A stretch of DNA of 64,000 nt, taken from Oscillospiraceae bacterium. GTDB taxonomy: Bacteria > Bacillota > Clostridia > Oscillospirales > Acutalibacteraceae. Location of the stretch: positions 1 to 64,000 of the forward strand of contig SVPG01000009.1 of assembly GCA_015065975.1 (NCBI GenBank). Reading direction: 5' to 3'. Positions 1 to 64,000 of the stretch are shown in pieces. The notes beneath the pieces were generated by a model that was not told the DNA's origin, did not search any database, and saw only the letters and a list, made by a program, of their open reading frames with translations. Position numbers and translations under genes: made by a program. Numbering within the stretch: position 1 is the stretch's first letter; every line of letters begins with the position of its first letter.

Positions 1-48
1 CCTTTATTTTCAAGGCTTTTAGAGGAATTCATTAACGCCCTACAATAA
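1..48 (+). CDS. Possible C-terminal tail of a protein (partial at window edge)
   Basis: Frame 1 is open from the first base to a TAA at 46-48 and reads PLFSRLLEEFINALQ. The composition is protein-like, but 15 codons cannot establish a gene. If real, it converges on the ssrA gene and shares the hairpin at 133-176 as terminator. No family can be assigned. Confidence 0.2.
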   Translation, partial: PLFSRLLEEFINALQ

Positions 49-132
49 GCGATAATGATTTAAGAAAAGTTAGTTTTCAAATTCAAGTTTGTTTAACTGA
101 TCGTATCATAGTTCCGAAAAATTGTAAATATA

Positions 133-176
133 AAGACCGGCCATTCAGATACTTTCGTATCAAAATGATCGGTCTT
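133..176 (-). terminator. Terminator of ssrA, possibly bidirectional
   Basis: Read on the minus strand, a long imperfect hairpin with arms starting AAGACCG and ending CGGTCTT and a GAAA loop follows the CCA end of tmRNA. It runs into TTTATATTT. On the plus strand the stem is followed by TTATTT, so it could also stop transcription coming from the left edge. Confidence 0.75.
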
Positions 177-179
177 ATT

Positions 180-527
180 TGGTGGAAACGGCGGGAGTCG
201 AACCCGCGTCCGAAAATTCATCCGAGCAGCTTTCTACGAGCGTATTCCGAATTTTAGGATTCCCCCGACGTGACGCCTTCGGACAGGCTGCACGCTTCGG
301 TAGGCTTTAATGCGTGACGGGAGCCAAGCCGCTCCCCCGTTCACGTTCACCGCTAAATGACGCCCTTCCAAAGCCGCGGTACTCTGAGGTCGGACGACGC
401 GCCTAATTAGGCAGCGTAAGCAACAGTATTATTGTTGTTTAATTTATAAGTTGAAGCTTTTATAGCGGCGCCTCACCGCTGCTCGCTTACCGCAGTTCAA
501 AATCCCCGTCGAAACCATTACGTTCCC
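180..527 (-). ncRNA. ssrA: tmRNA (transfer-messenger RNA)
   Basis: This is the trans-translation RNA that rescues stalled ribosomes and tags the nascent chain for proteolysis. The 5' end (GGGAACG, complement of 521-527) pairs with the 3' acceptor strand CGTTTCC, followed by A and an encoded CCA ending at 180. The T-arm contains GGTTCGACTCC, and the 5' domain has the conserved GTAATGGTTTCGACGGGG. The tag frame runs from 457 down to 407 and reads ASTYKLNNNNTVAYAA followed by TAA. The hydrophobic AYAA end fits ClpXP-type degradation. The first resume codon is inferred; the stop is clear. Length is about 348 nt, normal for one-piece tmRNA. Confidence 0.96.
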
Positions 528-547
528 AAGTATTTTGCTGCATCTAT

Positions 548-576
548 ATTATATCATCAGGCAAATCGGTTGTCAA
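548..576 (-). promoter_or_regulatory. Consensus sigma-A promoter of ssrA
   Basis: On the minus strand TTGACA (571-576), a 17-nt spacer and TATAAT (548-553) form a perfect consensus promoter. It lies about 20 nt upstream of the mature tmRNA 5' end, as expected for a highly expressed stable RNA. Confidence 0.9.
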
Positions 577-665
577 TATTCCCTCGTTTCAAAATTATGT
601 AAACATTGAACTATCATGCATTTTAGTATATAATATTATCCATACGTTTTTAAGGAGAAAACACA

Positions 666-1526
666 ATGTCTTACAATCTATTATATGCTGTCGACAGCTC
701 GGGCAGCACCGTACATATTTCACAGGCGCAGCGCGGTGCTTCGTGCGGTTGTGTCTGCCCTGCCTGCGGCGACCTGCTCGTAGCTCGAAAAGGCGACGAA
801 GTCAAACACCATTTCGCCCACACAACAAAGGACGACTGCGAAAACGGATATCTCGCTTCAATATGCTTTGCATTCAAAAAGGCAATCGCCCGTCTCGGGC
901 GCATATATCTGCCCGCATTCATGAAAAACCGCACCATAACCGACGAGGGCAGCGGACTTCACGTCATTATCCCCGAATCGAGAATCGCCATCGAAAAGGT
1001 CGATATAACAAAACGCGGCGGTGCTGTCATGGGACTTATGGCATACTACAAGTCAAAGCCGCTGATAATAAATATTCTGACCTCATATTCCACTGAAAAG
1101 TCGCGTGATATGGCAAAGGTCCGCGCTGTCGGTCTGCCCGTTATCGAGATAGACCTCAGCCGCGAGGAGGATATCAACGATGAGCTTATCAATCGCCTGC
1201 TGACAGCCCAGTCCGACCTCGTTTACTGGGTATATAATAAGAAAGCCGAAAGCATATGGGACGCTATGACCGCGAAATGCTCAAAGCTTTCGGTCAGCGG
1301 CACAGACAACGCCATTTACACGATGGGGTGCCCTATACCAAAAATGCGCACCGACGGAATTTACTGTTATATTAAAACCAAATGCGCTATGTGTGAATAT
1401 TTCTTCGGGCTCTACGGCTTCGGCGAGGAGAGGTACATTCTCTGCTCGAGGCAGAGCGTCATAACCGAGCCCGCCGACCTCAAGCTGACCCTCAAGGAAC
1501 GCAAGGCAAAGTATAACGTTAAATAA
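666..1526 (+). CDS. CoiA-like competence/nuclease-family protein
   Basis: The 286-aa protein has an N-terminal zinc-ribbon-like motif (CVCPACG, about residues 29-35) followed by a G-D-E-V-K-H-H-F-A-H segment. This is the signature of the N-terminal region of CoiA-type proteins. The middle segment (about 150-165) ends in a GLPVIEIDLS strand like the core of CoiA/restriction-endonuclease-fold proteins. Known CoiA proteins help process incoming DNA in naturally competent Firmicutes, but such homologues are widespread in Clostridia and their role is unproven. Start ATG is preceded by AAGGAGA at good spacing. It stands alone, divergent from ssrA. Some C-terminal cysteines (CAMC) could bind a second metal. 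The family is likely, the function unproven. Confidence 0.6.
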   Translation: MSYNLLYAVDSSGSTVHISQAQRGASCGCVCPACGDLLVARKGDEVKHHFAHTTKDDCENGYLASICFAFKKAIARLGRIYLPAFMKNRTITDEGSGLHVIIPESRIAIEKVDITKRGGAVMGLMAYYKSKPLIINILTSYSTEKSRDMAKVRAVGLPVIEIDLSREEDINDELINRLLTAQSDLVYWVYNKKAESIWDAMTAKCSKLSVSGTDNAIYTMGCPIPKMRTDGIYCYIKTKCAMCEYFFGLYGFGEERYILCSRQSVITEPADLKLTLKERKAKYNVK

Positions 1527-1669
1527 ATATGCATAATTTTTGCATATTATACACAGGCAGAATTCTTCGCAAAAGCCCTTCGCACATGGTCGGAACAGAC
1601 AAATCGACCCTTAAATTCTCGATATATTCGTCAAAAAATTAAATTCTCAAAATTTTTTTGAAATAACTA

Positions 1670-1698
1670 TTGCAATCCGATGAATACTCATGTATAAT
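1670..1698 (+). promoter_or_regulatory. Promoter of the amino-acid ABC transporter
   Basis: TTGCAA (1670-1675), a 17-nt spacer and TATAAT (1693-1698) lie 34 nt upstream of the binding-protein start. An AT-rich inverted repeat (AATATGCA ... TGCATATT, about 1527-1550) sits just after the preceding gene and may be a weak terminator. No riboswitch was recognised in the 205-bp gap. Confidence 0.75.
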
Positions 1699-1731
1699 AA
1701 TGCACATAACAAACCGAAAGGATTGAAAGAA

Positions 1732-2601
1732 ATGAAAAAAGTTATCAGCATTCTTCTCGCAGTCGTTATGATCGTTTCCTGCATGGTCGCTCTTACCGCT
1801 TGCGGTACTGACGAAGGTGCAGCAGCAGGCGCAACAGGCGTCAAGGTCATCAACATCCCCCTCACCGACGAGCTTTACGCTTTCGGCGTTAAGAAGGACG
1901 ATCCCGATCTCCTCTCCAAGGTCAACACCTTCATCGGCGAGGTCAAGTCCAACGGACAGCTCGATGCTATCCTCAACAACTACTTCGGCGACGGCAAGCC
2001 CCAGGGCGTAACCTCCGCTGTTGAGGATCCCGCAAAGGATCAGCTCATCGTTATCACCAACGCAGAGTTCGCTCCCTTTGAGTATCTCGAGGGCGAGACC
2101 TTCTACGGCGTTGACATGGAGCTTGCAAAGCTTCTCGCTGACTATCTCGGCAAAGAGCTCGTTATCAAGAACGTCGACTTTGAAGTTGTCTGCTCCCAGA
2201 TCGACGCAGGCTACGGTGACATCGCTATGGCAGGTCTGACCGTCAACGAGACAAGAACCGAGTTCGTCACCTTCTCCGAGTCCTATTACACCGCTTGCCA
2301 GATGGTTATCGTCAAGAACGGCGACACCACTTTCGACGAGTGCAAGACCGCTGCTGACGTTGAGGCTATCCTCGCAGGATTCGACGACAAGACCAGCATC
2401 GGCGTTCAGAACGGCACCACCGCTCAGTATTATGTTGAAGGCGATGCAGACTGGGGCTTCGACGGCTTTGCTGCTACCTGCACAGGCTACACCTCCGGCG
2501 CTCTCGCTGTTCAGGATATGCTCAACGGCAACATCGATCTCGTAATCATCGATGAAGCTCCCGCAAACAGCATCGTTGAGGCTGTCAACGCTGTAAACTG
2601 A
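1732..2601 (+). CDS. Circularly permuted family-3 amino-acid ABC transporter solute-binding lipoprotein
   Basis: The 289-aa lipoprotein has a signal peptide and lipobox LTAC with Cys24. It should bind a polar amino acid outside the membrane for the permease and ATPase encoded next. ATG at 1732 has AAAGGA at good spacing; an upstream in-frame ATG at 1690 would spoil the signal peptide. Residues 37-86 (PLTDELYAFGVKK ... LDAILNNYFG) match what is normally the last 50 residues of these proteins. The usual first strand (ITNAEFAPFEY) only appears at residue 108, and the chain stops right after IIDEAPANSIV. The canonical order is therefore circularly permuted through a linker at about 87-102. Canonical ligand-loop motifs (GLTVNETR, GVQNGTTA) are present. 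It is the first gene of a three-gene operon. Confidence 0.92.
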   Translation: MKKVISILLAVVMIVSCMVALTACGTDEGAAAGATGVKVINIPLTDELYAFGVKKDDPDLLSKVNTFIGEVKSNGQLDAILNNYFGDGKPQGVTSAVEDPAKDQLIVITNAEFAPFEYLEGETFYGVDMELAKLLADYLGKELVIKNVDFEVVCSQIDAGYGDIAMAGLTVNETRTEFVTFSESYYTACQMVIVKNGDTTFDECKTAADVEAILAGFDDKTSIGVQNGTTAQYYVEGDADWGFDGFAATCTGYTSGALAVQDMLNGNIDLVIIDEAPANSIVEAVNAVN

Positions 2602-2641
2602 TTCGGATTTTAATTTATAACTAACATTTGAAGAATACAAT

Positions 2642-2670
2642 GCCCTACCGTTATCGGCGGGGCTTGTTTC
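2642..2670 (+). terminator. Intra-operon attenuator after the binding-protein gene
   Basis: GCCCTACCG (2642-2650) pairs with CGGCGGGGC (2655-2663) and is followed by TTGTTTCTTT. A weak terminator here would let the binding protein be made in excess over the permease and ATPase, a common arrangement in such operons. Confidence 0.65.
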
Positions 2671-2690
2671 TTTAATGAAAGGAGCCGACC

Positions 2691-3401
2691 GTGCCTAATT
2701 TTGATAAGAAATGGGAAGTGTTTGTACGCTCGTTTATTGACAACGAAGGTTACAAACGCGTTCTCGAAGGACTCCAGAACACCCTTCTGATCGCTCTTGT
2801 CGGTCTTGTGATCGGTATTGCGATCGGTACTCTCATAGCAGTCGTCAGGGTTATGCCGAAATACGGCGTTCTGCCGAAAATACTTAACGGCATCTGCAGT
2901 GTATATACCGAATTTTTCAGAGGAACTCCGATAGTCGTTCAGCTTCTTCTCGGTTATTACGTTCTGCTCCCGCTCCTCGGTGTATCGATGAAGCCCGTCG
3001 GAGTATGTATTCTGATTTTCGGACTCAACAGCGGCGCTTACGTTTCCGAAATAATGCGCGGCGGTATCGGTTCGGTCGATCCCGGTCAGATGGAAGCAGG
3101 CCGTGCCCTCGGTATGAGCTACTGGGCAACAATGCTCAAAATCGTCGTTCCGCAGGCTGTCAAGAATATTCTTCCCACCCTCGGCAACGAGCTCATCTCC
3201 CTCGTCAAGGAAACATCGGTCGTCAGCTTCGTCGGCGCGCTCGATCTTTCCAACGCTTTCAGATATATCGCATCAAACAACTACGAGTTTATGATCCCGT
3301 ATCTTGTAATGGCTGTTATATATATTCTGATAGTTCTTGTAATCGCAGTCTTTATCAGACTTATGGAAAGGAGGCTGAAAAAGAGTGATAGAAGTAATTG
3401 A
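2691..3401 (+). CDS. Amino-acid ABC transporter permease (HisM/GlnP family)
   Basis: The 236-aa inner-membrane permease has about five hydrophobic segments. It carries the family loop that docks the ATPase (residues about 133-160: [12 protein letters not shown] ... PQAVKNILP). The FRGTP(I/V) motif after TM2 is also present. The GTG start at 2691 has GAAAGGAG upstream. The last 17 bases overlap the ATPase gene, so the two are translationally coupled. It forms the membrane channel for the permuted binding protein encoded upstream. Length is normal for the family. Substrate cannot be read from sequence; a polar amino acid is the family expectation. Confidence 0.93.
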
Positions 3402-4167
3402 TCTTGTTAAGAATTTCGGCAAGCTCAACGTTCTCAACAGCATAACCGACACGATAAACGAAGGTGAAAAGGTCGCCATAATCGGTCCTTCGGGAAGCGG
3501 CAAGAGCACCTATCTGCGCTGTCTCAACTGCCTTGAGGACCCGACAAGCGGAAGCATCATCTTCGAGGGCGTAGATATCGCTGACCCAAAGGTCAACATC
3601 AATATCCACCGCCAGCACATCGGAATGGTTTTCCAGCAGTTCAACCTCTTCAACAACAAGACCGTTCTTGAAAACATCACCCTCTCTCCCATCCACATCG
3701 GCAAGAAGGCGATAAACAAGGAACGCGGTCTCTCTTTCAAGCAGAAGCGCGAAAAGATCGCTCAGCTCAAGGAGGACGCACGCGAGAAGGCACTTTCTCT
3801 TCTTCGCAGAATAGGTCTTGAGGATAAGGCTGACGTTTACCCCTCCACCCTTTCGGGCGGTCAGAAACAGCGTGTTGCGATCGTTCGTGCGCTCGCCATG
3901 AACCCGAAGGTTATCCTCTTCGACGAGCCCACCTCCGCACTCGACCCCGAGATGGTCGGTGAGGTTCTCGATCTCATCAAGGATCTTGCCAACGAAGGTA
4001 TGACAATGGTCATCGTTACTCACGAAATGGGCTTTGCACGCGAGGTTGCAAGCCGAGTAATATTCATGGATCAGGGTGTCATCGCAGAACAGGGTACTCC
4101 CGAGGAAATCTTCGAGCACCCCAAATGCGACCGTCTGCGCGAGTTCTTGAGCAAGGTCGTAAAATAA
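3385..4167 (+). CDS. Amino-acid ABC transporter ATP-binding protein (GlnQ/HisP family)
   Basis: This 260-aa cytoplasmic ATPase energises the transporter. Visible motifs are Walker [10 protein letters not shown] (about residues 33-41), Q-loop QQFNLF, signature LSGGQKQR, Walker B VILFDEP with TSALDPE, and the switch His in VTHEM. Compared with typical GlnQ (about 240 aa), it has a charged insertion between the Q-loop and signature ([18 protein letters not shown] region). The GTG start at 3385 lies inside the permease gene and has AGGAGG upstream. It is the last gene of the operon and is followed by a terminator. Confidence 0.95.
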
Positions 4168-4182
4168 GCGTATAATAATTTT

Positions 4183-4220
4183 GACCTACTGCGGTATAAA
4201 ACTGCAGTGGGTCTTTTTTT
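4183..4220 (+). terminator. Terminator of the amino-acid transporter operon
   Basis: GACCTACTGC (4183-4192) pairs with GCAGTGGGTC (4204-4213), followed directly by seven T residues. Confidence 0.9.
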
Positions 4221-4234
4221 ACAGGTACGGCTTT

Positions 4235-5578
4235 TTATCTTACATATCGTGTTATCTTCTGAGCAATTGCGCCTATGCGTTTGTATGTAATTTTTTTGCA
4301 CAGCCAGTCCGTAAAACGTCCGTATTTTCTGTACAGCAGATTAAACAGCAGATAGGTACTTCTCTGATCTTTGGCAGCCGGCAAACGACGAAAGATGTTT
4401 TTAAGGCTGTAAACCTGCCGATATATCCAAAGATAGCCTTCATAAAGCTCGTCGGGTGTCATATTCTTCGGCTCATATACAACATGAGCTGTATTATATT
4501 CTGACAGGTCATCCGAAGTAATGCGGCCTTCAGCCTTCATGCGGTCATACAGCACTGTACCGGGATACGGCGTAAGAATGTGAGATGTTACGGTTTCTAT
4601 CTTATTGCGGACTATCCAATCCAGTGTCGCCTGAAAAGTTTCCTTTGTATCCGCATCAAGACCAAACACAAAACTACCGTTAATCATTATTCCGCGTCGA
4701 TGTATTTCCTCAACCGCTTTTTCATATTTGATAAGGCTGTTATGATCCTTGTGTACATCTGCAATGGATTGCGGGTTAACACTTTCAAACCCGATAAACA
4801 GACTTCGGCACCCGCTCTCCTTCATCAGATCGAGCAGCTCGGGATTGTTCGCAACATTGATGGACACAGCCGCATTCCACTTCAATTTCATCGGCATTAT
4901 AGCATGCAAAAACTCGTATGTCCATTTCGGGTTGCCCGTGAAATTGTCATCGATAAACATTATATGCCGCGATCCTACCGCTTCAATATCTCTTATAACA
5001 TCGTCGATATCCCGATTGATATATTGGTGTGCTTTGCTGCTGTTGTAACAAAAATCACAGCGGTACGGACAGCCTCTGCTTGTATGAATTACATTACAGT
5101 ACAGGTATGGATCATCGGTAATCATATCATACGCAGGTGATACAATATCGCTTGGCGATATCTGACCTTTACAGGTGTAAATCTTTTTCAGGCTGCCGTT
5201 TTCGTAATCGCGTACGATATCCGGCCACGTTCCTTCAGCCTGTCCGACACAAAGCACATCAAAAGCGTCCTGCGCAATCGTGGAAAAAGCTGTGGTTATA
5301 TGTATTCCCCCGGCTACTACAACAACGCCCCTGCTGCGAAACCTTCGCGCGATCTCCTGAGCACGCGGGAGAACATCAACCGTCACCGATATCCCGACAA
5401 TATCGGGAGTATCATCAAAATTTATCGGTCCGATATTCTCGTTTTCCACGACAACGGTATGCTCATTTCGGAGAATATTTGCCACCGTAAAGAGCCCCAA
5501 AGGCGGCGCCATATGTATCTTGATATCAGTATCCATCGGTCGTTTGATCATTTTCGGCTGAATCAATTTTATATACAT
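4235..5578 (-). CDS. B12-binding-domain radical SAM protein
   Basis: The 447-aa protein has an N-terminal cobalamin-binding-like Rossmann region (about 1-130; PPLGLFTVANIL, then VVVVAGGIH). It is followed by a radical SAM barrel with Cys170-x3-Cys174-x2-Cys177 (CPYRCDFC). Downstream motifs are typical of the class (FIDDNFTGNP, FIGFESVNP, SFVFGLDADT, TPYPGT). The N-terminal domain lacks the DxHxxG base-on motif, as in most of this family. Members methylate or rearrange unreactive carbons in natural-product, lipid or tetrapyrrole metabolism. No partner gene sits nearby, so the substrate is unknown. It is monocistronic with its own strong promoter. Confidence 0.85.
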   Translation of the reverse strand: MYIKLIQPKMIKRPMDTDIKIHMAPPLGLFTVANILRNEHTVVVENENIGPINFDDTPDIVGISVTVDVLPRAQEIARRFRSRGVVVVAGGIHITTAFSTIAQDAFDVLCVGQAEGTWPDIVRDYENGSLKKIYTCKGQISPSDIVSPAYDMITDDPYLYCNVIHTSRGCPYRCDFCYNSSKAHQYINRDIDDVIRDIEAVGSRHIMFIDDNFTGNPKWTYEFLHAIMPMKLKWNAAVSINVANNPELLDLMKESGCRSLFIGFESVNPQSIADVHKDHNSLIKYEKAVEEIHRRGIMINGSFVFGLDADTKETFQATLDWIVRNKIETVTSHILTPYPGTVLYDRMKAEGRITSDDLSEYNTAHVVYEPKNMTPDELYEGYLWIYRQVYSLKNIFRRLPAAKDQRSTYLLFNLLYRKYGRFTDWLCKKITYKRIGAIAQKITRYVR

Positions 5579-5653
5579 AATCCCATCCCCATAACATCAA
5601 GCTGATTAAAACCGACTTGTTAAAAAAATCATTTACCGAGATTTGTTATGTAG

Positions 5654-5682
5654 ATTCTATCACGCCGTATATCGTTTGTCAA
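5654..5682 (-). promoter_or_regulatory. Promoter of the radical SAM gene
   Basis: On the minus strand TTGACA (5677-5682), 17 nt and TAGAAT (5654-5659) form a near-consensus sigma-A promoter about 70 nt upstream of the start codon. Confidence 0.85.
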
Positions 5683-5760
5683 TGATTTTTTATCGAAAAA
5701 CGATAAGCAATGGTTTTACTGCAAATATGAAATAGCCTGAATCTCCACAGGAACTGATAA

Positions 5761-5794
5761 AAAACTCCCTTTACCGTACGGTAAAGGGAGTTTT
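5761..5794 (-). terminator. Terminator of the capsule-sugar operon
   Basis: A perfect 17-bp palindrome (AAAACTCCCTTTACCGT and its complement) lies just after capG. On the minus strand it continues into TTTTTTATC. Confidence 0.92.
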
Positions 5795-5801
5795 GTTGCA
5801 A

Positions 5802-6941
5802 TTATAATTTTGTTGTGTTCTGCCAGGTGGTTATACGAACAATCTTTGCATAGCTCTGAATGACCTTGACGACCTTTGCGCCGACGTTTGTATCGGCATA
5901 ATCCTCAGCCATAACGGTCTCTTCGTTGTTCTCGTACATCGATACGGCAAGCTCAAGAGCCTGCTCGACGTCGCCGCCCGTGATTCCGCCGACAACGACA
6001 GTGCCTTTGTCAAGAACCTCGGGACGCTCGGTTGATGTTCTTATGAGAACAGCCGGGAAGGACAGCATTGCAGACTCCTCGGAAAGGGTTCCGCTGTCGG
6101 AAAGGACGCAGTAAGCGTTCATCTGAAGCTTGTTGTAATCGAGGAAACCGAAGGGCTTCATGCTCTGTACAAGGGGATGGAACTTGAAATCACGCTGTTC
6201 GATGAACTTCTTGCTGCGCGGATGGGTCGAATAGATAACGGGCATCTGATAACGCTCGGCGATATTGTTGACCGCGGTCATAAGCGACATGAAATTTTCT
6301 TCGTTGTCGATATTCTCCTCTCTGTGAGCAGACAGGAGAATGTATTTGCGGCTCTCAAGACCGAGACGCTCGAGAACATCGCTCTCGTTGATTCTGTCCA
6401 TATGATCGCGCAGAACCTCACGCATGGGCGAGCCTGTCACAAACATGGTCTTGCCGTCGATTCCCTCGGAGATGAGGTAACGGCGCGAATGCTCCGTATA
6501 CGGAAGATTGATGTCGGAAATATGGTCGACGATCTTTCTGTTTATCATCTCGGGAACGTTCCAGTCCCAGCAGCGATTTCCCGCTTCCATATGGAAAATG
6601 GGAATCTTGAGACGTTTTGCGCATATTGCGGAAAGAGCGGAGTTGGTATCGCCCAGAACAAGCACCGCATCGGGCTTTTCCTTGACCATTACGTCATAGG
6701 ACTTCGAAAGGATAGCACCCATCGTCTCGCCGAGGTTGCCGCCTGCGCAATCGAGGAAATAATCGGGTTCGCGCAGACCGAGATCCTCAAAGAAAACCTG
6801 GTTGAGGGTGTAGTCCCAGTTCTGACCTGTATGAACAAGAATGTGATCGAAATATTTGTCGGCACACTTTATGACCGCCGAAAGTCTGATGATTTCGGGA
6901 CGGGTGCCGAGAATAGTCATAAGCTTGAGTTTTTCAGCCAT
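5802..6941 (-). CDS. capG: Non-hydrolysing UDP-HexNAc 2-epimerase, CapG type
   Basis: The 379-aa protein belongs to the WecB/CapG epimerase family (TILGTRPEIIRLS at the N-terminus, HTGQNWDYTLNQVFF, THPRSKKF, SDSGTLSEESAMLSFPA). Lying downstream of capE and capF homologues, it most likely catalyses the last step to UDP-N-acetyl-L-fucosamine, epimerising UDP-N-acetyl-L-pneumosamine at C2. Start ATG at 6941 has AAGGAG eight bases upstream; the gap to capF is 17 bp. It is the last gene of the operon and is followed by a strong terminator. Length matches the staphylococcal enzyme (about 374 aa). Without the neighbours, UDP-GlcNAc 2-epimerase would be the alternative call. Confidence 0.88.
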   Translation of the reverse strand: MAEKLKLMTILGTRPEIIRLSAVIKCADKYFDHILVHTGQNWDYTLNQVFFEDLGLREPDYFLDCAGGNLGETMGAILSKSYDVMVKEKPDAVLVLGDTNSALSAICAKRLKIPIFHMEAGNRCWDWNVPEMINRKIVDHISDINLPYTEHSRRYLISEGIDGKTMFVTGSPMREVLRDHMDRINESDVLERLGLESRKYILLSAHREENIDNEENFMSLMTAVNNIAERYQMPVIYSTHPRSKKFIEQRDFKFHPLVQSMKPFGFLDYNKLQMNAYCVLSDSGTLSEESAMLSFPAVLIRTSTERPEVLDKGTVVVGGITGGDVEQALELAVSMYENNEETVMAEDYADTNVGAKVVKVIQSYAKIVRITTWQNTTKL

Positions 6942-6958
6942 TTCGCCTGCTCCTTAAA

Positions 6959-8068
6959 TTAAACTTCGAGGAATATCGTATCGGGTTTGTCAGGGTCAAA
7001 GCACTCGTTTGCCCACATGAATGTGACAAGATCGCCCTCGCCGATATTTTCGATATTGTGGGTGTAGCCTGTGGGAATATCAACCACCTCAAGCTTATCG
7101 CCCGAGACGATGTATTCATATACCTCATCGCTGTCCGGCTTGCGGAATCTGATGGCCGCTTTTCCGCTGACGACAAGGAACTTCTCGTTCTTTGTGTTGT
7201 GCCAGTGGTTGCCCTTGGTGATTCCCGGTTTTGAAATATTGACCGAGAACTGACCGCGCTCGGCAGTTCTGATTATTTCGGTGAAGCTTCCGCGATTGTC
7301 GCAGTGCATCTCGAGCGGATAGGAGAATTTATCTGTGGGAAGATAGCTCAGATATGTGGCATAGAGCTTTTTCTCAAATCCGTCGCGCTGGTTTGCGACG
7401 CTGAGAGTCTTTCTGCTGTCGCGGAAGGAATAGAGCAGCTCGGTGATTTTGCCGAGAGTTGCTTTATATGTAACGGGAACGACACAGATATCTCCGTCAA
7501 CGGTCGGGTTGCCGCCGAGTGCTCTCAAAAGCTCCTCGAGAATATCATCGATATAGACAAGGGTCAGCTCGGTGGACGGGTCATTTACCGTTATCGGAAG
7601 ATCGTTTGCGATATTGTTGCAGAAGGTTGCGACCGCACTGTTGTAATTGGGTCTGCACCACTTTCCGAAAACGTTCGGAAAACGGTAGATATATATTTTC
7701 GCGCCCGTTTCCTTCGCATATTCGCGCAGAAGATTTTCGCCCGCAAGCTTTGATCTGCCGTACGGGTTATCGAGCGCAGCCTGAGTCGAGGACGAGACCA
7801 TCACGGGGCATTTGTTGCCGTGCTTTTTGAGGGTATCGAGCAGCAGGGAGGCAAAACCGAAATTGCCCTCCATAAACTGCGACTCTTCCTTCGGACGGTT
7901 GATGCCCGCAAGATTGAAAACAAAATCACAATCGGCACAGAAAGCATCAAGCTCCGCCTCGGGTGTATCCACATCATACTCATAAACCGTATCATATCCG
8001 GCACTTTTCAGATAACAGACAAGATTTTTGCCCATAAAGCCCTTTGCGCCGGTGACAAGTATCTTCAC
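6959..8068 (-). CDS. capF: CapF-type bifunctional reductase/epimerase for UDP-L-FucNAc
   Basis: At 369 aa it has an N-terminal extended-SDR Rossmann domain (VTGAKGFMGKNL) and a C-terminal cupin domain (HWHNTKNEKFLVV, about residue 280). This is the two-domain layout of staphylococcal CapF. In the known pathway the cupin epimerises C3 and the SDR reduces C4 of the CapE product with NADPH. I chose the GTG at 8068: AAAGGA lies upstream, the protein then begins at VKILVTGA, and the length equals that of S. aureus CapF. A longer in-frame reading to 8110 would overlap capE. Confidence 0.9.
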   Translation of the reverse strand: MKILVTGAKGFMGKNLVCYLKSAGYDTVYEYDVDTPEAELDAFCADCDFVFNLAGINRPKEESQFMEGNFGFASLLLDTLKKHGNKCPVMVSSSTQAALDNPYGRSKLAGENLLREYAKETGAKIYIYRFPNVFGKWCRPNYNSAVATFCNNIANDLPITVNDPSTELTLVYIDDILEELLRALGGNPTVDGDICVVPVTYKATLGKITELLYSFRDSRKTLSVANQRDGFEKKLYATYLSYLPTDKFSYPLEMHCDNRGSFTEIIRTAERGQFSVNISKPGITKGNHWHNTKNEKFLVVSGKAAIRFRKPDSDEVYEYIVSGDKLEVVDIPTGYTHNIENIGEGDLVTFMWANECFDPDKPDTIFLEV

Positions 8069-8094
8069 TTCACACCATTCCTTTCGGGTTTTTG

Positions 8095-9117
8095 TTATCT
8101 GCTCTGCCATTCGGCAAGCTCATCGCGGATATATTTGAGGGTGAGAAGCTTCTCCTTGACCTCTTCGACGGTCAGAAGCTCGGTATTGTTGGAGTTGAAC
8201 TCGCTGAGCTTTGCACGCTCGGCGTTGCCCTCTTTGAAATATTTGTCATAGTTGAGGTCGCGGTTGTCGGCGGGGACTCTGTAGAAATCGCCCATATCGA
8301 CCGCATGAGCACATTCCTCGTTTGTGAGCAGGGTCTCATACATCTTCTCACCGTGACGGATACCGATGACCTTTATCTCGTTATCTGCGCCGAACAGCTC
8401 TTTTACAGCCTGTGCAAGCACTTCAATGGTGCAGGCGGGTGCCTTCTGAACAAGGATATCTCCTGCCTGGGCATTCTCGAACGCAAACAGCACGAGGTCG
8501 ACAGCCTCCTCAAGGCTCATAATGAATCTTGTCATTTCGGGCTCGGTGACGGTGAGCGGCTGACCGTTCTTTATCTGATCGATAAAGAGCGGAATGACCG
8601 ATCCGCGCGAGCACATAACGTTGCCGTATCTTGTACCGCAGATGAGCGTCTTCTCGGGATCGACAGTTCTTGCTCTTGCGACAAAGACCTTTTCCATCAT
8701 AGCCTTGCTGGTACCCATCGCATTGACGGGATATGCAGCCTTATCGGTGGAAAGGCAGATAACTTTACGGACACCGCACTCGATTGCAGCGGTCAGAACG
8801 TTGTTTGTACCGACGACATTTGTCATAACGGCTTCCATCGGGAAGAACTCACAGGAAGGAACCTGCTTGAGTGCTGCTGCGTGGAAGACATAATCGACGC
8901 CGTACATAGCGTCCTTTATCGACTGCAGGTCGCGCACATTGCCGATATAATACTTGATTTTATCGTTGTTGTAGAAGTGACGCATATCGTCCTGCTTTTT
9001 CTCATCACGGGAGAAGATTCTTATCTCGGCGATATCGGTATCGAGAAATCTCTCAAGCACCGCGTTGCCGAAGCTGCCTGTGCCGCCCGTAATAAGAAGG
9101 GTCTTGCCTTTGAACAT
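8095..9117 (-). CDS. capE: CapE-type UDP-GlcNAc 4,6-dehydratase/5-epimerase
   Basis: The 340-aa soluble SDR has the nucleotide-binding motif TGGTGSFG near the N-terminus. Its STDKA segment provides the Thr-Asp-Lys catalytic set of the CapE/FlaA1 group; the classical YxxxK tyrosine position is MGTSK. It should convert UDP-GlcNAc to the 4-keto-6-deoxy-L-arabino sugar, the first step to UDP-L-FucNAc. There is no N-terminal membrane region, so it is CapE-like rather than CapD/WbpM-like. GAAAGGA precedes the ATG. It is second in the operon, after the glycosyltransferase. Confidence 0.9.
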   Translation of the reverse strand: MFKGKTLLITGGTGSFGNAVLERFLDTDIAEIRIFSRDEKKQDDMRHFYNNDKIKYYIGNVRDLQSIKDAMYGVDYVFHAAALKQVPSCEFFPMEAVMTNVVGTNNVLTAAIECGVRKVICLSTDKAAYPVNAMGTSKAMMEKVFVARARTVDPEKTLICGTRYGNVMCSRGSVIPLFIDQIKNGQPLTVTEPEMTRFIMSLEEAVDLVLFAFENAQAGDILVQKAPACTIEVLAQAVKELFGADNEIKVIGIRHGEKMYETLLTNEECAHAVDMGDFYRVPADNRDLNYDKYFKEGNAERAKLSEFNSNNTELLTVEEVKEKLLTLKYIRDELAEWQSR

Positions 9118-9149
9118 TATAAATCATTTCCTTTCATGCGCAATAACTG

Positions 9150-10337
9150 TTATTTATTGATAAGAGCGCAAAGCTCACTCTCAAGCGTCTGGAAGAATCT
9201 CTCTTTCGAGAAATGCCGCTCGTAATACTCTCTGCCGAGTCTGCCCATATTTTCACGCTCTGTGTCGGCGATAAAATCTCTGACCGTCTGCGCGAGCTTT
9301 TCGGGGTCGTCGGGCTCACAGCAAAGACCGCAGCCCGATTTTGCAATAACCTTTGCCGTCTCTCCTGCAACAGCGCCGATAACGGGTCTGCCTGCCGCCA
9401 TATAGGACTGAACCTTACCGGGAAGGGTCAGATTGAGAACGGGGTCGCTCTTCATCGTGACGAGAAGCGCGTCTGCCATTGCGTAATATTCGGGCATCTC
9501 CTCAACGGGACGTCTGCCGTGGAATATGACATTGCCGCCGATCTCGCCGTGGAGCTGACGCAGCGATGCAAGCGCCGAGCCCTCGCCCACAATATGGAAG
9601 CAGAGGTCGCTTATATCGGAAAGCTTTGCCGCTGCACGGACGATGGTATCGACCGACTGGACATCGCCGATATTGCCCGCAAAAACGAGATTGTATTTAT
9701 ATTCGCTCTCTTTCGGCTCGGCCTTTTTATCGAAAAGACCTTCCGCATACTGCGGCATATAACCGACATCGAGGTCAAGTCCCAGATCATCTCTGAAATA
9801 ATCCTCGAACATCGCGGAGGTGACAAGCACTCTGTCGGCCGAGGAATATATCTTCTTCGAGATGGAGCCGAAAAGCTTGTACACGGGCGAGCCCTCACCT
9901 ATTCCGCCTGCCGCAAGGCTTGCGGGCCACAGGTCGAGACAGTATAGAAGCATCGGCTTTTTGTATTTCTTCGCCCACGCGATCGCAGGCTCAGCCATCA
10001 TAACGGGCGAAAGCTGATTTACAAAAACAGCGTCAAAATCGCCGCCGAGCTTTTTCGCCTTTCCTTTTGCAAGCTTTGCAAAGGAGAAATAGTTGAGGAT
10101 ACGCTTTATCGTGCCGTTTCCTCTTGCTATCTGGAAATTTCTTATTACGTGAACCCCGTTTATCATCTCATCGCGTCTTTTTCCGCCGCGATATTCCTCG
10201 GGCACGACACCCTCGGGATAATTCGGGATTCCTGTCAGCACCGTCACTTCATGTCCCTTTGCGACGAGAGTCTCGCACAGATCGGCGATCCTGAACGGCT
10301 CGGGATAATAGTATTGGCACACGACAAGCAGTTTCAT
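9150..10337 (-). CDS. Glycosyltransferase family 4, WbuB-like (probable FucNAc transferase)
   Basis: The 395-aa GT-B-fold enzyme starts VVCQYYYPEPFRIADLCE, a beginning typical of WbuB-like transferases. The nucleotide-sugar-binding C-terminal half includes FAGNIGDVQSVD, IFHGRRPVEEMPEYYAMADALL and a glycine-rich AAGRPVIG segment. It is the first gene of the operon making UDP-L-FucNAc, so transfer of L-FucNAc onto a lipid-linked oligosaccharide is a reasonable inference, not shown. Start ATG at 10337 follows GGGAGG; the upstream in-frame ATG at 10364 has no ribosome-binding site. Confidence 0.85.
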   Translation of the reverse strand: MKLLVVCQYYYPEPFRIADLCETLVAKGHEVTVLTGIPNYPEGVVPEEYRGGKRRDEMINGVHVIRNFQIARGNGTIKRILNYFSFAKLAKGKAKKLGGDFDAVFVNQLSPVMMAEPAIAWAKKYKKPMLLYCLDLWPASLAAGGIGEGSPVYKLFGSISKKIYSSADRVLVTSAMFEDYFRDDLGLDLDVGYMPQYAEGLFDKKAEPKESEYKYNLVFAGNIGDVQSVDTIVRAAAKLSDISDLCFHIVGEGSALASLRQLHGEIGGNVIFHGRRPVEEMPEYYAMADALLVTMKSDPVLNLTLPGKVQSYMAAGRPVIGAVAGETAKVIAKSGCGLCCEPDDPEKLAQTVRDFIADTERENMGRLGREYYERHFSKERFFQTLESELCALINK

Positions 10338-10371
10338 ACCCTGCCTACCTCCCGTAAAATTCATTCATATC

Positions 10372-10400
10372 AGTATACCACAAAACCTCATATATGTCAA
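10372..10400 (-). promoter_or_regulatory. Promoter of the GT4-capE-capF-capG operon
   Basis: TTGACA (10395-10400), 17 nt and TATACT (10372-10377) on the minus strand, about 35 nt before the glycosyltransferase start. It lies directly after the carboxypeptidase stop codon. Confidence 0.85.
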
Positions 10401-10403
10401 AGC

Positions 10404-11813
10404 TCATCGGCGGTATTTAGCCGAATATCCGCTCTTTTTACGCTTTGAAAGATCCTCGACAAGTCCGTTTATGACATATTTTGTTCTCTTGGAATATTTC
10501 GGCGAATTGAGCAGGAAGAGCAGCGCTGCGCAAAGAACAAGAGTTATGACAAGAAGCACCGCGAGCACAGTCGTTATAAATCCGCCCGCATTGCAGGAGG
10601 AGGTCTCGACCCTGACCGCTACGTCCTGCGATGCACAGAGGGGCACGCTGTCACTGACAACGCCGTCGTAGGTTGCGACAACCTCTCCCACAACATCGCC
10701 CGTCGAGACGGGAGCTGCGTTTTCGCCATCGTATATTACATAGTCATATTCTATCTTTGTACGGTCGGCATCGACGGGAAGGAGCAGGTCAAGCCTTTCC
10801 TGTGCATAAAGCTCGATCTTCTTTTTCTCTCCGCCCGAGACCTTCATATCGGTCACGACCTCGCCCTCGGCGATTATCGGGCTGCTGAGATAATTTGCAA
10901 AGCCCCACTCGAAAAGGCGTGCCGATTCGGAATAGTGCTGGTATATATATTTCTGTCCCGTGGAGTCGAGGACTATCTTTCCGCCCGTTATGACGCAGAC
11001 AAGACGCGCTCCGTCCTTCTCGGCAGAAGAAACAAGGCAATGACCCGAAGCGTTTGAGGTACCCGTTTTTCCGCCCGTTGCGTAGGGGTAATAATGGACG
11101 CAGTAGATGGAGGTTATCTTCTCGGGATTCCATATCAGCCAGTTTGAATTGTAGAGCATTCTCGAGGTGCTGATATTTGTCGCATCGAGCTGGAGCTTTA
11201 TCGTACCGAATATCTCACAGAAGCCCTCGTGCTTCATCGCCTCGGCAGTTATTATCGCGAGGCTTCTGGCGGTCGAATAATGGTTTGCGTCGGGATAGCC
11301 GTGGGTGTTGACAAAATTCGTTCCCGTACAGCCGAGCTCGGCCGCTCTCCTGTTCATGAGAGCGACAAATTCATCGACCGAGCCCGAGACATACTCGCCG
11401 AGTATATCGCAGGCGGTACAGTCGGAAACCATCAGCAGACAGTAAAGATACTGGCGCACCGTCATGGTCTCCCCTGCCTGAATGTTCGGCACGACCTTGC
11501 TCGCGTCGTAGGGAGTTTTTGCGATGATCTCTTCGGTTGCGGTTATCTGATCGTCGAGCGTTATCTGACCCGATTCAACCGCTTCAAACACAAGCAGGGC
11601 GGTCAGCACCTTCGTCGTGCTTGCCGGCGCGATCTGCTTGTCGGCGTCCTTCTCGTAGAGTGTCATTCCGCTTTCGGCGTCGATGAGTATAGCCGACGGA
11701 ACGGGCGTATCCTCAGTCGGTGTCACGGCAAAGACCTCCAGCGGTGAAAGCATTGCCGCTGCCATAAGTATCATGCATATAAGCGATTTTATGTAAAACG
11801 ATTTTGATTTCAT
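10404..11813 (-). CDS. D-alanyl-D-alanine carboxypeptidase (DacF/PBP5 family)
   Basis: The 469-aa exported penicillin-binding protein has a signal peptide (about 1-29), then the catalytic S-T-T-K motif in IAPASTTKVLTA. A GGKTGTS box and a C-terminal PBP5-like beta domain follow. A late hydrophobic segment (about 415-440) and a basic tail anchor it in the membrane. It trims peptidoglycan pentapeptides. The middle SxN motif reads SDC in LLMVSDCTACDIL, where Asn is usual. It has its own consensus promoter and lies upstream of the capsule-sugar operon. Confidence 0.92.
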   Translation of the reverse strand: MKSKSFYIKSLICMILMAAAMLSPLEVFAVTPTEDTPVPSAILIDAESGMTLYEKDADKQIAPASTTKVLTALLVFEAVESGQITLDDQITATEEIIAKTPYDASKVVPNIQAGETMTVRQYLYCLLMVSDCTACDILGEYVSGSVDEFVALMNRRAAELGCTGTNFVNTHGYPDANHYSTARSLAIITAEAMKHEGFCEIFGTIKLQLDATNISTSRMLYNSNWLIWNPEKITSIYCVHYYPYATGGKTGTSNASGHCLVSSAEKDGARLVCVITGGKIVLDSTGQKYIYQHYSESARLFEWGFANYLSSPIIAEGEVVTDMKVSGGEKKKIELYAQERLDLLLPVDADRTKIEYDYVIYDGENAAPVSTGDVVGEVVATYDGVVSDSVPLCASQDVAVRVETSSCNAGGFITTVLAVLLVITLVLCAALLFLLNSPKYSKRTKYVINGLVEDLSKRKKSGYSAKYRR

Positions 11814-11863
11814 AATCGATATTCTCCCAAGCTTGTTATAAAACTGCTGTACATACCCATTAT

Positions 11864-11892
11864 ATTATAAAAACACAGTGCACTATTGTCAA
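11864..11892 (-). promoter_or_regulatory. Consensus promoter of the carboxypeptidase gene
   Basis: TTGACA (11887-11892), 17-nt spacer and TATAAT (11864-11869) on the minus strand, about 50 nt upstream of the start codon. Confidence 0.9.
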
Positions 11893-11963
11893 CCTGAGAA
11901 GCGACGAAAAGCGAGGCATTTTGATACTCTGTCCGCAATTGTAAAAAAAACTCGCAATGTGAG

Positions 11964-11992
11964 TTGATATTGAAGATTTTAGGGTGTATAAT
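11964..11992 (+). promoter_or_regulatory. Promoter of the DUF1846 gene
   Basis: TTGATA (11964-11969), 17 nt and TATAAT (11987-11992), 35 nt upstream of the ATG at 12028. It is divergent from the carboxypeptidase promoter. Confidence 0.85.
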
Positions 11993-12027
11993 ATCTGTTA
12001 TTGATAAATTAGTATTGGGGGTTCATT

Positions 12028-13512
12028 ATGCTTAGCAAGGGATTTGATAACGACAAATACATCGCCATGCAGTCTGCTCATATCAAAGAACGTATCGAGC
12101 AGTTCGGCGGTAAGCTCTATCTCGAATTCGGCGGTAAGCTTTTTGACGATTACCACGCATCAAGAGTTCTTCCGGGTTTTGCACCCGATTCAAAGGTCAA
12201 TATGCTCCTGTCCCTGCGCGATCAGGCTGAGATCGTTATTGCGGTCAGCGCTTCCGACATCGAAAGCAACAAGCAGCGCGGCGACCTCGGCATTACCTAT
12301 GACATGGAGGTTTTCCGTCTCATCGAGGCATTCCGCGGCATCGGTCTCTTTGTCGGCAGCGTCGCCATCACTCAGTACCGCGGACAGACTGCGGCGGACA
12401 GTCTGCGCAAGCGTCTCGAGGCCATCAGCGTTCCCGTCTATATCCACTATCCAATTCCCGGATATCCTTCCGATATCGAGACGATAATCAGCGACGAGGG
12501 CTTTGGAAAGAACGATTATATCGAGACCTCGCGCGAGCTTGTAGTCATCACCGCACCCGGTCCGGGAAGCGGCAAGATGGCCACCTGCCTCTCCCAGCTC
12601 TACCACGAGCACAAGCGAGGAATCAAGGCGGGCTATTCAAAGTTCGAGACCTTCCCCATCTGGAACCTCTCGCTCAAGCACCCTGTCAACATCGCATACG
12701 AGGCGGCTACCGCCGACCTCAACGATCTCAATATGATCGACCCGTTCCACCTGCAGGCTTACGGTGAAGTAACCGTAAACTATAACAGAGACGTTGAGAT
12801 TTTCCCCGTTCTTCAGGGAATCTTCAACAAGATATACGGCGAGTGTCCCTACAAATCGCCGACAGACATGGGCGTCAACATGGTCGGCAACTGCATAATC
12901 GACGATGACGTTGTATGCCACGCTTCAAAAATGGAGATCATCAGACGTTATTACGCAGCTCTCTGCGCCGAGCGTCAGGGTTACGGCAACGGCGAGACGG
13001 CGAGCAAGATAAAGCTTCTTATGAGCCAGGTCGGAACATCTCCCGACGAGCGTCCCGTTATCGCCGCCGCTCTCGATGCATTCGAAGAGACGGGCGAGCC
13101 TGCGGCATCGCTTCAGCTTCCCGACGGACGCATCATTATCGGCAAGAACAAGACCCTTCTCGGAGCTTCGTCAGCTCTTCTCCTCAACGCGCTCAAGGCT
13201 CTCGGCGGTATTCCCGACGAGGTCAAGCTCATTTCGGAGACCGTTCTTCAGCCGATGACCGAGCTCAAGGTCGGATATCTGGGCAACCACAACCCGCGTC
13301 TGCACACCGACGAGGTTCTTCTCGCCCTTTCGATATGCGCCGTTACGGACGAAAACGCAAAACGCGCTATCGAACAGCTCAGCCAGCTCAAGGGCTGTGA
13401 CGCTCATTCGACCGTTATTCTTTCGAGCGTCGACGACCTCGTTCTCAAGAACCTCGGTATCAACATCACCTGTGAGCCCATCTATCAGAAGCATAAGATT
13501 TTCCAGAAATAA
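12028..13512 (+). CDS. DUF1846 / UPF0371 family protein
   Basis: The 494-aa cytoplasmic protein matches the conserved DUF1846 family in length and sequence (start LSKGFDNDKYIAMQSAHIKE, then LEFGGKLFDDYHASRVLPGF). A loop ITAPGPGSGKMATCLSQLYH (about residues 169-188) is glycine-rich and followed by a basic stretch, suggesting nucleotide binding. Family members are widespread in anaerobic Firmicutes, and their biochemical role is not established as far as I know. GGGGG precedes the ATG and the gene is monocistronic between its own promoter and a terminator. Confidence 0.88.
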   Translation: MLSKGFDNDKYIAMQSAHIKERIEQFGGKLYLEFGGKLFDDYHASRVLPGFAPDSKVNMLLSLRDQAEIVIAVSASDIESNKQRGDLGITYDMEVFRLIEAFRGIGLFVGSVAITQYRGQTAADSLRKRLEAISVPVYIHYPIPGYPSDIETIISDEGFGKNDYIETSRELVVITAPGPGSGKMATCLSQLYHEHKRGIKAGYSKFETFPIWNLSLKHPVNIAYEAATADLNDLNMIDPFHLQAYGEVTVNYNRDVEIFPVLQGIFNKIYGECPYKSPTDMGVNMVGNCIIDDDVVCHASKMEIIRRYYAALCAERQGYGNGETASKIKLLMSQVGTSPDERPVIAAALDAFEETGEPAASLQLPDGRIIIGKNKTLLGASSALLLNALKALGGIPDEVKLISETVLQPMTELKVGYLGNHNPRLHTDEVLLALSICAVTDENAKRAIEQLSQLKGCDAHSTVILSSVDDLVLKNLGINITCEPIYQKHKIFQK

Positions 13513-13520
13513 AGCTGTTT

Positions 13521-13560
13521 ATCGGGGAGCGCTCCTTTGCGTTTCCCGATTTTGTTTTTT
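13521..13560 (+). terminator. Terminator of the DUF1846 gene
   Basis: ATCGGGGAGCGC (13521-13532) pairs with GCGTTTCCCGAT (13539-13550), followed by TTTGTTTTTT. Confidence 0.88.
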
Positions 13561-13748
13561 TGAAAATGTGGAAAAGTCACGTCTGAGCGCAGGAAAGTTT
13601 TATTTCACTTTCTCTTTTCTTTTGTTTTGTTTGATTTGATTTTATTTACTTTTATTTTCTTTTCTTTGTGGGGTTAATTCGGAGCAAATGCCGCTTGAAC
13701 TGTACCTTTTCCACAATTTCCACAATCGTCACTTTCTCTGCCGTCAAA

Positions 13749-13788
13749 AAGCGCCCTGTACCGACTGTATTTTCGGCACAGAGCGCTT
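13749..13788 (-). terminator. Terminator of the 83-aa protein gene
   Basis: AAGCGCCCTGTACCGA (13749-13764) pairs, with two mismatches, with TCGGCACAGAGCGCTT (13773-13788). On the minus strand the stem runs into TTTTTGACGG; on the plus strand into a weaker T-run. Confidence 0.75.
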
Positions 13789-13832
13789 CTTTGATTTTTA
13801 TATTTGATGTGGAAAACCTTTTATTGCGATCA

Positions 13833-14084
13833 TTACTTTTTGAAGTATTCGCTCACATCAGCTTTGTCGTTATACTGCTTTATAACCTTTACGATCACTG
13901 AACCGTCAGCCTGTTCATTCTCTTCAACAATCTGATATCTTGTGCGGGCTCTGTCAAGTGTGGCCTTGTACTTTTCGACCTCTTCACGGTTGAGCTGCAG
14001 CATACGGTTCTTTGAATAACCGCATTCATCCTTCTGCATAAATATGAGTGTCTGCATAATGCACGCCGATTTTACTCGTTTCAT
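13833..14084 (-). CDS. Small conserved-looking protein of unknown function
   Basis: This 83-aa protein begins KRVKSACIMQTLIFMQKDE. Its middle is basic and probably helical (REEVEKYKATLDRARTRYQI) and it ends in a short beta-like DGSVIVKVIKQYN. No transmembrane segment or signal peptide is visible. I do not recognise a named family. The gene is real rather than spurious: it has an AAAGGG site, an own promoter, a long structured leader and a terminator. The leader suggests post-transcriptional control. It is isolated between DUF1846 and a two-component system. Confidence 0.7.
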   Translation of the reverse strand: MKRVKSACIMQTLIFMQKDECGYSKNRMLQLNREEVEKYKATLDRARTRYQIVEENEQADGSVIVKVIKQYNDKADVSEYFKK

Positions 14085-14292
14085 ATCTTCAATAACCCTT
14101 TCTGTGATAATGTAAATATCCGAACTGAAATTACCTGCTTAAAGTAACCCTTTGCACCTCCCTATCTGCCCGGTAAGGGCAAAATCCGACAGAGAGATGA
14201 TTGAGTCGGATCATTTGCAAAATCATGTACAGGTACGGATTTCACAGACTGCGATGCACTCTCACGACGGTTATCACCGTATGTATATTATA
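14085..14292 (-). promoter_or_regulatory. Structured 5' leader and promoter of the 83-aa protein gene
   Basis: A TATAAT -10 box (14287-14292, minus) with a poor -35 (TGGAAA) predicts a leader of about 190 nt. In it, TGCATC (complement of 14253-14258) can pair with GGTGCA (14153-14158). That stem encloses an ATCCGAC/GTCGGAT hairpin (14184-14190 with 14205-14211) and a GCCC/GGGC hairpin (14168-14171 with 14177-14180). The enclosing stem covers a GGGAGGTG sequence. The layout is a multi-branched fold of riboswitch or cis-RNA size, but it matches no class I know. Confidence 0.5.
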
Positions 14293-14414
14293 TCATTTTT
14301 CAAATCAGTTTTCCATTAGCCTTTTTACCAAACCTTATATACACTATACGCTTGTGATTTTCCACAAATTCGGTTTTATATACTATATATAGTGTCATTT
14401 CATGCACACGCAAA

Positions 14415-14444
14415 AACACAGCGGCTAATATCGGCCGCTGTGTT
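14415..14444 (-). terminator. Terminator of the two-component operon
   Basis: AACACAGCGGC (14415-14425) pairs perfectly with GCCGCTGTGTT (14434-14444). On the minus strand it continues into TTTTTG. Confidence 0.9.
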
Positions 14445-14458
14445 CGATAAACAGAATA

Positions 14459-16018
14459 TCAAAGCGGAATGTGGAACTCGAACTCGCAGAAGTTTCCTTC
14501 CGAGCTTCTCGCCTCAATGCCGCCTTTATGCAGTTTTATGACCGTCTTGACGATATAGAGTCCGAGACCCACGCCCGACTTGTCCTGACTGCGCGATTTG
14601 TCCGTCTTGTAGAATCGCTCGAATATATGCGGGAGGTCCTCCGACGGAATACCGATTCCGCTGTTGGCTATGCTGACATGAGCCTGACGCTCCTTATGGA
14701 ATATCTTTATGCGTATATATCCGCCCTCGTTTGTGAACTTGATGGCGTTTTCCACAAGATTGTAAATTACCTGATGAATGAGGTCGGGGTCGCCGTTGAC
14801 TATCAGCGAACGGACGCTTTCCATTCCCAGTATTTCAATATTCTTCTCCTCGATACGGTGTTCAAACGCCATGAGCGTTTCAAACACCGTATTGGTGATA
14901 TCGAATTTGCTCTTATTGAGACGCATCTCACCGCTGTCGATCTTTGACAGGTCGAGCATCGATCTGACAAGTCTTGACAGGCGCTTCGTCTCGTCGGAGA
15001 CGATCGAGAGGTACTGGTTCTGTTTTTCCTGCGGAATGGTTCCGTCCAGTATTCCGTCAACAAATCCCGAGATGGTAGTCATCGGTGTTTTGAGCTCGTG
15101 CGAGACGTTCGCAACAAAGCTCCGCCTCATATTCTCACTCTGGTCTATCGAATCGGCCATTCGGTTGAAGGCCGCCGCGAGCTGACCTACCTCCGTTTCG
15201 TCGGTTACCATTACTCGGACGGAGAAATCACCCGCCGCGTAATTTGCGACAGCTTCGGTCATATCGCGCAGAGGTTTTATCTGCTGCGAGGTTATGAGAT
15301 AGACGAGAATAAAGGACACGACAGACGATATGATAACGGCTATGACGGCAAATTTATATATGTCGGAACGGAACTGAACCATGCTTCGCGCAGGCGATGC
15401 GGCATAAACCATACCGACAGCCACGTCGTTGCCGTTTGCGTCCTTTGTGACGATCGGGACGCCGACGATGTAATATTCCTCGGAATATACTCCGCCGAAG
15501 ACTCCGACGTCCTTGTAATACCCTTCGGGCGAGGCGAGAGCCGCGCGTATCAGCTCGGCTGATTTTCCCGCATCAAGCGCTGCTGCGTGTCTGCAGGCGC
15601 CCGAGTCGGCAGTACGCATTTCGTCGTCCGAGCAGAGGAACAGGTTGCCCTGCGTATCTATCATGAAAATATCCGAATCAAGACCAGAGCCGACGGTCGC
15701 CATAACTGCTCTCATACTGGTTATGACCGATTCGCTGAAAAGATAGTTGTCAACGCCGTCCTCCCCGACCTCGATCGGGGTTATGTATCTCGCAGCTCTT
15801 TCCGCAAGGCTGCTGATATTGTCGGACAGCTGCTGCTGTTTTTCGTCCTGCCAGCGAACCGACATCATCGTCGAAACAACGATGCCGAATATGATGAAGC
15901 TGATTATTACCACAGCCGATGTTACGAGCAGATATCTTGTGAATATCGTTCTCGCAAGCTTATGGCGCACACCCTCTATCCTGTCGGTGATATCGGCAAA
16001 TATGCTCATAACGGTCAT
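14459..16018 (-). CDS. Sensor histidine kinase (PhoR/VicK-like architecture)
   Basis: The 519-aa membrane kinase has TM1 (about 30-52), an extracytoplasmic sensor domain of about 170 aa and TM2 (about 222-244). A HAMP domain, HisKA with the phospho-acceptor in SHELKTPMT, and HATPase_c with N box, DKSGVGLGL and the G boxes follow. It should autophosphorylate and pass phosphate to the regulator encoded just upstream. Start: ATG at 16018 has GGGAG only four bases away; ATG at 16009 is an alternative. The extracellular domain resembles a single Cache/PAS-like fold; its ligand is unknown. Confidence 0.92.
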   Translation of the reverse strand: MTVMSIFADITDRIEGVRHKLARTIFTRYLLVTSAVVIISFIIFGIVVSTMMSVRWQDEKQQQLSDNISSLAERAARYITPIEVGEDGVDNYLFSESVITSMRAVMATVGSGLDSDIFMIDTQGNLFLCSDDEMRTADSGACRHAAALDAGKSAELIRAALASPEGYYKDVGVFGGVYSEEYYIVGVPIVTKDANGNDVAVGMVYAASPARSMVQFRSDIYKFAVIAVIISSVVSFILVYLITSQQIKPLRDMTEAVANYAAGDFSVRVMVTDETEVGQLAAAFNRMADSIDQSENMRRSFVANVSHELKTPMTTISGFVDGILDGTIPQEKQNQYLSIVSDETKRLSRLVRSMLDLSKIDSGEMRLNKSKFDITNTVFETLMAFEHRIEEKNIEILGMESVRSLIVNGDPDLIHQVIYNLVENAIKFTNEGGYIRIKIFHKERQAHVSIANSGIGIPSEDLPHIFERFYKTDKSRSQDKSGVGLGLYIVKTVIKLHKGGIEARSSEGNFCEFEFHIPL

Positions 16019-16070
16019 TCGACTCCCATCGGGAGCCTTCTCCTATAAATTGATATCAACCCGAGGGTGT

Positions 16071-16760
16071 TTACTGCTTTACCTCAAACTTGTAGCCGAC
16101 ACCCCATACTGTCTTGAGCGACCACTGCTCGCTGACGCCCTCAAGCTTCTCGCGAAGTCTCTTTACGTGAACGTCGACCGTTCTCGAATCGCCGTAATAG
16201 TTGAAGCCCCATACCTCGTCAAGAAGCTGATCGCGCGAGAACACTCGGTTGGGGTTGCTTGCGAGGTGATAGATAAGCTCCATCTCTTTGGGCGGAGTAT
16301 CGATCTGCTTGCCGTCGACCTTGAGCTCGTAGTTGTTGAGATTGATGGTCAGGCGATCAAAGGAAACCACCTTCTTGTCGTTGGGATCCTGTTTTGCCGA
16401 ACGTCTGAGGACAGCCTTGACTCGTGCCATGACCTCCTTTGCCTCGAAGGGCTTTACAACGTAATCGTCGGCACCGAGCTCGAGACCGAGCACCTTGTCA
16501 AAGGTCTCACCCTTGGCGGTTATCATGATTATCGGGCAGTTGGACTTTTTTCTGATCTCGCGGCAGACCTGCCAGCCATCCATCTCGGGCAGCATGATAT
16601 CGAGCAGGATAAGCGAGGGCTGTTCGATATCAAAGCACTCCACCGCTCTCTTGCCGTCATTTGCCATCGCAACAGCATAGCCTTCCTTCTCAGCATAAAG
16701 TCTGAGCAGCTCGCATATATTGCGGTCGTCATCAACAATAAGAATCTTTTCGTTTTCCAT
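16071..16760 (-). CDS. OmpR-family response regulator
   Basis: This 229-aa regulator has a receiver domain (acidic pair in VDDD near residue 9, phospho-Asp in LILLDIMLPEMDGW, conserved Lys in YVVKPFEAKE). A winged-helix DNA-binding domain ends RTVDVHVKRLREKL ... TVWGVGYKFE. It is the partner of the downstream kinase (53-bp gap). The ATG at 16760 is preferred over 16772 because AAAGGA abuts the upstream ATG with no spacing. Expression is probably from an AT-rich promoter just upstream. Target genes are not evident. Confidence 0.93.
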   Translation of the reverse strand: MENEKILIVDDDRNICELLRLYAEKEGYAVAMANDGKRAVECFDIEQPSLILLDIMLPEMDGWQVCREIRKKSNCPIIMITAKGETFDKVLGLELGADDYVVKPFEAKEVMARVKAVLRRSAKQDPNDKKVVSFDRLTINLNNYELKVDGKQIDTPPKEMELIYHLASNPNRVFSRDQLLDEVWGFNYYGDSRTVDVHVKRLREKLEGVSEQWSLKTVWGVGYKFEVKQ

Positions 16761-16867
16761 CGTATATACCATTCCTTTCTGACAGGCTTATAATTTTCGA
16801 CTGTATAATATATTATAATACCATATAAAAAATAATAGTTAAACTATTTTTTCGAATCTATGAACTT

Positions 16868-18181
16868 TCATCGGTTTCTGAGCCCTTTCGGGTAATGATT
16901 CTTGAGAGAATCGGCGCTCTGTTTGCCGAATCCAGTCACAACACCCGAGCAGGCAACGGCCGTAAAGCCGCTCTCGCCCTCGCAGGTGAGCTGTTCACCG
17001 CGAAGAAACGCCGCAAGCAGGTCGCTGTCGGGTGCAAGATCGACACATCTCGCAAAATCGCACGGTCTGCCGCTCATGAAGAGCGCATGGGCAGGCGTTA
17101 TGCGGTTTTTCTTTTTCTCACCCGCAAGTATTCCCGCACGAATAACGGGAAGTCCGTCGGGCAGCCCATACGGCAGAATATAACAGAAATCACCCTTTTC
17201 GGCATAAACGCCCGTCGGTGTATTAGAGAAAATCTCCGACAGCTCTGTCGGGAGCTGAGCCGCAGGCTCAGCCTGCAGCTTCTGCTGCGGACACTCTCCC
17301 CTCTTTCTCATCAGCGCTACAAACTGACCCTCGCCGCCGTCCATCGGATAGATTCTTTTTGTCAGCGTGAGGTCAAACGCGTCCGAAAGGTTCATGCCGT
17401 ATCTTCCGAAGCCTTCGACGCTCAGAAGCTCAAACTCGGGGTGGTCGCTCAGAAACGAGGCTATGCACAGCTCGTTTTCCTGCGGTGAAAAGGTGCAGGT
17501 CGAATAGACCAGCTTTCCGCCGTCGCAAAGGCACTGTGCCGCGCAGTCGAGTATCTTGCGCTGTCTTACCGCGCAGGTCTCGACGTGCTCGGGCGACCAT
17601 TCCCTCACGGCCGCCTCCTCCTTTCGGAACATTCCCTCTCCCGAGCAGGGGGCATCGACCAGCACGCGGTTGAAAAACTCGGGAAGAAGCTCGGCGATAC
17701 GGTCGGGCATCAGCGATGTCACGGCTGCGTTCTTTACGCCCAGCCTTTCTATATTGGAAACAAGTATCTGTGCGCGGTTCTTTACGACCTCGTTTGCAAC
17801 GAGAAGTCCCGTATTTTTCATATGTGCGGCGATCTGGGTCGTCTTGCCGCCCGGGGCTGCACACATATCGAGAACACGTTCAAAGGGCTGCGGGGAAAGA
17901 GCCTCGACGACCGCTGTTGCCGACGGGTCCTGACAGTAAAAAGCTCCCGCATGATGCCACGCGAGCTTTCCGAGTCCGCTCTCCTCGCCGACGTAGAATC
18001 CCGTCGGGCAAAATGGTGTCGGCTCGAGCGAAAGTCCCAGTTCATCGGATCTTTTTATATCGAACTTGAGCGTATTTATCCTGATTCCCTTAAAGGGCGG
18101 CTGAGACAGGAGCTGCTCAAACCGCTCGTAATCGCTCAGGTATTCTTTTTCTCTTTTCAGAAATTCATCCTTGGGCATCAT
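16868..18181 (-). CDS. RsmB/NOP2/Sun-family RNA m5C methyltransferase (RsmF-like)
   Basis: The 437-aa protein has a small N-terminal RNA-binding extension, then a SAM-dependent methyltransferase core. Its motifs are LDMCAAPGGKTTQ, VLVDAPCSGEGMFRK (Pro-Cys catalytic motif) and VYSTCTFSPQENE (second Cys, TCTF). The C-terminal third (about 310-437) resembles the extra domain of YebU/RsmF-type enzymes. The expected reaction is 5-methylcytidine formation in rRNA or tRNA. It is monocistronic and divergent from the Asn/Gln-repeat micro-gene. Confidence 0.9.
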   Translation of the reverse strand: MMPKDEFLKREKEYLSDYERFEQLLSQPPFKGIRINTLKFDIKRSDELGLSLEPTPFCPTGFYVGEESGLGKLAWHHAGAFYCQDPSATAVVEALSPQPFERVLDMCAAPGGKTTQIAAHMKNTGLLVANEVVKNRAQILVSNIERLGVKNAAVTSLMPDRIAELLPEFFNRVLVDAPCSGEGMFRKEEAAVREWSPEHVETCAVRQRKILDCAAQCLCDGGKLVYSTCTFSPQENELCIASFLSDHPEFELLSVEGFGRYGMNLSDAFDLTLTKRIYPMDGGEGQFVALMRKRGECPQQKLQAEPAAQLPTELSEIFSNTPTGVYAEKGDFCYILPYGLPDGLPVIRAGILAGEKKKNRITPAHALFMSGRPCDFARCVDLAPDSDLLAAFLRGEQLTCEGESGFTAVACSGVVTGFGKQSADSLKNHYPKGLRNR

Positions 18182-18203
18182 CCGACAATACCATCCTCTG
18201 TCT

Positions 18204-18232
18204 GAATAATTGGGCCGAAACGGGTAAAGATA
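18204..18232 (+). promoter_or_regulatory. Possible sporulation-type promoter of the Asn/Gln micro-gene
   Basis: GAATA (18204-18208), a 14-nt gap and GGTAAAGATA (18223-18232) resemble, with one mismatch, forespore sigma-F/G elements known from Bacillus. No sigma-A promoter is visible in this gap. This is tentative. Confidence 0.3.
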
Positions 18233-18255
18233 CTGCTGAAAGGAAGTGAATCTTC

Positions 18256-18366
18256 ATGTCTAACAACAATAACCAGAACAACAATCAGAACAACAACCAG
18301 AACAACAACCAGAATAACAACCAGAACAATAATCAGAACAACAGACAGAGCGACAACCGCAAGTAA
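18256..18366 (+). CDS. Asn/Gln-repeat micro-protein (36 aa)
   Basis: After MSNN it is built of five perfect NNNQ repeats plus flanking variants, ending NNRQSDNRK. AAAGGAAG lies upstream of the ATG, and a perfect-stem terminator follows, so it looks like a genuine transcription unit. Codons vary (AAC/AAT), so the repeat is conserved at the protein level rather than as simple DNA slippage. The sequence should be disordered, hydrophilic and possibly aggregation-prone, reminiscent of small spore or coat proteins of Clostridia. Function is unknown. The antisense strand also has an open frame (a Val/Leu-rich reading), which I regard as a shadow. Confidence 0.7.
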   Translation: MSNNNNQNNNQNNNQNNNQNNNQNNNQNNRQSDNRK

Positions 18367-18386
18367 ACTCTGACCGAAAATAACGG

Positions 18387-18420
18387 AATATGCCGGAGCC
18401 GACAGGTGCTCCGGCATATT
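18387..18420 (+). terminator. Terminator of the Asn/Gln micro-gene
   Basis: AATATGCCGGAGC (18387-18399) pairs perfectly with GCTCCGGCATATT (18408-18420), continuing TTATTTG. Confidence 0.9.
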
Positions 18421-19341
18421 TTATTTGTCCTGTATCGTCTCGCCGAACTCGTTGCGCTCGATGGCCTTGAAGCCCTCGCCGAGTATCTGGTCGGCTTTTC
18501 CGACTATTATGAAAGCTTTGGGGTCGGCTTTTTTTACGATAACGCGCACCTTATACACTTCGTTTATTGCAACGGCGCACATGAGAACATCACGCTCTGC
18601 ACCCGAATAAGCGCCCTCACCCTTGAGCAGGGTGACGCCGCGTTCGATCTGATTGAGCAGTCCTTTTTTGATGGGCTCGGGGTTGTCGGTTATGATGAAA
18701 AGCACCTTGCCGTCGTCCTTGCCGTAGAGCACCATATCGATCATTTTTGAGCTGACATAGACCATTATTATGGCATACATCGCAGCTTCAAACCCGAAAA
18801 CGAACGCGGAAATTCCTATGACCGCAAAATCGAAGACGAGCATTATCTTGCCCTGGGTCATGTGCGGCTTGAATTTTCCGACAATTCTTGCGATTATATC
18901 GGTTCCTCCCGTTGAGCCTCCGCGCGAGAAGATGAGTCCCAGACCTATGCCCGAACAGACGCCGCCGAACACCGCCGCAAGGAGCGGGTTTTCGGTATAT
19001 TTCGGAAGGATCGGTTCGAGAAGGTCGATGACAACCGACGAAAATACCGTGCAAAAAAGCGATTTTGCCATATACGCCTTGCCGATAAGGAAGAAGCCGA
19101 AAATGAATATCGGGACGTTGCATATCATGACAAACACGCCTATGGGGATATCGGTCAGGTGGTTGACCATCGTCGAGACGCCGACAATTCCGCCCGGCGC
19201 GATATTATTGGGCGATGTGAAAATATCCACACTTCCCGCAAAGACAATCGAGCCGACGATATAGAAAAACATATCCTGCGCAAAGCTGAGCACTGTGCTC
19301 CATCTCTCGCGCGAGGCAAGCTTTTTCTCCTGTGCGTTCAT
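18421..19341 (-). CDS. YitT family membrane protein
   Basis: The 306-aa protein has five or six membrane segments and the family motifs GIVGVSTMVNHL and SRGGSTGGTDIIARI. A C-terminal soluble DUF2179 domain (about 220-300: TDNPEPIKKGLLNQIERGVTLL, then KADPKAFIIV) completes the typical layout. YitT proteins are common in Firmicutes and their substrate is unsettled. AAGGAG lies 11 bases before the ATG. It is last of a probable obg-mrnC-yitT transcription unit (25-bp gap to mrnC). Confidence 0.9.
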   Translation of the reverse strand: MNAQEKKLASRERWSTVLSFAQDMFFYIVGSIVFAGSVDIFTSPNNIAPGGIVGVSTMVNHLTDIPIGVFVMICNVPIFIFGFFLIGKAYMAKSLFCTVFSSVVIDLLEPILPKYTENPLLAAVFGGVCSGIGLGLIFSRGGSTGGTDIIARIVGKFKPHMTQGKIMLVFDFAVIGISAFVFGFEAAMYAIIMVYVSSKMIDMVLYGKDDGKVLFIITDNPEPIKKGLLNQIERGVTLLKGEGAYSGAERDVLMCAVAINEVYKVRVIVKKADPKAFIIVGKADQILGEGFKAIERNEFGETIQDK

Positions 19342-19366
19342 TTTAATCAGCGCTCCTTAAAAGAGA

Positions 19367-19774
19367 TCAATCCCGGCAGCTGCTCTGCCACACGATATCA
19401 AAAAGCTCGCGCAGCCGCTCGATATTGCCGTCAAGATATATGTAGCCGAAAAGCGCTTCGAGACCCGTTGCCATGCGGTAATCGGCGATTGCCGATTTTT
19501 TCGGGACGTGCGACGAATGAGCATTCCTTCCGCGCATGAAAACAGCCTTCTCCGCCTCGGTCAGTATCGGCATGAGCTGTTCGACCGCTTTTGCCTGAGC
19601 CTCGCACCGCACGACCGACACCACCGACGAATGAAGCTTCGACGCGGGCAGAGAATGTGTGCAGCACAGGCGCTCTCTTGCGAGCAGTCCGAACACGGCA
19701 TCTCCGACAAACGCAAGCGCCGCGGTGCTTACCGACCTCGCGCTGCATTCATCGGGCAACAGCTTTTCAATCAA
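19367..19774 (-). CDS. mrnC: Mini-ribonuclease III
   Basis: The 135-aa protein is an RNase III catalytic domain without the dsRNA-binding domain, which is the definition of MrnC. Visible are ALAFVGDAVFGLLAR (first acidic patch) and DYRMATGLEALFGYIYLDG (the second, with the E-A-L-x-G-Y-x-Y core). In Bacillus MrnC matures 23S rRNA ends. The start is TTG at 19774 with AAAGG upstream. It sits 23 bp behind obg. Confidence 0.92.
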   Translation of the reverse strand: MIEKLLPDECSARSVSTAALAFVGDAVFGLLARERLCCTHSLPASKLHSSVVSVVRCEAQAKAVEQLMPILTEAEKAVFMRGRNAHSSHVPKKSAIADYRMATGLEALFGYIYLDGNIERLRELFDIVWQSSCRD

Positions 19775-19797
19775 TGACAGACCAACCTTTCAAAAAA

Positions 19798-21069
19798 TCA
19801 GTTTACAAAATCAAACTCAACATCGTAAATGCTGACAGTGTCCTTCTCCTTGATTCCCGCCTCGCGCAAAGCATCGATTATGCCGCTCGAGGTGAGAATT
19901 CGCTCGAAATACTGGAGCGATTCGTAATCGTCGAAATTGACCGATTTGAGCACCTGGATAAGCCACTCGCCCTCGACCATATAAACACCGTCTTCAACAC
20001 GGATATTGAACTGCTTTCCGCTCATTTCCTCAGCACTCGGCATCGGTACGGGCTCAGCCTCGTAACGCTCGACAGGCGGAAGCTTCGACAGCTTTTCCGT
20101 CACGCAGTTTATAAGCTCGTCCACGCCGTGCTTTATCGGAGCGATTATCGGGAAATACTCGTATCCCTGCTCCTTTATATAATTCTCAAAACGCTCGAGC
20201 TGTTCGTCCTCGGCCATATCGAGCTTGTTGCCCGCTACGATCATCGGACGCTTTGCAAGCTCGGGGTTGAACTTTTCAAGCTCGCGGTTTATCGTCTCGA
20301 AATCCTCGATGGGGTCTCTTCCCTCGCTGCCCGACGCATCGACTATATGGACAAGAAGTCTGCATCGGTCGACGTGACGCAGGAACTGATGACCGAGACC
20401 TGCGCCGTCGCTTGCACCCTCGATAAGTCCGGGAATATCGGCCATGACGAAGTTTCTGCCCTCGCCTCGGCTGACAACGCCGAGAACGGGTGTCAGAGTC
20501 GTGAAATGATAGTTGCCTATCGCGGGCTTTGCCTCGCTGACAACCGAGATGAGCGACGATTTTCCGACATTGGGGAAACCGACCAGACCGACATCGGCGA
20601 GAAGCTTGAGCTCAAGGGTTACGTCAAAGCTTTCTCCCGGGGTTCCCGGCTTTGCAAAACGGGGAACCTGACGAGTCGGTGTGGCGAAATGGCTGTTGCC
20701 CCAGCCGCCTCTGCCGCCTTTTGCGATGACCTTCGGCTCATCGTCGGACATATCGGCGATTATTCTGCCCGTTTCGGTATCGCGAACGACCGTTCCGAGG
20801 GGAACCTCAACGATCAGATCGGCTCCGTTCTTGCCCGTACGGCGGTCGCTCTTTCCGTTTTCGCCGCGCTGTGCCGCATATTTCCTCTTGTAACGGAAAT
20901 CGGCAAGGGTCGAAAGATGGGGGCTGACCTTGAATATGACGCTGCCGCCCTTTCCGCCGTCGCCGCCGTCGGGACCGCCCGCCGCGACATATTTCTCGCG
21001 GTGAAACGCAACGGCACCGTCGCCGCCGTCGCCCGCTATAATTTTAATTTTTGCTACATCAACAAACAT
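19798..21069 (-). CDS. obgE: Obg family GTPase
   Basis: This 423-aa essential ribosome-associated GTPase has three domains. The glycine-rich Obg fold comes first (about 1-158: GGDGGDGAVAFHREKY, GGPDGGDGGKGG). The G domain follows, with G1 GFPNVGKSS, G3 DIPGLIEGA and G4 NKLD. The third is a C-terminal OCT domain (about 345-423) seen in Gram-positive Obg. It acts in large-subunit assembly and stringent-response signalling. In many Firmicutes it directly follows rplU-rpmA; here three small genes intervene. The TTGTAT/TATACT promoter is upstream; ribosome-binding site weak. Confidence 0.96.
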   Translation of the reverse strand: MFVDVAKIKIIAGDGGDGAVAFHREKYVAAGGPDGGDGGKGGSVIFKVSPHLSTLADFRYKRKYAAQRGENGKSDRRTGKNGADLIVEVPLGTVVRDTETGRIIADMSDDEPKVIAKGGRGGWGNSHFATPTRQVPRFAKPGTPGESFDVTLELKLLADVGLVGFPNVGKSSLISVVSEAKPAIGNYHFTTLTPVLGVVSRGEGRNFVMADIPGLIEGASDGAGLGHQFLRHVDRCRLLVHIVDASGSEGRDPIEDFETINRELEKFNPELAKRPMIVAGNKLDMAEDEQLERFENYIKEQGYEYFPIIAPIKHGVDELINCVTEKLSKLPPVERYEAEPVPMPSAEEMSGKQFNIRVEDGVYMVEGEWLIQVLKSVNFDDYESLQYFERILTSSGIIDALREAGIKEKDTVSIYDVEFDFVN

Positions 21070-21134
21070 AATTCTATTCCATTCACATTTATTATGTCGG
21101 ATACGATCAATTAAATTCGTCCGACCGATTATTC

Positions 21135-21163
21135 AGTATACCACAAAACTGTGGAAAATACAA
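21135..21163 (-). promoter_or_regulatory. Promoter of obgE with overlapping DnaA-box-like site
   Basis: TTGTAT (21158-21163), 17 nt and TATACT (21135-21140) on the minus strand. A TTTTCCACA sequence (21150-21158, minus) overlaps the spacer, so DnaA could touch this promoter; that is only a pattern match. Confidence 0.6.
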
Positions 21164-21187
21164 GAAAAACAGCGTCCTGCGTATATG

Positions 21188-21721
21188 TTACTCCTTGTTT
21201 TCAAACGAATTGAACCACGCACGCTCTTCAAAGGGCTTTTTGCGCACCCTTCTGTATTCTTCCGCCGCCTTTCCGACGGGCAGATAACAGATGAGCTCGT
21301 GGTCGTCGGGAACACCGAGAATCTGCGCCATCTTGTATCCTATCGCGTCAACATCGGTGACATGACCCTCAACCCAGCAGCTCTCATAACCGAGCGCTGA
21401 AATTGCGAGCAGCATATTCTCTATCGCCGCCGAATAATCCTGCACGGCAAAGCATCTGTCGCGGTAGGCGACAATTCGCTTTGTAAGCACGCATATCATC
21501 GCGGGAGCGGTCTCGCCAAGCGGCGGATCGATAACACCGTGGAGCTTTCTGAGAACCTCGGGATCGTCGACCGCGATGAGACTTGTGGTCTGCTTGTTGC
21601 AGCCCGAGGGCGCCGCAAGACCCGCCTCCATTATTTTCACAAGATGCTCTCTCGGGACGGGATCGGAAAGGTATTTTCCGCGATAGCTGAATCGCTCGTT
21701 TATTGCATCAAAGATATTCAT
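21188..21721 (-). CDS. Nitroreductase family protein
   Basis: The 177-aa FMN-dependent oxidoreductase fold is recognisable from NIFDAINERFSYRGKYL at the N-terminus and AAPSGCNKQTTSLIAVDD (FMN contact). AAIENMLLAISALGYESCWVEG and VPDDHELICYLPVGKA follow. It probably forms a dimer using NAD(P)H; the substrate is unknown. It is last of three closely spaced minus-strand genes (18-bp gap to the GNAT gene). Confidence 0.9.
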   Translation of the reverse strand: MNIFDAINERFSYRGKYLSDPVPREHLVKIMEAGLAAPSGCNKQTTSLIAVDDPEVLRKLHGVIDPPLGETAPAMICVLTKRIVAYRDRCFAVQDYSAAIENMLLAISALGYESCWVEGHVTDVDAIGYKMAQILGVPDDHELICYLPVGKAAEEYRRVRKKPFEERAWFNSFENKE

Positions 21722-21739
21722 TCTGTTTCTCTCCCATTA

Positions 21740-22171
21740 TCAGAGTTTTGCCGTCATATGGCACATTCCTTCGTCTGTCGAAAAGCCGTTCTTTGCGTAA
21801 AAGCCTTCGGTTCTCGCATCGCGCATGGTTATCAGATGGATATACGCGACGCCTTTATCCTTGAGCAGCTTTGAAAAATCAGCAAGCATTTTTCTGCCGA
21901 TTCCTCTGCCCTGCATCTCGGTATCGACACAGAATTCGATTACCTGAAAATGCATTGCGTCAAAATAGACCTCGCCGCGTCCCATAATAAGACCGATCAT
22001 TTTTCCGTTTTCGAAATGTGCTGCACCTGCATAATGAGGCGTATTGAAAATATCGGTCAGACGCTCGAGCGACTGCTCCTGCGTCCAGGAATCGTTCCAC
22101 GGCTCATTATTGAACACACGTGTGAAAAGCTGCGCCGCTTCGGGCAGCATCGATGCTGTAAGCTCTGTCAT
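21740..22171 (-). CDS. GNAT family N-acetyltransferase
   Basis: The 143-aa acetyl-CoA-dependent acetyltransferase has the central GNAT motif VIEFCVDTEMQGRGIGRKML (R/Q-x-x-G-x-G/A). YIHLITMRDARTEGFYAKNGF is the beta6-alpha4 region. ATG at 22171 is preceded by AGGGAGA; a TTG 21 bases upstream overlaps the preceding gene and is less likely. The acceptor is unknown. Confidence 0.87.
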   Translation of the reverse strand: MTELTASMLPEAAQLFTRVFNNEPWNDSWTQEQSLERLTDIFNTPHYAGAAHFENGKMIGLIMGRGEVYFDAMHFQVIEFCVDTEMQGRGIGRKMLADFSKLLKDKGVAYIHLITMRDARTEGFYAKNGFSTDEGMCHMTAKL

Positions 22172-22181
22172 TATTATCTCC

Positions 22182-23600
22182 CTATTCGTCAAAGAATTTC
22201 TGCACCCGTTCAGTTACGCAGCGCAGTATCTCAAGGCTCGCAAGAGGGTCGGCAACGTCAAGTGAATGACCCGCACGCTCGACAACTGTGACTTTGTCAC
22301 TGCCGAGACAGCCGAGCTCGCGCAGGCGGTCAAGTCCGAGCAGAGGATCGGCATCTCCCGTAAACACGATACATTTATCGCTGTCAAAATTTGCAAAGCT
22401 CTCCTCGACGGGTGTATACCATATCTGACGCACATCCTGTCCCAGCGCACCTGCCGCAAGCGTACCGAGGCTCTTTGCCGCAAAGATGATATTGTCGTAT
22501 CGGGAGGCACCTGCCGCTTCGAGAAGCGCTCTGCATTTTGCGACGACCTCCTGTGTTACCCTTTCACAGCGTGCTTCCCTGAGGGTAGTCGGAATCTTTC
22601 CGTAACTGAGAGCCAGCACGTCATAGCCTTTCGAAAGGGCGATTTTTTGCGTAAAATGAAGAAGCGGGCGGTCACAGGTATAACCCATGCCCGGGAAAAG
22701 GACACATAGACCTCTGCCTTCACCCGTTGTCATTTTTGCGCTAATTTCCTCATTTTCAAAATTCGCCGCGATAACTTTGCTCCTCGTCGGACGTTTGCCC
22801 GGCTGTGCGATATAATAGGCGGTATACGGCTGCGCGGGGACATAGCCGAGTGAAACAGCAAGCGAAAGAGAGGCTTTGTTAGCCGCGTCCCAGCTCGGAT
22901 AGAGATTCTTATTGATACATTCCATTATCAATTTTGCAGCACACGCGCGGGCAAGACCTTTGCGTCTGTGCTCGGGGTGAGTGTCGATTTCGATCTCGAT
23001 TCCATCGTCAAAAAGACAGTACGGCGTCGCCGCGCAGACAAGCTCGCCTTTATACAGACAGCACACTCCGACACCCTCGCGGCAAAATTCCTCACGCGAG
23101 GAAAAGTTAGCTATATTATCGTACGACCAGTCATTTTGTGCACAAAGGTCGTAATCTGCGCCGTCCATAAGCTTTATTACATAGCCGTCGGGAATGGAGC
23201 GTGACATCTGCTCGAGCTTTCCCATATCGAAATTATGCTCCGTTTTGCTCAGCGCATAACGTGTCAGCTTTACGGCATTTTCGCCGTAGGTCTGTTCTAT
23301 AAGGCTGTTCCATTTTTCGTTCTGACCCACAAGAAGCTCGCTGCCTTCAAAGCCTTCGCGCCAGCCGAGAATCAGCTCTGCGGCACAATCCGCATCGGCA
23401 TCGCCCGCGATTATCGAAAACGCGCCCGAGCCCGAAGTCTTTCCGCCGACGGTCAGCTTTGCGCATTTCGGAGCATCGACACTGTCGGCAAATGCCGCCG
23501 AGCCGTTTTTCCCCTGCAGACAGCAGTCAACGATCTTTTCATCTATCCCTTCAAACAGGGTGGATAATTTGTTTCTGTCTTTTATCTCGATATAATTGAT
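22182..23600 (-). CDS. GNAT acetyltransferase–alpha/beta hydrolase fusion with non-standard start
   Basis: The first half (about 1-285) matches the GNAT_acetyltran group (WREGFEGSELL; DTHPEHRRKGLARACAAKLI; ANKASLSLAVSLGY). The second half resembles small alpha/beta hydrolases (VLFPGMGYTCDRP; nucleophile elbow AAKSLGTLAAG; TGDADPLLG; final His in AGHSLDVADP). Homology extends upstream of the first GTG (23330) as far as an in-frame stop just before 23600. The only good site there, AGGAG, serves either an ATC codon at 23600 (in frame, nine-base spacing) or an ATG at 23607 that is one base out of frame. So the gene uses a rare AUC start or carries a start-proximal frameshift. I annotate the ATC-started 472-aa reading. 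Confidence 0.7.
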   Translation of the reverse strand: MNYIEIKDRNKLSTLFEGIDEKIVDCCLQGKNGSAAFADSVDAPKCAKLTVGGKTSGSGAFSIIAGDADADCAAELILGWREGFEGSELLVGQNEKWNSLIEQTYGENAVKLTRYALSKTEHNFDMGKLEQMSRSIPDGYVIKLMDGADYDLCAQNDWSYDNIANFSSREEFCREGVGVCCLYKGELVCAATPYCLFDDGIEIEIDTHPEHRRKGLARACAAKLIMECINKNLYPSWDAANKASLSLAVSLGYVPAQPYTAYYIAQPGKRPTRSKVIAANFENEEISAKMTTGEGRGLCVLFPGMGYTCDRPLLHFTQKIALSKGYDVLALSYGKIPTTLREARCERVTQEVVAKCRALLEAAGASRYDNIIFAAKSLGTLAAGALGQDVRQIWYTPVEESFANFDSDKCIVFTGDADPLLGLDRLRELGCLGSDKVTVVERAGHSLDVADPLASLEILRCVTERVQKFFDE

Positions 23601-23630
23601 CGTTCATCTCTCCTAAAAAAATAATATAAA

Positions 23631-23656
23631 AAAGCCCGAGAAAATCCCCGGGCTTT
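23631..23656 (-). terminator. Terminator of rplU-prp-rpmA
   Basis: On the minus strand AAAGCCCG pairs with CGGGCTTT (23631-23656), and T-runs follow. Confidence 0.88.
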
Positions 23657-23673
23657 CAGAATGCAATATTTGA

Positions 23674-23958
23674 TTACTGCTCAACAGGATAGACAGAAGC
23701 CTTTTTTCTGTCTCTTCCCATGCGCTCAAAACGAAGTACGCCGTCGCAGGTTGCGAACAGAGTATCGTCAGAACCACGGCCGACATTCTCGCCCGGATGA
23801 ATGTGAGTTCCTCTCTGGCGAACGAGGATGTTGCCTGCGAGGACAAACTGACCGTCAGCTCTCTTGACGCCGAGTCTCTTGGATTCAGAGTCACGACCGT
23901 TCTTTGTGGAGCCCATTCCCTTTTTATGAGCGAAAAGCTGAAGATTTATCTTAAGCAT
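23674..23958 (-). CDS. rpmA: Ribosomal protein L27
   Basis: This 94-aa bL27 carries the Firmicutes N-terminal extension [13 protein letters not shown]. It is cut between Phe and Ala by Prp, encoded next to it, to expose the mature end near the peptidyl-transferase centre. The conserved body ([33 protein letters not shown]) is intact. ATG at 23958 has AAAGGAAG; the ORF extends upstream but without a ribosome site. Confidence 0.97.
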
Positions 23959-23976
23959 GTATTCTCTTCCTTTCAA

Positions 23977-24294
23977 TCACAGATGTTTTTCGGCAATCTT
24001 TATGTTCTTGCCGTACTGCTCGCTTATGCCCTGCATATGGAGCATAAGTCCGCTAAGTATGTCGCGGCAGAGCCGCCTGTCCGCCCGATCAACAAGAAGC
24101 GACATCTCACCGTCACCAACCGCGATATCAGCCTTTGCGCCGATTATCTCCGTGATGGTGTTGGCTGTCATGTAAGCTGCGGAGGATACCGCCGCACAGA
24201 CAATGTCACTGCCGTGTCTTCCGGCGCCCGCGTGACCCGAAAATTCGAATCCCGCAATTTCATCGCCGTCTTTTATAAAGCAGACAGAAACCAT
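23977..24294 (-). CDS. prp: Ribosomal-processing cysteine protease Prp
   Basis: The 105-aa protein has the catalytic His in FSGHAGAG and catalytic Cys in GSDIVCAAVS, the two signature motifs of Prp (YsxB). It removes the N-terminal extension of L27. Its place between rplU and rpmA is the conserved Firmicutes arrangement; gaps are 3 and 18 bp. Confidence 0.95.
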   Translation of the reverse strand: MVSVCFIKDGDEIAGFEFSGHAGAGRHGSDIVCAAVSSAAYMTANTITEIIGAKADIAVGDGEMSLLVDRADRRLCRDILSGLMLHMQGISEQYGKNIKIAEKHL

Positions 24295-24297
24295 AAA

Positions 24298-24597
24298 TTA
24301 AAGAGCGATGGATGTGATCTCGATCTTTGTGTAGGGCTGACGATGACCCTTGCATCTTGCGCTGCCCTTCTTCGGCTTATAGGTGAAGACTCTGATCTTC
24401 TTGCCCTTGCCTACCTTGAGAACCTTGCCGGTAACCTTTGCAACACCGTCGCCGAGCTTGATGCCGTCGTCTGTGCCGACAGCGATAGCCTTGAGCTCTA
24501 CTGTCTCGTCAGCCTCTGCCTTGAGAAGCTCTGCGAAGATTACGTCGCCTTCGGAAACCTTGTACTGCTTTCCGCCTGTTTCGATAATTGCGTACAT
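24298..24597 (-). CDS. rplU: Ribosomal protein L21
   Basis: The 99-aa bL21 is complete, from [17 protein letters not shown] to [15 protein letters not shown]. It binds 23S rRNA in the large subunit. It is the first gene of the rplU-prp-rpmA operon, preceded by a long leader that probably senses free L21. Confidence 0.97.
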
Positions 24598-24788
24598 GAA
24601 ATAACCTGCCTTTTTTTACAGTCTCGCTATGCCGGGAGGGTTAGCTAAAAAGCGAAGCTTTTTAGCTGTGAGTTTTCTTTCAGGATTTGAATCCTGAATT
24701 TCGGCGTTGCCGAAACCGAAAACATCACGACCTCTGCTTCTAAATAAGCTTTTAACCAAAACCGCTTAAAAACCCGGAATACGCGGCC
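24598..24788 (-). promoter_or_regulatory. L21 autoregulatory leader RNA
   Basis: A leader of about 190 nt precedes rplU. Near its 5' end are GGCCGCG and CCGGGT, near its 3' end CCCTCCCGGC, as expected for the Firmicutes L21 leader. Several hairpins lie between: GGATTCAAATCC, TTTCGGCAACGCCGAAA, and a long stem AGCTAAAAAGC/GCTTTTTAGCT. Assignment rests on position and these motifs, not on a covariance-model match. Confidence 0.65.
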
Positions 24789-24793
24789 TAAAT

Positions 24794-24822
24794 ATAATAT
24801 CACAAATGTCAATGGTTGTCAA
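24794..24822 (-). promoter_or_regulatory. Promoter of the rplU operon
   Basis: TTGACA (24817-24822), 17 nt and TATTAT (24794-24799) on the minus strand. The -35 box overlaps the stop codon of the upstream gene. Confidence 0.88.
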
Positions 24823-25766
24823 CTGTTTTTTAGCTGTCTCGGCACGCGGAAATAATAGAGCCTCAGATCGTCCGTTCCGCTCGATTTTCCGCCATGCAGA
24901 ACACAGCTCTGCGCTATGCCCTTGAGAAAAAGTCCGCCGTCAAAAAGCTCGTCTCCGACACCCGAATAATCATCGCCCAGCCTTGAGAACGGGTAGCCCT
25001 CAGCGCACACTCTTTTGTAATCCTCCCGATTTCCCGCAAAGAGATAATAGAGCTTGAACTCGGTGATGTCTTTCTTGAAATTTATGCCGATTATCGTCGG
25101 GTGATATCCGAACCTTTCGATCACGCGAGCCTCGCGGTCAAAGGATTCGGTCACGCTCCCGTCAAAACCGAGCAGCCCGACCGTCTCTCTCAGGTATTCG
25201 CTCAGCTCACCGTACGCGCTCGGCACACCGTAGAGGTCGCGAAAATCGCGGCATCGGTTGAGCGAATAATAGACCTTTATCTCCCTCTCACGTCCCGACC
25301 TGTCATACTCGGCGCCTATCTGAACAACGGGAGATTTACCGGGGGAAAGCGTCTCTTCGGTGAGCTTTGCGATATTCATAACGGTATCTGCGCACCTGTG
25401 TTCTCCTCCGTCAAAGAACATACGCACAGCTTCATAGCTTTCAGCCGACGGAACATCGCGCCGCACGCTGAACACTATACGCTTTGCCCTCTCCCCGTCG
25501 CTGCCTTCAAACTCGGACAGATCAAATATCTTTACATGAGGATGCGAGAGAAAACCCTGTTTTCTCTCGCAAAGAGCCGACTCGGCTTCTCCGAGCTCGA
25601 CCGCTCTCAGAAAGGACGCCTTCTGATACAGTCGGTAGGTTTTTATACCCCTGACCGAACTGCCGTCAGCAAGAAGTCCGATACATTCAAAGCTCGAATC
25701 GCCGCTCTCGCCGTACTGCCTGAGCGCGGCAAGAGCGGTATCGATTATTTCGGATCTGCCGATCAT
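24819..25766 (-). CDS. Hypothetical protein coupled to the TPR/NPCBM protein
   Basis: I do not recognise this 315-aa soluble protein. No signal peptide or membrane segment is visible. Several strands alternate with basic-aromatic patterns (REIKVYYSLNR, EFKLYYLF, RLYYFRVP), a look seen in ABBA-type aromatic prenyltransferases; that similarity is an impression only. Its ATG overlaps the stop of the upstream 598-aa gene by one base (TAATG), so the two are translationally coupled and probably work together. Confidence 0.75.
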   Translation of the reverse strand: MIGRSEIIDTALAALRQYGESGDSSFECIGLLADGSSVRGIKTYRLYQKASFLRAVELGEAESALCERKQGFLSHPHVKIFDLSEFEGSDGERAKRIVFSVRRDVPSAESYEAVRMFFDGGEHRCADTVMNIAKLTEETLSPGKSPVVQIGAEYDRSGREREIKVYYSLNRCRDFRDLYGVPSAYGELSEYLRETVGLLGFDGSVTESFDREARVIERFGYHPTIIGINFKKDITEFKLYYLFAGNREDYKRVCAEGYPFSRLGDDYSGVGDELFDGGLFLKGIAQSCVLHGGKSSGTDDLRLYYFRVPRQLKNS

Positions 25767-27562
25767 TATTTATAAAGATAGAACTCGGAAAGAAGAACGT
25801 CCATGTCGCTGCTGCTTCCGTTGACGGTCAGCTTGACGTTGATCCACTGCACACCGCTGACAGGGATATCGACCTTGATCTTGGAGGTCGTTCTCGAAAG
25901 GACGGGGCTTGTGTAGAGGATCTTATCGTCGTCGCCGTAAACGGTGAGGACACATTCGCCGACATCACTTGTATCGGCAACCGCGATATAACCGCTCAGC
26001 GTGGTATAGGAGCCCGACAGGAAGAACTTGCCGTAGCCGCTGTATCCGCCGCCCCAGCCGTCATCGTATGCGGAGATTATGAAGAGGTTGCCCGGACTGT
26101 ATACCTCGCCGACAACGTCGTGGGTGACGACAAGGTCGGTCACCTGCTCGAAATGATCGCACTCGGATACCTTGAGATCGTCGAGTCCCATGGGCATTGT
26201 TGCCTCGATCTGCTCCTTCTTGTCGAGGATCTTCTTGTTATCGGGCATGATGACAAGCGCCTCGTTTATAACGCTGAACGCACCTGAATAGTTATTCTGT
26301 GCGACATAGGAATCGGCCTTTGCGATGACATAGTTTTCATACTTTGTCTGCGTATCGCTCTTCTTGGAGGTAAGTCTGCTGTCCTCGCCGACTTCGACGA
26401 TCGCCTCGTCGAGTATTCTTATAGCCTCGGCATAATCCTCGGCTGCTATCTTGCTGTCGGCGTTTGCAACAGCATCGGTGCAAACCTTATCGGTATACTT
26501 CTTCTTGTAATCGTCGAGCTTTTCGGCGATCTCCTCGTCCTCGGGAAGAAGCTCGCCCGACTCCTCGAGAATCTCGATAGCCTGCTTGTAGTCCTCTTTT
26601 TCGGCGCAGGCATCAGCTCTTGCAAAGATGTCGGTTTTATAGTTTTCCGTTGCCGTCTTCATCTTTTCCTGAGCGTCATCATAATAGGGCGTACCCTCGA
26701 CGACGAGCTTGTAATACTCGATCGCGGTCTTGTATTCCTCAGCTTCAAAATAGGTGTTGCCCTGATTGTAGTTTTCCTCGGACATTCTGACGTTGCCGAC
26801 AAACTCTCTTGCCGAATAGATGGTATCGTCCATTTCGGGGATATCCATCGCGTCGATGGTATCGAGCTCCTCGGTCGCTCTGTCGCAGGTTATCGCACCA
26901 GAGCCGCAATCGGTCTTGAGCGTTTCGATCCTCTTATTGAGAGCCTCGACAAGCTTATCGGTATCTCTTTCATCATCGATATATGTATCCGAATAATAAT
27001 CGAGAGCCTCATCGAAGCTGCCGTCTGCAAGATAATCGACCAGCTTTTTCTCGGGAGTGAATATTACATTTATGAGAATGAGTGCGCCCGCAATCGCAAT
27101 GATAAGCGCTGCCGCGATCGAAGCGAAAAGTATCTTCTGCTTCTTTGTGAGCTTTGCGAGGAAATTCTCCTTCTGAACAGGTGCCGCAGGAGCGTAATAG
27201 GGCTGATACTCCTGAGCAAAGTCGGGCTGAGCCTCCATCTCCTGAGTCTGTGCAGGTACTATAACCTGAGTCTCCTCGGGCTGCTGCTCGACCGTCTGCT
27301 CCGCAAACTCGGTGTACTGCGACAAATCGACAGTACATTCACCGAGATCGGGCTGCTCCTGTACTTCCTGTACAGCCTCCTCAACAGCCTCCTCAGCGGG
27401 CTCTGCTGCCTGCTCGACGATCTCCTCTGCCTGAGCTGCCTGCTCCTGAGCGGTCTGCTCCAAAGCTGCCTGCTCCGCAAGAGCCTGCGCGATATTGCAT
27501 CCGCATATTCCGCAGAACGCCGAACCGTCGGGAACATTTGCTTTACATCCCGGACAAATCAT
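25766..27562 (-). CDS. Zinc-ribbon, TPR and NPCBM-like membrane protein
   Basis: The 598-aa protein has, in order, a zinc ribbon (Cys3, Cys6, Cys17, Cys20), an acidic Glu/Gln/Ala-rich linker (about 25-125) and one membrane span (about 143-166). A TPR-like helical region follows (about 170-450; repeats such as YKTAIEYYKLVVE, YKQAIEILEESGE, YAEAIRILDEAI). Last is a beta-rich C-terminal domain with the NPCBM/NEW2 look (SGYIAVADTSD, YGDDDKILYTS, INVKLTV). The C-terminal part is presumably outside the cell and could bind carbohydrate or cell wall. GGAGGG precedes the ATG. It is the first gene of a two-gene operon. Confidence 0.85.
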   Translation of the reverse strand: MICPGCKANVPDGSAFCGICGCNIAQALAEQAALEQTAQEQAAQAEEIVEQAAEPAEEAVEEAVQEVQEQPDLGECTVDLSQYTEFAEQTVEQQPEETQVIVPAQTQEMEAQPDFAQEYQPYYAPAAPVQKENFLAKLTKKQKILFASIAAALIIAIAGALILINVIFTPEKKLVDYLADGSFDEALDYYSDTYIDDERDTDKLVEALNKRIETLKTDCGSGAITCDRATEELDTIDAMDIPEMDDTIYSAREFVGNVRMSEENYNQGNTYFEAEEYKTAIEYYKLVVEGTPYYDDAQEKMKTATENYKTDIFARADACAEKEDYKQAIEILEESGELLPEDEEIAEKLDDYKKKYTDKVCTDAVANADSKIAAEDYAEAIRILDEAIVEVGEDSRLTSKKSDTQTKYENYVIAKADSYVAQNNYSGAFSVINEALVIMPDNKKILDKKEQIEATMPMGLDDLKVSECDHFEQVTDLVVTHDVVGEVYSPGNLFIISAYDDGWGGGYSGYGKFFLSGSYTTLSGYIAVADTSDVGECVLTVYGDDDKILYTSPVLSRTTSKIKVDIPVSGVQWINVKLTVNGSSSDMDVLLSEFYLYK

Positions 27563-27779
27563 ATATATACCCTCCGTTTTTTCAAAATTGCCGTCTCGAC
27601 ATAAAACGACATACTATTACTATTATAATACCGAACCGCTCTTTTTTCAAGGTGTTTCGGTTCTTATAAAGTACACATAAATATGGTTCAATATATAGTA
27701 ATTTCGCGAGGTTTATGATATAATGGAATAACCGATAAAAACACACTGTGCCGCATTTCGCGGGAAAGGAGAATCGACC

Positions 27780-28181
27780 ATGGCACGTGCGATGGAATTT
27801 ACACTCAAAACCGAAAAGCAGGGCGTTTACAACATTACGAGAACCGTTACCGACGCAATAAAAGAAGGCGGTGTCGAAAGCGGCATTGCGCTTCTCTACT
27901 GCCCTCACACAACAGCGGCTATCACCTTCAACGAAAACACCGATGACAACGTCGGTGTCGATCTTCTCGAAAGCCTCGCACGCACCTTCCCCGAATCGGA
28001 CAATTACAAGCATTCCGAGGGAAACTCATATGCTCATATCCGCTCGAGCGTTATCGGCTGCAGCAACGTCATAATAATCGAGGACGGCTGGCCTCTGCTC
28101 GGAATATGGCAGAATATTTATTTTGTCGAGTTTGACGGACCGCGCGAGCGCAAATACTATCTCAAGCTGATAGAGTGCTGA
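27780..28181 (+). CDS. YjbQ/UPF0047 family protein
   Basis: The 133-aa small beta-rich protein has the conserved signature (LYCPHTTAAITFNEN, HAHI-equivalent YAHIRSSVIG, GTWQ-like LGIWQNIYFVEFDGPR). The invariant His/Cys cluster suggests a metal or nucleophilic site. Some members rescue thiamine auxotrophs, which gave the name secondary thiamine-phosphate synthase, but the physiological role is unclear. AAAGGAG lies eight bases before the ATG. The next gene follows after 32 bp and is likely cotranscribed. Confidence 0.9.
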   Translation: MARAMEFTLKTEKQGVYNITRTVTDAIKEGGVESGIALLYCPHTTAAITFNENTDDNVGVDLLESLARTFPESDNYKHSEGNSYAHIRSSVIGCSNVIIIEDGWPLLGIWQNIYFVEFDGPRERKYYLKLIEC

Positions 28182-28213
28182 GCTCTCAACATTTCAGTTT
28201 TTGGAGGTAAACG

Positions 28214-28858
28214 ATGAAACCGCTTGACAAACTCGACCGCAAAATCGGAAAATACGCCGTACGCAATCTTATGACCATAATGGTCGGTGCGATGGCATTT
28301 GTATTCCTTATGGACATTCTTCTTCAGTCGGCAGGAAAACCGCCGCTGACTTTGTTCATTTCTTTTGACCGCGAGGCGATATTCTCGGGGCAGGTGTGGC
28401 GTTTTCTGACCTACGCCTTCGAGTATCCCGCATCGAGTCCGCTCTTTATGCTGTTCACCCTTTATTTTTACTGGCTGATCGGCTCGACAATGGAACGCGA
28501 ATGGGGCTCGTTCAGATTCAACGTCTTTTATTTCAGCTCCGTTCTGCTGACCGCCGCCGTCGGTCTTATCACGGGATTTGCAACCAATTACTTTTTCAAC
28601 ATGGCGCTCTTTTTCGCATTCGCACTCTTCTATCCCGATTTCGAGGTTCTGGTATTTTTCGTACTTCCGATAAAGATGAAATATCTCGCGATCATCGACG
28701 CGGTATATTTCCTTTATATGTTTATTGTATACCCGTGGCCGGGAAAGATATGCCTGCTGGTTTCGATCGCTCTGCTCGCCGTATTCTTCCTCGACGAGAT
28801 CGTCGGCGGTATCAAGAGAACCTATCGGCGGCTCAAATGGAAGAGCAATTTCAGATAA
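28214..28858 (+). CDS. Rhomboid/Derlin-like membrane protein lacking the catalytic serine
   Basis: The 214-aa protein has about six membrane segments with rhomboid-like order, including QVWRFLTYAFEYP after TM1 and GSTMEREWGSFRF (the WR-loop-like region). Where active rhomboids have GxSG, this has FFNMALFFAFALFYPDFE. No conserved His follows in the last segment. The FFVLPIKMKYL stretch recalls Derlins. It is therefore probably a pseudoprotease that binds membrane clients. Its stop is one base from the end of the convergent MBL gene with no terminator between, so their transcripts may overlap. Confidence 0.8.
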   Translation: MKPLDKLDRKIGKYAVRNLMTIMVGAMAFVFLMDILLQSAGKPPLTLFISFDREAIFSGQVWRFLTYAFEYPASSPLFMLFTLYFYWLIGSTMEREWGSFRFNVFYFSSVLLTAAVGLITGFATNYFFNMALFFAFALFYPDFEVLVFFVLPIKMKYLAIIDAVYFLYMFIVYPWPGKICLLVSIALLAVFFLDEIVGGIKRTYRRLKWKSNFR

Positions 28859-28859
28859 T

Positions 28860-30044
28860 TTATTTTGAATCACACGATGAGAGGATATTGCCGTATCTGT
28901 CACAGAGAACGGCGGTATCCTCTTTCTTTTTGCTGAAAATGTTGTCGTCATCGCCCCACGTGTAATCGCCGCCGTATGCCGCAACTGTCACGCTTTCGCC
29001 GCTTTTTATGACGCTTCCCGACGGGAAGGAGAACACCTCGTAACCCTTCGACGAATAAATAAAGAATCCCGAAACATCAGCGTCCGCTCCGATGTTTCTG
29101 ACCGTCACGCTCTGGTCGCTTTTGCTCGCCGAGACTATCTCGAGACGGGCACCCGTATGCGGACGTTTCGGACTCGATATCGATATTTTGCCCGCAGCGT
29201 CGATCTCGGTCAGCAGACCCATATCAGAATCCTGCGTCACATAAATCTCGCTCATGGAAAGGGCATCAAAAACGCGCTCGTTTGCCGAATCCTCGTCGAC
29301 CGAGGTATCGGTCGATATGACCGATATTTTCGGCGATACAGCCTTCGCAAAGCTCTCGCCCGTTGCATCGGGGTTTCCGTGATTACCCACCTTGAGAATA
29401 TCGGCGGAAATATCAGCACCCGACGCGAGCAGTGTTTTTTCCTCGGCAAACTGCATATCGCCCGTTAAAAGCACCCTTTTCCCGTTAGCATGAAGCATCA
29501 TGACAAGGGAATTATCGTTATCGTCCTCGCTGTTTTTCTCAAGAGGGGCAAGCACCTCGAAATAATTTCCGTTTCCGATATCGACCCTTTCGCCTGCGCG
29601 CAGGATAACCTGCTCGGCATCAGCTTTCTTTGCCTGTTTTGATAGCTTCTCTTCGTCCTCGGAAAACTGCGCCGTATACACGGTATCGGTCGGATATACC
29701 GAGCACACAGCCTTTGTCCCGCCGATATGGTCGCTGTGAGTATGTGTCAGAAAAACCGCATCAAGGCGCTCGACCTCCATCATAGCCATAGCCGACAGAA
29801 TCGACGGCACGGAGCTCTCCTCACCCATATCGACAAGATACGCCTTTTCGCCCGATACGACAAGGGCACTGTCCGCCTTGCCCGCATTTATAAAGAGAAT
29901 ATACACGCTGTCACTCCTCAATTCTTCAAGCTTTGTATTCTGTGCCGTGCTGCCCTGATCGGCCGCACTTCCCGAAGCACATCCCGAAAGACACGCAAGC
30001 ATAACAGCCGCAAGAACCGCCGATATTATACGTATTATTTTCAT
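28860..30044 (-). CDS. ComEC-like metallo-beta-lactamase lipoprotein with LTD domain
   Basis: The 394-aa protein starts with a lipoprotein signal (lipobox LSGC). It then has an MBL-fold hydrolase with metal motif THTHSDHIGG, VLLTGDMQF and KVGNHGN, like the extracellular C-terminal part of ComEC. After about residue 290 comes a lamin-tail-like domain (RLEIVSASKSDQSVTVRNIG; SVIKSGESVTV). It is anchored outside the cell and may cleave phosphodiesters of nucleic acid or nucleotides. ATG at 30044 follows GGGAGGG; an upstream ATG would destroy the signal peptide. Confidence 0.88.
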   Translation of the reverse strand: MKIIRIISAVLAAVMLACLSGCASGSAADQGSTAQNTKLEELRSDSVYILFINAGKADSALVVSGEKAYLVDMGEESSVPSILSAMAMMEVERLDAVFLTHTHSDHIGGTKAVCSVYPTDTVYTAQFSEDEEKLSKQAKKADAEQVILRAGERVDIGNGNYFEVLAPLEKNSEDDNDNSLVMMLHANGKRVLLTGDMQFAEEKTLLASGADISADILKVGNHGNPDATGESFAKAVSPKISVISTDTSVDEDSANERVFDALSMSEIYVTQDSDMGLLTEIDAAGKISISSPKRPHTGARLEIVSASKSDQSVTVRNIGADADVSGFFIYSSKGYEVFSFPSGSVIKSGESVTVAAYGGDYTWGDDDNIFSKKKEDTAVLCDRYGNILSSCDSK

Positions 30045-30088
30045 TCGATTCCCTCCCGACACATAAATCATTGATATTATAATAAAAA

Positions 30089-30118
30089 GCCGGTCGAAAA
30101 ACAACATTTCCGACCGGC
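30089..30118 (-). terminator. Terminator of the sugar transferase gene
   Basis: GCCGGTCG (30089-30096) pairs with CGACCGGC (30111-30118); on the minus strand TTTTTATTAT follows. Confidence 0.9.
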
Positions 30119-30134
30119 AGCAATTGTGTTTTAT

Positions 30135-30824
30135 TTATGCGATTCTTTCGAGCTCGGCGTTCTCGGTTTCTTCCGAAACCTGACCGCCTTCTCTGAAGCC
30201 TTCGTTTGTTGTGACAACACCGACCGTCTTGAGAAGAACGAGAAGGTCAAAGCCGACAGAGCATCTCTCGATGTATTCCTTGTCGTACATGACCTTGAGG
30301 TCGTCGCTGAGGTCGTCTCTTCCGTTGACCTGAGCCCAGCCGGTAACACCGGGGCGGACATCATAGACACCTGCCTGTGTGCGCAGACGATGGATATCGG
30401 TCTCGCCCGGGATAAGGGGACGGGGACCGACAAAGCTCATCTCGCCCTTGAGGACGTTGAAGAGCTGAGGAATCTCGTCAAGACTGCTCTTTCTGAGGAA
30501 AGCGCCGATCTTTGTGATGTGGCTGCTCGAATCAACAAGATCCTTTGTCGCAACCTCGGAAGGAGCCGAGGTCTTCATCGAACGGAATTTGTAGATCTTG
30601 AAAAGCTCACCGTCGCGACCGACACGGTACTGACGGAACATGACGGGTCCGTGAGAGTCGAGCTTGATAAGAAGAGCGATGACTGCCATCGGAATGAGAG
30701 CGACCGCGATGCCCACGACGGACATTACGATATCAAAGGTGCGCTTTATGAATCTGTAACCCAGACGTGCGCGTTTTACATTGTACTGCGGTACAGTGAC
30801 GACAGCCTCGCGTTCGTTGGTCAT
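30135..30824 (-). CDS. Initiating sugar transferase (undecaprenyl-phosphate sugar-1-phosphate transferase)
   Basis: The 229-aa monotopic phosphoglycosyltransferase has one N-terminal membrane hairpin (about 28-50). The conserved catalytic core follows (FRQYRVGRDGELFKIYKFRSM, DEIPQLFNVLKGEMSFVGPRP, RPGVTGWAQVNGR). It loads the first sugar phosphate onto the lipid carrier for exopolysaccharide or capsule. It belongs to the short WcaJ/EpsL-like class and may start the glycan that the FucNAc operon at 5.8-10.3 kb elaborates. ATG at 30824 has GAGGAGG; the longer TTG-started frame is unlikely. Confidence 0.92.
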   Translation of the reverse strand: MTNEREAVVTVPQYNVKRARLGYRFIKRTFDIVMSVVGIAVALIPMAVIALLIKLDSHGPVMFRQYRVGRDGELFKIYKFRSMKTSAPSEVATKDLVDSSSHITKIGAFLRKSSLDEIPQLFNVLKGEMSFVGPRPLIPGETDIHRLRTQAGVYDVRPGVTGWAQVNGRDDLSDDLKVMYDKEYIERCSVGFDLLVLLKTVGVVTTNEGFREGGQVSEETENAELERIA

Positions 30825-30884
30825 ATCACAGGCACCTCCTCTTCTCAAAATCGCAAAACGGTACTTTTCCCGTTTTCTGTGGAA

Positions 30885-30913
30885 ATTATACTCCCCCGAT
30901 TTTCAAAAATCAA
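30885..30913 (-). promoter_or_regulatory. Promoter of the sugar transferase gene
   Basis: TTGATT (30908-30913), 17 nt and TATAAT (30885-30890) on the minus strand, about 60 nt upstream of the ATG. The rest of the 246-bp gap is AT-rich and shows no gene. Confidence 0.8.
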
Positions 30914-31070
30914 TAGAAGAAGGCGTTTTGTCACTAATTTGTCATTTTTATCGGCAAGTATTTATCGATAAACAGCAAATTTTTATTGTAATTGAGTTGT
31001 TACACTTTTGTTACTTTATCGCGCTTTTCACGCATTTATTTGGAAGATATAACCAAATTTACAAATTCAT

Positions 31071-31637
31071 TCAAAGCGTTATTTCAGTATATTCACCAAG
31101 AGATTTTTTATCCGACTCCTCATGCGTTACAATAATCACCGGAATTTTTTCTGAAATTTCTTTCACTGCCGGAACGATTTTGTTACATTTGAGCTGCTCG
31201 TCAAGACCGTTGAAGGGCTCGTCAAGGAGCAGTATCTGAGGGTTGCTCGCAAAGGCTCGGGCGAGATTGACACGCTTTGCCATACCTCCCGAGAGCTGCG
31301 CGGGATACTTTTTCATACTGTCGCCGAGACCGAAACGCTCGAGCCAGAAGGCTGCCTTTTCCCTGTCGGAGGCTATTGCGGCGTTGCCGAGCGCAGTTCT
31401 CCACGGGAGCAGGCGGTCGTCCTGAAAAGCAAAGCCCGTTCTCAGACCTTCGGGTGCGATGACCTCGCCGCTGTCGGGAAGGAGTATTCCCGCGATGATA
31501 TTGAGCAGGGTTGTTTTGCCTCTGCCCGAACTGCCGCCGATGCAGATTATGCCGCTCTCGCCTATCGAAAGAGAAAAACCGTCGAGCACGTTTCTGCCGT
31601 CGAAGGCTTTACTGATATTTTTCAGCTCAATTGCCAC
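31071..31637 (-). CDS. ABC transporter ATP-binding protein (NitT/TauT/SsuB type)
   Basis: At 188 aa this is short for the family (usually 230-260). It still has Walker A GGSSGRGKTT, a Q-loop (AFQDDRLLPW, the SsuB-like form), signature LSGGMAKR, Walker B ILLLDEPFNGLD and the switch His in VTHEE. The C-terminus ends soon after the H-loop. It energises the permease encoded upstream and overlaps it by 11 bp. No obvious terminator follows. Confidence 0.9.
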   Translation of the reverse strand: MAIELKNISKAFDGRNVLDGFSLSIGESGIICIGGSSGRGKTTLLNIIAGILLPDSGEVIAPEGLRTGFAFQDDRLLPWRTALGNAAIASDREKAAFWLERFGLGDSMKKYPAQLSGGMAKRVNLARAFASNPQILLLDEPFNGLDEQLKCNKIVPAVKEISEKIPVIIVTHEESDKKSLGEYTEITL

Positions 31638-32409
31638 CCGAGGTCACCTCCATTCTCGCCGCAAGCTTTGCGGCACCTGCGAGCACAAGCTCGATCGCAC
31701 AGCTCAGCAGCACGACCGTCACCGTATACGCAAACAGATCGACCGTTTCGAGATAGAGCTTTGATTCGTAGAGCATAAGACCGATCGAATCGCGAGTTCT
31801 TCCGATGACCTCCGCTGCAACGCCCGCCTTCCACGCAAGACCGAGACCCGTTCTTGCGGCGGCAAGCATATAGGGCATGACCGACGGAATATAAACCGCA
31901 CCGACCAGCTTTGCGCCTCTGACTCTGTACACCTTCGCCATCTCGACAAGCCGCGAATCGACGTTGGCAAGTCCTTCCGAAAGGTTTGCACACACGGCGG
32001 GAAGCACCATCAGAAACGCGATGAACACGGGCATTTTATCGCTCTTCATCCATACAAGAGCGAGTATTATAAAGGACGGCACGGGGGTCGCCTTGACCAC
32101 CGTCAGGAAGGGGCGCATAAACTCCTTCACAAATTCGGAAAGATGCATCAGCACGCTCAGCACGCAGCCGACCAAAAAAGCGAGCGCAAATCCCGTCAGT
32201 ATTCTTTCGAGCGAGCCGAAGGTCTGGAGCCAGAATTCCTTCTGACCGCACAGTTCAAAAAAACGCTCAAAAACAGCACGAGGCGAAGGCAGGAGCAGTT
32301 CCTGCCCTACCTTCGCACTGAAATAATGCCATATTCCGAGCCACGCCGCGACCGAGAGAACCGATACGAGCACTCTTGCGGTCGGGGAAAGTCTCTTCCT
32401 ATCGCGCAT
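31627..32409 (-). CDS. ABC transporter permease (NitT/TauT/SsuC type)
   Basis: This inner-membrane permease of 260 aa, with about six segments, has LLPSPRAVFERFFEL at the N-terminus, typical of SsuC/TauC. The coupling loop is IPSVMPYMLAAARTGLGLAWKAGVAAE. ATG at 32409 overlaps the binding-protein stop by 11 bp; a GTG 15 bases upstream is possible. The operon order is binding protein, permease, ATPase. The likely substrate class is sulfonate, nitrate, thiamine precursor or similar small compounds. Confidence 0.92.
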   Translation of the reverse strand: MRDRKRLSPTARVLVSVLSVAAWLGIWHYFSAKVGQELLLPSPRAVFERFFELCGQKEFWLQTFGSLERILTGFALAFLVGCVLSVLMHLSEFVKEFMRPFLTVVKATPVPSFIILALVWMKSDKMPVFIAFLMVLPAVCANLSEGLANVDSRLVEMAKVYRVRGAKLVGAVYIPSVMPYMLAAARTGLGLAWKAGVAAEVIGRTRDSIGLMLYESKLYLETVDLFAYTVTVVLLSCAIELVLAGAAKLAARMEVTSGGN

Positions 32410-33379
32410 AGTAGAATTCGTCACCGGGGAGCGAACCGCCTGTTGCCTTGGGGTTAGCGTCGAAGAGAACCTGAAGGAAAGCGGATACGGTTGCCTTCAT
32501 CTCAGCACCCTCGGAGAAGGTGAGGTTGCAGTAAGGAATAGCCTTGAGCGCGACTTCCTGTGCGATGATTCCGAGGTCGCCGCAGAGCTGTGCAGCACCT
32601 TCAACGTCGTTTACGGCATACTCTGTGGAAGCCTTGAGATCGTCGAGGAATGCATCAAACTGCTCCTTGTTGTTCTCGAGATACTCGTTGCGGACGATAA
32701 CAACACCCTGTGCAAGCGCTGTGTCGCAAACCTTGTTCCACTCGTCCTGGAGATTGAGAACATTGATGCCCTCGATCTTGCCCTCGACCTGAGTTGCGAA
32801 GGGCACGGGAAGCATTGCGATATCGACCTCACCGGAGATCATAAGGGAAGCAAGCTCTGCGTGCTCGCCGTAGAAATTGACGTTGACATTCTCGCCGACG
32901 GTAAGTCCGTTCTCAGCGAGGATATAGTTGAGGATATACTCGGGGTTGCTGCCCTGACCTGTTGCGCCGACAGTCTTGCCCTCGAGGTCTGCGATGCTTT
33001 CAATCCCGCCTGTCTTGTCAAGCAGATAAAGAACGCCCATGGTTGTAACAGCGGTGACGCTGATGCTGCCGTTTGTCTTTGCATAAAGAGCTGCAGCAAG
33101 GTTTGTCGGAACGCAGGCAACGTCGACCTCGCCGTTGACGATAAGACCTGTGATCTCATCGGGAGCGGAAGCAAAGGTCACGTTGTATTTGCCGTTCTCC
33201 TTGCCGTCAGCGGCAAGCTTTGCCATGCCGATACCTGTCGGACCGCTGAGAGCGACAACGTTCATGGGGACTGCGGGCTGTGTATCGTCAGCGGGAGTCT
33301 GAACAGGCTCCTGAGCGCAGCCTGCGAAGATACCGAGTGCCATAACAGCAGCGAGCATAAGAGCGATAATTCTTTTCAT
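32399..33379 (-). CDS. ABC transporter substrate-binding lipoprotein (NitT/TauT type)
   Basis: The 326-aa lipoprotein has lipobox FAGC and two lobes of the SsuA/ThiY-like fold (ALSGPTGIGMAKLA; GLIVNGEVDVACVPTNLAAALY; LEGKTVGATGQGSNPEYIL; MISGEVDIAMLPVPFATQ). It captures the substrate outside the cell for the permease and ATPase downstream. ATG at 33379 follows AAAGGA. The Crp/Fnr regulator gene lies 31 bp upstream on the same strand, so regulator and transporter probably form one operon. Confidence 0.92.
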   Translation of the reverse strand: MKRIIALMLAAVMALGIFAGCAQEPVQTPADDTQPAVPMNVVALSGPTGIGMAKLAADGKENGKYNVTFASAPDEITGLIVNGEVDVACVPTNLAAALYAKTNGSISVTAVTTMGVLYLLDKTGGIESIADLEGKTVGATGQGSNPEYILNYILAENGLTVGENVNVNFYGEHAELASLMISGEVDIAMLPVPFATQVEGKIEGINVLNLQDEWNKVCDTALAQGVVIVRNEYLENNKEQFDAFLDDLKASTEYAVNDVEGAAQLCGDLGIIAQEVALKAIPYCNLTFSEGAEMKATVSAFLQVLFDANPKATGGSLPGDEFYYAR

Positions 33380-33410
33380 TCTTTCCAAATCCTTTCTTTA
33401 TAGGAAATAT

Positions 33411-34055
33411 CTATCTGTCAACAAGCACGACGGTCTTTCCGTCACGCCTGATAGACCCTGACTGTTCGAGGGATGCGAGAGAGCGGTAAAGCGACGCCCT
33501 GCTTATATCAAGCCTGCGCGCAAGCTGTGCCATCGAAGGCAGAGCGCACACACCCTCTTCATCCGCCGATTCTGCAAGAAGTGCGGCCAGTCTCGCTTCG
33601 GAGCTGCCGCCCGTGAAGGAGCGTATCTTTGAATTTAGAAAGCGTATCCTGTCGGTGAGAAATGCGATGTAATCAACGCTCAGCTCAGGTATGCGAAGAA
33701 ACAGAGATGAAAGTCCCTCTTCATTTATATAGAGCACCTTCGACCTCGAGGACGCCGACACGAGCGTGTGAGCATCGTCGCCGCCGAACATCGACGCCAC
33801 TCCGAAACAGCCGCCCTGACGTATGATGTTGAGCAGTATCCTTCGGTCGTCGTCGAGCCGCTCCACACGAAGCTTACCCGATACAAGTATGCCCATCGAC
33901 CGCTCAAAGCCTTCACCGCCGACGGCTTCCTCGCCCGATTCAAAGGTCCTCTCTCCTATCATTCCTTTTTCAATAAGCGAAAGCAATTCCTCTTCGGGAC
34001 AGCGTGCAAAAATGCGGTTAGCCTTTATTGCCGAGATCATTTTCTTTGCATCCAT
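33411..34055 (-). CDS. Crp/Fnr family transcriptional regulator
   Basis: The 214-aa regulator has an N-terminal cyclic-nucleotide-binding-like beta roll (about 20-115: GILVSGKLRVERLDDDRRILLNII; GGCFGVASMFGG). A C-terminal winged helix follows (SMAQLARRLDISRASLYRSLASLEQSGSI). The roll lacks the cAMP-contact arginine region of true Crp, and no [Fe-S] Cys set of Fnr is visible, so the effector is unknown. ATG at 34055 follows AAGGA. It probably controls the NitT-type transporter directly downstream and may bind the nested palindrome in its own promoter region. Confidence 0.88.
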   Translation of the reverse strand: MDAKKMISAIKANRIFARCPEEELLSLIEKGMIGERTFESGEEAVGGEGFERSMGILVSGKLRVERLDDDRRILLNIIRQGGCFGVASMFGGDDAHTLVSASSRSKVLYINEEGLSSLFLRIPELSVDYIAFLTDRIRFLNSKIRSFTGGSSEARLAALLAESADEEGVCALPSMAQLARRLDISRASLYRSLASLEQSGSIRRDGKTVVLVDR

Positions 34056-34117
34056 ATGCCGATAGTCCTTTTCAAAATCTACCTGAAACTGTCTCAGATG
34101 ATACACTTTTCACCGAT

Positions 34118-34146
34118 ATTATATCATCACGCAAGCCGTATGTCAA
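34118..34146 (-). promoter_or_regulatory. Consensus promoter of the Crp/Fnr-transporter operon
   Basis: TTGACA (34141-34146), 17 nt and TATAAT (34118-34123) on the minus strand. Confidence 0.88.
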
Positions 34147-34163
34147 CGATTTTGGAGCAATCT

Positions 34164-34198
34164 GTCACATTGTGTGCAAAAGACACATATTATGTGAC
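34164..34198. promoter_or_regulatory. Nested inverted repeat, likely operator
   Basis: GTCACAT (34164-34170) mirrors ATGTGAC (34192-34198). Inside it TGTGT (34171-34175) mirrors ACACA (34183-34187). It lies between divergent promoters, just upstream of the Crp/Fnr -35 box and across the promoter of the Cys-rich gene. TGTGA/TCACA half-sites fit Crp/Fnr-type recognition. Confidence 0.55.
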
Positions 34199-34214
34199 GA
34201 AACGTACATACAAT
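34186..34214 (+). promoter_or_regulatory. Sigma-E-like sporulation promoter
   Basis: ACATATT (34185-34191), a 15-nt spacer and CATACAAT (34207-34214) match the known mother-cell sigma-E pattern (ATATT-type -35 and CATACANT -10). It lies 36 nt upstream of the GTG start of the Cys-rich protein, where no sigma-A promoter is apparent. Confidence 0.5.
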
Positions 34215-34250
34215 ATGTTACGGCTTCAATAATCCTAAGGAGGAATAACA

Positions 34251-35036
34251 GTGGCAGAATGCAAAACCAATTCGCGCCGCGACTGTTTCCGCGAGGCTGT
34301 CTGCATCAATGCAAGCCGTGTTTATGACGCTTGCCGTGACAGAGAGTGCCTTGAGAACATACCGGTATATTTCACCGAGCGCGACCAGGAAATGATAAAC
34401 AACGCCATCGGCGTGAGAATGAAATGTGCGGAAGTCATAAACGTCGGCATCGACACCGAGCCCGTCCCCTTCAACCGCGGTTATTACTGCGTCGATCTTA
34501 CGATCTATTTCTCCGTGGTTTTCGACGTTACGGTCTCCCCCATCAGCTCCCCCTGCGAAGTCACGGGTCTTGCGGTCTATCGCAAGAAGGCCATACTCTT
34601 CGGCAGCGAAGGCAGTGTAAAGATCTTCAGCTCCGACGTCGTTATCGACGATGATGATATCCCCTATCCGCCGTCGGGCAATCTCCCCAAGGTCGTATGC
34701 CAGATCGCAGAGCCCGTATGTCTCGGCTCACAGCTCACAAGAGCCTGCGAATGTCACTGCGACTGCTGTATCCCGCGCTGTGTCGCAAGACGCTTCTGCG
34801 GCAGCTTCGAGCACAGCTGTTCCGAGAAGGCCGTCACGGTCACGCTCGGAATCTTTATGATAATTCAGGTCGAGCGCGAGGTTCAGATGCTCGTTCCCGT
34901 TTACGATTTCTGTATGCCCGAGAAGATCTGCATCGAGGAGACAAACAGCGATCCCTGCGAGCTTTTCAGCAAGATCAGCTTCCCGACCGAGGCGTTCTTC
35001 CCGCCGCGTGAGGATTGCTGCGAAGATCCCTGCTGA
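34251..35036 (+). CDS. Cys-rich conserved clostridial protein, probably spore-associated
   Basis: The 261-aa protein has no signal peptide and more than 20 cysteines. Clusters lie near both ends and in the middle (RACECHCDCCIPRC). It belongs to a group I recognise in Clostridia only as conserved hypotheticals, with the landmarks NSRRDCFREAVCI, EPVPFNRGYYCVDLTIYF and KAILFGSEGSVKIF. High Cys content and a cytosolic start fit a cross-linked coat or exosporium protein; that is inference. The GTG start has a perfect AAGGAGG seven bases upstream. The sigma-E-like promoter supports mother-cell expression. Confidence 0.8.
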   Translation: MAECKTNSRRDCFREAVCINASRVYDACRDRECLENIPVYFTERDQEMINNAIGVRMKCAEVINVGIDTEPVPFNRGYYCVDLTIYFSVVFDVTVSPISSPCEVTGLAVYRKKAILFGSEGSVKIFSSDVVIDDDDIPYPPSGNLPKVVCQIAEPVCLGSQLTRACECHCDCCIPRCVARRFCGSFEHSCSEKAVTVTLGIFMIIQVEREVQMLVPVYDFCMPEKICIEETNSDPCELFSKISFPTEAFFPPREDCCEDPC

Positions 35037-35047
35037 CGGTACAAAAA

Positions 35048-35074
35048 ATCCCCCTCGGCATGACCGAGGGGGAT
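35048..35074 (+). terminator. Terminator of the Cys-rich gene
   Basis: ATCCCCCTCGG (35048-35058) pairs perfectly with CCGAGGGGGAT (35064-35074); the following T-run is weak. On the minus strand it runs into TTTTTTG, so it may serve both directions. Confidence 0.8.
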
Positions 35075-35152
35075 CGCTTTATCCTATTGTGAAAAGAATG
35101 TGTATCTGTCATTGTCTAAAGCTTGTAAAATCTCCGAAAAGCCGATCGTCTT

Positions 35153-35749
35153 CTATTTCAATTTGAAGTTCTCTGTTATCTCTTCGTAATGATCTCCTGA
35201 AATATACGTTATATCTATTGATGATCCGTCAGAAGAAAACTGTGCTCCGACAAAAGGATACGCAACCTCTGCAAACGGTTTTGAAAACGCTTCTATCTCA
35301 GCATAAACCGTATCGGAGAATATATCGCGAACTATGACCCTATTACCTGTCCCGTGTGCAACAACGCCGCTGCAATCATCAAAGATCGCAGAAAACGTCT
35401 GCGAAAAAACATCATTTTTCGGATCGTAATAATAGCCCTGCTGTGTTCCGATGCCTGTTCCCGACTGAAACACTACCCTTACAATATCGCCGTCAACAAC
35501 ATCTATATGAGGTCTTTTATTTACTGTTTCTGTCTTTACGACCTCAGACTCATCATCATAAAGCAGGTAGCTGTACATAAAATCCTGTGATGTGATCTTG
35601 TAGTATTTATTCTCTTCCAGCACTTCGGCGTCACTCTGCGATGCAGCCGCTGTATTGTCCTGTGCGTCAAGAGGCTCATCTGTCCGATCGGCACACGCAC
35701 ACAAAAGCACCATCAGAAGACTTGCAAGTATCAGTATTATTTTTTTCAT
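35153..35749 (-). CDS. Hypothetical lipoprotein
   Basis: The 198-aa protein has a short signal and lipobox (LLCAC, Cys about residue 19). A low-complexity acidic/Ala/Ser linker and a beta-rich domain follow, with no named family that I recognise (VVDGDIVRVVFQSGTGIGTQQG; YYYDPKNDVFSQTFSAIFDDCSG). It lies 31 bp behind the NlpC/P60-like gene and is probably in the same operon, so a cell-wall or surface role is likely. GGGGG precedes the ATG. Confidence 0.8.
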   Translation of the reverse strand: MKKIILILASLLMVLLCACADRTDEPLDAQDNTAAASQSDAEVLEENKYYKITSQDFMYSYLLYDDESEVVKTETVNKRPHIDVVDGDIVRVVFQSGTGIGTQQGYYYDPKNDVFSQTFSAIFDDCSGVVAHGTGNRVIVRDIFSDTVYAEIEAFSKPFAEVAYPFVGAQFSSDGSSIDITYISGDHYEEITENFKLK

Positions 35750-35780
35750 ATCATTTACCCCCTAAAATTATTACGGTTTA

Positions 35781-37454
35781 TCAGAAGAAAACGCACTCAT
35801 CAATAGCTCGGCTGAGCTCCTCGCTTATTTCATAGGACGTGCCGTTGCGGTAGATTGTGACCGTCGGCTCGGATACACTCCACAATCCAAATGTTGCAAG
35901 AGCTCCCGAATTGCCGTAATCCTTGAGAAATGCGCTAAGATCGGCATTTTTCTCAAGCGAGCCTATGCCCTGCGATTCCATCAGTGTCGGCACCTCTTCG
36001 ACGACCTCTTCCTCGGCGTCCATATCGCCGCCGTCCATCTGAAGCTCGAGATAATCCTCGCCGTATATCAGCGCAAGGTCGACCTCATCGGCCGCTCCCG
36101 GGGCATCAGGCGCAAAGAGCATACGCTGTGTTTCGCTGTCGGCGATACCCGTCGGCAGGGGAATTACCTTCGCCTGGAACGCTTTAACGGCATCTCGCGT
36201 GAATCTTCCGTAATATCCCGATATTTCCTGATCGAAATATCCGAGCTCGGCAAGCCTTATCTGAAGCGCCGTTACTTCATCGCCCTTTGAACCGACATCG
36301 AGGTCCTTGTAGACTATTTCGGGCGGTGCTGTTGTTGTGGTGGTTGTAGGCTCGGTCGGCGGCTCGGCAGCTGTCGGCTGAGTCGTTGTGGTCTGGCTTT
36401 GCTGTGCAGAGGTCGGCTGAGTCTGTGACGGCTTCTGTGTCGTTGTGGTCGGCTTCTGCGTTGTGGTTGTTGTGGGTTTTGTCGTAGTCGTGGTTGTAGT
36501 GGTGGTCGTTGTCGGTTTCTTTGTTGTGGTCGTTGTTGTGGTGTATTTCGGTGCAGAGGAAGCGTAAAGTGCCGTCTGCGTACCCTTGCCTGCAACACCG
36601 TCGACCGTCAGACCAGCCTGACGCTGGAACTTCTTGACTGCTTCGACCGTCTTGTCGCCGTAATAGCCCGTTGCAGAGCCCGACATATAGCCGAGCTCGA
36701 TGAGACGTTTCTGGAGCTTTGTTACCTCATTGCCGCTCGCACCCTGTCTGAGTGACGGCGATTTTGTCGTTGTGGTGGTCGGTTTCTGAGTGGTTGTGGT
36801 TGGCTTTTTTGTGGTGGTGGTTGGAGGTGCCGTTGTGGTCTTGCTCGGGTCGATCTCGCCTATGAGTGCACCCGATTTACCGAAATCGTAGGTCTTTCCG
36901 TCGACCTTCTGTATACCCGTGACAAATTCTCCGTTGAGATAGTAGAACTGTTTTCCGTTGTATGTGACCCAGCCCGTTGTCGGATACTTGACGCCCTTTA
37001 TCTTGAACCATTTTACCCAGGGGTTCCACGAACGGCTGTCCATGGTCGAATAGACGACGTCAACACGCTCGTTTCGCGCATCGACCGCCATATTGACACC
37101 GCTCTCGTTCTTGCCGACATAGACGCCTGCATGCCCCTCGCACCACAGACCCAGTCCGTGGACGTTGGGCATACTCGAGATATTGCCCGATTTTGACGCG
37201 GCATTGAGCAGAGCCTTCGCTCCGCCGCCGCCCTTTATGTAGGAACGGATAAGTCCCGAACAGTCGACCGCACCCTCCGACGAGCCGCCGTAGACATATT
37301 CCCAGCCCTCGTTATATGCGCGAAGTGCCCATTCCGCCATTCCGACACCCGTAAGGCTTGCCGCCGACACTTCAAAGGCTGCACACGAGACGACCGTCAT
37401 TATTACAAGGACAAGCGCTGCCGCTCGCCTTAAAAAGCTTTTGCGAAAATTCAT
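35781..37454 (-). CDS. Secreted NlpC/P60-like protein with two peptidoglycan-binding domains and Thr-rich linkers
   Basis: The 557-aa exported protein has a signal peptide (1-31). An NlpC/P60-type cysteine peptidase domain follows, with Cys65 in AVDCSGL and His108 in EGHAGVYVG. Next come a wall-binding-repeat-like stretch (TGWVTYNGKQFYYLNG) and two PG_binding_1 domains (each with NEVTKLQKRLIELGY- or DEVTALQIRLAELGY-like starts). Two Thr/Pro/Lys linkers flank the first binding domain. The C-terminal 100 residues are acidic and unassigned. It should cleave or remodel peptidoglycan stems. Thr-rich linkers are typical of ruminococcal secreted proteins. Confidence 0.9.
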   Translation of the reverse strand: MNFRKSFLRRAAALVLVIMTVVSCAAFEVSAASLTGVGMAEWALRAYNEGWEYVYGGSSEGAVDCSGLIRSYIKGGGGAKALLNAASKSGNISSMPNVHGLGLWCEGHAGVYVGKNESGVNMAVDARNERVDVVYSTMDSRSWNPWVKWFKIKGVKYPTTGWVTYNGKQFYYLNGEFVTGIQKVDGKTYDFGKSGALIGEIDPSKTTTAPPTTTTKKPTTTTQKPTTTTTKSPSLRQGASGNEVTKLQKRLIELGYMSGSATGYYGDKTVEAVKKFQRQAGLTVDGVAGKGTQTALYASSAPKYTTTTTTTKKPTTTTTTTTTTTKPTTTTTQKPTTTTQKPSQTQPTSAQQSQTTTTQPTAAEPPTEPTTTTTTAPPEIVYKDLDVGSKGDEVTALQIRLAELGYFDQEISGYYGRFTRDAVKAFQAKVIPLPTGIADSETQRMLFAPDAPGAADEVDLALIYGEDYLELQMDGGDMDAEEEVVEEVPTLMESQGIGSLEKNADLSAFLKDYGNSGALATFGLWSVSEPTVTIYRNGTSYEISEELSRAIDECVFF

Positions 37455-37495
37455 TTTTTATATTCCTTTCGCTGACTGATATTGACATATTACCT

Positions 37496-37524
37496 ATTAT
37501 AAAATTAAAATATGAACAGAACAA
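37496..37524 (-). promoter_or_regulatory. Promoter of the NlpC/P60-lipoprotein operon
   Basis: TTGTTC (37519-37524), 17 nt and TATAAT (37496-37501) on the minus strand, about 40 nt upstream of the ATG. Confidence 0.7.
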
Positions 37525-37626
37525 GCGATTAAAAGAAAGTTCACAGATTCTTTTTATATAGATAATGTTGCGGTGATATCCTCAAAATGGAAATAATTAC
37601 CGTCCCCGACGGGAAGGATGATTTTT

Positions 37627-39201
37627 ATGGATGATTATATTGTAAGATGTACACCCGAGGAGGCGGGCATAACCTCCGCCTCCGTTCTCAATCTGCTCGA
37701 TATGGCTCAGGAACGGGATATCCGTCTGCACAGCCTTATTGTCATGCGGCACGGAAAGACCGCGCTGGAGCTTTACTGGCACCCGTACAGCGCCGACGAG
37801 CCTCAGCATCTCTATTCCTTCAGCAAAAGCGTCACTGCGACCGCTGTCGGATTTGCCGTTGAGGAAGGGCTGCTTTCTCTCGACGACCGACTTGTGTCAT
37901 TCTTTCCGAGAATGATGCAGGACGACTGCGACGACAGAATATATTCTGTAACGGTCGAGCATCTGCTGACGATGTCGGCGGGAATCGAGCTTGCAAACGA
38001 GGTCACTATGCTCCAGCAGTTCAACTGGGTCCGGTGGTTCCTCAACACCCCGTTTGGCAGTTTCCCGGGCGAGAAGTTCGCCTACAACAGTCTTGACACA
38101 TATATGCTCTCGGCGATACTCCGCAAGGCGACGGGTGAAGGTCTTGTCGATTATCTTATGCCGCGTCTTTTCGAGCCGCTCGGCATCGAGCGTCCCGTAT
38201 GGCTGACCTGCCCGATGGGCATAGAATGCGGCGGCTGGGGACTGCATCTGCGCCCGCGCGATATGGCAAAATTCACTCAGCTTTACCTTGACCGAGGTAT
38301 GTGGAACGGCAAACGGATCATCTCCGAGGAATGGGTCGAGCGCGCTCTCGGCGTAAGAATCGACACAACCAGCGACCCGAAATTCTTCGACCGACCCGAC
38401 AGCCGCTCGGGCTACGGTTACTGTTTCTGGCACGGACGCGACGGTTCTGTCCGCGCCGACGGCATGTACGGTCAGTACGGCATAATACTCCCCGAAAAGG
38501 ACGCTGTCATCGTGACCACCGCCGCCTCCCCCGACCAGATGCTCGTGCTCGATCTGCTCTGGGATTCGGTCATACCCGCGATAGATTCCATCACCGAAAA
38601 CAGCGAGACGGGCGAGGATCATATCGAGCTTCTCGACAGGGCTTCGCGTCTCTGCGTCGACCGTCCGACGGGCATCGAATGTGCCGACGGGCTGCCCGAA
38701 ACGATCAGCGGCCGCACATACTATTTTGCTCAGAATGCTCAGAGTCTTATGCCCTTCCTCGTGAAGAATCTTTACAAGATACCGTCGCTCGGCATCGAAT
38801 GGGTAAAATTCGATATCACGGACGACGAGCTGACCTTCTCGTGGCGTGAATCCTATTGCGACAACAGCGTTTCGCTCATAATAAACGGCGGTCAGACCGA
38901 GACTGTATTCTACTTCGGCGACACCGAGCTTCGATGCATCGTGCGAGCGGTATGGAGCGGAAGAACGACCCTGACGCTCGATATCCGACCGATAAACACA
39001 CCTCACGACGCAAGGATAACCTTCGCCTTCGACGGGGGCAGGGTTACCCTCATTTACGACGAGGACCCGCCGTTCGAGACATCGCTCAAGATGTTCTTTG
39101 ACCTGATGGGCGCCATGCGTCCCGTATCGGGTCAGCTTTCAAAAATCGCAGGCGGACTTATACCATCGATCGTCGGCGAGGCGGTACTGAAAGAGGAATG
39201 A
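37627..39201 (+). CDS. Serine hydrolase of the beta-lactamase/esterase family
   Basis: The 524-aa protein has a class C-like beta-lactamase domain (about 1-330) with the nucleophile in YSFSKSVTA (SxxK) and the Tyr motif in KFAYNSLDTYML. A HGRDG segment (YGYCFWHGRDG) stands for the KTG-like strand. The remaining 190 residues are a beta-rich domain of unknown type. No signal peptide is seen, so it is cytosolic. Members hydrolyse esters or peptides rather than giving drug resistance. ATG at 37627 has GGGAAGG; the ATG at 37618 is too close to it. Confidence 0.87.
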   Translation: MDDYIVRCTPEEAGITSASVLNLLDMAQERDIRLHSLIVMRHGKTALELYWHPYSADEPQHLYSFSKSVTATAVGFAVEEGLLSLDDRLVSFFPRMMQDDCDDRIYSVTVEHLLTMSAGIELANEVTMLQQFNWVRWFLNTPFGSFPGEKFAYNSLDTYMLSAILRKATGEGLVDYLMPRLFEPLGIERPVWLTCPMGIECGGWGLHLRPRDMAKFTQLYLDRGMWNGKRIISEEWVERALGVRIDTTSDPKFFDRPDSRSGYGYCFWHGRDGSVRADGMYGQYGIILPEKDAVIVTTAASPDQMLVLDLLWDSVIPAIDSITENSETGEDHIELLDRASRLCVDRPTGIECADGLPETISGRTYYFAQNAQSLMPFLVKNLYKIPSLGIEWVKFDITDDELTFSWRESYCDNSVSLIINGGQTETVFYFGDTELRCIVRAVWSGRTTLTLDIRPINTPHDARITFAFDGGRVTLIYDEDPPFETSLKMFFDLMGAMRPVSGQLSKIAGGLIPSIVGEAVLKEE

Positions 39202-39282
39202 TATAAAAGATACCCACGAAAAAGTGGGTAATTTACATCTTTCGTCACCTGATTTATGCTTATTGGCAGGAGATGATGAAAG

Positions 39283-39801
39283 ATGAATAAAGAGGCACTA
39301 TTACTGATCGACATACAGAATATTTATTTCACACCGCTCATGCTTTTGCACAAACCGAAAAATGCTGCAAATAAAGCCGCTTCGTTATTGGGCAGATTCA
39401 GAAATGATGCAAAGGATGTAATTCACGTACAGCATAATTTTCCGATTTTTTCTGAAATTTATAATTCAGTTAAACCTTTGGAGTGCGAAAAGGTTATACA
39501 CAAGGACTATCCCGATTCCTTTCTCGGGACTGATCTGCACCAGCATCTGCAGAAGAACGGTATCAAGCATCTGGTCGTTGCAGGTATGATGTCGCACATG
39601 TGCATAGACACAACGGTCAGAGCCTGTCAAAGCTACGGCTATGAAGTGACCGTTATTGAAGATGCCTGCACCACAATGGCACTCAGATATAACGGAAAAA
39701 GTATTGATGCACAAACCGTTCATGCAGTTTACATGGCATCACTCGGCGACGGATTCGCAAAGGTTATGAAATTGGAGAAATATTATGAAGATAAGAAATG
39801 A
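39283..39801 (+). CDS. Isochorismatase-family cysteine hydrolase
   Basis: The 172-aa protein has the catalytic Asp in LLLIDIQN, a Lys in VIHKDYPDSF, and the nucleophile Cys in VVAGMMSHMCIDTT, the triad of the family. Many members are amidases such as nicotinamidase-like enzymes; the substrate is unknown. It overlaps the HxlR regulator by 17 bp, so that regulator likely responds to its substrate or product. The pair is AT-richer than the neighbours, which suggests separate acquisition. Confidence 0.92.
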   Translation: MNKEALLLIDIQNIYFTPLMLLHKPKNAANKAASLLGRFRNDAKDVIHVQHNFPIFSEIYNSVKPLECEKVIHKDYPDSFLGTDLHQHLQKNGIKHLVVAGMMSHMCIDTTVRACQSYGYEVTVIEDACTTMALRYNGKSIDAQTVHAVYMASLGDGFAKVMKLEKYYEDKK

Positions 39802-40195
39802 CTACACCTGTCCTCTTGAGATCGTTCACGATATCATCAAAGGAAAATGGAAAACCATCATATTGTATCAGCTCAGGGACGGGCCGAAAGGTCTGTCGGA
39901 ATTGGAGCGTGAAATCGAGGGTATAAGTCAGAAAATGCTGCTCGAACAGCTTCGTGAGCTTATCGGGTTCGGTCTTGTAAAAAAGAAAACCTTTGAAGGT
40001 TATCCGCTTCGTGTCGAATATTCCGCAACAGACAGACGCGGTCAGAAAATGATCGAAGCGATCCATATCATGCAGATGATCGGCGTAGATTATATGCTTG
40101 AAAACTCAATGACTCAGGCGCTTATAGAAAAAGGCATTCTGACCGAAGAGGAGATCGCATCACTTTGCAGGACAAAAAAGACCTCACAGCCGTGA
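39785..40195 (+). CDS. HxlR family transcriptional regulator
   Basis: The 136-aa winged-helix regulator has the HxlR core (CPLEIVHDIIKGKWKTIILYQL; RFSELEREI-like GLSELEREIEGISQKMLLEQLREL; YPLRVEYSATDRG-like end). HxlR proteins usually sense electrophiles or oxidants through the N-terminal Cys. Here a Cys is present at about residue 9. Start at 39785 lies inside the isochorismatase gene. The stop codon lies within the terminator stem. Confidence 0.93.
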   Translation: MKIRNDYTCPLEIVHDIIKGKWKTIILYQLRDGPKGLSELEREIEGISQKMLLEQLRELIGFGLVKKKTFEGYPLRVEYSATDRRGQKMIEAIHIMQMIGVDYMLENSMTQALIEKGILTEEEIASLCRTKKTSQP

Positions 40196-40205
40196 GGTCT
40201 TTTTT
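40174..40205. terminator. Bidirectional terminator between hxlR and CPBP genes
   Basis: AAAAAAGACCTCAC and GTGAGGTCTTTTTT form a perfect 14-bp stem. It serves hxlR on the plus strand and the CPBP gene (ending at 40207) on the minus strand. Confidence 0.93.
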
Positions 40206-40206
40206 C

Positions 40207-40935
40207 TTATTCGTTTTCCTGCTGCGGTGTTTTTGCGGCGCAGAGAAGATATATGCCGTAGCCTGCCGAAATGACTGTTATCACTGCACATGTTATGAGC
40301 TGAAAGCGCATATCGGACTCGAGCGCAAACACGCTCGACGCATTGACGATAAAATGCGAAACGGCGCAGAGAATTATACTCTTTGACTTATAAAAGATGA
40401 CTGTAAACATGAAGCCGACGGCTGCTGCATAGCAGAGCTGAAGAAGTGTCGGGACGAGCTCGGCACCGTTGAGCAGGTTGACGATATGTCCGATACCGAA
40501 GGTAAGAGAGGACACTATGATCGCACTCTTCACATTGTCGCGGCTCATAGCCTTGAAGAGGTAGCCTCTGAAAATAATCTCTTCGATTATTCCGGCGATA
40601 CCCATAGCTGCGGCGCAGACGACCGTTTCGATTATATTTTCCGAAAGGGTCAGACCGTTCCAGAAGTTCGTCGATGTCACTGCGATCAGCGGCACAAAGA
40701 GCAGCCATTTTCCGACTTTGTACTCACCCTTGCACAGACCGTAATACTTTGACAGCGAATTCTTACCGATAAATATGAGCATTGCCGCAAGCATCACAAC
40801 GCTCCATATCAGCGTTGCGCTTTTTTCCATACCGAGAGAGGGCGACAGAGAATCGGCGATACTGAACGACACCACATATATAATTATCGAAATAACGGCA
40901 AACCATATCTCACTTTTTTCACGAAGTTTTTTCAT
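40207..40935 (-). CDS. CPBP family intramembrane glutamic endopeptidase
   Basis: The 242-aa membrane protein has about seven or eight segments and the Abi/CPBP motifs: GIIEEIIFRGYLF (EExxxR), SLTFGIGHIVN (FxxxH) and a third His/Asn in VSHFIVNAS. The family includes CAAX-type proteases and bacteriocin-immunity-like proteins. ATG at 40935 lies inside the TetR gene (17-bp overlap), with AGGAG upstream. The TetR regulator encoded first in the operon therefore likely controls it. Confidence 0.9.
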   Translation of the reverse strand: MKKLREKSEIWFAVISIIIYVVSFSIADSLSPSLGMEKSATLIWSVVMLAAMLIFIGKNSLSKYYGLCKGEYKVGKWLLFVPLIAVTSTNFWNGLTLSENIIETVVCAAAMGIAGIIEEIIFRGYLFKAMSRDNVKSAIIVSSLTFGIGHIVNLLNGAELVPTLLQLCYAAAVGFMFTVIFYKSKSIILCAVSHFIVNASSVFALESDMRFQLITCAVITVISAGYGIYLLCAAKTPQQENE

Positions 40936-41509
40936 TGTTCTCAAACTCTCCTTTTGCTGCCCCGACCGCACCGAAAAATGCGACGTTGAGCATTTTTACT
41001 GCATATTGTTCGTCATAGGTCATTGCATTGTTTGCGAGCAGGCTCGCAAAGCCGTGCGCTGTGAGGAAAAGCGACGCAAATATATCCCTCGCCTTTTCCT
41101 CATCTGTCTCAACAGCCTGCGCGACTATCCCTATGATTTCACCGAGATCGTCCTGCGCCATAAGGTCTTCAAGGCTGCTGTGTTCGAATTTGTCCGACTG
41201 GAACAGATATCTGAAAAGATTTCTGTGTTCGAGCGCAAACCTTATATAGAGAACTCCGATCTCCAGCATCGGCATCTCATACCGACCGCGTATATCCGTT
41301 ATGTACTCCGCATGGAATCGGTCGGCTTTGAGATATACTTCCCTTTTTATATCCTCTATCGACCCGAACCGATAGAGCACGGGCTGGGTCGAACAACCGA
41401 GCTTCTGCGCTATCGCGCGGACGTTTATCGCCTCCTCGCCCTGCTGAGACAGGATATCAAAGGCTGCGTCAATTATCATTTCCTTTGTGATTCGTTCTTT
41501 TGGCGGCAA
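40919..41509 (-). CDS. TetR/AcrR family regulator
   Basis: The 196-aa regulator has an N-terminal HTH (MIIDAAFDILSQQGEEAINVRAIAQKLGCSTQPVLYRFGS). Its helical effector domain resembles the WHG-type C-terminus. It probably represses its own operon: two perfect palindromes overlap its promoter. The partner gene is a CPBP membrane protease. Confidence 0.92.
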   Translation of the reverse strand: MPPKERITKEMIIDAAFDILSQQGEEAINVRAIAQKLGCSTQPVLYRFGSIEDIKREVYLKADRFHAEYITDIRGRYEMPMLEIGVLYIRFALEHRNLFRYLFQSDKFEHSSLEDLMAQDDLGEIIGIVAQAVETDEEKARDIFASLFLTAHGFASLLANNAMTYDEQYAVKMLNVAFFGAVGAAKGEFENNEKTS

Positions 41510-41532
41510 GTATTCACCCCATTTCTCTTTTC

Positions 41533-41563
41533 ATATAACGCTCGTTATATAACACTTGTTATA
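41533..41563 (-). promoter_or_regulatory. Two overlapping palindromic operators
   Basis: ATATAACG-ct-CGTTATAT (41533-41550) and TATAACA-ct-TGTTATA (41548-41563) are perfect palindromes with centres 14 bp apart. They cover the -10 box and start region of the TetR gene promoter, as expected for cooperative autorepression by two dimers. Confidence 0.85.
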
Positions 41564-41589
41564 TTATCATGCTTTTTTACTTTTGTCAA
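41561..41589 (-). promoter_or_regulatory. Promoter of the TetR-CPBP operon
   Basis: TTGACA (41584-41589), 17 nt and TAATAT (41561-41566) on the minus strand, overlapped by the operators. Confidence 0.85.
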
Positions 41590-41604
41590 CCGCATAATAA
41601 AAAA

Positions 41605-41632
41605 ATCCCTCACGGAAAATTCCGCGAGGGAT
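41605..41632 (-). terminator. Terminator of the DUF1294 gene
   Basis: ATCCCTCACGGAA (41605-41617) pairs with TTCCGCGAGGGAT (41620-41632) with one mismatch; TTTTTTATT follows on the minus strand. Confidence 0.88.
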
Positions 41633-41664
41633 GCATAAAACAGATTCTCTTAAAATAAGCTTTA

Positions 41665-41946
41665 TCAGAAGATGACCGCAAGAAGTATGACAAGCAGTAT
41701 CTGAGCGACGATTATCGCGGGGATACCGATCATAAACTTGGGATGCTTTGTCTTATGTCTGATCTTGAGCATCGTGACGAGCATTGCGATCGAGCCGCCG
41801 AGAGCCGCAACGAGAAGCAGGGTCTTTTCGGGCACTCTCCATTTGCCGCCCTTTGCCTTCTGCTTGTCGGACAAGGTAATACCGACAGCAAACACGTTGA
41901 CCAGTATAAGATAAATGATAAGAAGCCATACGCCCATATGTTCCAT
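41665..41946 (-). CDS. DUF1294 small membrane protein
   Basis: The 93-aa protein has three membrane segments with the family core DKQKAKGGKWRVPEKTLL and GGSIAMLVTMLKIRHKTKHPKF. The role is unknown; in other bacteria the domain is sometimes fused to a cold-shock domain, which is absent here. An in-frame GTG nine bases upstream of the chosen ATG is equally possible, given the AAAGGA position. Confidence 0.9.
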   Translation of the reverse strand: MEHMGVWLLIIYLILVNVFAVGITLSDKQKAKGGKWRVPEKTLLLVAALGGSIAMLVTMLKIRHKTKHPKFMIGIPAIIVAQILLVILLAVIF

Positions 41947-42066
41947 AATTAACACCCGTTCCTTTCCGAGAGTTTATAACACTTGATAAAATGGTATACT
42001 TTTTGATATAATATGTCAAGTAAAAAATAAATATTTCTTCTTATTTTATTATGCAGGTGATCCTTT

Positions 42067-43371
42067 ATGAACCATCTCAACAAACGCGCCTGGATTATAA
42101 TTGCCGCTGCTGCGGTGATTGCGGTACTTATGGCGATAATAATTATTTTTGCGCCGACGGGAAGCACCTCCGCTCCCGTTATGCTGACGGTATCGCCCGA
42201 CGGCGGCGGCAAAAAGCCGGAGACGACCGTCACTACGGGTGAGGCTTCGGTCGTGACCTACGGCACAAACAGCTATACCGTGCCGCAGTCGCTGACGGAG
42301 AGCGAAATGCGTGCCGTATGGGTGCCTTATATGTCGCTTTACGGTCTTACAAAAGAGGGTATCGACAAAATAGTTTCCGATTGCAGAAACATCGGCGCGA
42401 ACGCCATAATCTTCCACGTGCGTCCTTTCGGAGATGCTGTTTACGATTCGGAATTTTTCCCGTGGTCCCATCTTCTCACGGGCACGCAGGGCGCCGATCC
42501 CGGCTACGATCCGCTCGAATACGTAATCGAGAAGGCTCACGAAAACGGAATGGAGCTGCACGCCTGGATAAATCCTCTGCGAATATCACTTAGCGGCGGC
42601 ACCCCTTCTCCCCTCTCGGCTGACAATCCTTACACAAAATGGCGGACCGATTCCGACCCGTCAAACGACAGCTGGGTCGTCGATTACAACGGCGGAAAGT
42701 ATTACAATCCCGCCGTCCCCGAGGTAAGACGGCTCATAATCGACGGAATGGTTGAGATCGCCGCAAAATACAACGTCGACGGCATTCACTGGGACGATTA
42801 TTTCTATCCCGCCGAGGATTCATCATTCGGCGACGGCGCTCAGTACAGCGCCTACACCGCATCGGGCGGCACGGCTTCCCTCATCGAATGGAGAACGGAA
42901 AACATCAACACCCTCATTCGCGAGAGCTACAGCCGCATCAAGGCGACCGACAGCTCGTGCATATTCGGAATCAGTCCCGCAGGAAACATTCAGAACTGCC
43001 TTAACGCAGGCGCCGACGTATACAAATGGTGCTCGAGCGGCGGTTACATAGACTACATCTGCCCTCAGATATACTGGACATTCGAGAGCAAGGTCGCGCC
43101 CTTTGACGCACGCTGCCGCGAATGGAAGGCAATGGTGACAAACGACGACATCGATTTCTACGTCGGTCTGGCGCTCTACAAGGCTGGCTCGGACGCTGAC
43201 GGAGGTCAGTGGAAACGCTCGACCAACATAATCGCCCGTCAGATAGAGTATCTTCGCTCCGACGCTGTCAGAGCCGACGGTTTCATGCTCTACTCCTACG
43301 AATACATCTCGGGCTCTCAGACTTTTTCCGAAATGGAAAACCTGATCGCACTCCTTGCAGCAAACGAATAG
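42067..43371 (+). CDS. GHL10-type (family 10 glycosidase-like) membrane-anchored hydrolase
   Basis: The 434-aa protein has an uncleaved N-terminal anchor (about 8-30), a Thr/Pro-rich linker, then a TIM-barrel of the PF02638 type. Motifs are MRAVWVPYMSLYGLT, ANAIIFHVRPFGDA, LHAWINPLRIS, GIHWDDYFYP with catalytic-type acids, GISPAGN and ICPQIYW. Such proteins hydrolyse cell-surface or peptidoglycan-linked glycans in Firmicutes; the exact substrate is not known. A weak AGGTGA site precedes the ATG. It is monocistronic with a strong terminator. Confidence 0.9.
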   Translation: MNHLNKRAWIIIAAAAVIAVLMAIIIIFAPTGSTSAPVMLTVSPDGGGKKPETTVTTGEASVVTYGTNSYTVPQSLTESEMRAVWVPYMSLYGLTKEGIDKIVSDCRNIGANAIIFHVRPFGDAVYDSEFFPWSHLLTGTQGADPGYDPLEYVIEKAHENGMELHAWINPLRISLSGGTPSPLSADNPYTKWRTDSDPSNDSWVVDYNGGKYYNPAVPEVRRLIIDGMVEIAAKYNVDGIHWDDYFYPAEDSSFGDGAQYSAYTASGGTASLIEWRTENINTLIRESYSRIKATDSSCIFGISPAGNIQNCLNAGADVYKWCSSGGYIDYICPQIYWTFESKVAPFDARCREWKAMVTNDDIDFYVGLALYKAGSDADGGQWKRSTNIIARQIEYLRSDAVRADGFMLYSYEYISGSQTFSEMENLIALLAANE

Positions 43372-43376
43372 CATAC

Positions 43377-43411
43377 AAAAAGGCTTTTGACCCGAGGTCA
43401 AAAGCCTTTTT
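43377..43411. terminator. Bidirectional terminator
   Basis: AAAAAGGCTTTTGAC (43377-43391) pairs perfectly with GTCAAAAGCCTTTTT (43397-43411), between convergent genes. Confidence 0.93.
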
Positions 43412-43415
43412 ATTA

Positions 43416-43886
43416 TCAGCCAAGCAAGCTTATTATCCAGGCTATCACGGCATCCACGCCGAGAACAAACACACTGACTGCTGCGAGGAAGATAGCGACC
43501 GCAATGCAGTAGAGTCCTATTCTCTTGCCCGTGCTGAGCTGTGCGATATCCTCGCGGAGCTGCTCCTCGGTATATTTCGGAGGATCGACATCGGGCTCTT
43601 CACCCTCAGCGACTTCGACCGCCTGCTCCTTCTCCTCCTCGGTCATGCCGTAGCCGAGACCGTTTATTACCTGAGTCGCTTTATCGAAATTCTCCTCGGT
43701 TACGAAAACATCGTATCCGTTTTCGGGAACACCCATCGCTCCCGGAAGCCCGAGGATTCCCGTTGACGGGGTGGCTCTCCAGTAGGAAGGAAGCCCCTTC
43801 TCTTTGAGGGTTGCATCTATCGTGACAGCTTCGTACTCAAGCTCTACGTGCACGAGAAGCTTATCGGGGGATTGTTTTTCACTCAT
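43416..43886 (-). CDS. DUF2007-type protein with C-terminal membrane segment
   Basis: The 156-aa protein has an N-terminal DUF2007-like alpha/beta domain (LEYEAVTIDATLKEKGLPSY; GYDVFVTEENFDKATQVI). An acidic linker (EVAEGEEPDVDPP) and one or two C-terminal membrane segments (about 125-155) follow. DUF2007 is annotated as a putative signal-transducing domain. The ATG at 43886 overlaps the stop of the upstream YwaF-like gene, so the two are coupled. No more specific function can be given. Confidence 0.75.
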   Translation of the reverse strand: MSEKQSPDKLLVHVELEYEAVTIDATLKEKGLPSYWRATPSTGILGLPGAMGVPENGYDVFVTEENFDKATQVINGLGYGMTEEEKEQAVEVAEGEEPDVDPPKYTEEQLREDIAQLSTGKRIGLYCIAVAIFLAAVSVFVLGVDAVIAWIISLLG

Positions 43887-44673
43887 TTTCGGTTGCCGTC
43901 CCTTCATTATTTTTGCGGTTTTTGACCTTATAGAAAATGAAATAGATGATAAACGCCGCTGCACAGGTGCAGGCTATGTAGATCGGTGTGTTGACATACC
44001 AGCCGAACCGCGCCGATATCTCCTTGAACACGATGATCGGCGAATCGTGAACAGGTCCGATATAGAACATATTCACGCCCGGTTTGTTGCGAAGCAGAAT
44101 GTTTATCGTAAAGGCAATCACGCACAGAACACCGTAAACCGTGATGGCTCCTTTATAATCGGAGAGCTTTTTGCAGGCTCTTCCCGATACTCCGAGATAG
44201 GCTCCGACAAACACAAGGCTCATATGCCAGATAAACGCGTGCCATGTGAGGGTGTAATACTCGTGGGTAAGTCCCGAAGGCTCAAGGAACGAGATAAAAC
44301 CGCCCATCAGATTGAAGGCAAGCAGGAAGTTATACAGAGCGTCCTGCACCTTGCCCTTCTTGAGGAAGGGTGCGATAAGGCACAGATACATCGGCACGGA
44401 ACAGAGCTGGAACGGAAATATCCACCACTGATATGTGCCGTTTCCGATAACGTAGTAATAGAAAAGATGCTTATAGACCTCGGTTATGATAAGAAATGCT
44501 CCGCAGCTGACGAGCACCGCTTTGTTTGCCCTCTCGCTCGTATTGCGAAGAAGAAAACAAAGAAGCGCGACAACGGCAAGTCCGACAAAAAGAAACGTCA
44601 GATGAAATGCTCCGTAGGACGCAGGGCGTTCCATAGGCCACGCTGTCCATTCGATAAACTCGCGCAAGGTCAT
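43879..44673 (-). CDS. YwaF/TMEM164-family integral membrane protein
   Basis: The 264-aa protein has about seven membrane segments and the family pattern FHLTFLFVG, PFQLCSVPMYLCL and LTWHAFIWHMSLVFVG with conserved His residues. Bacterial members are uncharacterised; eukaryotic TMEM164 acts as an acyltransferase in ether-lipid remodelling, a function not transferable here without proof. It is coupled to the DUF2007 protein downstream. Confidence 0.85.
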   Translation of the reverse strand: MTLREFIEWTAWPMERPASYGAFHLTFLFVGLAVVALLCFLLRNTSERANKAVLVSCGAFLIITEVYKHLFYYYVIGNGTYQWWIFPFQLCSVPMYLCLIAPFLKKGKVQDALYNFLLAFNLMGGFISFLEPSGLTHEYYTLTWHAFIWHMSLVFVGAYLGVSGRACKKLSDYKGAITVYGVLCVIAFTINILLRNKPGVNMFYIGPVHDSPIIVFKEISARFGWYVNTPIYIACTCAAAFIIYFIFYKVKNRKNNEGTATENE

Positions 44674-44713
44674 AAGAATATCCCCTTTTCAATATTTATT
44701 TTTACTCTTTTCT

Positions 44714-45751
44714 CTATTTCACTATTTTGCCGAAGAAACAGCTGTGCTCGCCCGTATGACACGCGGCGCCCGTCTGCACGACTTTAATAAGAAGTGTATC
44801 GTCATCACAGTCGGAGCTTATCGAAACCACCTTCTGATAGTGACCCGATGTTGCACCCTTGTTCCACAGCTCGCCTCTCGAACGGCTCCAGAACCACGTA
44901 TTGCCCGTCTCGAGGGTCAGCTTCAGCGACTCCTCATTCATATATGCGAGCATAAGGACATCGCCCGTCGACTCCTCCTGAACGATCGCAGGAATAAGCT
45001 TATCCTTTGCAAAGAATCTCGAAAGATCGGGCGAAGAGTTCGAAACGGCAACAGCGTCGTTTATATCAAGAGCACCCGAATAGAGCGCCTTGCCGCAGAT
45101 GACTCCGTATACAAAAAGATCGCGAAGCTTTTCGACATCTTCCTTGCAGGAGACTCCGCCGCTTGCAATTATATTGCAGGAAACAGCGTTGTTTATCCTC
45201 ACAAGCTGGTCGAAATTGGGTCCTTTGAGGGTTCCGTCCTTCGAAATATCTGTAAAGATAATCGTCTTTACACCGATTGACTCCATCTTTTTGGCAAGTT
45301 CGATGTAATTTACGTTGCTTGTTTCAAGCCAGCCCTCTGCCGCGACCATTTCATCTCTCGCATCGATCCCGACAGCAATCCTCTCGCCGTATTTTTCTAC
45401 AGCTTCACGCACAAGATCAGGGTCGGAAAGTGCCGCCGAGCCGAGAATCACACGTTCGACTCCGCCTTCAAGATAGCTCTCGATCGTTGCCATATCGCGG
45501 ATTCCGCCGCCGACCTCGGTTTTGAGTCCCGATTCCTTTGCGGCCTTCAATATGATCTCCTGATTTATCGGGCGCTTTTCCTTCGCACCGTCAAGATCGA
45601 CCATATGCAGCCATTTTGCACCGGCCGCCTTGAAGCTTTTTGCGGTCTCGACCGAACATTCTGCGACCTTATGAGCTGTCAAGTAATCTCCCTTTACAAG
45701 TCTTACCGCCTGTCCGTCCTTAATATCTATCGCGGGAAAGAGTTCAATCAT
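44714..45751 (-). CDS. hisAI: HisA–HisI fusion protein
   Basis: The 345-aa bifunctional histidine enzyme has HisA isomerase at about 1-235 ([14 protein letters not shown] with catalytic Asp; [23 protein letters not shown] with the second Asp). HisI phosphoribosyl-AMP cyclohydrolase follows at about 240-345 ([53 protein letters not shown], metal-binding Cys/Asp). HisA acts after HisI in the pathway, so the fusion joins neighbouring steps in reverse order. No hisF, hisH or hisE is seen in the window. It overlaps hisB by one base (TAATG) and ends the operon. Confidence 0.93.
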
Positions 45752-46326
45752 TACAATACACCTTTCGTGGAGAGTGTTTCTGTGCCCTTTATCTCACAGG
45801 CGCAGCGAAGCGCGTGCGCACAAGCCTTGAAAAGAGCCTCTGCGATGTGATGGGAATTGTCACCATATTCTGCACGCAGGTGGAGAGTCATGCCGCCGTT
45901 GACGGCAAAGGCTCTGAAAAACTCCTTGGTCAGGCAGGTGTCGTAATCGCCTATCCTCTCCTCGGGGAATGACGCATCAAAGACAAGGAAGGGGCGTGCG
46001 CTGACATCGACCGCGCAGAATCCGAGAGCTTCGTCCATCGGGATATAGAAGCTGCCGTAGCGTGCGATGCCCTTTGCGTCGCCGACCGCCTCACGGAAAG
46101 CCTTTCCGAGAACAATACCGACGTCCTCGACCGTATGATGTCCGTCGACCTCAAGGTCGCCTTTGCATCTGAGCTTGAGTCCGAATCCCGCATGCATGGC
46201 AAGCGCTGTCAGCATATGGTCAAAGAACCCTATACCCGAATCAATATCTATCTCTCCGCCGTCAAGGCAGAGTTCAAGCTCGATATCTGTCTCCTTGGTC
46301 TTTCTTGCAATCTTTGATGAACGCAT
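45751..46326 (-). CDS. hisB: Imidazoleglycerol-phosphate dehydratase
   Basis: The 191-aa monofunctional HisB has the duplicated Mn-binding motifs: [14 protein letters not shown] and [13 protein letters not shown] (first half), [10 protein letters not shown]-like [10 protein letters not shown], and [12 protein letters not shown] (second half). It dehydrates imidazole glycerol phosphate. Its stop codon overlaps the hisA::hisI start; hisC lies 27 bp upstream. Confidence 0.96.
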
Positions 46327-46353
46327 ACCGCATCACACCTTTCTTATAAATTA

Positions 46354-47415
46354 TCAGAAGAGATTGTTTTCAAACGCGCGTATAAACTCGGCGTTTTCTT
46401 CGTCGCTTCCCGCCGTCACACGAAGGAAGCTTCCGAAGCAGCGGACAAGTATGCCCTCTTTTTTGAGCGCTTCATACATACGCTTTGCACTGTCTCCCGG
46501 CATTTCGATAACGGAAAAATTTGCGCAGGTGTCGCGAACCGAAAGCTTATCGGGAAACTGAGCCGCCATATCGGAAAGCTCCTGCTTGAGAGAAGCTGCG
46601 GAACTTTTGATATGTGCTATTGCCGCATCGAGCTCGCCCGGATGGGAAAGAATCGCTGCGGCGGCTGTCTGGGTCATGGAATTGACGTTGTACGGGGATT
46701 TTACCGCGAGAAGTGCATCGGTAAGCGTTTTGTTTGCAACGCAGAATCCGCATCTGATGCCCGCCATTCTGAACGCTTTGGAACAGGTTTTGAGCACCAT
46801 CAGGTTATCATAATTGCATACAAGATCGATGACCGACTGATCCCAAAACTCCATATAAGCTTCATCGACCGCAACAAGGCAATCGGGACAGCCTTCGATT
46901 ATTTTTATGACCTCCTGCCGCTCTATGCCCACACCTGTGGGATTGCAGGGGTTTGAAAAGATGAGCAGACGTGCCCTCTCGGCGTTTACAAAGCTTATAA
47001 CATCTTCTGCGGTAAAGCTCGCATCGCTGTTCTTCTGCATAATCGCAGTGCGTGCCTCACCCAGCTCGCTGTAAAAACGGTACATCGAAAAATCGGGTGC
47101 GAGAAAAACCGCCTTCTCACCCTTCATCAGAAAACAGGTGCTTATCAGAAAGAGCAGCTCGTCCGAGCCGTTGAACGCGCTTACGCAGTCGGGATCGACA
47201 TTATAATATGATGCAAAAAGGCTGCACACACGTCTTGCTCTCGGGTCGGGATAGCGGTTGAGCGAAAGCTCCGCTATACCCTCGAGCATCTCGTTTTTTG
47301 TACTTTCGGGAATCTCGATAAAGGACTCGTTTGCATCAAGACGTATTCTGAAATCGCCCTGGATCGTTTCATAAGGCTCGAGCCCCGATATTTTTTCGTT
47401 GAGTATGTAAGCCAT
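46354..47415 (-). CDS. hisC: Histidinol-phosphate aminotransferase
   Basis: The 353-aa PLP enzyme (class I/II fold) has LDANESF at the N-terminus, NPCNPTG, AVDEAYMEF and LKTCSKAFRMAGIRCGF with the PLP lysine. It transfers the amino group to imidazole acetol phosphate. ATG at 47415 follows AAAGGG; a GTG nine bases upstream is an alternative. It is the fourth gene of the his operon. Confidence 0.95.
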   Translation of the reverse strand: MAYILNEKISGLEPYETIQGDFRIRLDANESFIEIPESTKNEMLEGIAELSLNRYPDPRARRVCSLFASYYNVDPDCVSAFNGSDELLFLISTCFLMKGEKAVFLAPDFSMYRFYSELGEARTAIMQKNSDASFTAEDVISFVNAERARLLIFSNPCNPTGVGIERQEVIKIIEGCPDCLVAVDEAYMEFWDQSVIDLVCNYDNLMVLKTCSKAFRMAGIRCGFCVANKTLTDALLAVKSPYNVNSMTQTAAAAILSHPGELDAAIAHIKSSAASLKQELSDMAAQFPDKLSVRDTCANFSVIEMPGDSAKRMYEALKKEGILVRCFGSFLRVTAGSDEENAEFIRAFENNLF

Positions 47416-47448
47416 TGGCGTCACGCCCTTTGATTAAACTTGGTTTTT

Positions 47449-48732
47449 TCAGAATCTGACCTTTATAGCGTTTGCGTGTGCTGTGAGCTGTTCGGTATCG
47501 GCAATTTTTACGATATCCTGTGCCACATCGGCAAGCGCCGCACGGTTGTAATAGATAAAGCTCGACTTCTTCAGGAAACTGTCGACAGACAGCGGAGAGA
47601 AGAATCTTGCTGTTCCGCTGGTGGGCAGAACGTGGTTGGGACCTGCATAATAATCGCCCAGAGGCTCGGGAGAATAATCGCCGAGGAATACGGAACCTGC
47701 GTTGTCCATTCTGCCGATATATTCCATCGGATTTTCAACGCACATTTCAAGATGCTCGGGAGCAAGCTCGTTGGCAAGGTCGATCGCCTCGTCAAGACTG
47801 CGGCATATAACGATAGCGCCGTAATCTCTGAGCGAATCGACAATTATATCGCGGCGGGACAGTTCCTTAGACTGGCGCTCGATTTCTTCCTTTGTTTTGA
47901 TGGCGATTTCCTCATCGGTTGTGAGCAGGATCGAAGATGCGAGTCTGTCATGCTCAGCCTGACTCATCATATCGGCTGCGAGGTATGCGGGCTTTGCGCT
48001 GCTGTCGGCAACGACAAGTATCTCACTCGGACCTGCGATCATATCTATATCGACCTGTCCGTAGACAAGTCTTTTTGCTGTCGCAACATATATATTACCC
48101 GGTCCGACGATCTTATCGACACGGGGAACGAGCTGTGTTCCGTAAGCGAGTGCGGCAACCGCCTGAGCACCGCCCATGAGGAAGACTCTGCTGACTCCGG
48201 CGATGGCTGCCGCTGCAAGGATATCGGGGTTGGCTCTGCCGTCCTTGCCGGGAGGTGTGACCATTATTATCTCCTCGACACCCGCGATCTTTGCAGGGAT
48301 TACGTTCATGAGAACGGAGGAAGGATAGGCTGCTGTGCCGCCCGGGACATAGACACCGACCCTCTTGAGTCCTCTTATTCTCTGACCGAGGATAACGCCG
48401 TTGTTCTTGGTCTCGAGCCAGCTCTGCTGAAGCTGTCTCTTATGGAAATCGGCAATGCTCTCTGCCGCTCTCTTGAGTGCTTCGATAAATTCGGCGTCGC
48501 AGTTCTTGTGAGCCTCCTCTACAACCTGCATCGGAACCTCATAATATTCGGGGTTCGGGCAATCGAATGTGGCGGTATACTGCTTTACCGCTTCGTCGCC
48601 CTCTTCGCAGACGCGGTCGATGATAGCCGAAACGATCTCCGTTACCCTTCTGTTTTCCTCGCCGCTGCGCTGTCTGAGCTGGTCGAGCAGATTTCTTTCC
48701 GCAACGCCGTCAGCCTTGATTATATCTACCAT
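47449..48732 (-). CDS. hisD: Histidinol dehydrogenase
   Basis: The 427-aa zinc enzyme oxidises histidinol to histidine in two NAD-dependent steps. Landmarks are GVYVPGGTAAYPSSVLMN, MVTPPGKDG, DMIAGPSEILVVAD, SQAEHD (zinc-binding Gln/His), APEHLEM and GPNHVLPTSGTARF. Length and motif order are normal. Confidence 0.97.
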   Translation of the reverse strand: MVDIIKADGVAERNLLDQLRQRSGEENRRVTEIVSAIIDRVCEEGDEAVKQYTATFDCPNPEYYEVPMQVVEEAHKNCDAEFIEALKRAAESIADFHKRQLQQSWLETKNNGVILGQRIRGLKRVGVYVPGGTAAYPSSVLMNVIPAKIAGVEEIIMVTPPGKDGRANPDILAAAAIAGVSRVFLMGGAQAVAALAYGTQLVPRVDKIVGPGNIYVATAKRLVYGQVDIDMIAGPSEILVVADSSAKPAYLAADMMSQAEHDRLASSILLTTDEEIAIKTKEEIERQSKELSRRDIIVDSLRDYGAIVICRSLDEAIDLANELAPEHLEMCVENPMEYIGRMDNAGSVFLGDYSPEPLGDYYAGPNHVLPTSGTARFFSPLSVDSFLKKSSFIYYNRAALADVAQDIVKIADTEQLTAHANAIKVRF

Positions 48733-48759
48733 TTCAATTCATTCCTTTCACATTCGCAA

Positions 48760-49371
48760 TTACTGCACAAGCTTTTCGCTGAGACTTTCGATCTCGTCCT
48801 TTCGCAGCTTCATGCTTGCTATATTGCAGATGAGGCGCGCCGATATCGGGCAGACCTCAGCTTTTATTTCAAGTCCGTTTTCCTTGAGTGTCGAGCCTGT
48901 CTCGACTATGTCGACAATGACATCTGCCAGAGAAAGAAGGGGCGCAAGCTCAACCGAGCCTTCGATCTTGATTACGCGCACGTCCATTCCGAGGCCTTCA
49001 AAATATCTTCTTGTGACATTGGGATACTTTGTTGCGACCGTCTTGATTCGCGAAAACTCGCAGCCGTCGGTTTTACCCGCAACGGCAAATCGGCATTTTC
49101 CAAATCCCAGATCGAGTATCTCATAGAAGCTGTTGCCCAGCTCCATGATGGTATCCTTTCCGACAACGCCGAGATCGCACACGCCGTTCTCGACATAGGT
49201 TATAACATCGGCCGCCTTTGCAAGCACGACCTCGATATTATCGCCGACGGGAAGAATGAGTCTTCTTCCTTTATCCTTGACCTGAGTACAGTCGTACCCA
49301 GCCGCTTCGAGCAGCTCGACCGTCTTTTTCTCAAGCCTGCCCTTTGTCAGGGCTATTCTCAAAGGTTTCAT
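48760..49371 (-). CDS. hisG: ATP phosphoribosyltransferase, short form
   Basis: The 203-aa HisG lacks the C-terminal regulatory domain of the long form and therefore needs HisZ, encoded upstream. Motifs are RIALTKGRLEKKTVELL, DLGVVGKDTIMEL and the PRPP loop ADVIVDIVETGSTLKENGLE. It catalyses the first committed step of histidine synthesis. ATG at 49371 follows AAAGGA at 13 bases; a TTG three codons upstream is less likely. Confidence 0.96.
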   Translation of the reverse strand: MKPLRIALTKGRLEKKTVELLEAAGYDCTQVKDKGRRLILPVGDNIEVVLAKAADVITYVENGVCDLGVVGKDTIMELGNSFYEILDLGFGKCRFAVAGKTDGCEFSRIKTVATKYPNVTRRYFEGLGMDVRVIKIEGSVELAPLLSLADVIVDIVETGSTLKENGLEIKAEVCPISARLICNIASMKLRKDEIESLSEKLVQ

Positions 49372-49399
49372 AACCTGCAATCATTCCTTTCACAGAGCC

Positions 49400-50590
49400 T
49401 TACTCCACGATGACCGTTTCAACAGAATCGAGAACGGTATCGACACGTCTGATACCGCAGTCCTTTGCATACTGCAGCCAGTCCTGACGGTCGGAAAGTG
49501 CCGCAAACTGCGCCACGAGACCTTCATCACCGAGCTTTGCAAGATGCTTGAGTGCTTCGATCTCTCTTCCCTCGCCCGCAAGAACAAGCGCATCGGGAAC
49601 GGCTGTACAAGCCGTCATATTCGGGTTTATCGCCTTCACAAGCGCATCGATGTTTATTGCAAATCCGCACGCCGGCTGGTCAAATCCGAACTGACCGATA
49701 AGCGAATCGTAACGTCCGCCTGTCAGGATATTCTCGCCCGAGCCGTATGTATAAGCGGTAAAGACGATTCCCGTGTAATAATCGTTCTGATTGACAAGAC
49801 CGAGGTCTATCATCAGCTTGTCTTCGAGACCGAGCTTTGACAGAGCATCGTACATCTCGGCAAGATAGGAAAGCTGCTCGTCAAGCTCCTTATCGGAAAC
49901 GAGTTCTCTTACCTTGTCAAGCACCTGCACTCCTCCGAAAAGTCTGGGAAGCATACCGATAGCCGCCGCCTCATCGCTGTGCTCGAGAAGCTCGAGCTCG
50001 GCCGAAAGGGCTGCATAATTCTTTGATTCGATATATCCGCGAAGCTCCTCACGCTTTGCATCGCTTATGTCAAGCTTGCGAACTAACGTACGGAAAATAC
50101 CCGAATGACCGATTTCAATTCGGAAATCGTCAAGACACGAATCGAGCGCATTGACCGCAAGCGAAAGAACTTCGAGATCGGCAGCCTTTCCGCCCGTTCC
50201 TATAAGCTCTATGCCTGCCTGCATCGTGCGCACGCCCTTGCCTCTTCCGCCGCCTGTGCGGTAGCTGGGCTGATTATAATAAATTCTCAGCGGCATATGC
50301 GCGTCCCTGAGCTTGGACGCCGTCATACGTGCTATCGGAAGCGTACTGTCGGGACGGACAACAAGCAGTCTGCCCTTGTTATCGGTCAGCTTGAACATAT
50401 TCTCCATCGGTATCGAGCCTGCACCCGTCATGAAAACATCGGCAAACTCGAGGGTCGGTGTCCTTACCTCGTTATAGCAGGCACGGGAGAATATCTTGCA
50501 TATATTCTTCTCAACAGTGCGGACCTGAGCGCACTCCGAAAAAAGCAGTTCCTCTTCCCCTTCAGGGGTTATGAGATGATATCTTCTCAT
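49400..50590 (-). CDS. hisZ: HisZ, ATP phosphoribosyltransferase regulatory subunit
   Basis: The 396-aa class II aminoacyl-tRNA-synthetase-like protein (HisRS paralogue) has motif-2-like LVVRPDSTLPIARM and YYNQPSYRTGGGRGKGVRTMQAG. LTGGRYDSLIGQFGFDQPACGFAI is motif-3-like. Catalytic HisRS residues are degenerate, as expected. It activates and gives histidine feedback control to short HisG. A strong GGAGGAA site precedes ATG. It is the first gene of the operon. Confidence 0.95.
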   Translation of the reverse strand: MRRYHLITPEGEEELLFSECAQVRTVEKNICKIFSRACYNEVRTPTLEFADVFMTGAGSIPMENMFKLTDNKGRLLVVRPDSTLPIARMTASKLRDAHMPLRIYYNQPSYRTGGGRGKGVRTMQAGIELIGTGGKAADLEVLSLAVNALDSCLDDFRIEIGHSGIFRTLVRKLDISDAKREELRGYIESKNYAALSAELELLEHSDEAAAIGMLPRLFGGVQVLDKVRELVSDKELDEQLSYLAEMYDALSKLGLEDKLMIDLGLVNQNDYYTGIVFTAYTYGSGENILTGGRYDSLIGQFGFDQPACGFAINIDALVKAINPNMTACTAVPDALVLAGEGREIEALKHLAKLGDEGLVAQFAALSDRQDWLQYAKDCGIRRVDTVLDSVETVIVE

Positions 50591-50623
50591 TTTTCCTCCA
50601 ACATAAATCTTATTAAAAGCACT

Positions 50624-50665
50624 TTAGCTTGCTAATATGCTAACATACTGCCACGCAGAAGTCAA
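50624..50665 (-). promoter_or_regulatory. Promoter and possible operator of the his operon
   Basis: TTGACT (50660-50665), 17 nt and TAGCAT (50637-50642) on the minus strand. A perfect inverted repeat TTAGC-tt-GCTAA (50624-50635) lies at the predicted start of transcription. It is followed by another GCTAA, which would suit a repressor. No T-box leader is visible in the short leader. Confidence 0.75.
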
Positions 50666-50723
50666 GCTTATTGTGGCGCTGTCGGAATATATCGTCGAAT
50701 TGACCAGTTTTGCCGATCGAAAG

Positions 50724-52709
50724 CTACTGAACGTCCGCCATATCAATGAAGCGTTCACCGTTCTCTGCAATATATTCCTTACGTCCCGCAAGGTTATCAC
50801 CCAGCAGAACATCGAACATCCGGAAGGTACGCTCGGCGTCCTCGGGCATTACCTTGATAAGTCTTCTGGTTGCGGGTGCCATTGTTGTCAGGCTCATCAT
50901 ATCGGGGTTGTTCTCACCGAGTCCCTTCGAGCGCTGGATTGTATATTTTGATTTGCCGATCATTTCGAGGATCTCGGCCTTCTCCTGCTCGTTATAGGCA
51001 AAATAGGTCTGATCCTTTGTTGTTATCTCATAGAGCGGAGATTCGGCAATAAAAATCTTACCCGCTTTTATAAGCTCGGGCATAAGGCGGTAGAACATTG
51101 TCAGAATGAGCGTTCTGATCTGGAAACCGTCGATATCGGCATCGGTACAGATTATGACCTTGTTCCAGCGAAGCTGATTGATATCGAAGGTTGCAAGCTT
51201 TTTGTTCGCCTTTGAATTGACGTCGACTCCGCAGCCGAGCACCTTGATAAGATCGACGATGATATCGCTCTTGAATATTCTTGCATAGTCGGCTTTGAGG
51301 CAGTTGAGTATCTTGCCTCGGACGGGCATGATTCCCTGGAAGCTTGCGTCACGGGCCGATTTACACGAACCCGCCGCAGAATCACCCTCCACGATATAAA
51401 GCTCGCGCTCGTTGACGTCCTTTGTGCGGCAGTCGACAAACTTTGCAACACGGGAGGTCATATCCATATTGGAGGAGAGGGTCTTTTTGAGGTTGAGACG
51501 CTCCTTCTCCGACTTTTCGCGGCTCTGCTTGTTGACAAGCACCTGACCGCATATCTTATCCGCTTCGACGGGATTTTCAACAAACCATATCTCGAGCTGA
51601 CGCTTGAAGAAATCGGTCATCGCTTCCTGAATGAAGCGGTTGTTTATCGATTTCTTTGTCTGGTTCTCATAGCTCGTGATATTCGAAAAGGACGATGTGA
51701 CGATAACGAGGCAGTCCTCAACGTCCTGATATGTTATCTTGCTCTCGTTCTTATTATATTTTCCGTTTGCCTTGAGTCTCTGATCGATCATTGCGACAAA
51801 GGCACTGCGCACAGCCTTCTGCGGTGCTCCGCCGTGCTCAAGCCAGCTGGAATTGTGGTAATATTCGGTTGTCGACACCTTGTTCGAGAAGGTGACTGCG
51901 GCATTTATCTTGACGTTGTATTCCGGTTTATCCTCACGGTCACGTCCTCTGCGCTCACAGCTCCACACCTGAACGGAGGAAAATCCGTCCTCACCGACAA
52001 GCTCACGCACGTGGTCGGCGATACCTTCCTTATATACTATCTCGTTCTTCTCGCCCGTGGCTTTATCGCTGAGAATAAAGGTCAGTCCCGCGTTTACGAT
52101 CGCCTGACGCTTGATAACATCGGCGAAATACTCTATCGGAACATCGATATCGGTGAAAACCTCGAGGTCGGGTTTCCAGCGAATACGCGTACCTGTATCC
52201 TTCTTTGTATAGGGCTCCTTCTTCATCTCGCCGACAAGCTCGCCCTTTTCGAAATGGAGGGTATAACGATAACCGTCACGGCGGATATCGGCGTCCATAT
52301 ATTCCGAGGCAAACTGCGTTGCGCAAAGTCCCAGTCCGTTGAGACCGAGCGAATATTCATAGCTCTCGTCGGAATCGTTGTTATACTTTCCGCCTGCATA
52401 CAGCTCACAGAAAACGAGCTCCCAGTTGTAACGCTCCTCCTTCGGGTTGTAATCAACGGGGATACCGCGTCCGAAATCCTCGATCTCGATCGAATGATCG
52501 GCAAAACGCGTTACGAGTATCTTGTTTCCGAAGCCCTGTCTCGCCTCGTCTATTGAGTTTGAGAGTATTTCAAAAATTGCGTGTTCACAGCCCTCAAGCC
52601 CGTCCGAGCCGAACATGACACCCGGTCTTTTTCGGACTTTATCCGGACCTTTGAGGGTTGTGATACTCTCATTTCCGTATTCTTTTTTCTTTACCTGCTT
52701 TGCACTCAT
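50724..52709 (-). CDS. Type IIA topoisomerase B subunit (GyrB/ParE family)
   Basis: The 661-aa protein has a GHKL ATPase domain (FEILSNSIDEARQG, EDFGRGIPVDY, GLNGLGLCATQFAS), the transducer domain, and a Toprim domain (LYIVEGDSAAGS, CTDADIDGFQIRTL). It also has RSKGLGENNPDMM. With no insertions and about 660 aa it resembles the divergent Clostridia ParE-like subunit more than housekeeping GyrB. The A subunit is not adjacent on either side, although parE and parC are often paired. It should act in decatenation or supercoil control. ATG at 52709 is preferred to a TTG 15 bases upstream. Confidence 0.92.
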   Translation of the reverse strand: MSAKQVKKKEYGNESITTLKGPDKVRKRPGVMFGSDGLEGCEHAIFEILSNSIDEARQGFGNKILVTRFADHSIEIEDFGRGIPVDYNPKEERYNWELVFCELYAGGKYNNDSDESYEYSLGLNGLGLCATQFASEYMDADIRRDGYRYTLHFEKGELVGEMKKEPYTKKDTGTRIRWKPDLEVFTDIDVPIEYFADVIKRQAIVNAGLTFILSDKATGEKNEIVYKEGIADHVRELVGEDGFSSVQVWSCERRGRDREDKPEYNVKINAAVTFSNKVSTTEYYHNSSWLEHGGAPQKAVRSAFVAMIDQRLKANGKYNKNESKITYQDVEDCLVIVTSSFSNITSYENQTKKSINNRFIQEAMTDFFKRQLEIWFVENPVEADKICGQVLVNKQSREKSEKERLNLKKTLSSNMDMTSRVAKFVDCRTKDVNERELYIVEGDSAAGSCKSARDASFQGIMPVRGKILNCLKADYARIFKSDIIVDLIKVLGCGVDVNSKANKKLATFDINQLRWNKVIICTDADIDGFQIRTLILTMFYRLMPELIKAGKIFIAESPLYEITTKDQTYFAYNEQEKAEILEMIGKSKYTIQRSKGLGENNPDMMSLTTMAPATRRLIKVMPEDAERTFRMFDVLLGDNLAGRKEYIAENGERFIDMADVQ

Positions 52710-52743
52710 ACTAAACCGTCCCAAAAAAATATATATTCAATAT

Positions 52744-52772
52744 ATTGTAGCACAATTATCCTTAAAGCACAA
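52744..52772 (-). promoter_or_regulatory. Promoter of the topoisomerase B gene
   Basis: TTGTGC (52767-52772), 17 nt and TACAAT (52744-52749) on the minus strand, just behind the stop of the upstream membrane-protein gene. Confidence 0.75.
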
Positions 52773-52782
52773 CAACTTAATT

Positions 52783-53967
52783 TCAATATTCCGGTTCATC
52801 AAACGCAAATTTGCAAACATAGCCTTCATTTGATAGATAGTTTTTCACAAGTCTGTGCACGGACGACATTTCGCCAAAGGAGATTCTTTTCTTTTTTGGC
52901 AGTGACCATTTGTCAACACCGAGCACATAAAGAATTTTTGTGTCCTCTTCCTCGGGAATGAACGCAACGGCGGCAAGCTTTTCGCCCAGCTTGCAATAGA
53001 CCGCATACTCACCCATTTTAACACCGCCGTCGGAGAGCTCGGCGTACATCTTCTTCTCCTCGGCCACCATCTCGGCATCGGACTTTTTCTTGTCGGCACG
53101 GTATTTTGCGATATATTCCCACAGGGACATATTGATATCTATACCTTCGAGCTCGGGTCTTTCATGCTCGTTTTCAAGGGGTATCTTTCCCGAAAACACA
53201 AGCTTTCCTATCATCGGGATACAGAAATTTTTCTGCGGTTTTACCGATACGCCGGGAAAGGGCACTGCATTCTGTCCGTCAAAATAATATTCTCCTGCGC
53301 CGCATACGGCAACGCAAGGAAGAATACAGCCCTGAACAGCCTTCACTTCTTTTCTTGCGAGTGTCTTTACCTCTTCATCGATGCTGTCGGCAAGGATAAC
53401 CGCGACAGCGCACTTTGCAGGATCGGGTTTTCCGTTTTTGTGTTTTACCGATGAAAATATCTCCATTATCTGCTCTTCGGCATCGTCGATAATTTTTTTA
53501 TACATATCGGCGGTGAGATGACCGACGGAAAAGAGCACGGCGACGCGCTCGATATGGGAATAAAACGCGGTATACGACACGCCGCGTCTGCGCACAAGAC
53601 AGATCGGCATATTTTCGGTCGGTACAGGTTTTACAGCCTTTCCGTATCTTTTGAAGCGCTTTATTATGCGATTTTTTATCTTCTCGGCATCTTTGCCCGC
53701 AGGCTGTGTTCTGAAAACCGTTCTGTCCTTTTTCCAGCCTCTGATAGTTGAAAACACGACGTCAGATGTCGTCAGAAAACCGTACAGTCCGAAAACATAG
53801 GCAAGCGCGAGCAGAAGTCCCGCAAACAATGTAAGTATTCCGACAATATCGGAAAAATACATAGAGAGGAATATCGGGAGAATAAACGCCGCAATCATCA
53901 GTACAAACGGCGGTGCATAAATCAGTAACTGACAAAGACCCGTTTTCTCAAGTTTTGGAAACTTCAT
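52783..53967 (-). CDS. Hypothetical membrane protein
   Basis: The 394-aa protein has two or three N-terminal hydrophobic segments (about 12-65: LLIYAPPFVLMIAAFILPIF and GILTLFAGLLLALAYV). A long cytoplasmic region is rich in Lys and Glu. No named domain is recognisable; a FFDGQNAVPFPG-like stretch and late KYRADKKKSDAEMVAEEK coiled-coil-like helix are the only landmarks. GGAGG lies before the ATG. It probably has its own promoter and does not share an operon with the pyrophosphatase upstream. Confidence 0.8.
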   Translation of the reverse strand: MKFPKLEKTGLCQLLIYAPPFVLMIAAFILPIFLSMYFSDIVGILTLFAGLLLALAYVFGLYGFLTTSDVVFSTIRGWKKDRTVFRTQPAGKDAEKIKNRIIKRFKRYGKAVKPVPTENMPICLVRRRGVSYTAFYSHIERVAVLFSVGHLTADMYKKIIDDAEEQIMEIFSSVKHKNGKPDPAKCAVAVILADSIDEEVKTLARKEVKAVQGCILPCVAVCGAGEYYFDGQNAVPFPGVSVKPQKNFCIPMIGKLVFSGKIPLENEHERPELEGIDINMSLWEYIAKYRADKKKSDAEMVAEEKKMYAELSDGGVKMGEYAVYCKLGEKLAAVAFIPEEEDTKILYVLGVDKWSLPKKKRISFGEMSSVHRLVKNYLSNEGYVCKFAFDEPEY

Positions 53968-54027
53968 AACAATACCTCCGCAAATATATTCAATCTATTT
54001 TACCATATAATGCGAAACAATCATAGC

Positions 54028-54351
54028 CTACATTATCAATTCATAATTAAAATACTGTTCCTGAAAATGCACGGCATCGGCGATCTCCCTTTTTGTAAAG
54101 GTCATGTTTTCGGGCGCTGCGACCCACTTGTCCTCAACGTCGTCAAGGCGGTGGATTATTGCGATGACTTTACCCGTAAATTCACCGACGGGAGTATCCA
54201 CGCCGAGGATATACACGTCCTGTTCTTCGCCGTCGGGCGCGATTATCCCCTCAACATAGCCGTAGTTTATCGGGTAAAAATGATTCTTATACTTTGGATG
54301 AACGCTTCCGAGCGGTCTGTCAACGATAACTTTTACGATATTTCCTATCAT
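54028..54351 (-). CDS. Short clostridial inorganic pyrophosphatase-like protein
   Basis: The 107-aa protein starts MIGNIVKVIVDRPLGSVHPK and continues PINYGYVEGIIAPDGEEQDVYILG, which matches the family I PPase signature (NYGYV and D-x-E-x-x-D). It is far shorter than E. coli PPase (175 aa), and one acidic pocket residue of the classical set is not obvious. The short form is common in Clostridia as annotated inorganic pyrophosphatase; activity should be checked. A perfect AAGGAGG precedes ATG. The ORF extends upstream into the tRNA-Arg spacer, but that part is not coding. Confidence 0.8.
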   Translation of the reverse strand: MIGNIVKVIVDRPLGSVHPKYKNHFYPINYGYVEGIIAPDGEEQDVYILGVDTPVGEFTGKVIAIIHRLDDVEDKWVAAPENMTFTKREIADAVHFQEQYFNYELIM

Positions 54352-54389
54352 ACCGAGCCTCCTTAATATTAAAACAGTTTGCATACAAA

Positions 54390-54498
54390 AGGGGATTCGA
54401 AGCCCCTGAGCGACAAAAGCGGAGCTTTTGTCGCTGTTAAAATTGCGAAGCACGCCGTATCGTCCCCCCGAGCAAACGCTGATTCGCGCAATTTTCGC
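54390..54498 (-). repeat. tRNA-T-arm-mimic element downstream of tRNA-Arg (single diverged copy)
   Basis: On the minus strand GCGAAAATTGCG (complement of 54487-54498) pairs with CGCAATTTT (54437-54447 region). An AGCG ... CGCT hairpin follows (54409-54435, loop TCCG), then AGGGGCTTCGAATCCCCT (54390-54407), which looks like a tRNA T-arm. The same order of parts occurs in each unit of the tandem repeat behind tRNA-Val. It begins right after the tRNA-Arg terminator. Confidence 0.6.
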
Positions 54499-54527
54499 AG
54501 GCGTTCTTCCTCCCCTTCAGGCGCGCA

Positions 54528-54568
54528 TAAAAAAATCACCGTTATCCGAAGCGGAAAACGGTGATTTT
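54528..54568 (-). terminator. Terminator of tRNA-Arg
   Basis: AAAAATCACCGTT and AACGGTGATTTTT form a stem directly after the CCA end; on the minus strand TTTTTTTATG follows. Confidence 0.9.
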
Positions 54569-54645
54569 TGGCGCGCTTGAAGGGATTCGAACCCCTGACC
54601 TTTTGGTTCGTAGCCAAACACTCTATCCGGCTGAGCTACAAGCGC
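54569..54645 (-). tRNA. tRNA-Arg (ACG)
   Basis: The cloverleaf is complete: acceptor GCGCTTG/CAAGCGC, D-arm GCTC ... GAGT, anticodon stem TTTGG/CCAAA with loop CTACGAA (anticodon ACG, presumably inosine at the wobble base), T-arm AGGGG-TTCGAAT-CCCTT. The discriminator is G, and the CCA is encoded. Confidence 0.97.
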
Positions 54646-54774
54646 ATTTACATTGCCGAATTATAATAACACAAATATTTTCATTTTGCAAGAGTAAATT
54701 TGAAATTTTCAAAAAAAATTGTAAAGCGTCCGAATCGGGGATATAAAAACGTGCTGTGAATCGGGTTATATATA

Positions 54775-54803
54775 TTGAAAAAAGGAGGCAGATAATGTAA
54801 TAT
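54775..54803 (+). promoter_or_regulatory. Promoter of the FHA-ABC operon
   Basis: TTGAAA (54775-54780), 17 nt and TAATAT (54798-54803), 40 nt upstream of the ATG. An AAAGGAGG and an ATGTAA inside the spacer are not a translated reading frame. Confidence 0.6.
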
Positions 54804-54842
54804 ATAATTTAGCCACAATATTCCTGAGAGGAGCAAAAGCAT

Positions 54843-56462
54843 ATGGATTACAATGCCACCGCTTACAATCAAAGCGACGCTTTCGGCGCACAGGGCATAA
54901 GATACACCCTTCTTATCGTCGAGCCGGGCAACAACATCAGAGTACATAACATAGACAAGGCAAGTCTCACGATCGGCAGACAGGGACCCGATGCTCAGAG
55001 TGAGCTTACCCTGAATTCCAAAATCGTATCGCGCAGACACGGCTGTTTCTCCATCAGCGCAGGTCAGCTTTTCTATACCGATTATCCCAATCTCAACGGT
55101 ACATACATCAACGGCGCAAAAATTCAGAGACCGAACGAGGGTCAGTCCCAGCCGATGAAGCTCAAGGACGGCGATATTCTCAGAATAGACTCGGGCGATC
55201 TGAGCCGACCGCACAGCGACGGCATCATCATGCTCATCTCCTGCGCCGCGACCAACATGGAGCGCTGGTGCACCCTTCCGCTCGCTGCCTGCGGCGAGAC
55301 GGTATTGATCGGTCGAAACGTTCCCGCAGGAAACATCTGTATCCCGAAGGTAACGGTATCGAGACAGCACGCAAAGATAACAAGAACCGCGACGGGACTT
55401 TTCGTCGAGGACTGCGGCAGCCAGAACGGAACCCTTCTCAACGGCGCTCCCCTTCGCGGCAGACAGCCGCTCAAGGACAGAGATGTTCTCATCATCTGCG
55501 CCACAAAGATAGTATTCACGGGCGGTATGTTCGTATACAATGTTCCCGAGATGCAGGGTGCCGCTCCGAACTTCACAAACGTTCCGCCTCAGGGCGGCAG
55601 ACCGCAGAACGTTCCCCCTGTAAACATTCGCTCGCAGGGCGGCTGTTCCATCAGAGTCGAGCGCATCAGCCGCGACGTCAAGTCGAAAGAGGGCGGCATG
55701 AAGCGAATCCTCGAGATGAGCAACAACTCCATCACGATAAACCCGGGTGAGCTTGTCGCTATCATCGGCGGTTCGGGCGCGGGAAAGACAACCTTCATGA
55801 ACTGCATCAACGGTTATGAGCCCGCAACAGGCGGTCGTGTTTTTGTCAACGGCATCGACCTTTATCAGAACTACAACAACTTCAAAATGCAGATAGGCTA
55901 TGTTCCTCAGCAGGATATCGTCCACAACGATCTGACCGTTGAAAGCATGCTGAGATATACCGCAAAGCTCCGTCTGCCGAGCGATCTCACCGCTGCCGAG
56001 ATCGAGCACCGCGTGACCGATGTTCTCGGTATGATCGGTCTTCAGGAGCACAGAAAGAAGATGATCTCTTCCCTCTCCGGCGGTCAGAAGAAGAGAGCTT
56101 CCATCGCGGTCGAGCTCATCTCCGACCCCGTTCTGTTCTTCCTCGACGAGCCGACATCGGGTCTTGACCCCGAAACAGAAAAGAGCCTCATGGATCAGCT
56201 CAAGGCTCTTGCAACACAGCGCGGCAAGACGGTCATTCTCGTAACTCACACCCTTCAGAATGCTCATCTGTTTGACAAGATAATCTTCCTTGCTCCGGGT
56301 ACACCTCAGTATCCCGGCGGAAAGCTCGCTTACTACGGCTCATACAAGGGAGCTCTCAACTATTTCGGTGTTGAGAATCTCAACGATGCATTCGCTGTAA
56401 TAAGCTCGAATCCGATGCTGTACGTCAACCGTTTCCTCCAGACGGGCGGCGCGGCGCTTTAA
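54843..56462 (+). CDS. Double-FHA ABC transporter ATP-binding protein (ABCG-like)
   Basis: The 539-aa protein has two forkhead-associated phosphopeptide-binding domains: FHA1 about 40-105 (IGRQ, VSRRHG, NLNGTYING) and FHA2 about 150-215 (IGRN, VSRQHA, SQNGTLLNG). After a Pro/Gln/Asn linker comes an ABCG-like ATPase (Walker A GGSGAGKTT at 309-317, signature LSGGQKKRA, Walker B FFLDEPTSGLDPE, VTHT). In many relatives the membrane part is fused; here it is the next gene. FHA domains suggest control by Ser/Thr phosphorylation, and a PP2C phosphatase gene lies just beyond. No kinase gene is in the window. Confidence 0.92.
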   Translation: MDYNATAYNQSDAFGAQGIRYTLLIVEPGNNIRVHNIDKASLTIGRQGPDAQSELTLNSKIVSRRHGCFSISAGQLFYTDYPNLNGTYINGAKIQRPNEGQSQPMKLKDGDILRIDSGDLSRPHSDGIIMLISCAATNMERWCTLPLAACGETVLIGRNVPAGNICIPKVTVSRQHAKITRTATGLFVEDCGSQNGTLLNGAPLRGRQPLKDRDVLIICATKIVFTGGMFVYNVPEMQGAAPNFTNVPPQGGRPQNVPPVNIRSQGGCSIRVERISRDVKSKEGGMKRILEMSNNSITINPGELVAIIGGSGAGKTTFMNCINGYEPATGGRVFVNGIDLYQNYNNFKMQIGYVPQQDIVHNDLTVESMLRYTAKLRLPSDLTAAEIEHRVTDVLGMIGLQEHRKKMISSLSGGQKKRASIAVELISDPVLFFLDEPTSGLDPETEKSLMDQLKALATQRGKTVILVTHTLQNAHLFDKIIFLAPGTPQYPGGKLAYYGSYKGALNYFGVENLNDAFAVISSNPMLYVNRFLQTGGAAL

Positions 56463-56492
56463 GATTTTCACAAAGAAAGGAAGCAGGTGTCA

Positions 56493-57287
56493 ATGGGACA
56501 AACTTTTATACTCGTCAGACGCTACGCCGAGACGATATGGAATAAAAAAATCAAGGTTGCAATGCTCATCGGATTCCCCGTACTTGCAGCCATAGTTATC
56601 ACACTGGTTATCAACGAGGACAAGATGTTCTCACAGTTTTACGAGACAAAGACAGGTCTTTTCATGATGGCAGCGGCGGCGATATTCGTCGGTCTGTGCA
56701 ACGCCAACACCGAGGTCTGCAAGGAGAGAAACATCGTCAAGCGCGAATACATGACCAATCTCAACCTCTCCTCCTACATCGCATCAAAGCTCATCGTTCA
56801 GGGCGCTATCTGCTTCGTGCAGACGCTGATTCTCATGCTCATATATCAGAGCACCTTCGAATTCCCCGAGGACGGACTCATCTTTTCATCGGGTTCGACC
56901 GACATTTTCATGTCGCTCCTTCTCCTGATGTTCTCCTCAACAACAATGGGTCTTTTCCTCTCCTCCGCTGTCAAGACAAACGATACCGCAAACACCATCA
57001 CCCCGTATCTTCTCATATTCCAGATAATCTTCTCCGGTTGTCTTTTCGACCTCGAGGGTGCAATGGACACCGTCGGTTCCGTCATGGTCAGCAAATGGGG
57101 CATGAACGCGCTCGGTACCGCCGCCGATCTCAACAGTCTCCCCGGCGGTCTCAAGACCTACGACGCATATGACTACGAATCGGGACATCTTTTCGCAATG
57201 TGGCTCATACTCATTCTGTTCGCAGCCGCCTTCTCAATCGGCAGCATACTTATCCTCAGAAGAGTTTCAAAGGACACAAGAGATTAA
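56493..57287 (+). CDS. ABC-2 type transporter permease (partner of the FHA-ATPase)
   Basis: The 264-aa membrane protein has about six segments and the ABC2/ABCG-like central motif (ICNANTEVCKERNIVKREYM-type loop; TMGLFLSSAVKTNDTANTITPYLLIFQIIFSG). It lies 30 bp after the FHA-ATPase and completes a half-transporter split into two genes. The substrate is unknown. ATG at 56493 has AAAGGA at 11 bases; a GTG six bases upstream is also possible. Confidence 0.9.
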   Translation: MGQTFILVRRYAETIWNKKIKVAMLIGFPVLAAIVITLVINEDKMFSQFYETKTGLFMMAAAAIFVGLCNANTEVCKERNIVKREYMTNLNLSSYIASKLIVQGAICFVQTLILMLIYQSTFEFPEDGLIFSSGSTDIFMSLLLLMFSSTTMGLFLSSAVKTNDTANTITPYLLIFQIIFSGCLFDLEGAMDTVGSVMVSKWGMNALGTAADLNSLPGGLKTYDAYDYESGHLFAMWLILILFAAAFSIGSILILRRVSKDTRD

Positions 57288-57293
57288 AAAAAC

Positions 57294-57326
57294 AAGCCTG
57301 AGAGAACAGCTCGTCCTCTCAGGCTT
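57294..57326. terminator. Bidirectional terminator between permease and PP2C genes
   Basis: AAGCCTGAGAG (57294-57304) pairs with CTCTCAGGCTT (57316-57326), followed by T-rich sequence on the plus strand and TTGTTTTTTT on the minus strand. Confidence 0.93.
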
Positions 57327-57331
57327 TAATT

Positions 57332-58162
57332 TTATTTTACGCACACGGCGATAATTGTGACGTTGTCCCTTCCGCCTGCGGCAAGAGCCTCCTGCGAAAG
57401 GTTTTTCACGACCGTTTCCGCGCCCTTTTTCGAAGCGGAAACCGCGATCTGACATATCTTTTCGTCATCGAGCATATCGGTCAGACCGTCGCTGCAGAGA
57501 ATGAAAATATCCTTTGCTTTCGCCTCGACGACCTGTGCAAAATACGGCGATATCTTCATATCATCGGGGAACATTCCGAGATGCTGCGTAAGTCCGTGAC
57601 GTCTCGGATGATTCTTTGCTTCCTCGGCTGTTATGATGCCTGCGGCAATGTAATATGCGATCTCGGTATGGTCACGGGTGAGCTGCTTTATATTTCCCGA
57701 TCGGATATGATAAACGCGGCTGTCACCGATATTCGAGATGTATGCGGTCGAACCGATAAAGGAAAGCAGTGCGTAGGTCGTACCTATGCGATTGACGCCG
57801 AATTCGGTTATCTTTTCGCATATACGCTCGTTCGCAAGCTCGGCATATTGTGTGACGATATCCTTGAGCTTGCCCTTGTCAGCCTGTGCAAACTTCTCTC
57901 CGAACTCGCACAGTGTGCTGACAGCGATCTGTGACGCGACTTCACCGTAGGACTCGCCGCCCATACCGTCGCAGACACAGTAAAGTCCGCCTTTTGCTCC
58001 GTTTTCCGACGAGTGAATTATACTCTCATCGGTCATGGAATTTATCGCTTCCTCGCTTACGGTCACACCGTCGAAATAAAAATTGTCCTCATTGTTCTTT
58101 CGGACCTTTCCGACATTTGTGACCGCAGCACAGGAAAATTTCAATTCCTTGTTAAAGAACAT
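57332..58162 (-). CDS. PP2C-family protein serine/threonine phosphatase
   Basis: The 276-aa metal-dependent phosphatase has the full motif set: RKNNEDNFYF, VCDGMGGE, NIGDSRVYHI, LCSDGLTDML and GGRDNVTII. There are no membrane segments. It is of the PrpC/Stp type that reverses Hanks-kinase phosphorylation. It converges with the FHA-ABC transporter operon, a likely phospho-regulated target. There is no kinase gene next to it, unlike the usual prpC-prkC pair. Confidence 0.94.
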   Translation of the reverse strand: MFFNKELKFSCAAVTNVGKVRKNNEDNFYFDGVTVSEEAINSMTDESIIHSSENGAKGGLYCVCDGMGGESYGEVASQIAVSTLCEFGEKFAQADKGKLKDIVTQYAELANERICEKITEFGVNRIGTTYALLSFIGSTAYISNIGDSRVYHIRSGNIKQLTRDHTEIAYYIAAGIITAEEAKNHPRRHGLTQHLGMFPDDMKISPYFAQVVEAKAKDIFILCSDGLTDMLDDEKICQIAVSASKKGAETVVKNLSQEALAAGGRDNVTIIAVCVK

Positions 58163-58213
58163 AACGTTTCTCCCTTAAAACTATGCGACCGCCGCATCCG
58201 CCGAAGAATTGAA

Positions 58214-59149
58214 TCAGTAGAGGGGGTCCTCGGTAACGGTCTCGGGAGCCTCAAGAAGCTCCTCGGGATGGGTAAGAAGATGTGTGATGTAACGTGCGGT
58301 CTTTGCGTAGTAGAAGCCGTCGCAGGAACGCTCGTCAACAACATAACGGAAGTTGATGGTGTTGATATACTTGGGGTTGCCCTCTTCGTCGAGAATGAGC
58401 TTGCGCTGACGCTTACCCATTGCGATGAATACAGAGGTCGTTCCGAAATTATAAATATGATGGTATACAGAGCCTATACCGGTGGAACCGATATCGGTTA
58501 TGTAGACGGAAGTGTTGAACGGACTGAGCTTCCACAGCCAGTTGGGCATACCCCTGTGATTATTGGTGTAATTTGCATATGCAACAACAAGCTTGAGTAT
58601 CCACTGGGGAACATTTGTTATCTTATCGACAAATGCGCCTGTATCGTTGTTGACGGTCTCCTCGCCCTTCTGACCCTCAAGACTCTTGATTACGGTATCG
58701 TAAACCTGCTTGAGGTTGTAGTTGGGCTGGAAGAAGGGCTTTACGGTTGCGTCGGAAGCATCTGTCCTCATCGACTTCTTGAGTGTGAGAGACATACAGA
58801 AGTGGTTTCTTGCATAAACCTGCTTGCCTGCGCAGAATCTGTTGATCTTGGGATATCTGGAGAATGCACGTGTTGCAGCAGCCATAACGACGATAAGTCT
58901 CGAAAGCTCGGGCATTTCGGGATTCTCTCTGCGCTGCTGACGTACAAATTTATCAAGAGCCTCGGTGTTTACTTCCTCTTCAAAGTAGACCTGAGCGTCG
59001 GCTCTGGTCGGCATGATGTGAGGAACTACGAGATAGGTAGGATCGCTGAAACGAACCTTCCAGCCGTCGGTACGGTCTCCGCGTCTCTTTTTATAGTTGA
59101 AAAATTCTTTGCCTTTTACTCTTTTGAGTTCCTTGCGTTTCTTTGCCAT
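58214..59149 (-). CDS. 2-oxoacid dehydrogenase E2/CAT-fold acyltransferase-like protein without catalytic His
   Basis: The 311-aa protein resembles the E2 catalytic domain or chloramphenicol-acetyltransferase fold. It has KINRF, SVYITDIGSTGIGSVYHHIYNFGTTSVFIAMG and the terminal FRYVVDERSCDGFYYAKTARYITHLLTHPEEL. The canonical HxxxDG acid-base motif reads ERSCDG, so His is Glu. There is no lipoyl or E1/E3-binding domain and no pyruvate dehydrogenase genes nearby. A very basic N-terminus (KKRKELKRVKGKEF) is an additional oddity. It is probably not a standard acyltransferase. Confidence 0.75.
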   Translation of the reverse strand: MAKKRKELKRVKGKEFFNYKKRRGDRTDGWKVRFSDPTYLVVPHIMPTRADAQVYFEEEVNTEALDKFVRQQRRENPEMPELSRLIVVMAAATRAFSRYPKINRFCAGKQVYARNHFCMSLTLKKSMRTDASDATVKPFFQPNYNLKQVYDTVIKSLEGQKGEETVNNDTGAFVDKITNVPQWILKLVVAYANYTNNHRGMPNWLWKLSPFNTSVYITDIGSTGIGSVYHHIYNFGTTSVFIAMGKRQRKLILDEEGNPKYINTINFRYVVDERSCDGFYYAKTARYITHLLTHPEELLEAPETVTEDPLY

Positions 59150-59235
59150 TTTTTATCTCTCCTTATAAAATTTTCAAGCTAACGGCTTGCCGCAGCCGCT
59201 CGGCGGGATCCTGCCGAAATCACGCCAATAAAAGT

Positions 59236-59264
59236 ATTATATGTCATTTTTGAGCCGATATCAA
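59236..59264 (-). promoter_or_regulatory. Promoter of the E2-like gene
   Basis: TTGATA (59259-59264), 17 nt and TATAAT (59236-59241) on the minus strand, about 85 nt upstream of the ATG. A GC-rich hairpin lies in the leader (about 59185-59215). Confidence 0.8.
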
Positions 59265-59295
59265 GTAATATGTATATTTTTTTACAAAAAGGAAA

Positions 59296-59685
59296 TCACT
59301 CGTCGACATCTTCTGTCTGATATTTTTCTATCCCCATATTTTTCAGCATTTCGATTTTCTGCGCATCGGAGAGGACTCTGAACCGACACAGAAGATCCTT
59401 CTCCATCTTTGTCAGGGTATTGAACGGGATCATATCTTCTACACTTTCAAACGGATCGCTCTGCGCAACACGCAGAACATTGTCATTCTCCCCTATCAGA
59501 TCGGAATATTCCACGCCGAAAAGACTCGAAAGCTGCATAAGCGACGCAAGGTTGGGCGAAGAGCTCCCCTTTTCATAATAGGTATACGTGGAACGGTTGA
59601 CTCCTATCGCACTCGCCACCTGCTCCTGCGTGAGACCCAGGGATTTGCGGTAGAATTTAAGCCGCTCGCTCAAAGAATTTTTCAT
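59296..59685 (-). CDS. XRE-family helix-turn-helix regulator
   Basis: The 129-aa protein has an N-terminal HTH (LKFYRKSLGLTQEQVASAIGVNRSTYTYYEKGSSSPNLASL) and a C-terminal helical tail (MEKDLLCRFRVLSDAQKIEML) as in small transition-state-type repressors. Tandem targets are not evident. GAGGTGATG precedes the ATG. It is monocistronic, next to tRNA-Val. Confidence 0.9.
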   Translation of the reverse strand: MKNSLSERLKFYRKSLGLTQEQVASAIGVNRSTYTYYEKGSSSPNLASLMQLSSLFGVEYSDLIGENDNVLRVAQSDPFESVEDMIPFNTLTKMEKDLLCRFRVLSDAQKIEMLKNMGIEKYQTEDVDE

Positions 59686-59816
59686 TTCATCACCTCACAG
59701 GCTCAGTTTGGTTTCGTAAAAGAAACAGCTTTGACTCCTATTATAAAACATTTTTTTAAAGATATAAATACTTTATTAAAAATTTTATCCCTTTTTGTCG
59801 ACAAAAGTGATTTAAG

Positions 59817-59845
59817 TTGACAGCAAAATCCACCTGTGATATAAT
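59817..59845 (+). promoter_or_regulatory. Consensus promoter of tRNA-Val
   Basis: TTGACA (59817-59822), 17-nt spacer and TATAAT (59840-59845), 13 nt before the tRNA 5' end. Confidence 0.9.
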
Positions 59846-59858
59846 AAAAATGTTATAC

Positions 59859-59935
59859 GGACGCATAGCTCAGCTGGTTAGAGCGCCCGCTTCACACGCG
59901 GGAGGTCACGGGTTCGAGTCCCCTTGTGTCCACCA
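59859..59935 (+). tRNA. tRNA-Val (CAC)
   Basis: Acceptor GGACGCA/TGTGTCC, D-arm GCTC/GAGC, anticodon stem CCCGC/GCGGG with loop TTCACAC (anticodon CAC), T-loop TTCGAGT, discriminator A, encoded CCA. The T-stem reads ACGGG/CCCCT and so contains one C:C mismatch. Its 3' end from 59917 onward is the first copy of the 174-bp tandem repeat. Confidence 0.95.
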
Positions 59936-60458
59936 AAAAATAACCCCACTTTTTGTGGGGTTATTTTTGTGGGCGCAACGGCAGACGATGAACCCGTGCG
60001 AAAATCACTGCACACCGAGCCTTTTTCCCCCTCACCTTCGCTCACTCCAGTGATTTTAAAAGCGGATTGCCAAATCCGCTAATGGTCTCGAGTCCCCTTG
60101 TGTCCACCAAAAAATAACCCCACTTTTTGTGGGGTTATTTTTGTGGGCGCAACGGCAGACGATGAACCCGTGCGAAAATCACTGCACGCCGAGCCTCTTT
60201 ACCCCGCACCTTCGCTCACTCCAGTGATTTTAAAAGCGGATTGTCAAATCCGCTGATGGTCTCGAGTCCCCTTGTGTCCACCAAAAAATAACCCCACTTT
60301 TTGTGGGGTTATTTTTGTGGGCGCAACGGCAGACGATGAACCCGTGCGAAAATCACTGCACGCCGAGCCTCTTTTCCCCGCACCTTCGCTCACTCCAGTG
60401 ATTTTAAAAGCGGATTGCCAAATCCGCTGATGGTCTCGAGTCCCCTTGTGTCCACCAA
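59917..60458 (+). repeat. 174-bp tandem repeat carrying tRNA-Val 3' ends (3 full units plus a partial fourth)
   Basis: Units start at 59917, 60091 and 60265, and the partial fourth starts at 60439. Each begins with the tRNA-Val sequence from the T-loop to CCA, followed by a strong hairpin terminator (AATAACCCCAC/GTGGGGTTATT). A 10-bp stem AAAATCACTG/CAGTGATTTT, an AGCGGATT/AATCCGCT hairpin and GGTCTCGAGTCCCC then lead into the next unit. Units are nearly identical, differing at a few bases. No ORF is convincing. The last unit is closed by a different terminator. Confidence 0.92.
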
Positions 60459-60459
60459 G

Positions 60460-60499
60460 AAAAAAGTCTCTTTTGTCTACTGACAAAAGGGACTTTTTT
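60460..60499 (+). terminator. Terminator after the tandem repeat
   Basis: AAAAAAGTCTCTTTTGTC and GACAAAAGGGACTTTTTT form an 18-bp stem with one G:T pair. Confidence 0.93.
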
Positions 60500-60673
60500 C
60501 AATGATATCCGTTCCTCACGGAACGGGTGATATATCTTCGATATGATATCGCTCTCCGAGCGATGATATATGCCTTCGGCATGTGAAAGAACGGATATTA
60601 TATCATGCTTGCGAAGCAAGTATATCATACGGTAACGCTGTATATCATATCGCGTCAGCGCCGTATATCATTG
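60500..60673. repeat. Array of short hairpins spaced by ATATCAT motifs
   Basis: A 9-bp inverted repeat CAATGATAT/ATATCATTG encloses at least six small hairpins: CCGTTCC/GGAACGG, ATATCTTCGATAT, CGCTC/GAGCG, ATGCC/GGCAT, CTTGC/GCAAG and GCG-type stems. They are separated by TGATAT or TATATCAT spacers. The whole region is non-coding and its right end overlaps the promoter of the next gene. It is not a CRISPR: the loops are short and there is no constant repeat with unique spacers. Confidence 0.7.
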
Positions 60674-60698
60674 AAAAAACAACATTTTATGATATAAT
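60671..60698 (+). promoter_or_regulatory. Promoter of the DUF1871-like gene
   Basis: TTGAAA (60671-60676), 16 nt and TATAAT (60693-60698), 22 nt before the ATG. Confidence 0.8.
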
Positions 60699-60720
60699 AC
60701 AGTTGAAAGAAGGTGCATTT

Positions 60721-60969
60721 ATGTCTGATAGGTTTCGCATCGTTAAGAAGTATATCGACCAAATGGATTATTGTGATTTGTTGGCAAGCGGTGCGCCTTC
60801 CAATGAATTTGATATTGAGTCAAAGGAAATCAGTGCAAGAATAAGAGATGAACATTCAGCGCAAGACATAGCGGAAATAATTGCATTGGTCTTTAATAAG
60901 TATTTTGATGAGCATGATGACGCAACAGTGTTTTTAGCCGTTGCGGAACAAATTGAAAAAGAATTATAA
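60721..60969 (+). CDS. DUF1871-like small protein
   Basis: This 82-aa all-helical-looking protein has a conserved core (IDQMDYCDLLASGAPSNEFDIESKEISARI; IIALVFNKYFDEHDDATVF) matching the DUF1871 pattern. In Bacillus the family is uncharacterised; in other contexts such small proteins sit with polymorphic-toxin immunity genes. AGAAGG precedes the ATG. Its AT-rich codon use differs from the flanking genes. Longer readings that start in the hairpin array are not real. Confidence 0.7.
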   Translation: MSDRFRIVKKYIDQMDYCDLLASGAPSNEFDIESKEISARIRDEHSAQDIAEIIALVFNKYFDEHDDATVFLAVAEQIEKEL

Positions 60970-61027
60970 AAATAATTCAGCGTACTTTTAGTCGCTCTTT
61001 CACACAATAAAGAAAAGCGGTGATTAT

Positions 61028-61342
61028 GTGCTTAACGAAGATCAACTCAAAAACGCAAGACGCAATTTCTTATTAGCATCAGAAGAGTTTGGTTTTGAAT
61101 TTGAAAGCCCTTTCGCTCTAACCAACGAAATAGAAGCTTTTGGATATATTCCAAACTACGGAAGCGAGAACGGCGTTGTTATTTGTCTTACAACCCCACC
61201 TGATTTTTCTACCGATAATAGAGTTATCTCCTGGTGCAGAGAAATAGATTGTTTCTATTCGTCTATAAACATCGAATTTTTAATCGGAGAATACAAACGA
61301 TCATACTTCCGAGAAATGCTTCGTGATTGGGGCAAGTACTAA
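61028..61342 (+). CDS. Hypothetical small protein (immunity-like)
   Basis: The 104-aa acidic protein has no recognised domain. Aromatic and acidic residues (EFGFEFESPF, SWCREIDCFYSSINIEFLIGEY) and a soluble profile resemble immunity proteins, but this is an impression. The GTG start at 61028 has a weak upstream site. It is AT-rich and probably cotranscribed with the preceding gene. Confidence 0.55.
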   Translation: MLNEDQLKNARRNFLLASEEFGFEFESPFALTNEIEAFGYIPNYGSENGVVICLTTPPDFSTDNRVISWCREIDCFYSSINIEFLIGEYKRSYFREMLRDWGKY

Positions 61343-61443
61343 CCCTTGAAATCCAAAACGCCCCTTTATGTTAAAAATCAGAGACGTCCGAAAAATTGCT
61401 TATTACAATCATTTATAACATACTTTATTCAGAGGTGAACGTT

Positions 61444-61632
61444 ATGCGCAAAGAAATAGAAATTGACGGATGTATTGAGATACCGCCGGAAATGACGATG
61501 GATGAATTTTCGAACATATTTTTGATGTTTATAGAATCGAAGGGCTGGTCTTTCGGCGGAGGATTCAGCGAGATCATTGACGATCACTATATAAATCCGG
61601 ACGGATCAAAGGGAGAGCACGTCCTCGAATAG
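61444..61632 (+). CDS. Hypothetical small protein
   Basis: The 62-aa protein is acidic (KEIEIDGCIEIPPEMTMDEF; SKGWSFGGGFSEIIDDHY). GAGGTG lies nine bases before ATG. The in-frame extension to 61396 lacks a ribosome site. I do not recognise a family; the pattern resembles short immunity or adaptor proteins. It shares the AT-rich character of this small cluster. Confidence 0.55.
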   Translation: MRKEIEIDGCIEIPPEMTMDEFSNIFLMFIESKGWSFGGGFSEIIDDHYINPDGSKGEHVLE

Positions 61633-61672
61633 ATTAAGGCAAACTCATATTTATAACCGAGGTATTTGATTT

Positions 61673-62038
61673 ATGGAGTTTATAAAGAAAGACAGCATCG
61701 TTGAGCTGTCAAACCCGGGCGTCGTTTCAAGGCAGTTATTGAATCCCGAAAATTCGTCGAGCATAAGAGTAACCATAACGGAGGTGCATCTTGACGCGGG
61801 TGCAAGTCAGCCCAGACACACGCACGATTCATCGGAGCAGATATGGTATGCCGTAAAAGGGTGCGGGAAATTACTGCTTGCCGATGACGAAGAAGCACAG
61901 TTCACAGAAGGCGATGTCGTCCGTTTTGCCGACAGGGACGTTCACGGTCTGCGCAATGACGGCGACGGTGAATTTGTATACATCTCGGTAACTGCACCGC
62001 CGATAAATTTCGGCTATGCCTATAAGGACAAAAAGTAA
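61673..62038 (+). CDS. Cupin domain protein
   Basis: The 121-aa single-domain cupin has the two motifs (PRHTHDSSEQIWYAVKGCG with His-His-Glu, and DRDVHGLRNDG with the third His), so metal binding is probable. No specific substrate can be assigned. GC content rises here compared with the three preceding genes. It ends 5 bp from the convergent EamA gene. Confidence 0.9.
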   Translation: MEFIKKDSIVELSNPGVVSRQLLNPENSSSIRVTITEVHLDAGASQPRHTHDSSEQIWYAVKGCGKLLLADDEEAQFTEGDVVRFADRDVHGLRNDGDGEFVYISVTAPPINFGYAYKDKK

Positions 62039-62042
62039 CCGC

Positions 62043-62930
62043 TCACTCCGCTCTCTTTCTCCCCGCACCTTCGCAAAGGCTCTGGAGAAGTATTCCGCCG
62101 ATGATGAAAACCAGTGCCGCAAGCGCACGCAGCTGAATCTGCTCTTTCAAAAGGACGGCCGATACAACCAGCGACAAAAACGGCGTCAGATATGCGATAT
62201 TCGCTATCTGAGCGGTATTCTCCGCGCCTCTGAGCGCCAGCGCCCACATCAGATATGCCACAGCGTCAACGACCACGCCCAGCCATATCATGCCAAGCCA
62301 CTGCGTACCCGAAAGCATTACCCAATCCTGCGCGAAAAATCCCGGTACCGCCGAGCAGACGGCAACTACCAGCCAGATTATCATCATCGCAATATTCTGA
62401 TCGTAGTCTGCTTTTTTGTTGAGCACAGAGAACAGACCGTAGCAGGCTGCCGCCACTATGCAGCTTACTATACCGAGCACGGCATTCCCGCCTGCCGAGG
62501 CGCTGCTGCCCGCTGAGAGAATGACAATTCCCAGAAACGAGCACAGCATGGCGACACATTTCAGCACCGTCAGACGCTCTTTCAGAATTATGCAGGAGAA
62601 AATGACGAGCATAACGGGCCAGAGATAGTTAAGTATGCACGCTTCCTGCGATGTGAGCTGTGTCAGTCCGTAATAATACAGCGCCGTATAGACAAAAAGA
62701 CCTATAAACCCAAGTCCCGCCATAACCGCGTAATCCTTCAGCCGATACTCCTTCATCTTTCCAAGCTTACCGCTTTTTGCGTTTATTGCAAACAGAAACA
62801 AAAACGCAAAAACACCGCTTATCGAAAGGGTCTGAAGATTTGGGATATCATTGAGAAGCATTTTTGACACGGCCGCCATCGTCGACCATATAAAAACCGT
62901 CGCGACGGCATAGGCATAATTTCTTTTCAT
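62043..62930 (-). CDS. EamA/DMT-family exporter
   Basis: The 295-aa protein has ten membrane segments formed by two EamA repeats (starting WSTMAAVSKMLLNDIP and near VLGIVSCIVAAACYGLFSVLNKK). The second half ends with LALRGAENTAQIANIAYLTPFLSLVVSAVLLKEQI. It likely exports metabolites or amino acids; the substrate is unknown. There is a single weak promoter-like AT-rich region upstream. Confidence 0.92.
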   Translation of the reverse strand: MKRNYAYAVATVFIWSTMAAVSKMLLNDIPNLQTLSISGVFAFLFLFAINAKSGKLGKMKEYRLKDYAVMAGLGFIGLFVYTALYYYGLTQLTSQEACILNYLWPVMLVIFSCIILKERLTVLKCVAMLCSFLGIVILSAGSSASAGGNAVLGIVSCIVAAACYGLFSVLNKKADYDQNIAMMIIWLVVAVCSAVPGFFAQDWVMLSGTQWLGMIWLGVVVDAVAYLMWALALRGAENTAQIANIAYLTPFLSLVVSAVLLKEQIQLRALAALVFIIGGILLQSLCEGAGRKRAE

Positions 62931-62941
62931 ATAATCATCTC

Positions 62942-63116
62942 GCCTGAATTTTGTTTACCTAATTTATTATATCATATATATCGTCGCGATTGTACCCCCC
63001 TATTATTTTTAGCCTAAACACTGTTTAACTTCTAAGCACCGTTTTAAATCTATCTTTACAAAAAACTTTTCAAAACCATCCAATCATTATTATTCTAAAC
63101 TCAATCTTTCCACACA
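62942..63116. other. AT-rich intergenic region with no gene
   Basis: About 175 bp of AT-rich sequence separates the start of the EamA gene from the shared terminator. It holds a weak promoter-like TATAAT (minus) and no visible RNA structure or reading frame. Confidence 0.6.
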
Positions 63117-63156
63117 AAAGACCGAAGAGAATCTCTTGAATCTCTTCGGTCTTTTC
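63117..63156. terminator. Terminator of the XRE-DUF5680 gene
   Basis: AAAAGACCGAAGAGA and TCTCTTCGGTCTTTT form a perfect stem, followed by T-runs on both sides. Confidence 0.9.
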
Positions 63157-63158
63157 TT

Positions 63159-63827
63159 TTATCTTATTTTTCCGCCGTGAAAACGGCACTCGTATATCTT
63201 TCTTCCCTCACAGAATATCTCCTCGAAGCCGTGAAACCATTCAAGTCCGCCCTGCCACACGCAGTGATAGGTGAAATCGCCGCGCCTGTACAGCGCAGGT
63301 CCTCTGTACGGGGCTTCCTTCGGGACATTCATCAGTGCCTCCTTGAGAAAATCACCGCTGAAGGCTTCATCCGTGACACGTCCGCAATAGTTCATGCTCC
63401 ACACGGGACTGCCCTTTATCCACACAGCCTCCTCGCCGCAGAAGCTGTCCCCTCCGAGGTAGCTGTCGATATAGCTGTAATCGCCTTCGCTGTAAGCGAG
63501 ATCGTGAGACATCGGTCTCGACGGTCTGATCTCGGCTCCGTGTGCTGCGTAGGTGTTTCTCTTCGCTCTTATAAGAAAGTCCACCATGGCATCGGTATCG
63601 GCAAGCTCTGCTGTGCTACTGCTTTCACAGCAGCCGCTCTTTACGATTCTGTCGATAGTTGTATTGTAAAGCTCGCTGAGTTTTATCAGCGCAGACAGCT
63701 CGGGGACGGCCTGATCGGTCTCCCATTTGCCGACGCTCTGACGCGAAACGCCTATCTTCTCGGACAGCTCTTCCTGCGAGTATCCGTTCCTTTTTCTCAG
63801 CTCGACCAGTCTTTCTCCAAGTTTCAT
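63159..63827 (-). CDS. XRE-family regulator with DUF5680 C-terminal domain
   Basis: The 222-aa protein has an HTH at residues about 1-65 (LGERLVELRKRNGYSQEELSEKIGVSRQSVGKWETDQAVPELSALIKL). A C-terminal DUF5680 domain follows (VDFLIRAKRNTYAAHGAEIRPSRPMSHDLAY; DSYLGGDSFCGEEAVW). ATG at 63827 follows GGAGGAAAG; the long upstream extension is not credible. The DUF5680 part is thought to sense a ligand. It is near the window end and its target is unknown. Confidence 0.9.
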   Translation of the reverse strand: MKLGERLVELRKRNGYSQEELSEKIGVSRQSVGKWETDQAVPELSALIKLSELYNTTIDRIVKSGCCESSSTAELADTDAMVDFLIRAKRNTYAAHGAEIRPSRPMSHDLAYSEGDYSYIDSYLGGDSFCGEEAVWIKGSPVWSMNYCGRVTDEAFSGDFLKEALMNVPKEAPYRGPALYRRGDFTYHCVWQGGLEWFHGFEEIFCEGRKIYECRFHGGKIR

Positions 63828-63923
63828 TTCTTTCCTCCGCAAGCGCTTTTTATAACATTCTACCACGCAGGTTTCCATTATCAACCAATCAAAGCTTGCA
63901 TTTTTGCAAGCTCGAATTTGCAA

Positions 63924-63959
63924 AAAGACCGTCTTCCCCGACTGAGGAACACGGTCTTT
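63924..63959 (-). terminator. Terminator of the gene leaving the window
   Basis: AAAGACCGT and ACGGTCTTT pair across about 18 nt; on the minus strand TTTTTGC follows. Confidence 0.8.
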
Positions 63960-63967
63960 GTTTTTTG

Positions 63968-64000
63968 TTATGCTGCCGGCTTTGTTCCGACACCGTAATA
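63968..64000 (-). CDS. C-terminal tail of a minus-strand gene (partial)
   Basis: A reading frame entering from the right edge ends YYGVGTKPAA with TAA at 63968-63970, directly before the terminator. Only ten residues are visible, so no function can be given. Confidence 0.45.
   Translation of the reverse strand, partial: YYGVGTKPAA

Follow-up and report, generated by a model that had tools for sequence, protein, structure and literature searches.

Natural circular permutations are usually regarded as rare, old and single events, and cases are known among the binding proteins of ABC importers. The closest is Tp0684 (TpMglB-2) of Treponema pallidum, a natural permuted and lipidated sugar-binding protein of 'Type Ic / cluster Bc' that still binds ligand and changes conformation and whose topology has been suggested to be a possible adaptation to tethering (PMC4990184). 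Glycine-betaine-binding proteins are also related by circular permutation (CPSARST, PMC2395249). A family-3 protein, LAO-BP, has been permuted by engineering for lysine sensors; this construct, in which (GGS)4 bridges the termini, still bound lysine, ~36-fold more weakly (PMC5087393).

The protein described here is encoded in a 64,000-nucleotide stretch of DNA from an Oscillospiraceae bacterium (hereafter the window) and shares its sequence family with GlnH, ArtJ, HisJ, T. maritima ArgBP and AncQR, which are canonical family-3 (cluster F, type II) proteins. It resembles them in the predicted fold of its D1a and lobe 2 segments, in contact residues, in export as a lipoprotein and in its operon with a PAAT permease and ATPase, but its chain order is rotated and its termini and lipid anchor are on lobe 2 rather than lobe 1. 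Like Tp0684, it is a natural, lipidated and circularly permuted ABC-transporter binding protein, but Tp0684 is a type I, sugar-binding protein with a fourth crossover, whereas the window family is type II and amino-acid-binding, has no added crossover and includes several cuts and origins. The betaine-binding proteins are likewise naturally permuted receptors of ABC importers, but they belong to another family and their permutation was detected between structures less than 24% identical, whereas the family-3 case includes proteins up to 73% identical. Engineered LAO-BP, which still binds its ligand, shares with the window protein its family and the joining of its termini by a linker, but it is man-made and was opened within one of its two interdomain linkers, whereas in the natural proteins the hinge strands are left uncut. 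Consistent with the first-pass annotation, which knew of no description of such a permutation, we found no report of natural permutation of family-3 proteins in the literature searched (preprints and most subscription journals lie outside it).

The solute-binding protein (SBP) gene is the first of an SBP-permease-ATPase operon (Table 1), and its association with a TIGR01726-type permease and a GlnQ-type ATPase is that of a PAAT importer. The interval given in the first-pass annotation begins at 1840, which is codon 37, where the permuted block opens, and the gene itself starts from the ATG at 1732; a wrong gene start as the source of the unusual order was rejected. The signal peptide of this lipoprotein closes with the lipobox (LTAC), and both a lipobox and the intact transporter operon noted earlier are present. 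In a profile search of the genome, which is 87% complete and in 43 contigs, the window SBP was the sole PF00497 protein and the adjoining permease the sole TIGR01726 match. Therefore, no canonical stand-in receptor was found in this 87%-complete genome, and the permuted protein is probably used, as had been supposed. No riboswitch or T-box leader naming the amino acid was linked to the operon in the window or in 15 homologous loci. The ORF directly upstream of the SBP gene has a homolog that is likewise 5' of the SBP gene in locus L002.

Table 1. Features of the SBP operon and its neighborhood in the window.
Feature	Position	Strand	Basis
tmRNA gene, tag peptide ASTYKLNNNNTVAYAA	180..527	-	
ORF directly upstream, 286 aa	666..1526	+	weak CoiA N-terminal match (PF25164, 4.3e-7)
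RBS-like AAAGGA, 9 nt 5' of ATG 1732	about 1717..1722	+	sequence reading
SBP gene, type-A permutant of a family-3 amino-acid-binding lipoprotein (289 aa)	1732..2601	+	Pfam, phmmer, PF00497 profile, AF2 model pLDDT 93.7
Signal peptide, residues 1-23, lipobox ...LTA/C	1732..1800	+	sequence; Cys invariant in 73 aligned homologs
Mature Cys24 codon	1801..1803	+	lipobox LTAC = residues 21-24
D1b (residues 37-86), the permuted block, which is C-terminal in canonical proteins: final strand of lobe 2, crossover 2 of the hinge, C-terminal portion of lobe 1	1840..1989	+	phmmer to AncQR 181-233; GlnBP from residue 172
Linker DGKPQGVTSAVEDPAKD, 17 residues (87-103), joining canonical C- and N-termini	1990..2040	+	phmmer, GlnBP mapping
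D1a, residues 104-189: canonical N-terminal part of lobe 1 and hinge crossover 1	2041..2298	+	PF00497 1-98; AncQR from 12
Lobe 2 (D2), residues 190-289, ending at GlnBP ~171	2299..2598	+	phmmer, GlnBP mapping
SBP stop codon	2599..2601	+	ORF start = ATG 1732
PAAT-type permease, 236 aa, GTG start	2691..3401	+	PF00528 9e-25, TIGR01726 1.9e-21
GlnQ-like transport ATPase, 260 aa	3385..4167	+	PF00005 3e-37; PRK09493 7.9e-93
Downstream ORF, 447 aa, candidate cobalamin-binding radical SAM protein	4235..5578	-	by eye, CxxxCxxC-type motif

Two comparisons place the segments of the window SBP in swapped order. Pfam calls SBP_bac_3 (PF00497) in two separate stretches (95.5 bits vs a cut-off of 26.4, E = 2.8e-27), and in the genome-wide profile search positions 97-131 of PF00497 (E = 9e-7) match upstream of positions 1-98 (E = 1e-19). 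With phmmer against AncQR (PDB chain 4zv1; whole-sequence E = 1.7e-22), query residues 105-282 align to 12-175 and query residues 35-87 to 181-233 (i-E = 0.002 for this N-terminal block alone), with ~5 AncQR chain residues between the two target segments. Residues 37-86 match the canonical C-terminal block and 104-282 the canonical N-terminal part, and the chain does not follow the canonical order D1a, lobe 2, D1b. When mapped on E. coli GlnBP (MG1655), the C-terminus falls at ~171 and the N-terminal block starts from 172, indicating that no segment was lost. The first-pass reading of a clean circular permutation rather than a partial duplication thus stands, as the segments are swapped, the ends abut on GlnBP and nothing is doubled or absent; the linker, put there at roughly 16 residues, has 17 by mapping. 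By descent the window SBP belongs to the SBP_bac_3 family, of which it is a permuted variant.

An assembly artefact, a frameshift or a partial duplication might mimic such an order, and the genome is both incomplete and fragmented. However, the 80 to 81 homologous loci examined all have the same order as the window SBP, save those masked or ended by a contig, which accords with the earlier remark on similar sequences in other clostridia. In these loci the signal peptide precedes the permuted block, and the SBP-permease-ATPase order is kept as far as the contigs reach. Because the homologous loci are collinear and include isolates (Acetivibrio, Thermoclostridium, Coprococcus catus and Mediterraneibacter), an artefact is excluded, and with open frame, lipobox and operon intact and no segment repeated or missing, we give this whole class of explanation next to no credence. 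The 73 mature homologs aligned are 53-64% identical to the window SBP and have invariant residues in common with it.

We modeled the mature window SBP with AlphaFold2 from an input alignment of these 73 mature sequences. The model (pLDDT 93.7, pTM 0.86; disorder at residues 1-10 only) predicts a two-lobed type II fold. Its D1a and lobe 2 superpose on T. maritima ArgBP 6ggv (Z 17.1, 2.3 A, 172 residues) and on 4ymx (1.7 A over 166 residues), these being the only parts that the sequential aligners (Foldseek, VIA-align) covered, with residues 37-86 outside the alignment. By sequence and predicted structure the protein matches type II amino-acid-binding proteins and not type I (MglB-like) proteins such as Tp0684. 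A model of a type-B permutant (see below), built from six sequences only, reached pLDDT 68 and pTM 0.60.

A monomer prediction is also compatible with a domain-swapped dimer, in which the N-terminal block of one molecule would fill lobe 1 of another and the intertwined dimer would be the unit, and swapped elements are reported for permuted ribose-binding protein constructs (cited in PMC10601554). However, a linker of 17 residues should suffice within one chain, as 12 residues bridge the same ends in engineered LAO-BP (PMC5087393), and in all three permutation types described below the two profile matches stay 19-35 residues apart. Given also the confidence of the monomer model, we consider such a dimer improbable.

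The GlnBP residues F13, F50, A67, G68, T70, R75 and D157, which we take to be its amino-acid contacts, correspond to F113, F150, A167, G168, T170, R175 and D274 of the window ORF. The Arg and Asp at the R75 and D157 positions, holders of the alpha-carboxyl and alpha-amino groups, are present and invariant in the 73 homologs. Because the two-lobed clamp and the amino-acid contacts are kept, an alpha-amino acid should bind between the lobes. Other contact positions have changed (GlnBP D10 is Asn in the window SBP, and the K115 and H156 positions also differ), so that one might instead think of a receptor without a transport role, such as a sensor or a binding decoy. Yet the core contact residues are invariant, and a PAAT permease and ATPase are strictly linked to the SBP gene in the homologous loci and accompany it in most other permuted clades, making a role outside transport very improbable. 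The window SBP is thus, with high probability, a genuine natural circular permutant of a GlnH-like family-3 lipoprotein and the receptor for the PAAT ABC importer encoded with it.

In such a receptor, the N-terminal lipid would anchor the chain, which would enter at the last lobe-2 strand, run through hinge crossover 2 and the C-terminal part of lobe 1 into the linker joining the old termini, and then finish lobe 1, cross hinge 1 and end with the remainder of lobe 2. The clamp would close on its alpha-amino acid and hand it to the neighboring permease and ATPase.

The window cut, at GlnBP ~171/172, lies in lobe 2 between the last helix and the last strand, and both hinge crossovers therefore survive. 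It is also outside the strands that we take to be the GlnBP hinge (85-89 and 181-185), which does not bear out the earlier suggestion that a permuted hinge could alter domain motion. Mapping the ends on GlnBP ruled out the possibility that one hinge crossover is lost with each cut. The old termini are both on lobe 1 in the family-3 fold, as stated for LAO-BP (PMC5087393); in net terms, lobe 2 has replaced lobe 1 as the site of the chain ends and the lipid anchor.

When all fetched loci were scanned with separate profiles of D1a, D1b and lobe 2, the canonical order and three permuted types could be distinguished. Type A, that of the window (D1b-D1a-D2), is cut at GlnBP ~166-178, type B (D2-D1b-D1a) at ~95-103 and type C at ~127/128, and all three sites are in lobe 2 and outside both hinge strands. 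Type C occurs in two separate clades (L157, L160, L161 and L162; L102, L168 and L244). A lipobox is present in 150 of 152 distinct permuted proteins, the exceptions being L142, with an N-terminal hydrophobic stretch, and the permease fusion L091/L174. Most permuted proteins are encoded before a PAAT permease and ATPase. Permease-fused type-B proteins occur in genomes G397, G735 and G696, and a permease-fused permuted tandem in G134.

A single type-B domain with a C-terminally fused PAAT permease is encoded at L174:1633-3243 (537 aa), L226:1408-2937 (510 aa) and L227:961-2463 (501 aa), and in these fusions the permease is attached to the first lobe-2 strand, not to lobe 1. The G134 protein (L169:1954-4290, 779 aa) has two permuted domains (D2-D1b-D1a twice) and a permease, making it a permuted counterpart of GlnP. 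One type-B gene (L052:6515-7354; lobe 2 first, cut near GlnBP 95-100) adjoins a window-type operon; its product and that of L176:2262-3173 end after the first lobe-2 strand.

Among 391 genomes of the window's class, the full window-type profile (E <= 1e-60) found matches in 29, two of which (G496 and G560) sit in a different tree clade. We also surveyed these 391 genomes with a profile of the junction D1b-linker-D1a (A3). Matches fell into two clear groups, 88 that span the junction and others that begin inside it. By hand count from the listing, the 88 came from 81 genomes, and 85 of them (also a hand count) lie in reading frames no longer than 340 codons, too short for tandem proteins. All 29 of the junction-spanning loci then fetched were permuted, with D1b before D1a.

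For phylogenetic analysis, each sequence was reordered at its linker into the canonical arrangement before alignment, and the resulting trees were unrooted. A careful tree of 86 rows requires 13 changes among the four states and 8 between canonical and permuted, and the numbers forced by strongly supported branches by themselves are six for type A, six for type B, two for type C and six for canonical. In a quick tree of 109 rows the corresponding values are 18 and 13 changes, with four, five, two and four forced. Constraining all permuted proteins to group together lowers the log-likelihood by 578 units, which rejects a single origin (AU p = 4e-49), and grouping the window clade with L153/L154 is likewise rejected (AU p = 0.014). 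Several origins can safely be stated and four to six are well supported, whereas 8-13 is a parsimony count; these numbers are approximate because the groups were partly picked after viewing the trees and because permuted queries guided the sampling.

Over the full length, L153/L154 are 67% identical to their nearest canonical protein, the L131 group 65-68%, L172 60% and L052/L176 67-73%. The canonical counterparts of L052/L176 are in related genomes (L132 is the 73% identical relative of L176), and we take this permutation to be recent. In the window clade the corresponding identity is only 38-43%, so that its permutation is the older one. As gain and loss are indistinguishable in change counts on unrooted trees, one ancient permutation followed by many reversions to canonical order might be proposed instead of several permutations. 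However, three different cut sites are incompatible with one permutation, the solved relatives matched here have canonical order, and L052/L176, L153/L154 and L131/L133 stand beside canonical proteins 67-73% identical over their full length, all of which leaves reversion very improbable. Beyond what the first-pass annotation described, the permutation is therefore no one-off, and three cut types arose repeatedly in family-3 proteins.

The simplest origin for the clostridial family-3 permutations would be a tandem duplication in frame and subsequent loss of the outer parts. The window SBP is collinear with the GlnP-type tandem 6h30 from the C-terminal part of SBD1 through the linker into SBD2, as expected of a tandem-duplicate remnant, although GlnP-type tandems, unlike the window SBP, have two complete domains fused to a permease. 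Tandems of either order, canonical (L170) and permuted (L169), are present among the loci. Both halves of a type-B query match one canonical gene of G696, at 70% and 66% identity, which in terms of architecture would be expected if a parent gene had been tandem-duplicated, fused and trimmed. No intermediate of this route was caught. A possible but somewhat doubtful extension is that permutation in clostridia has been recurrently adaptive, with the tether (or the fused permease) moved from lobe 1 to lobe 2 via one of three lobe-2 loops and the hold of the receptor over its permease thereby changed.

These results indicate that a supposedly rare event looks frequent in one protein family and that some permutations are recent enough for a permuted protein and its canonical relative to be up to 73% identical. 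Such recent pairs are matched natural tests of how chain order and tether position affect folding, affinity, clamp motion and ABC docking, and they could allow a direct test of the duplication route to permutation. The results also bear on annotation: one or more such proteins occur in roughly one in five of the sampled class genomes and appear as partial matches in collinear alignments.
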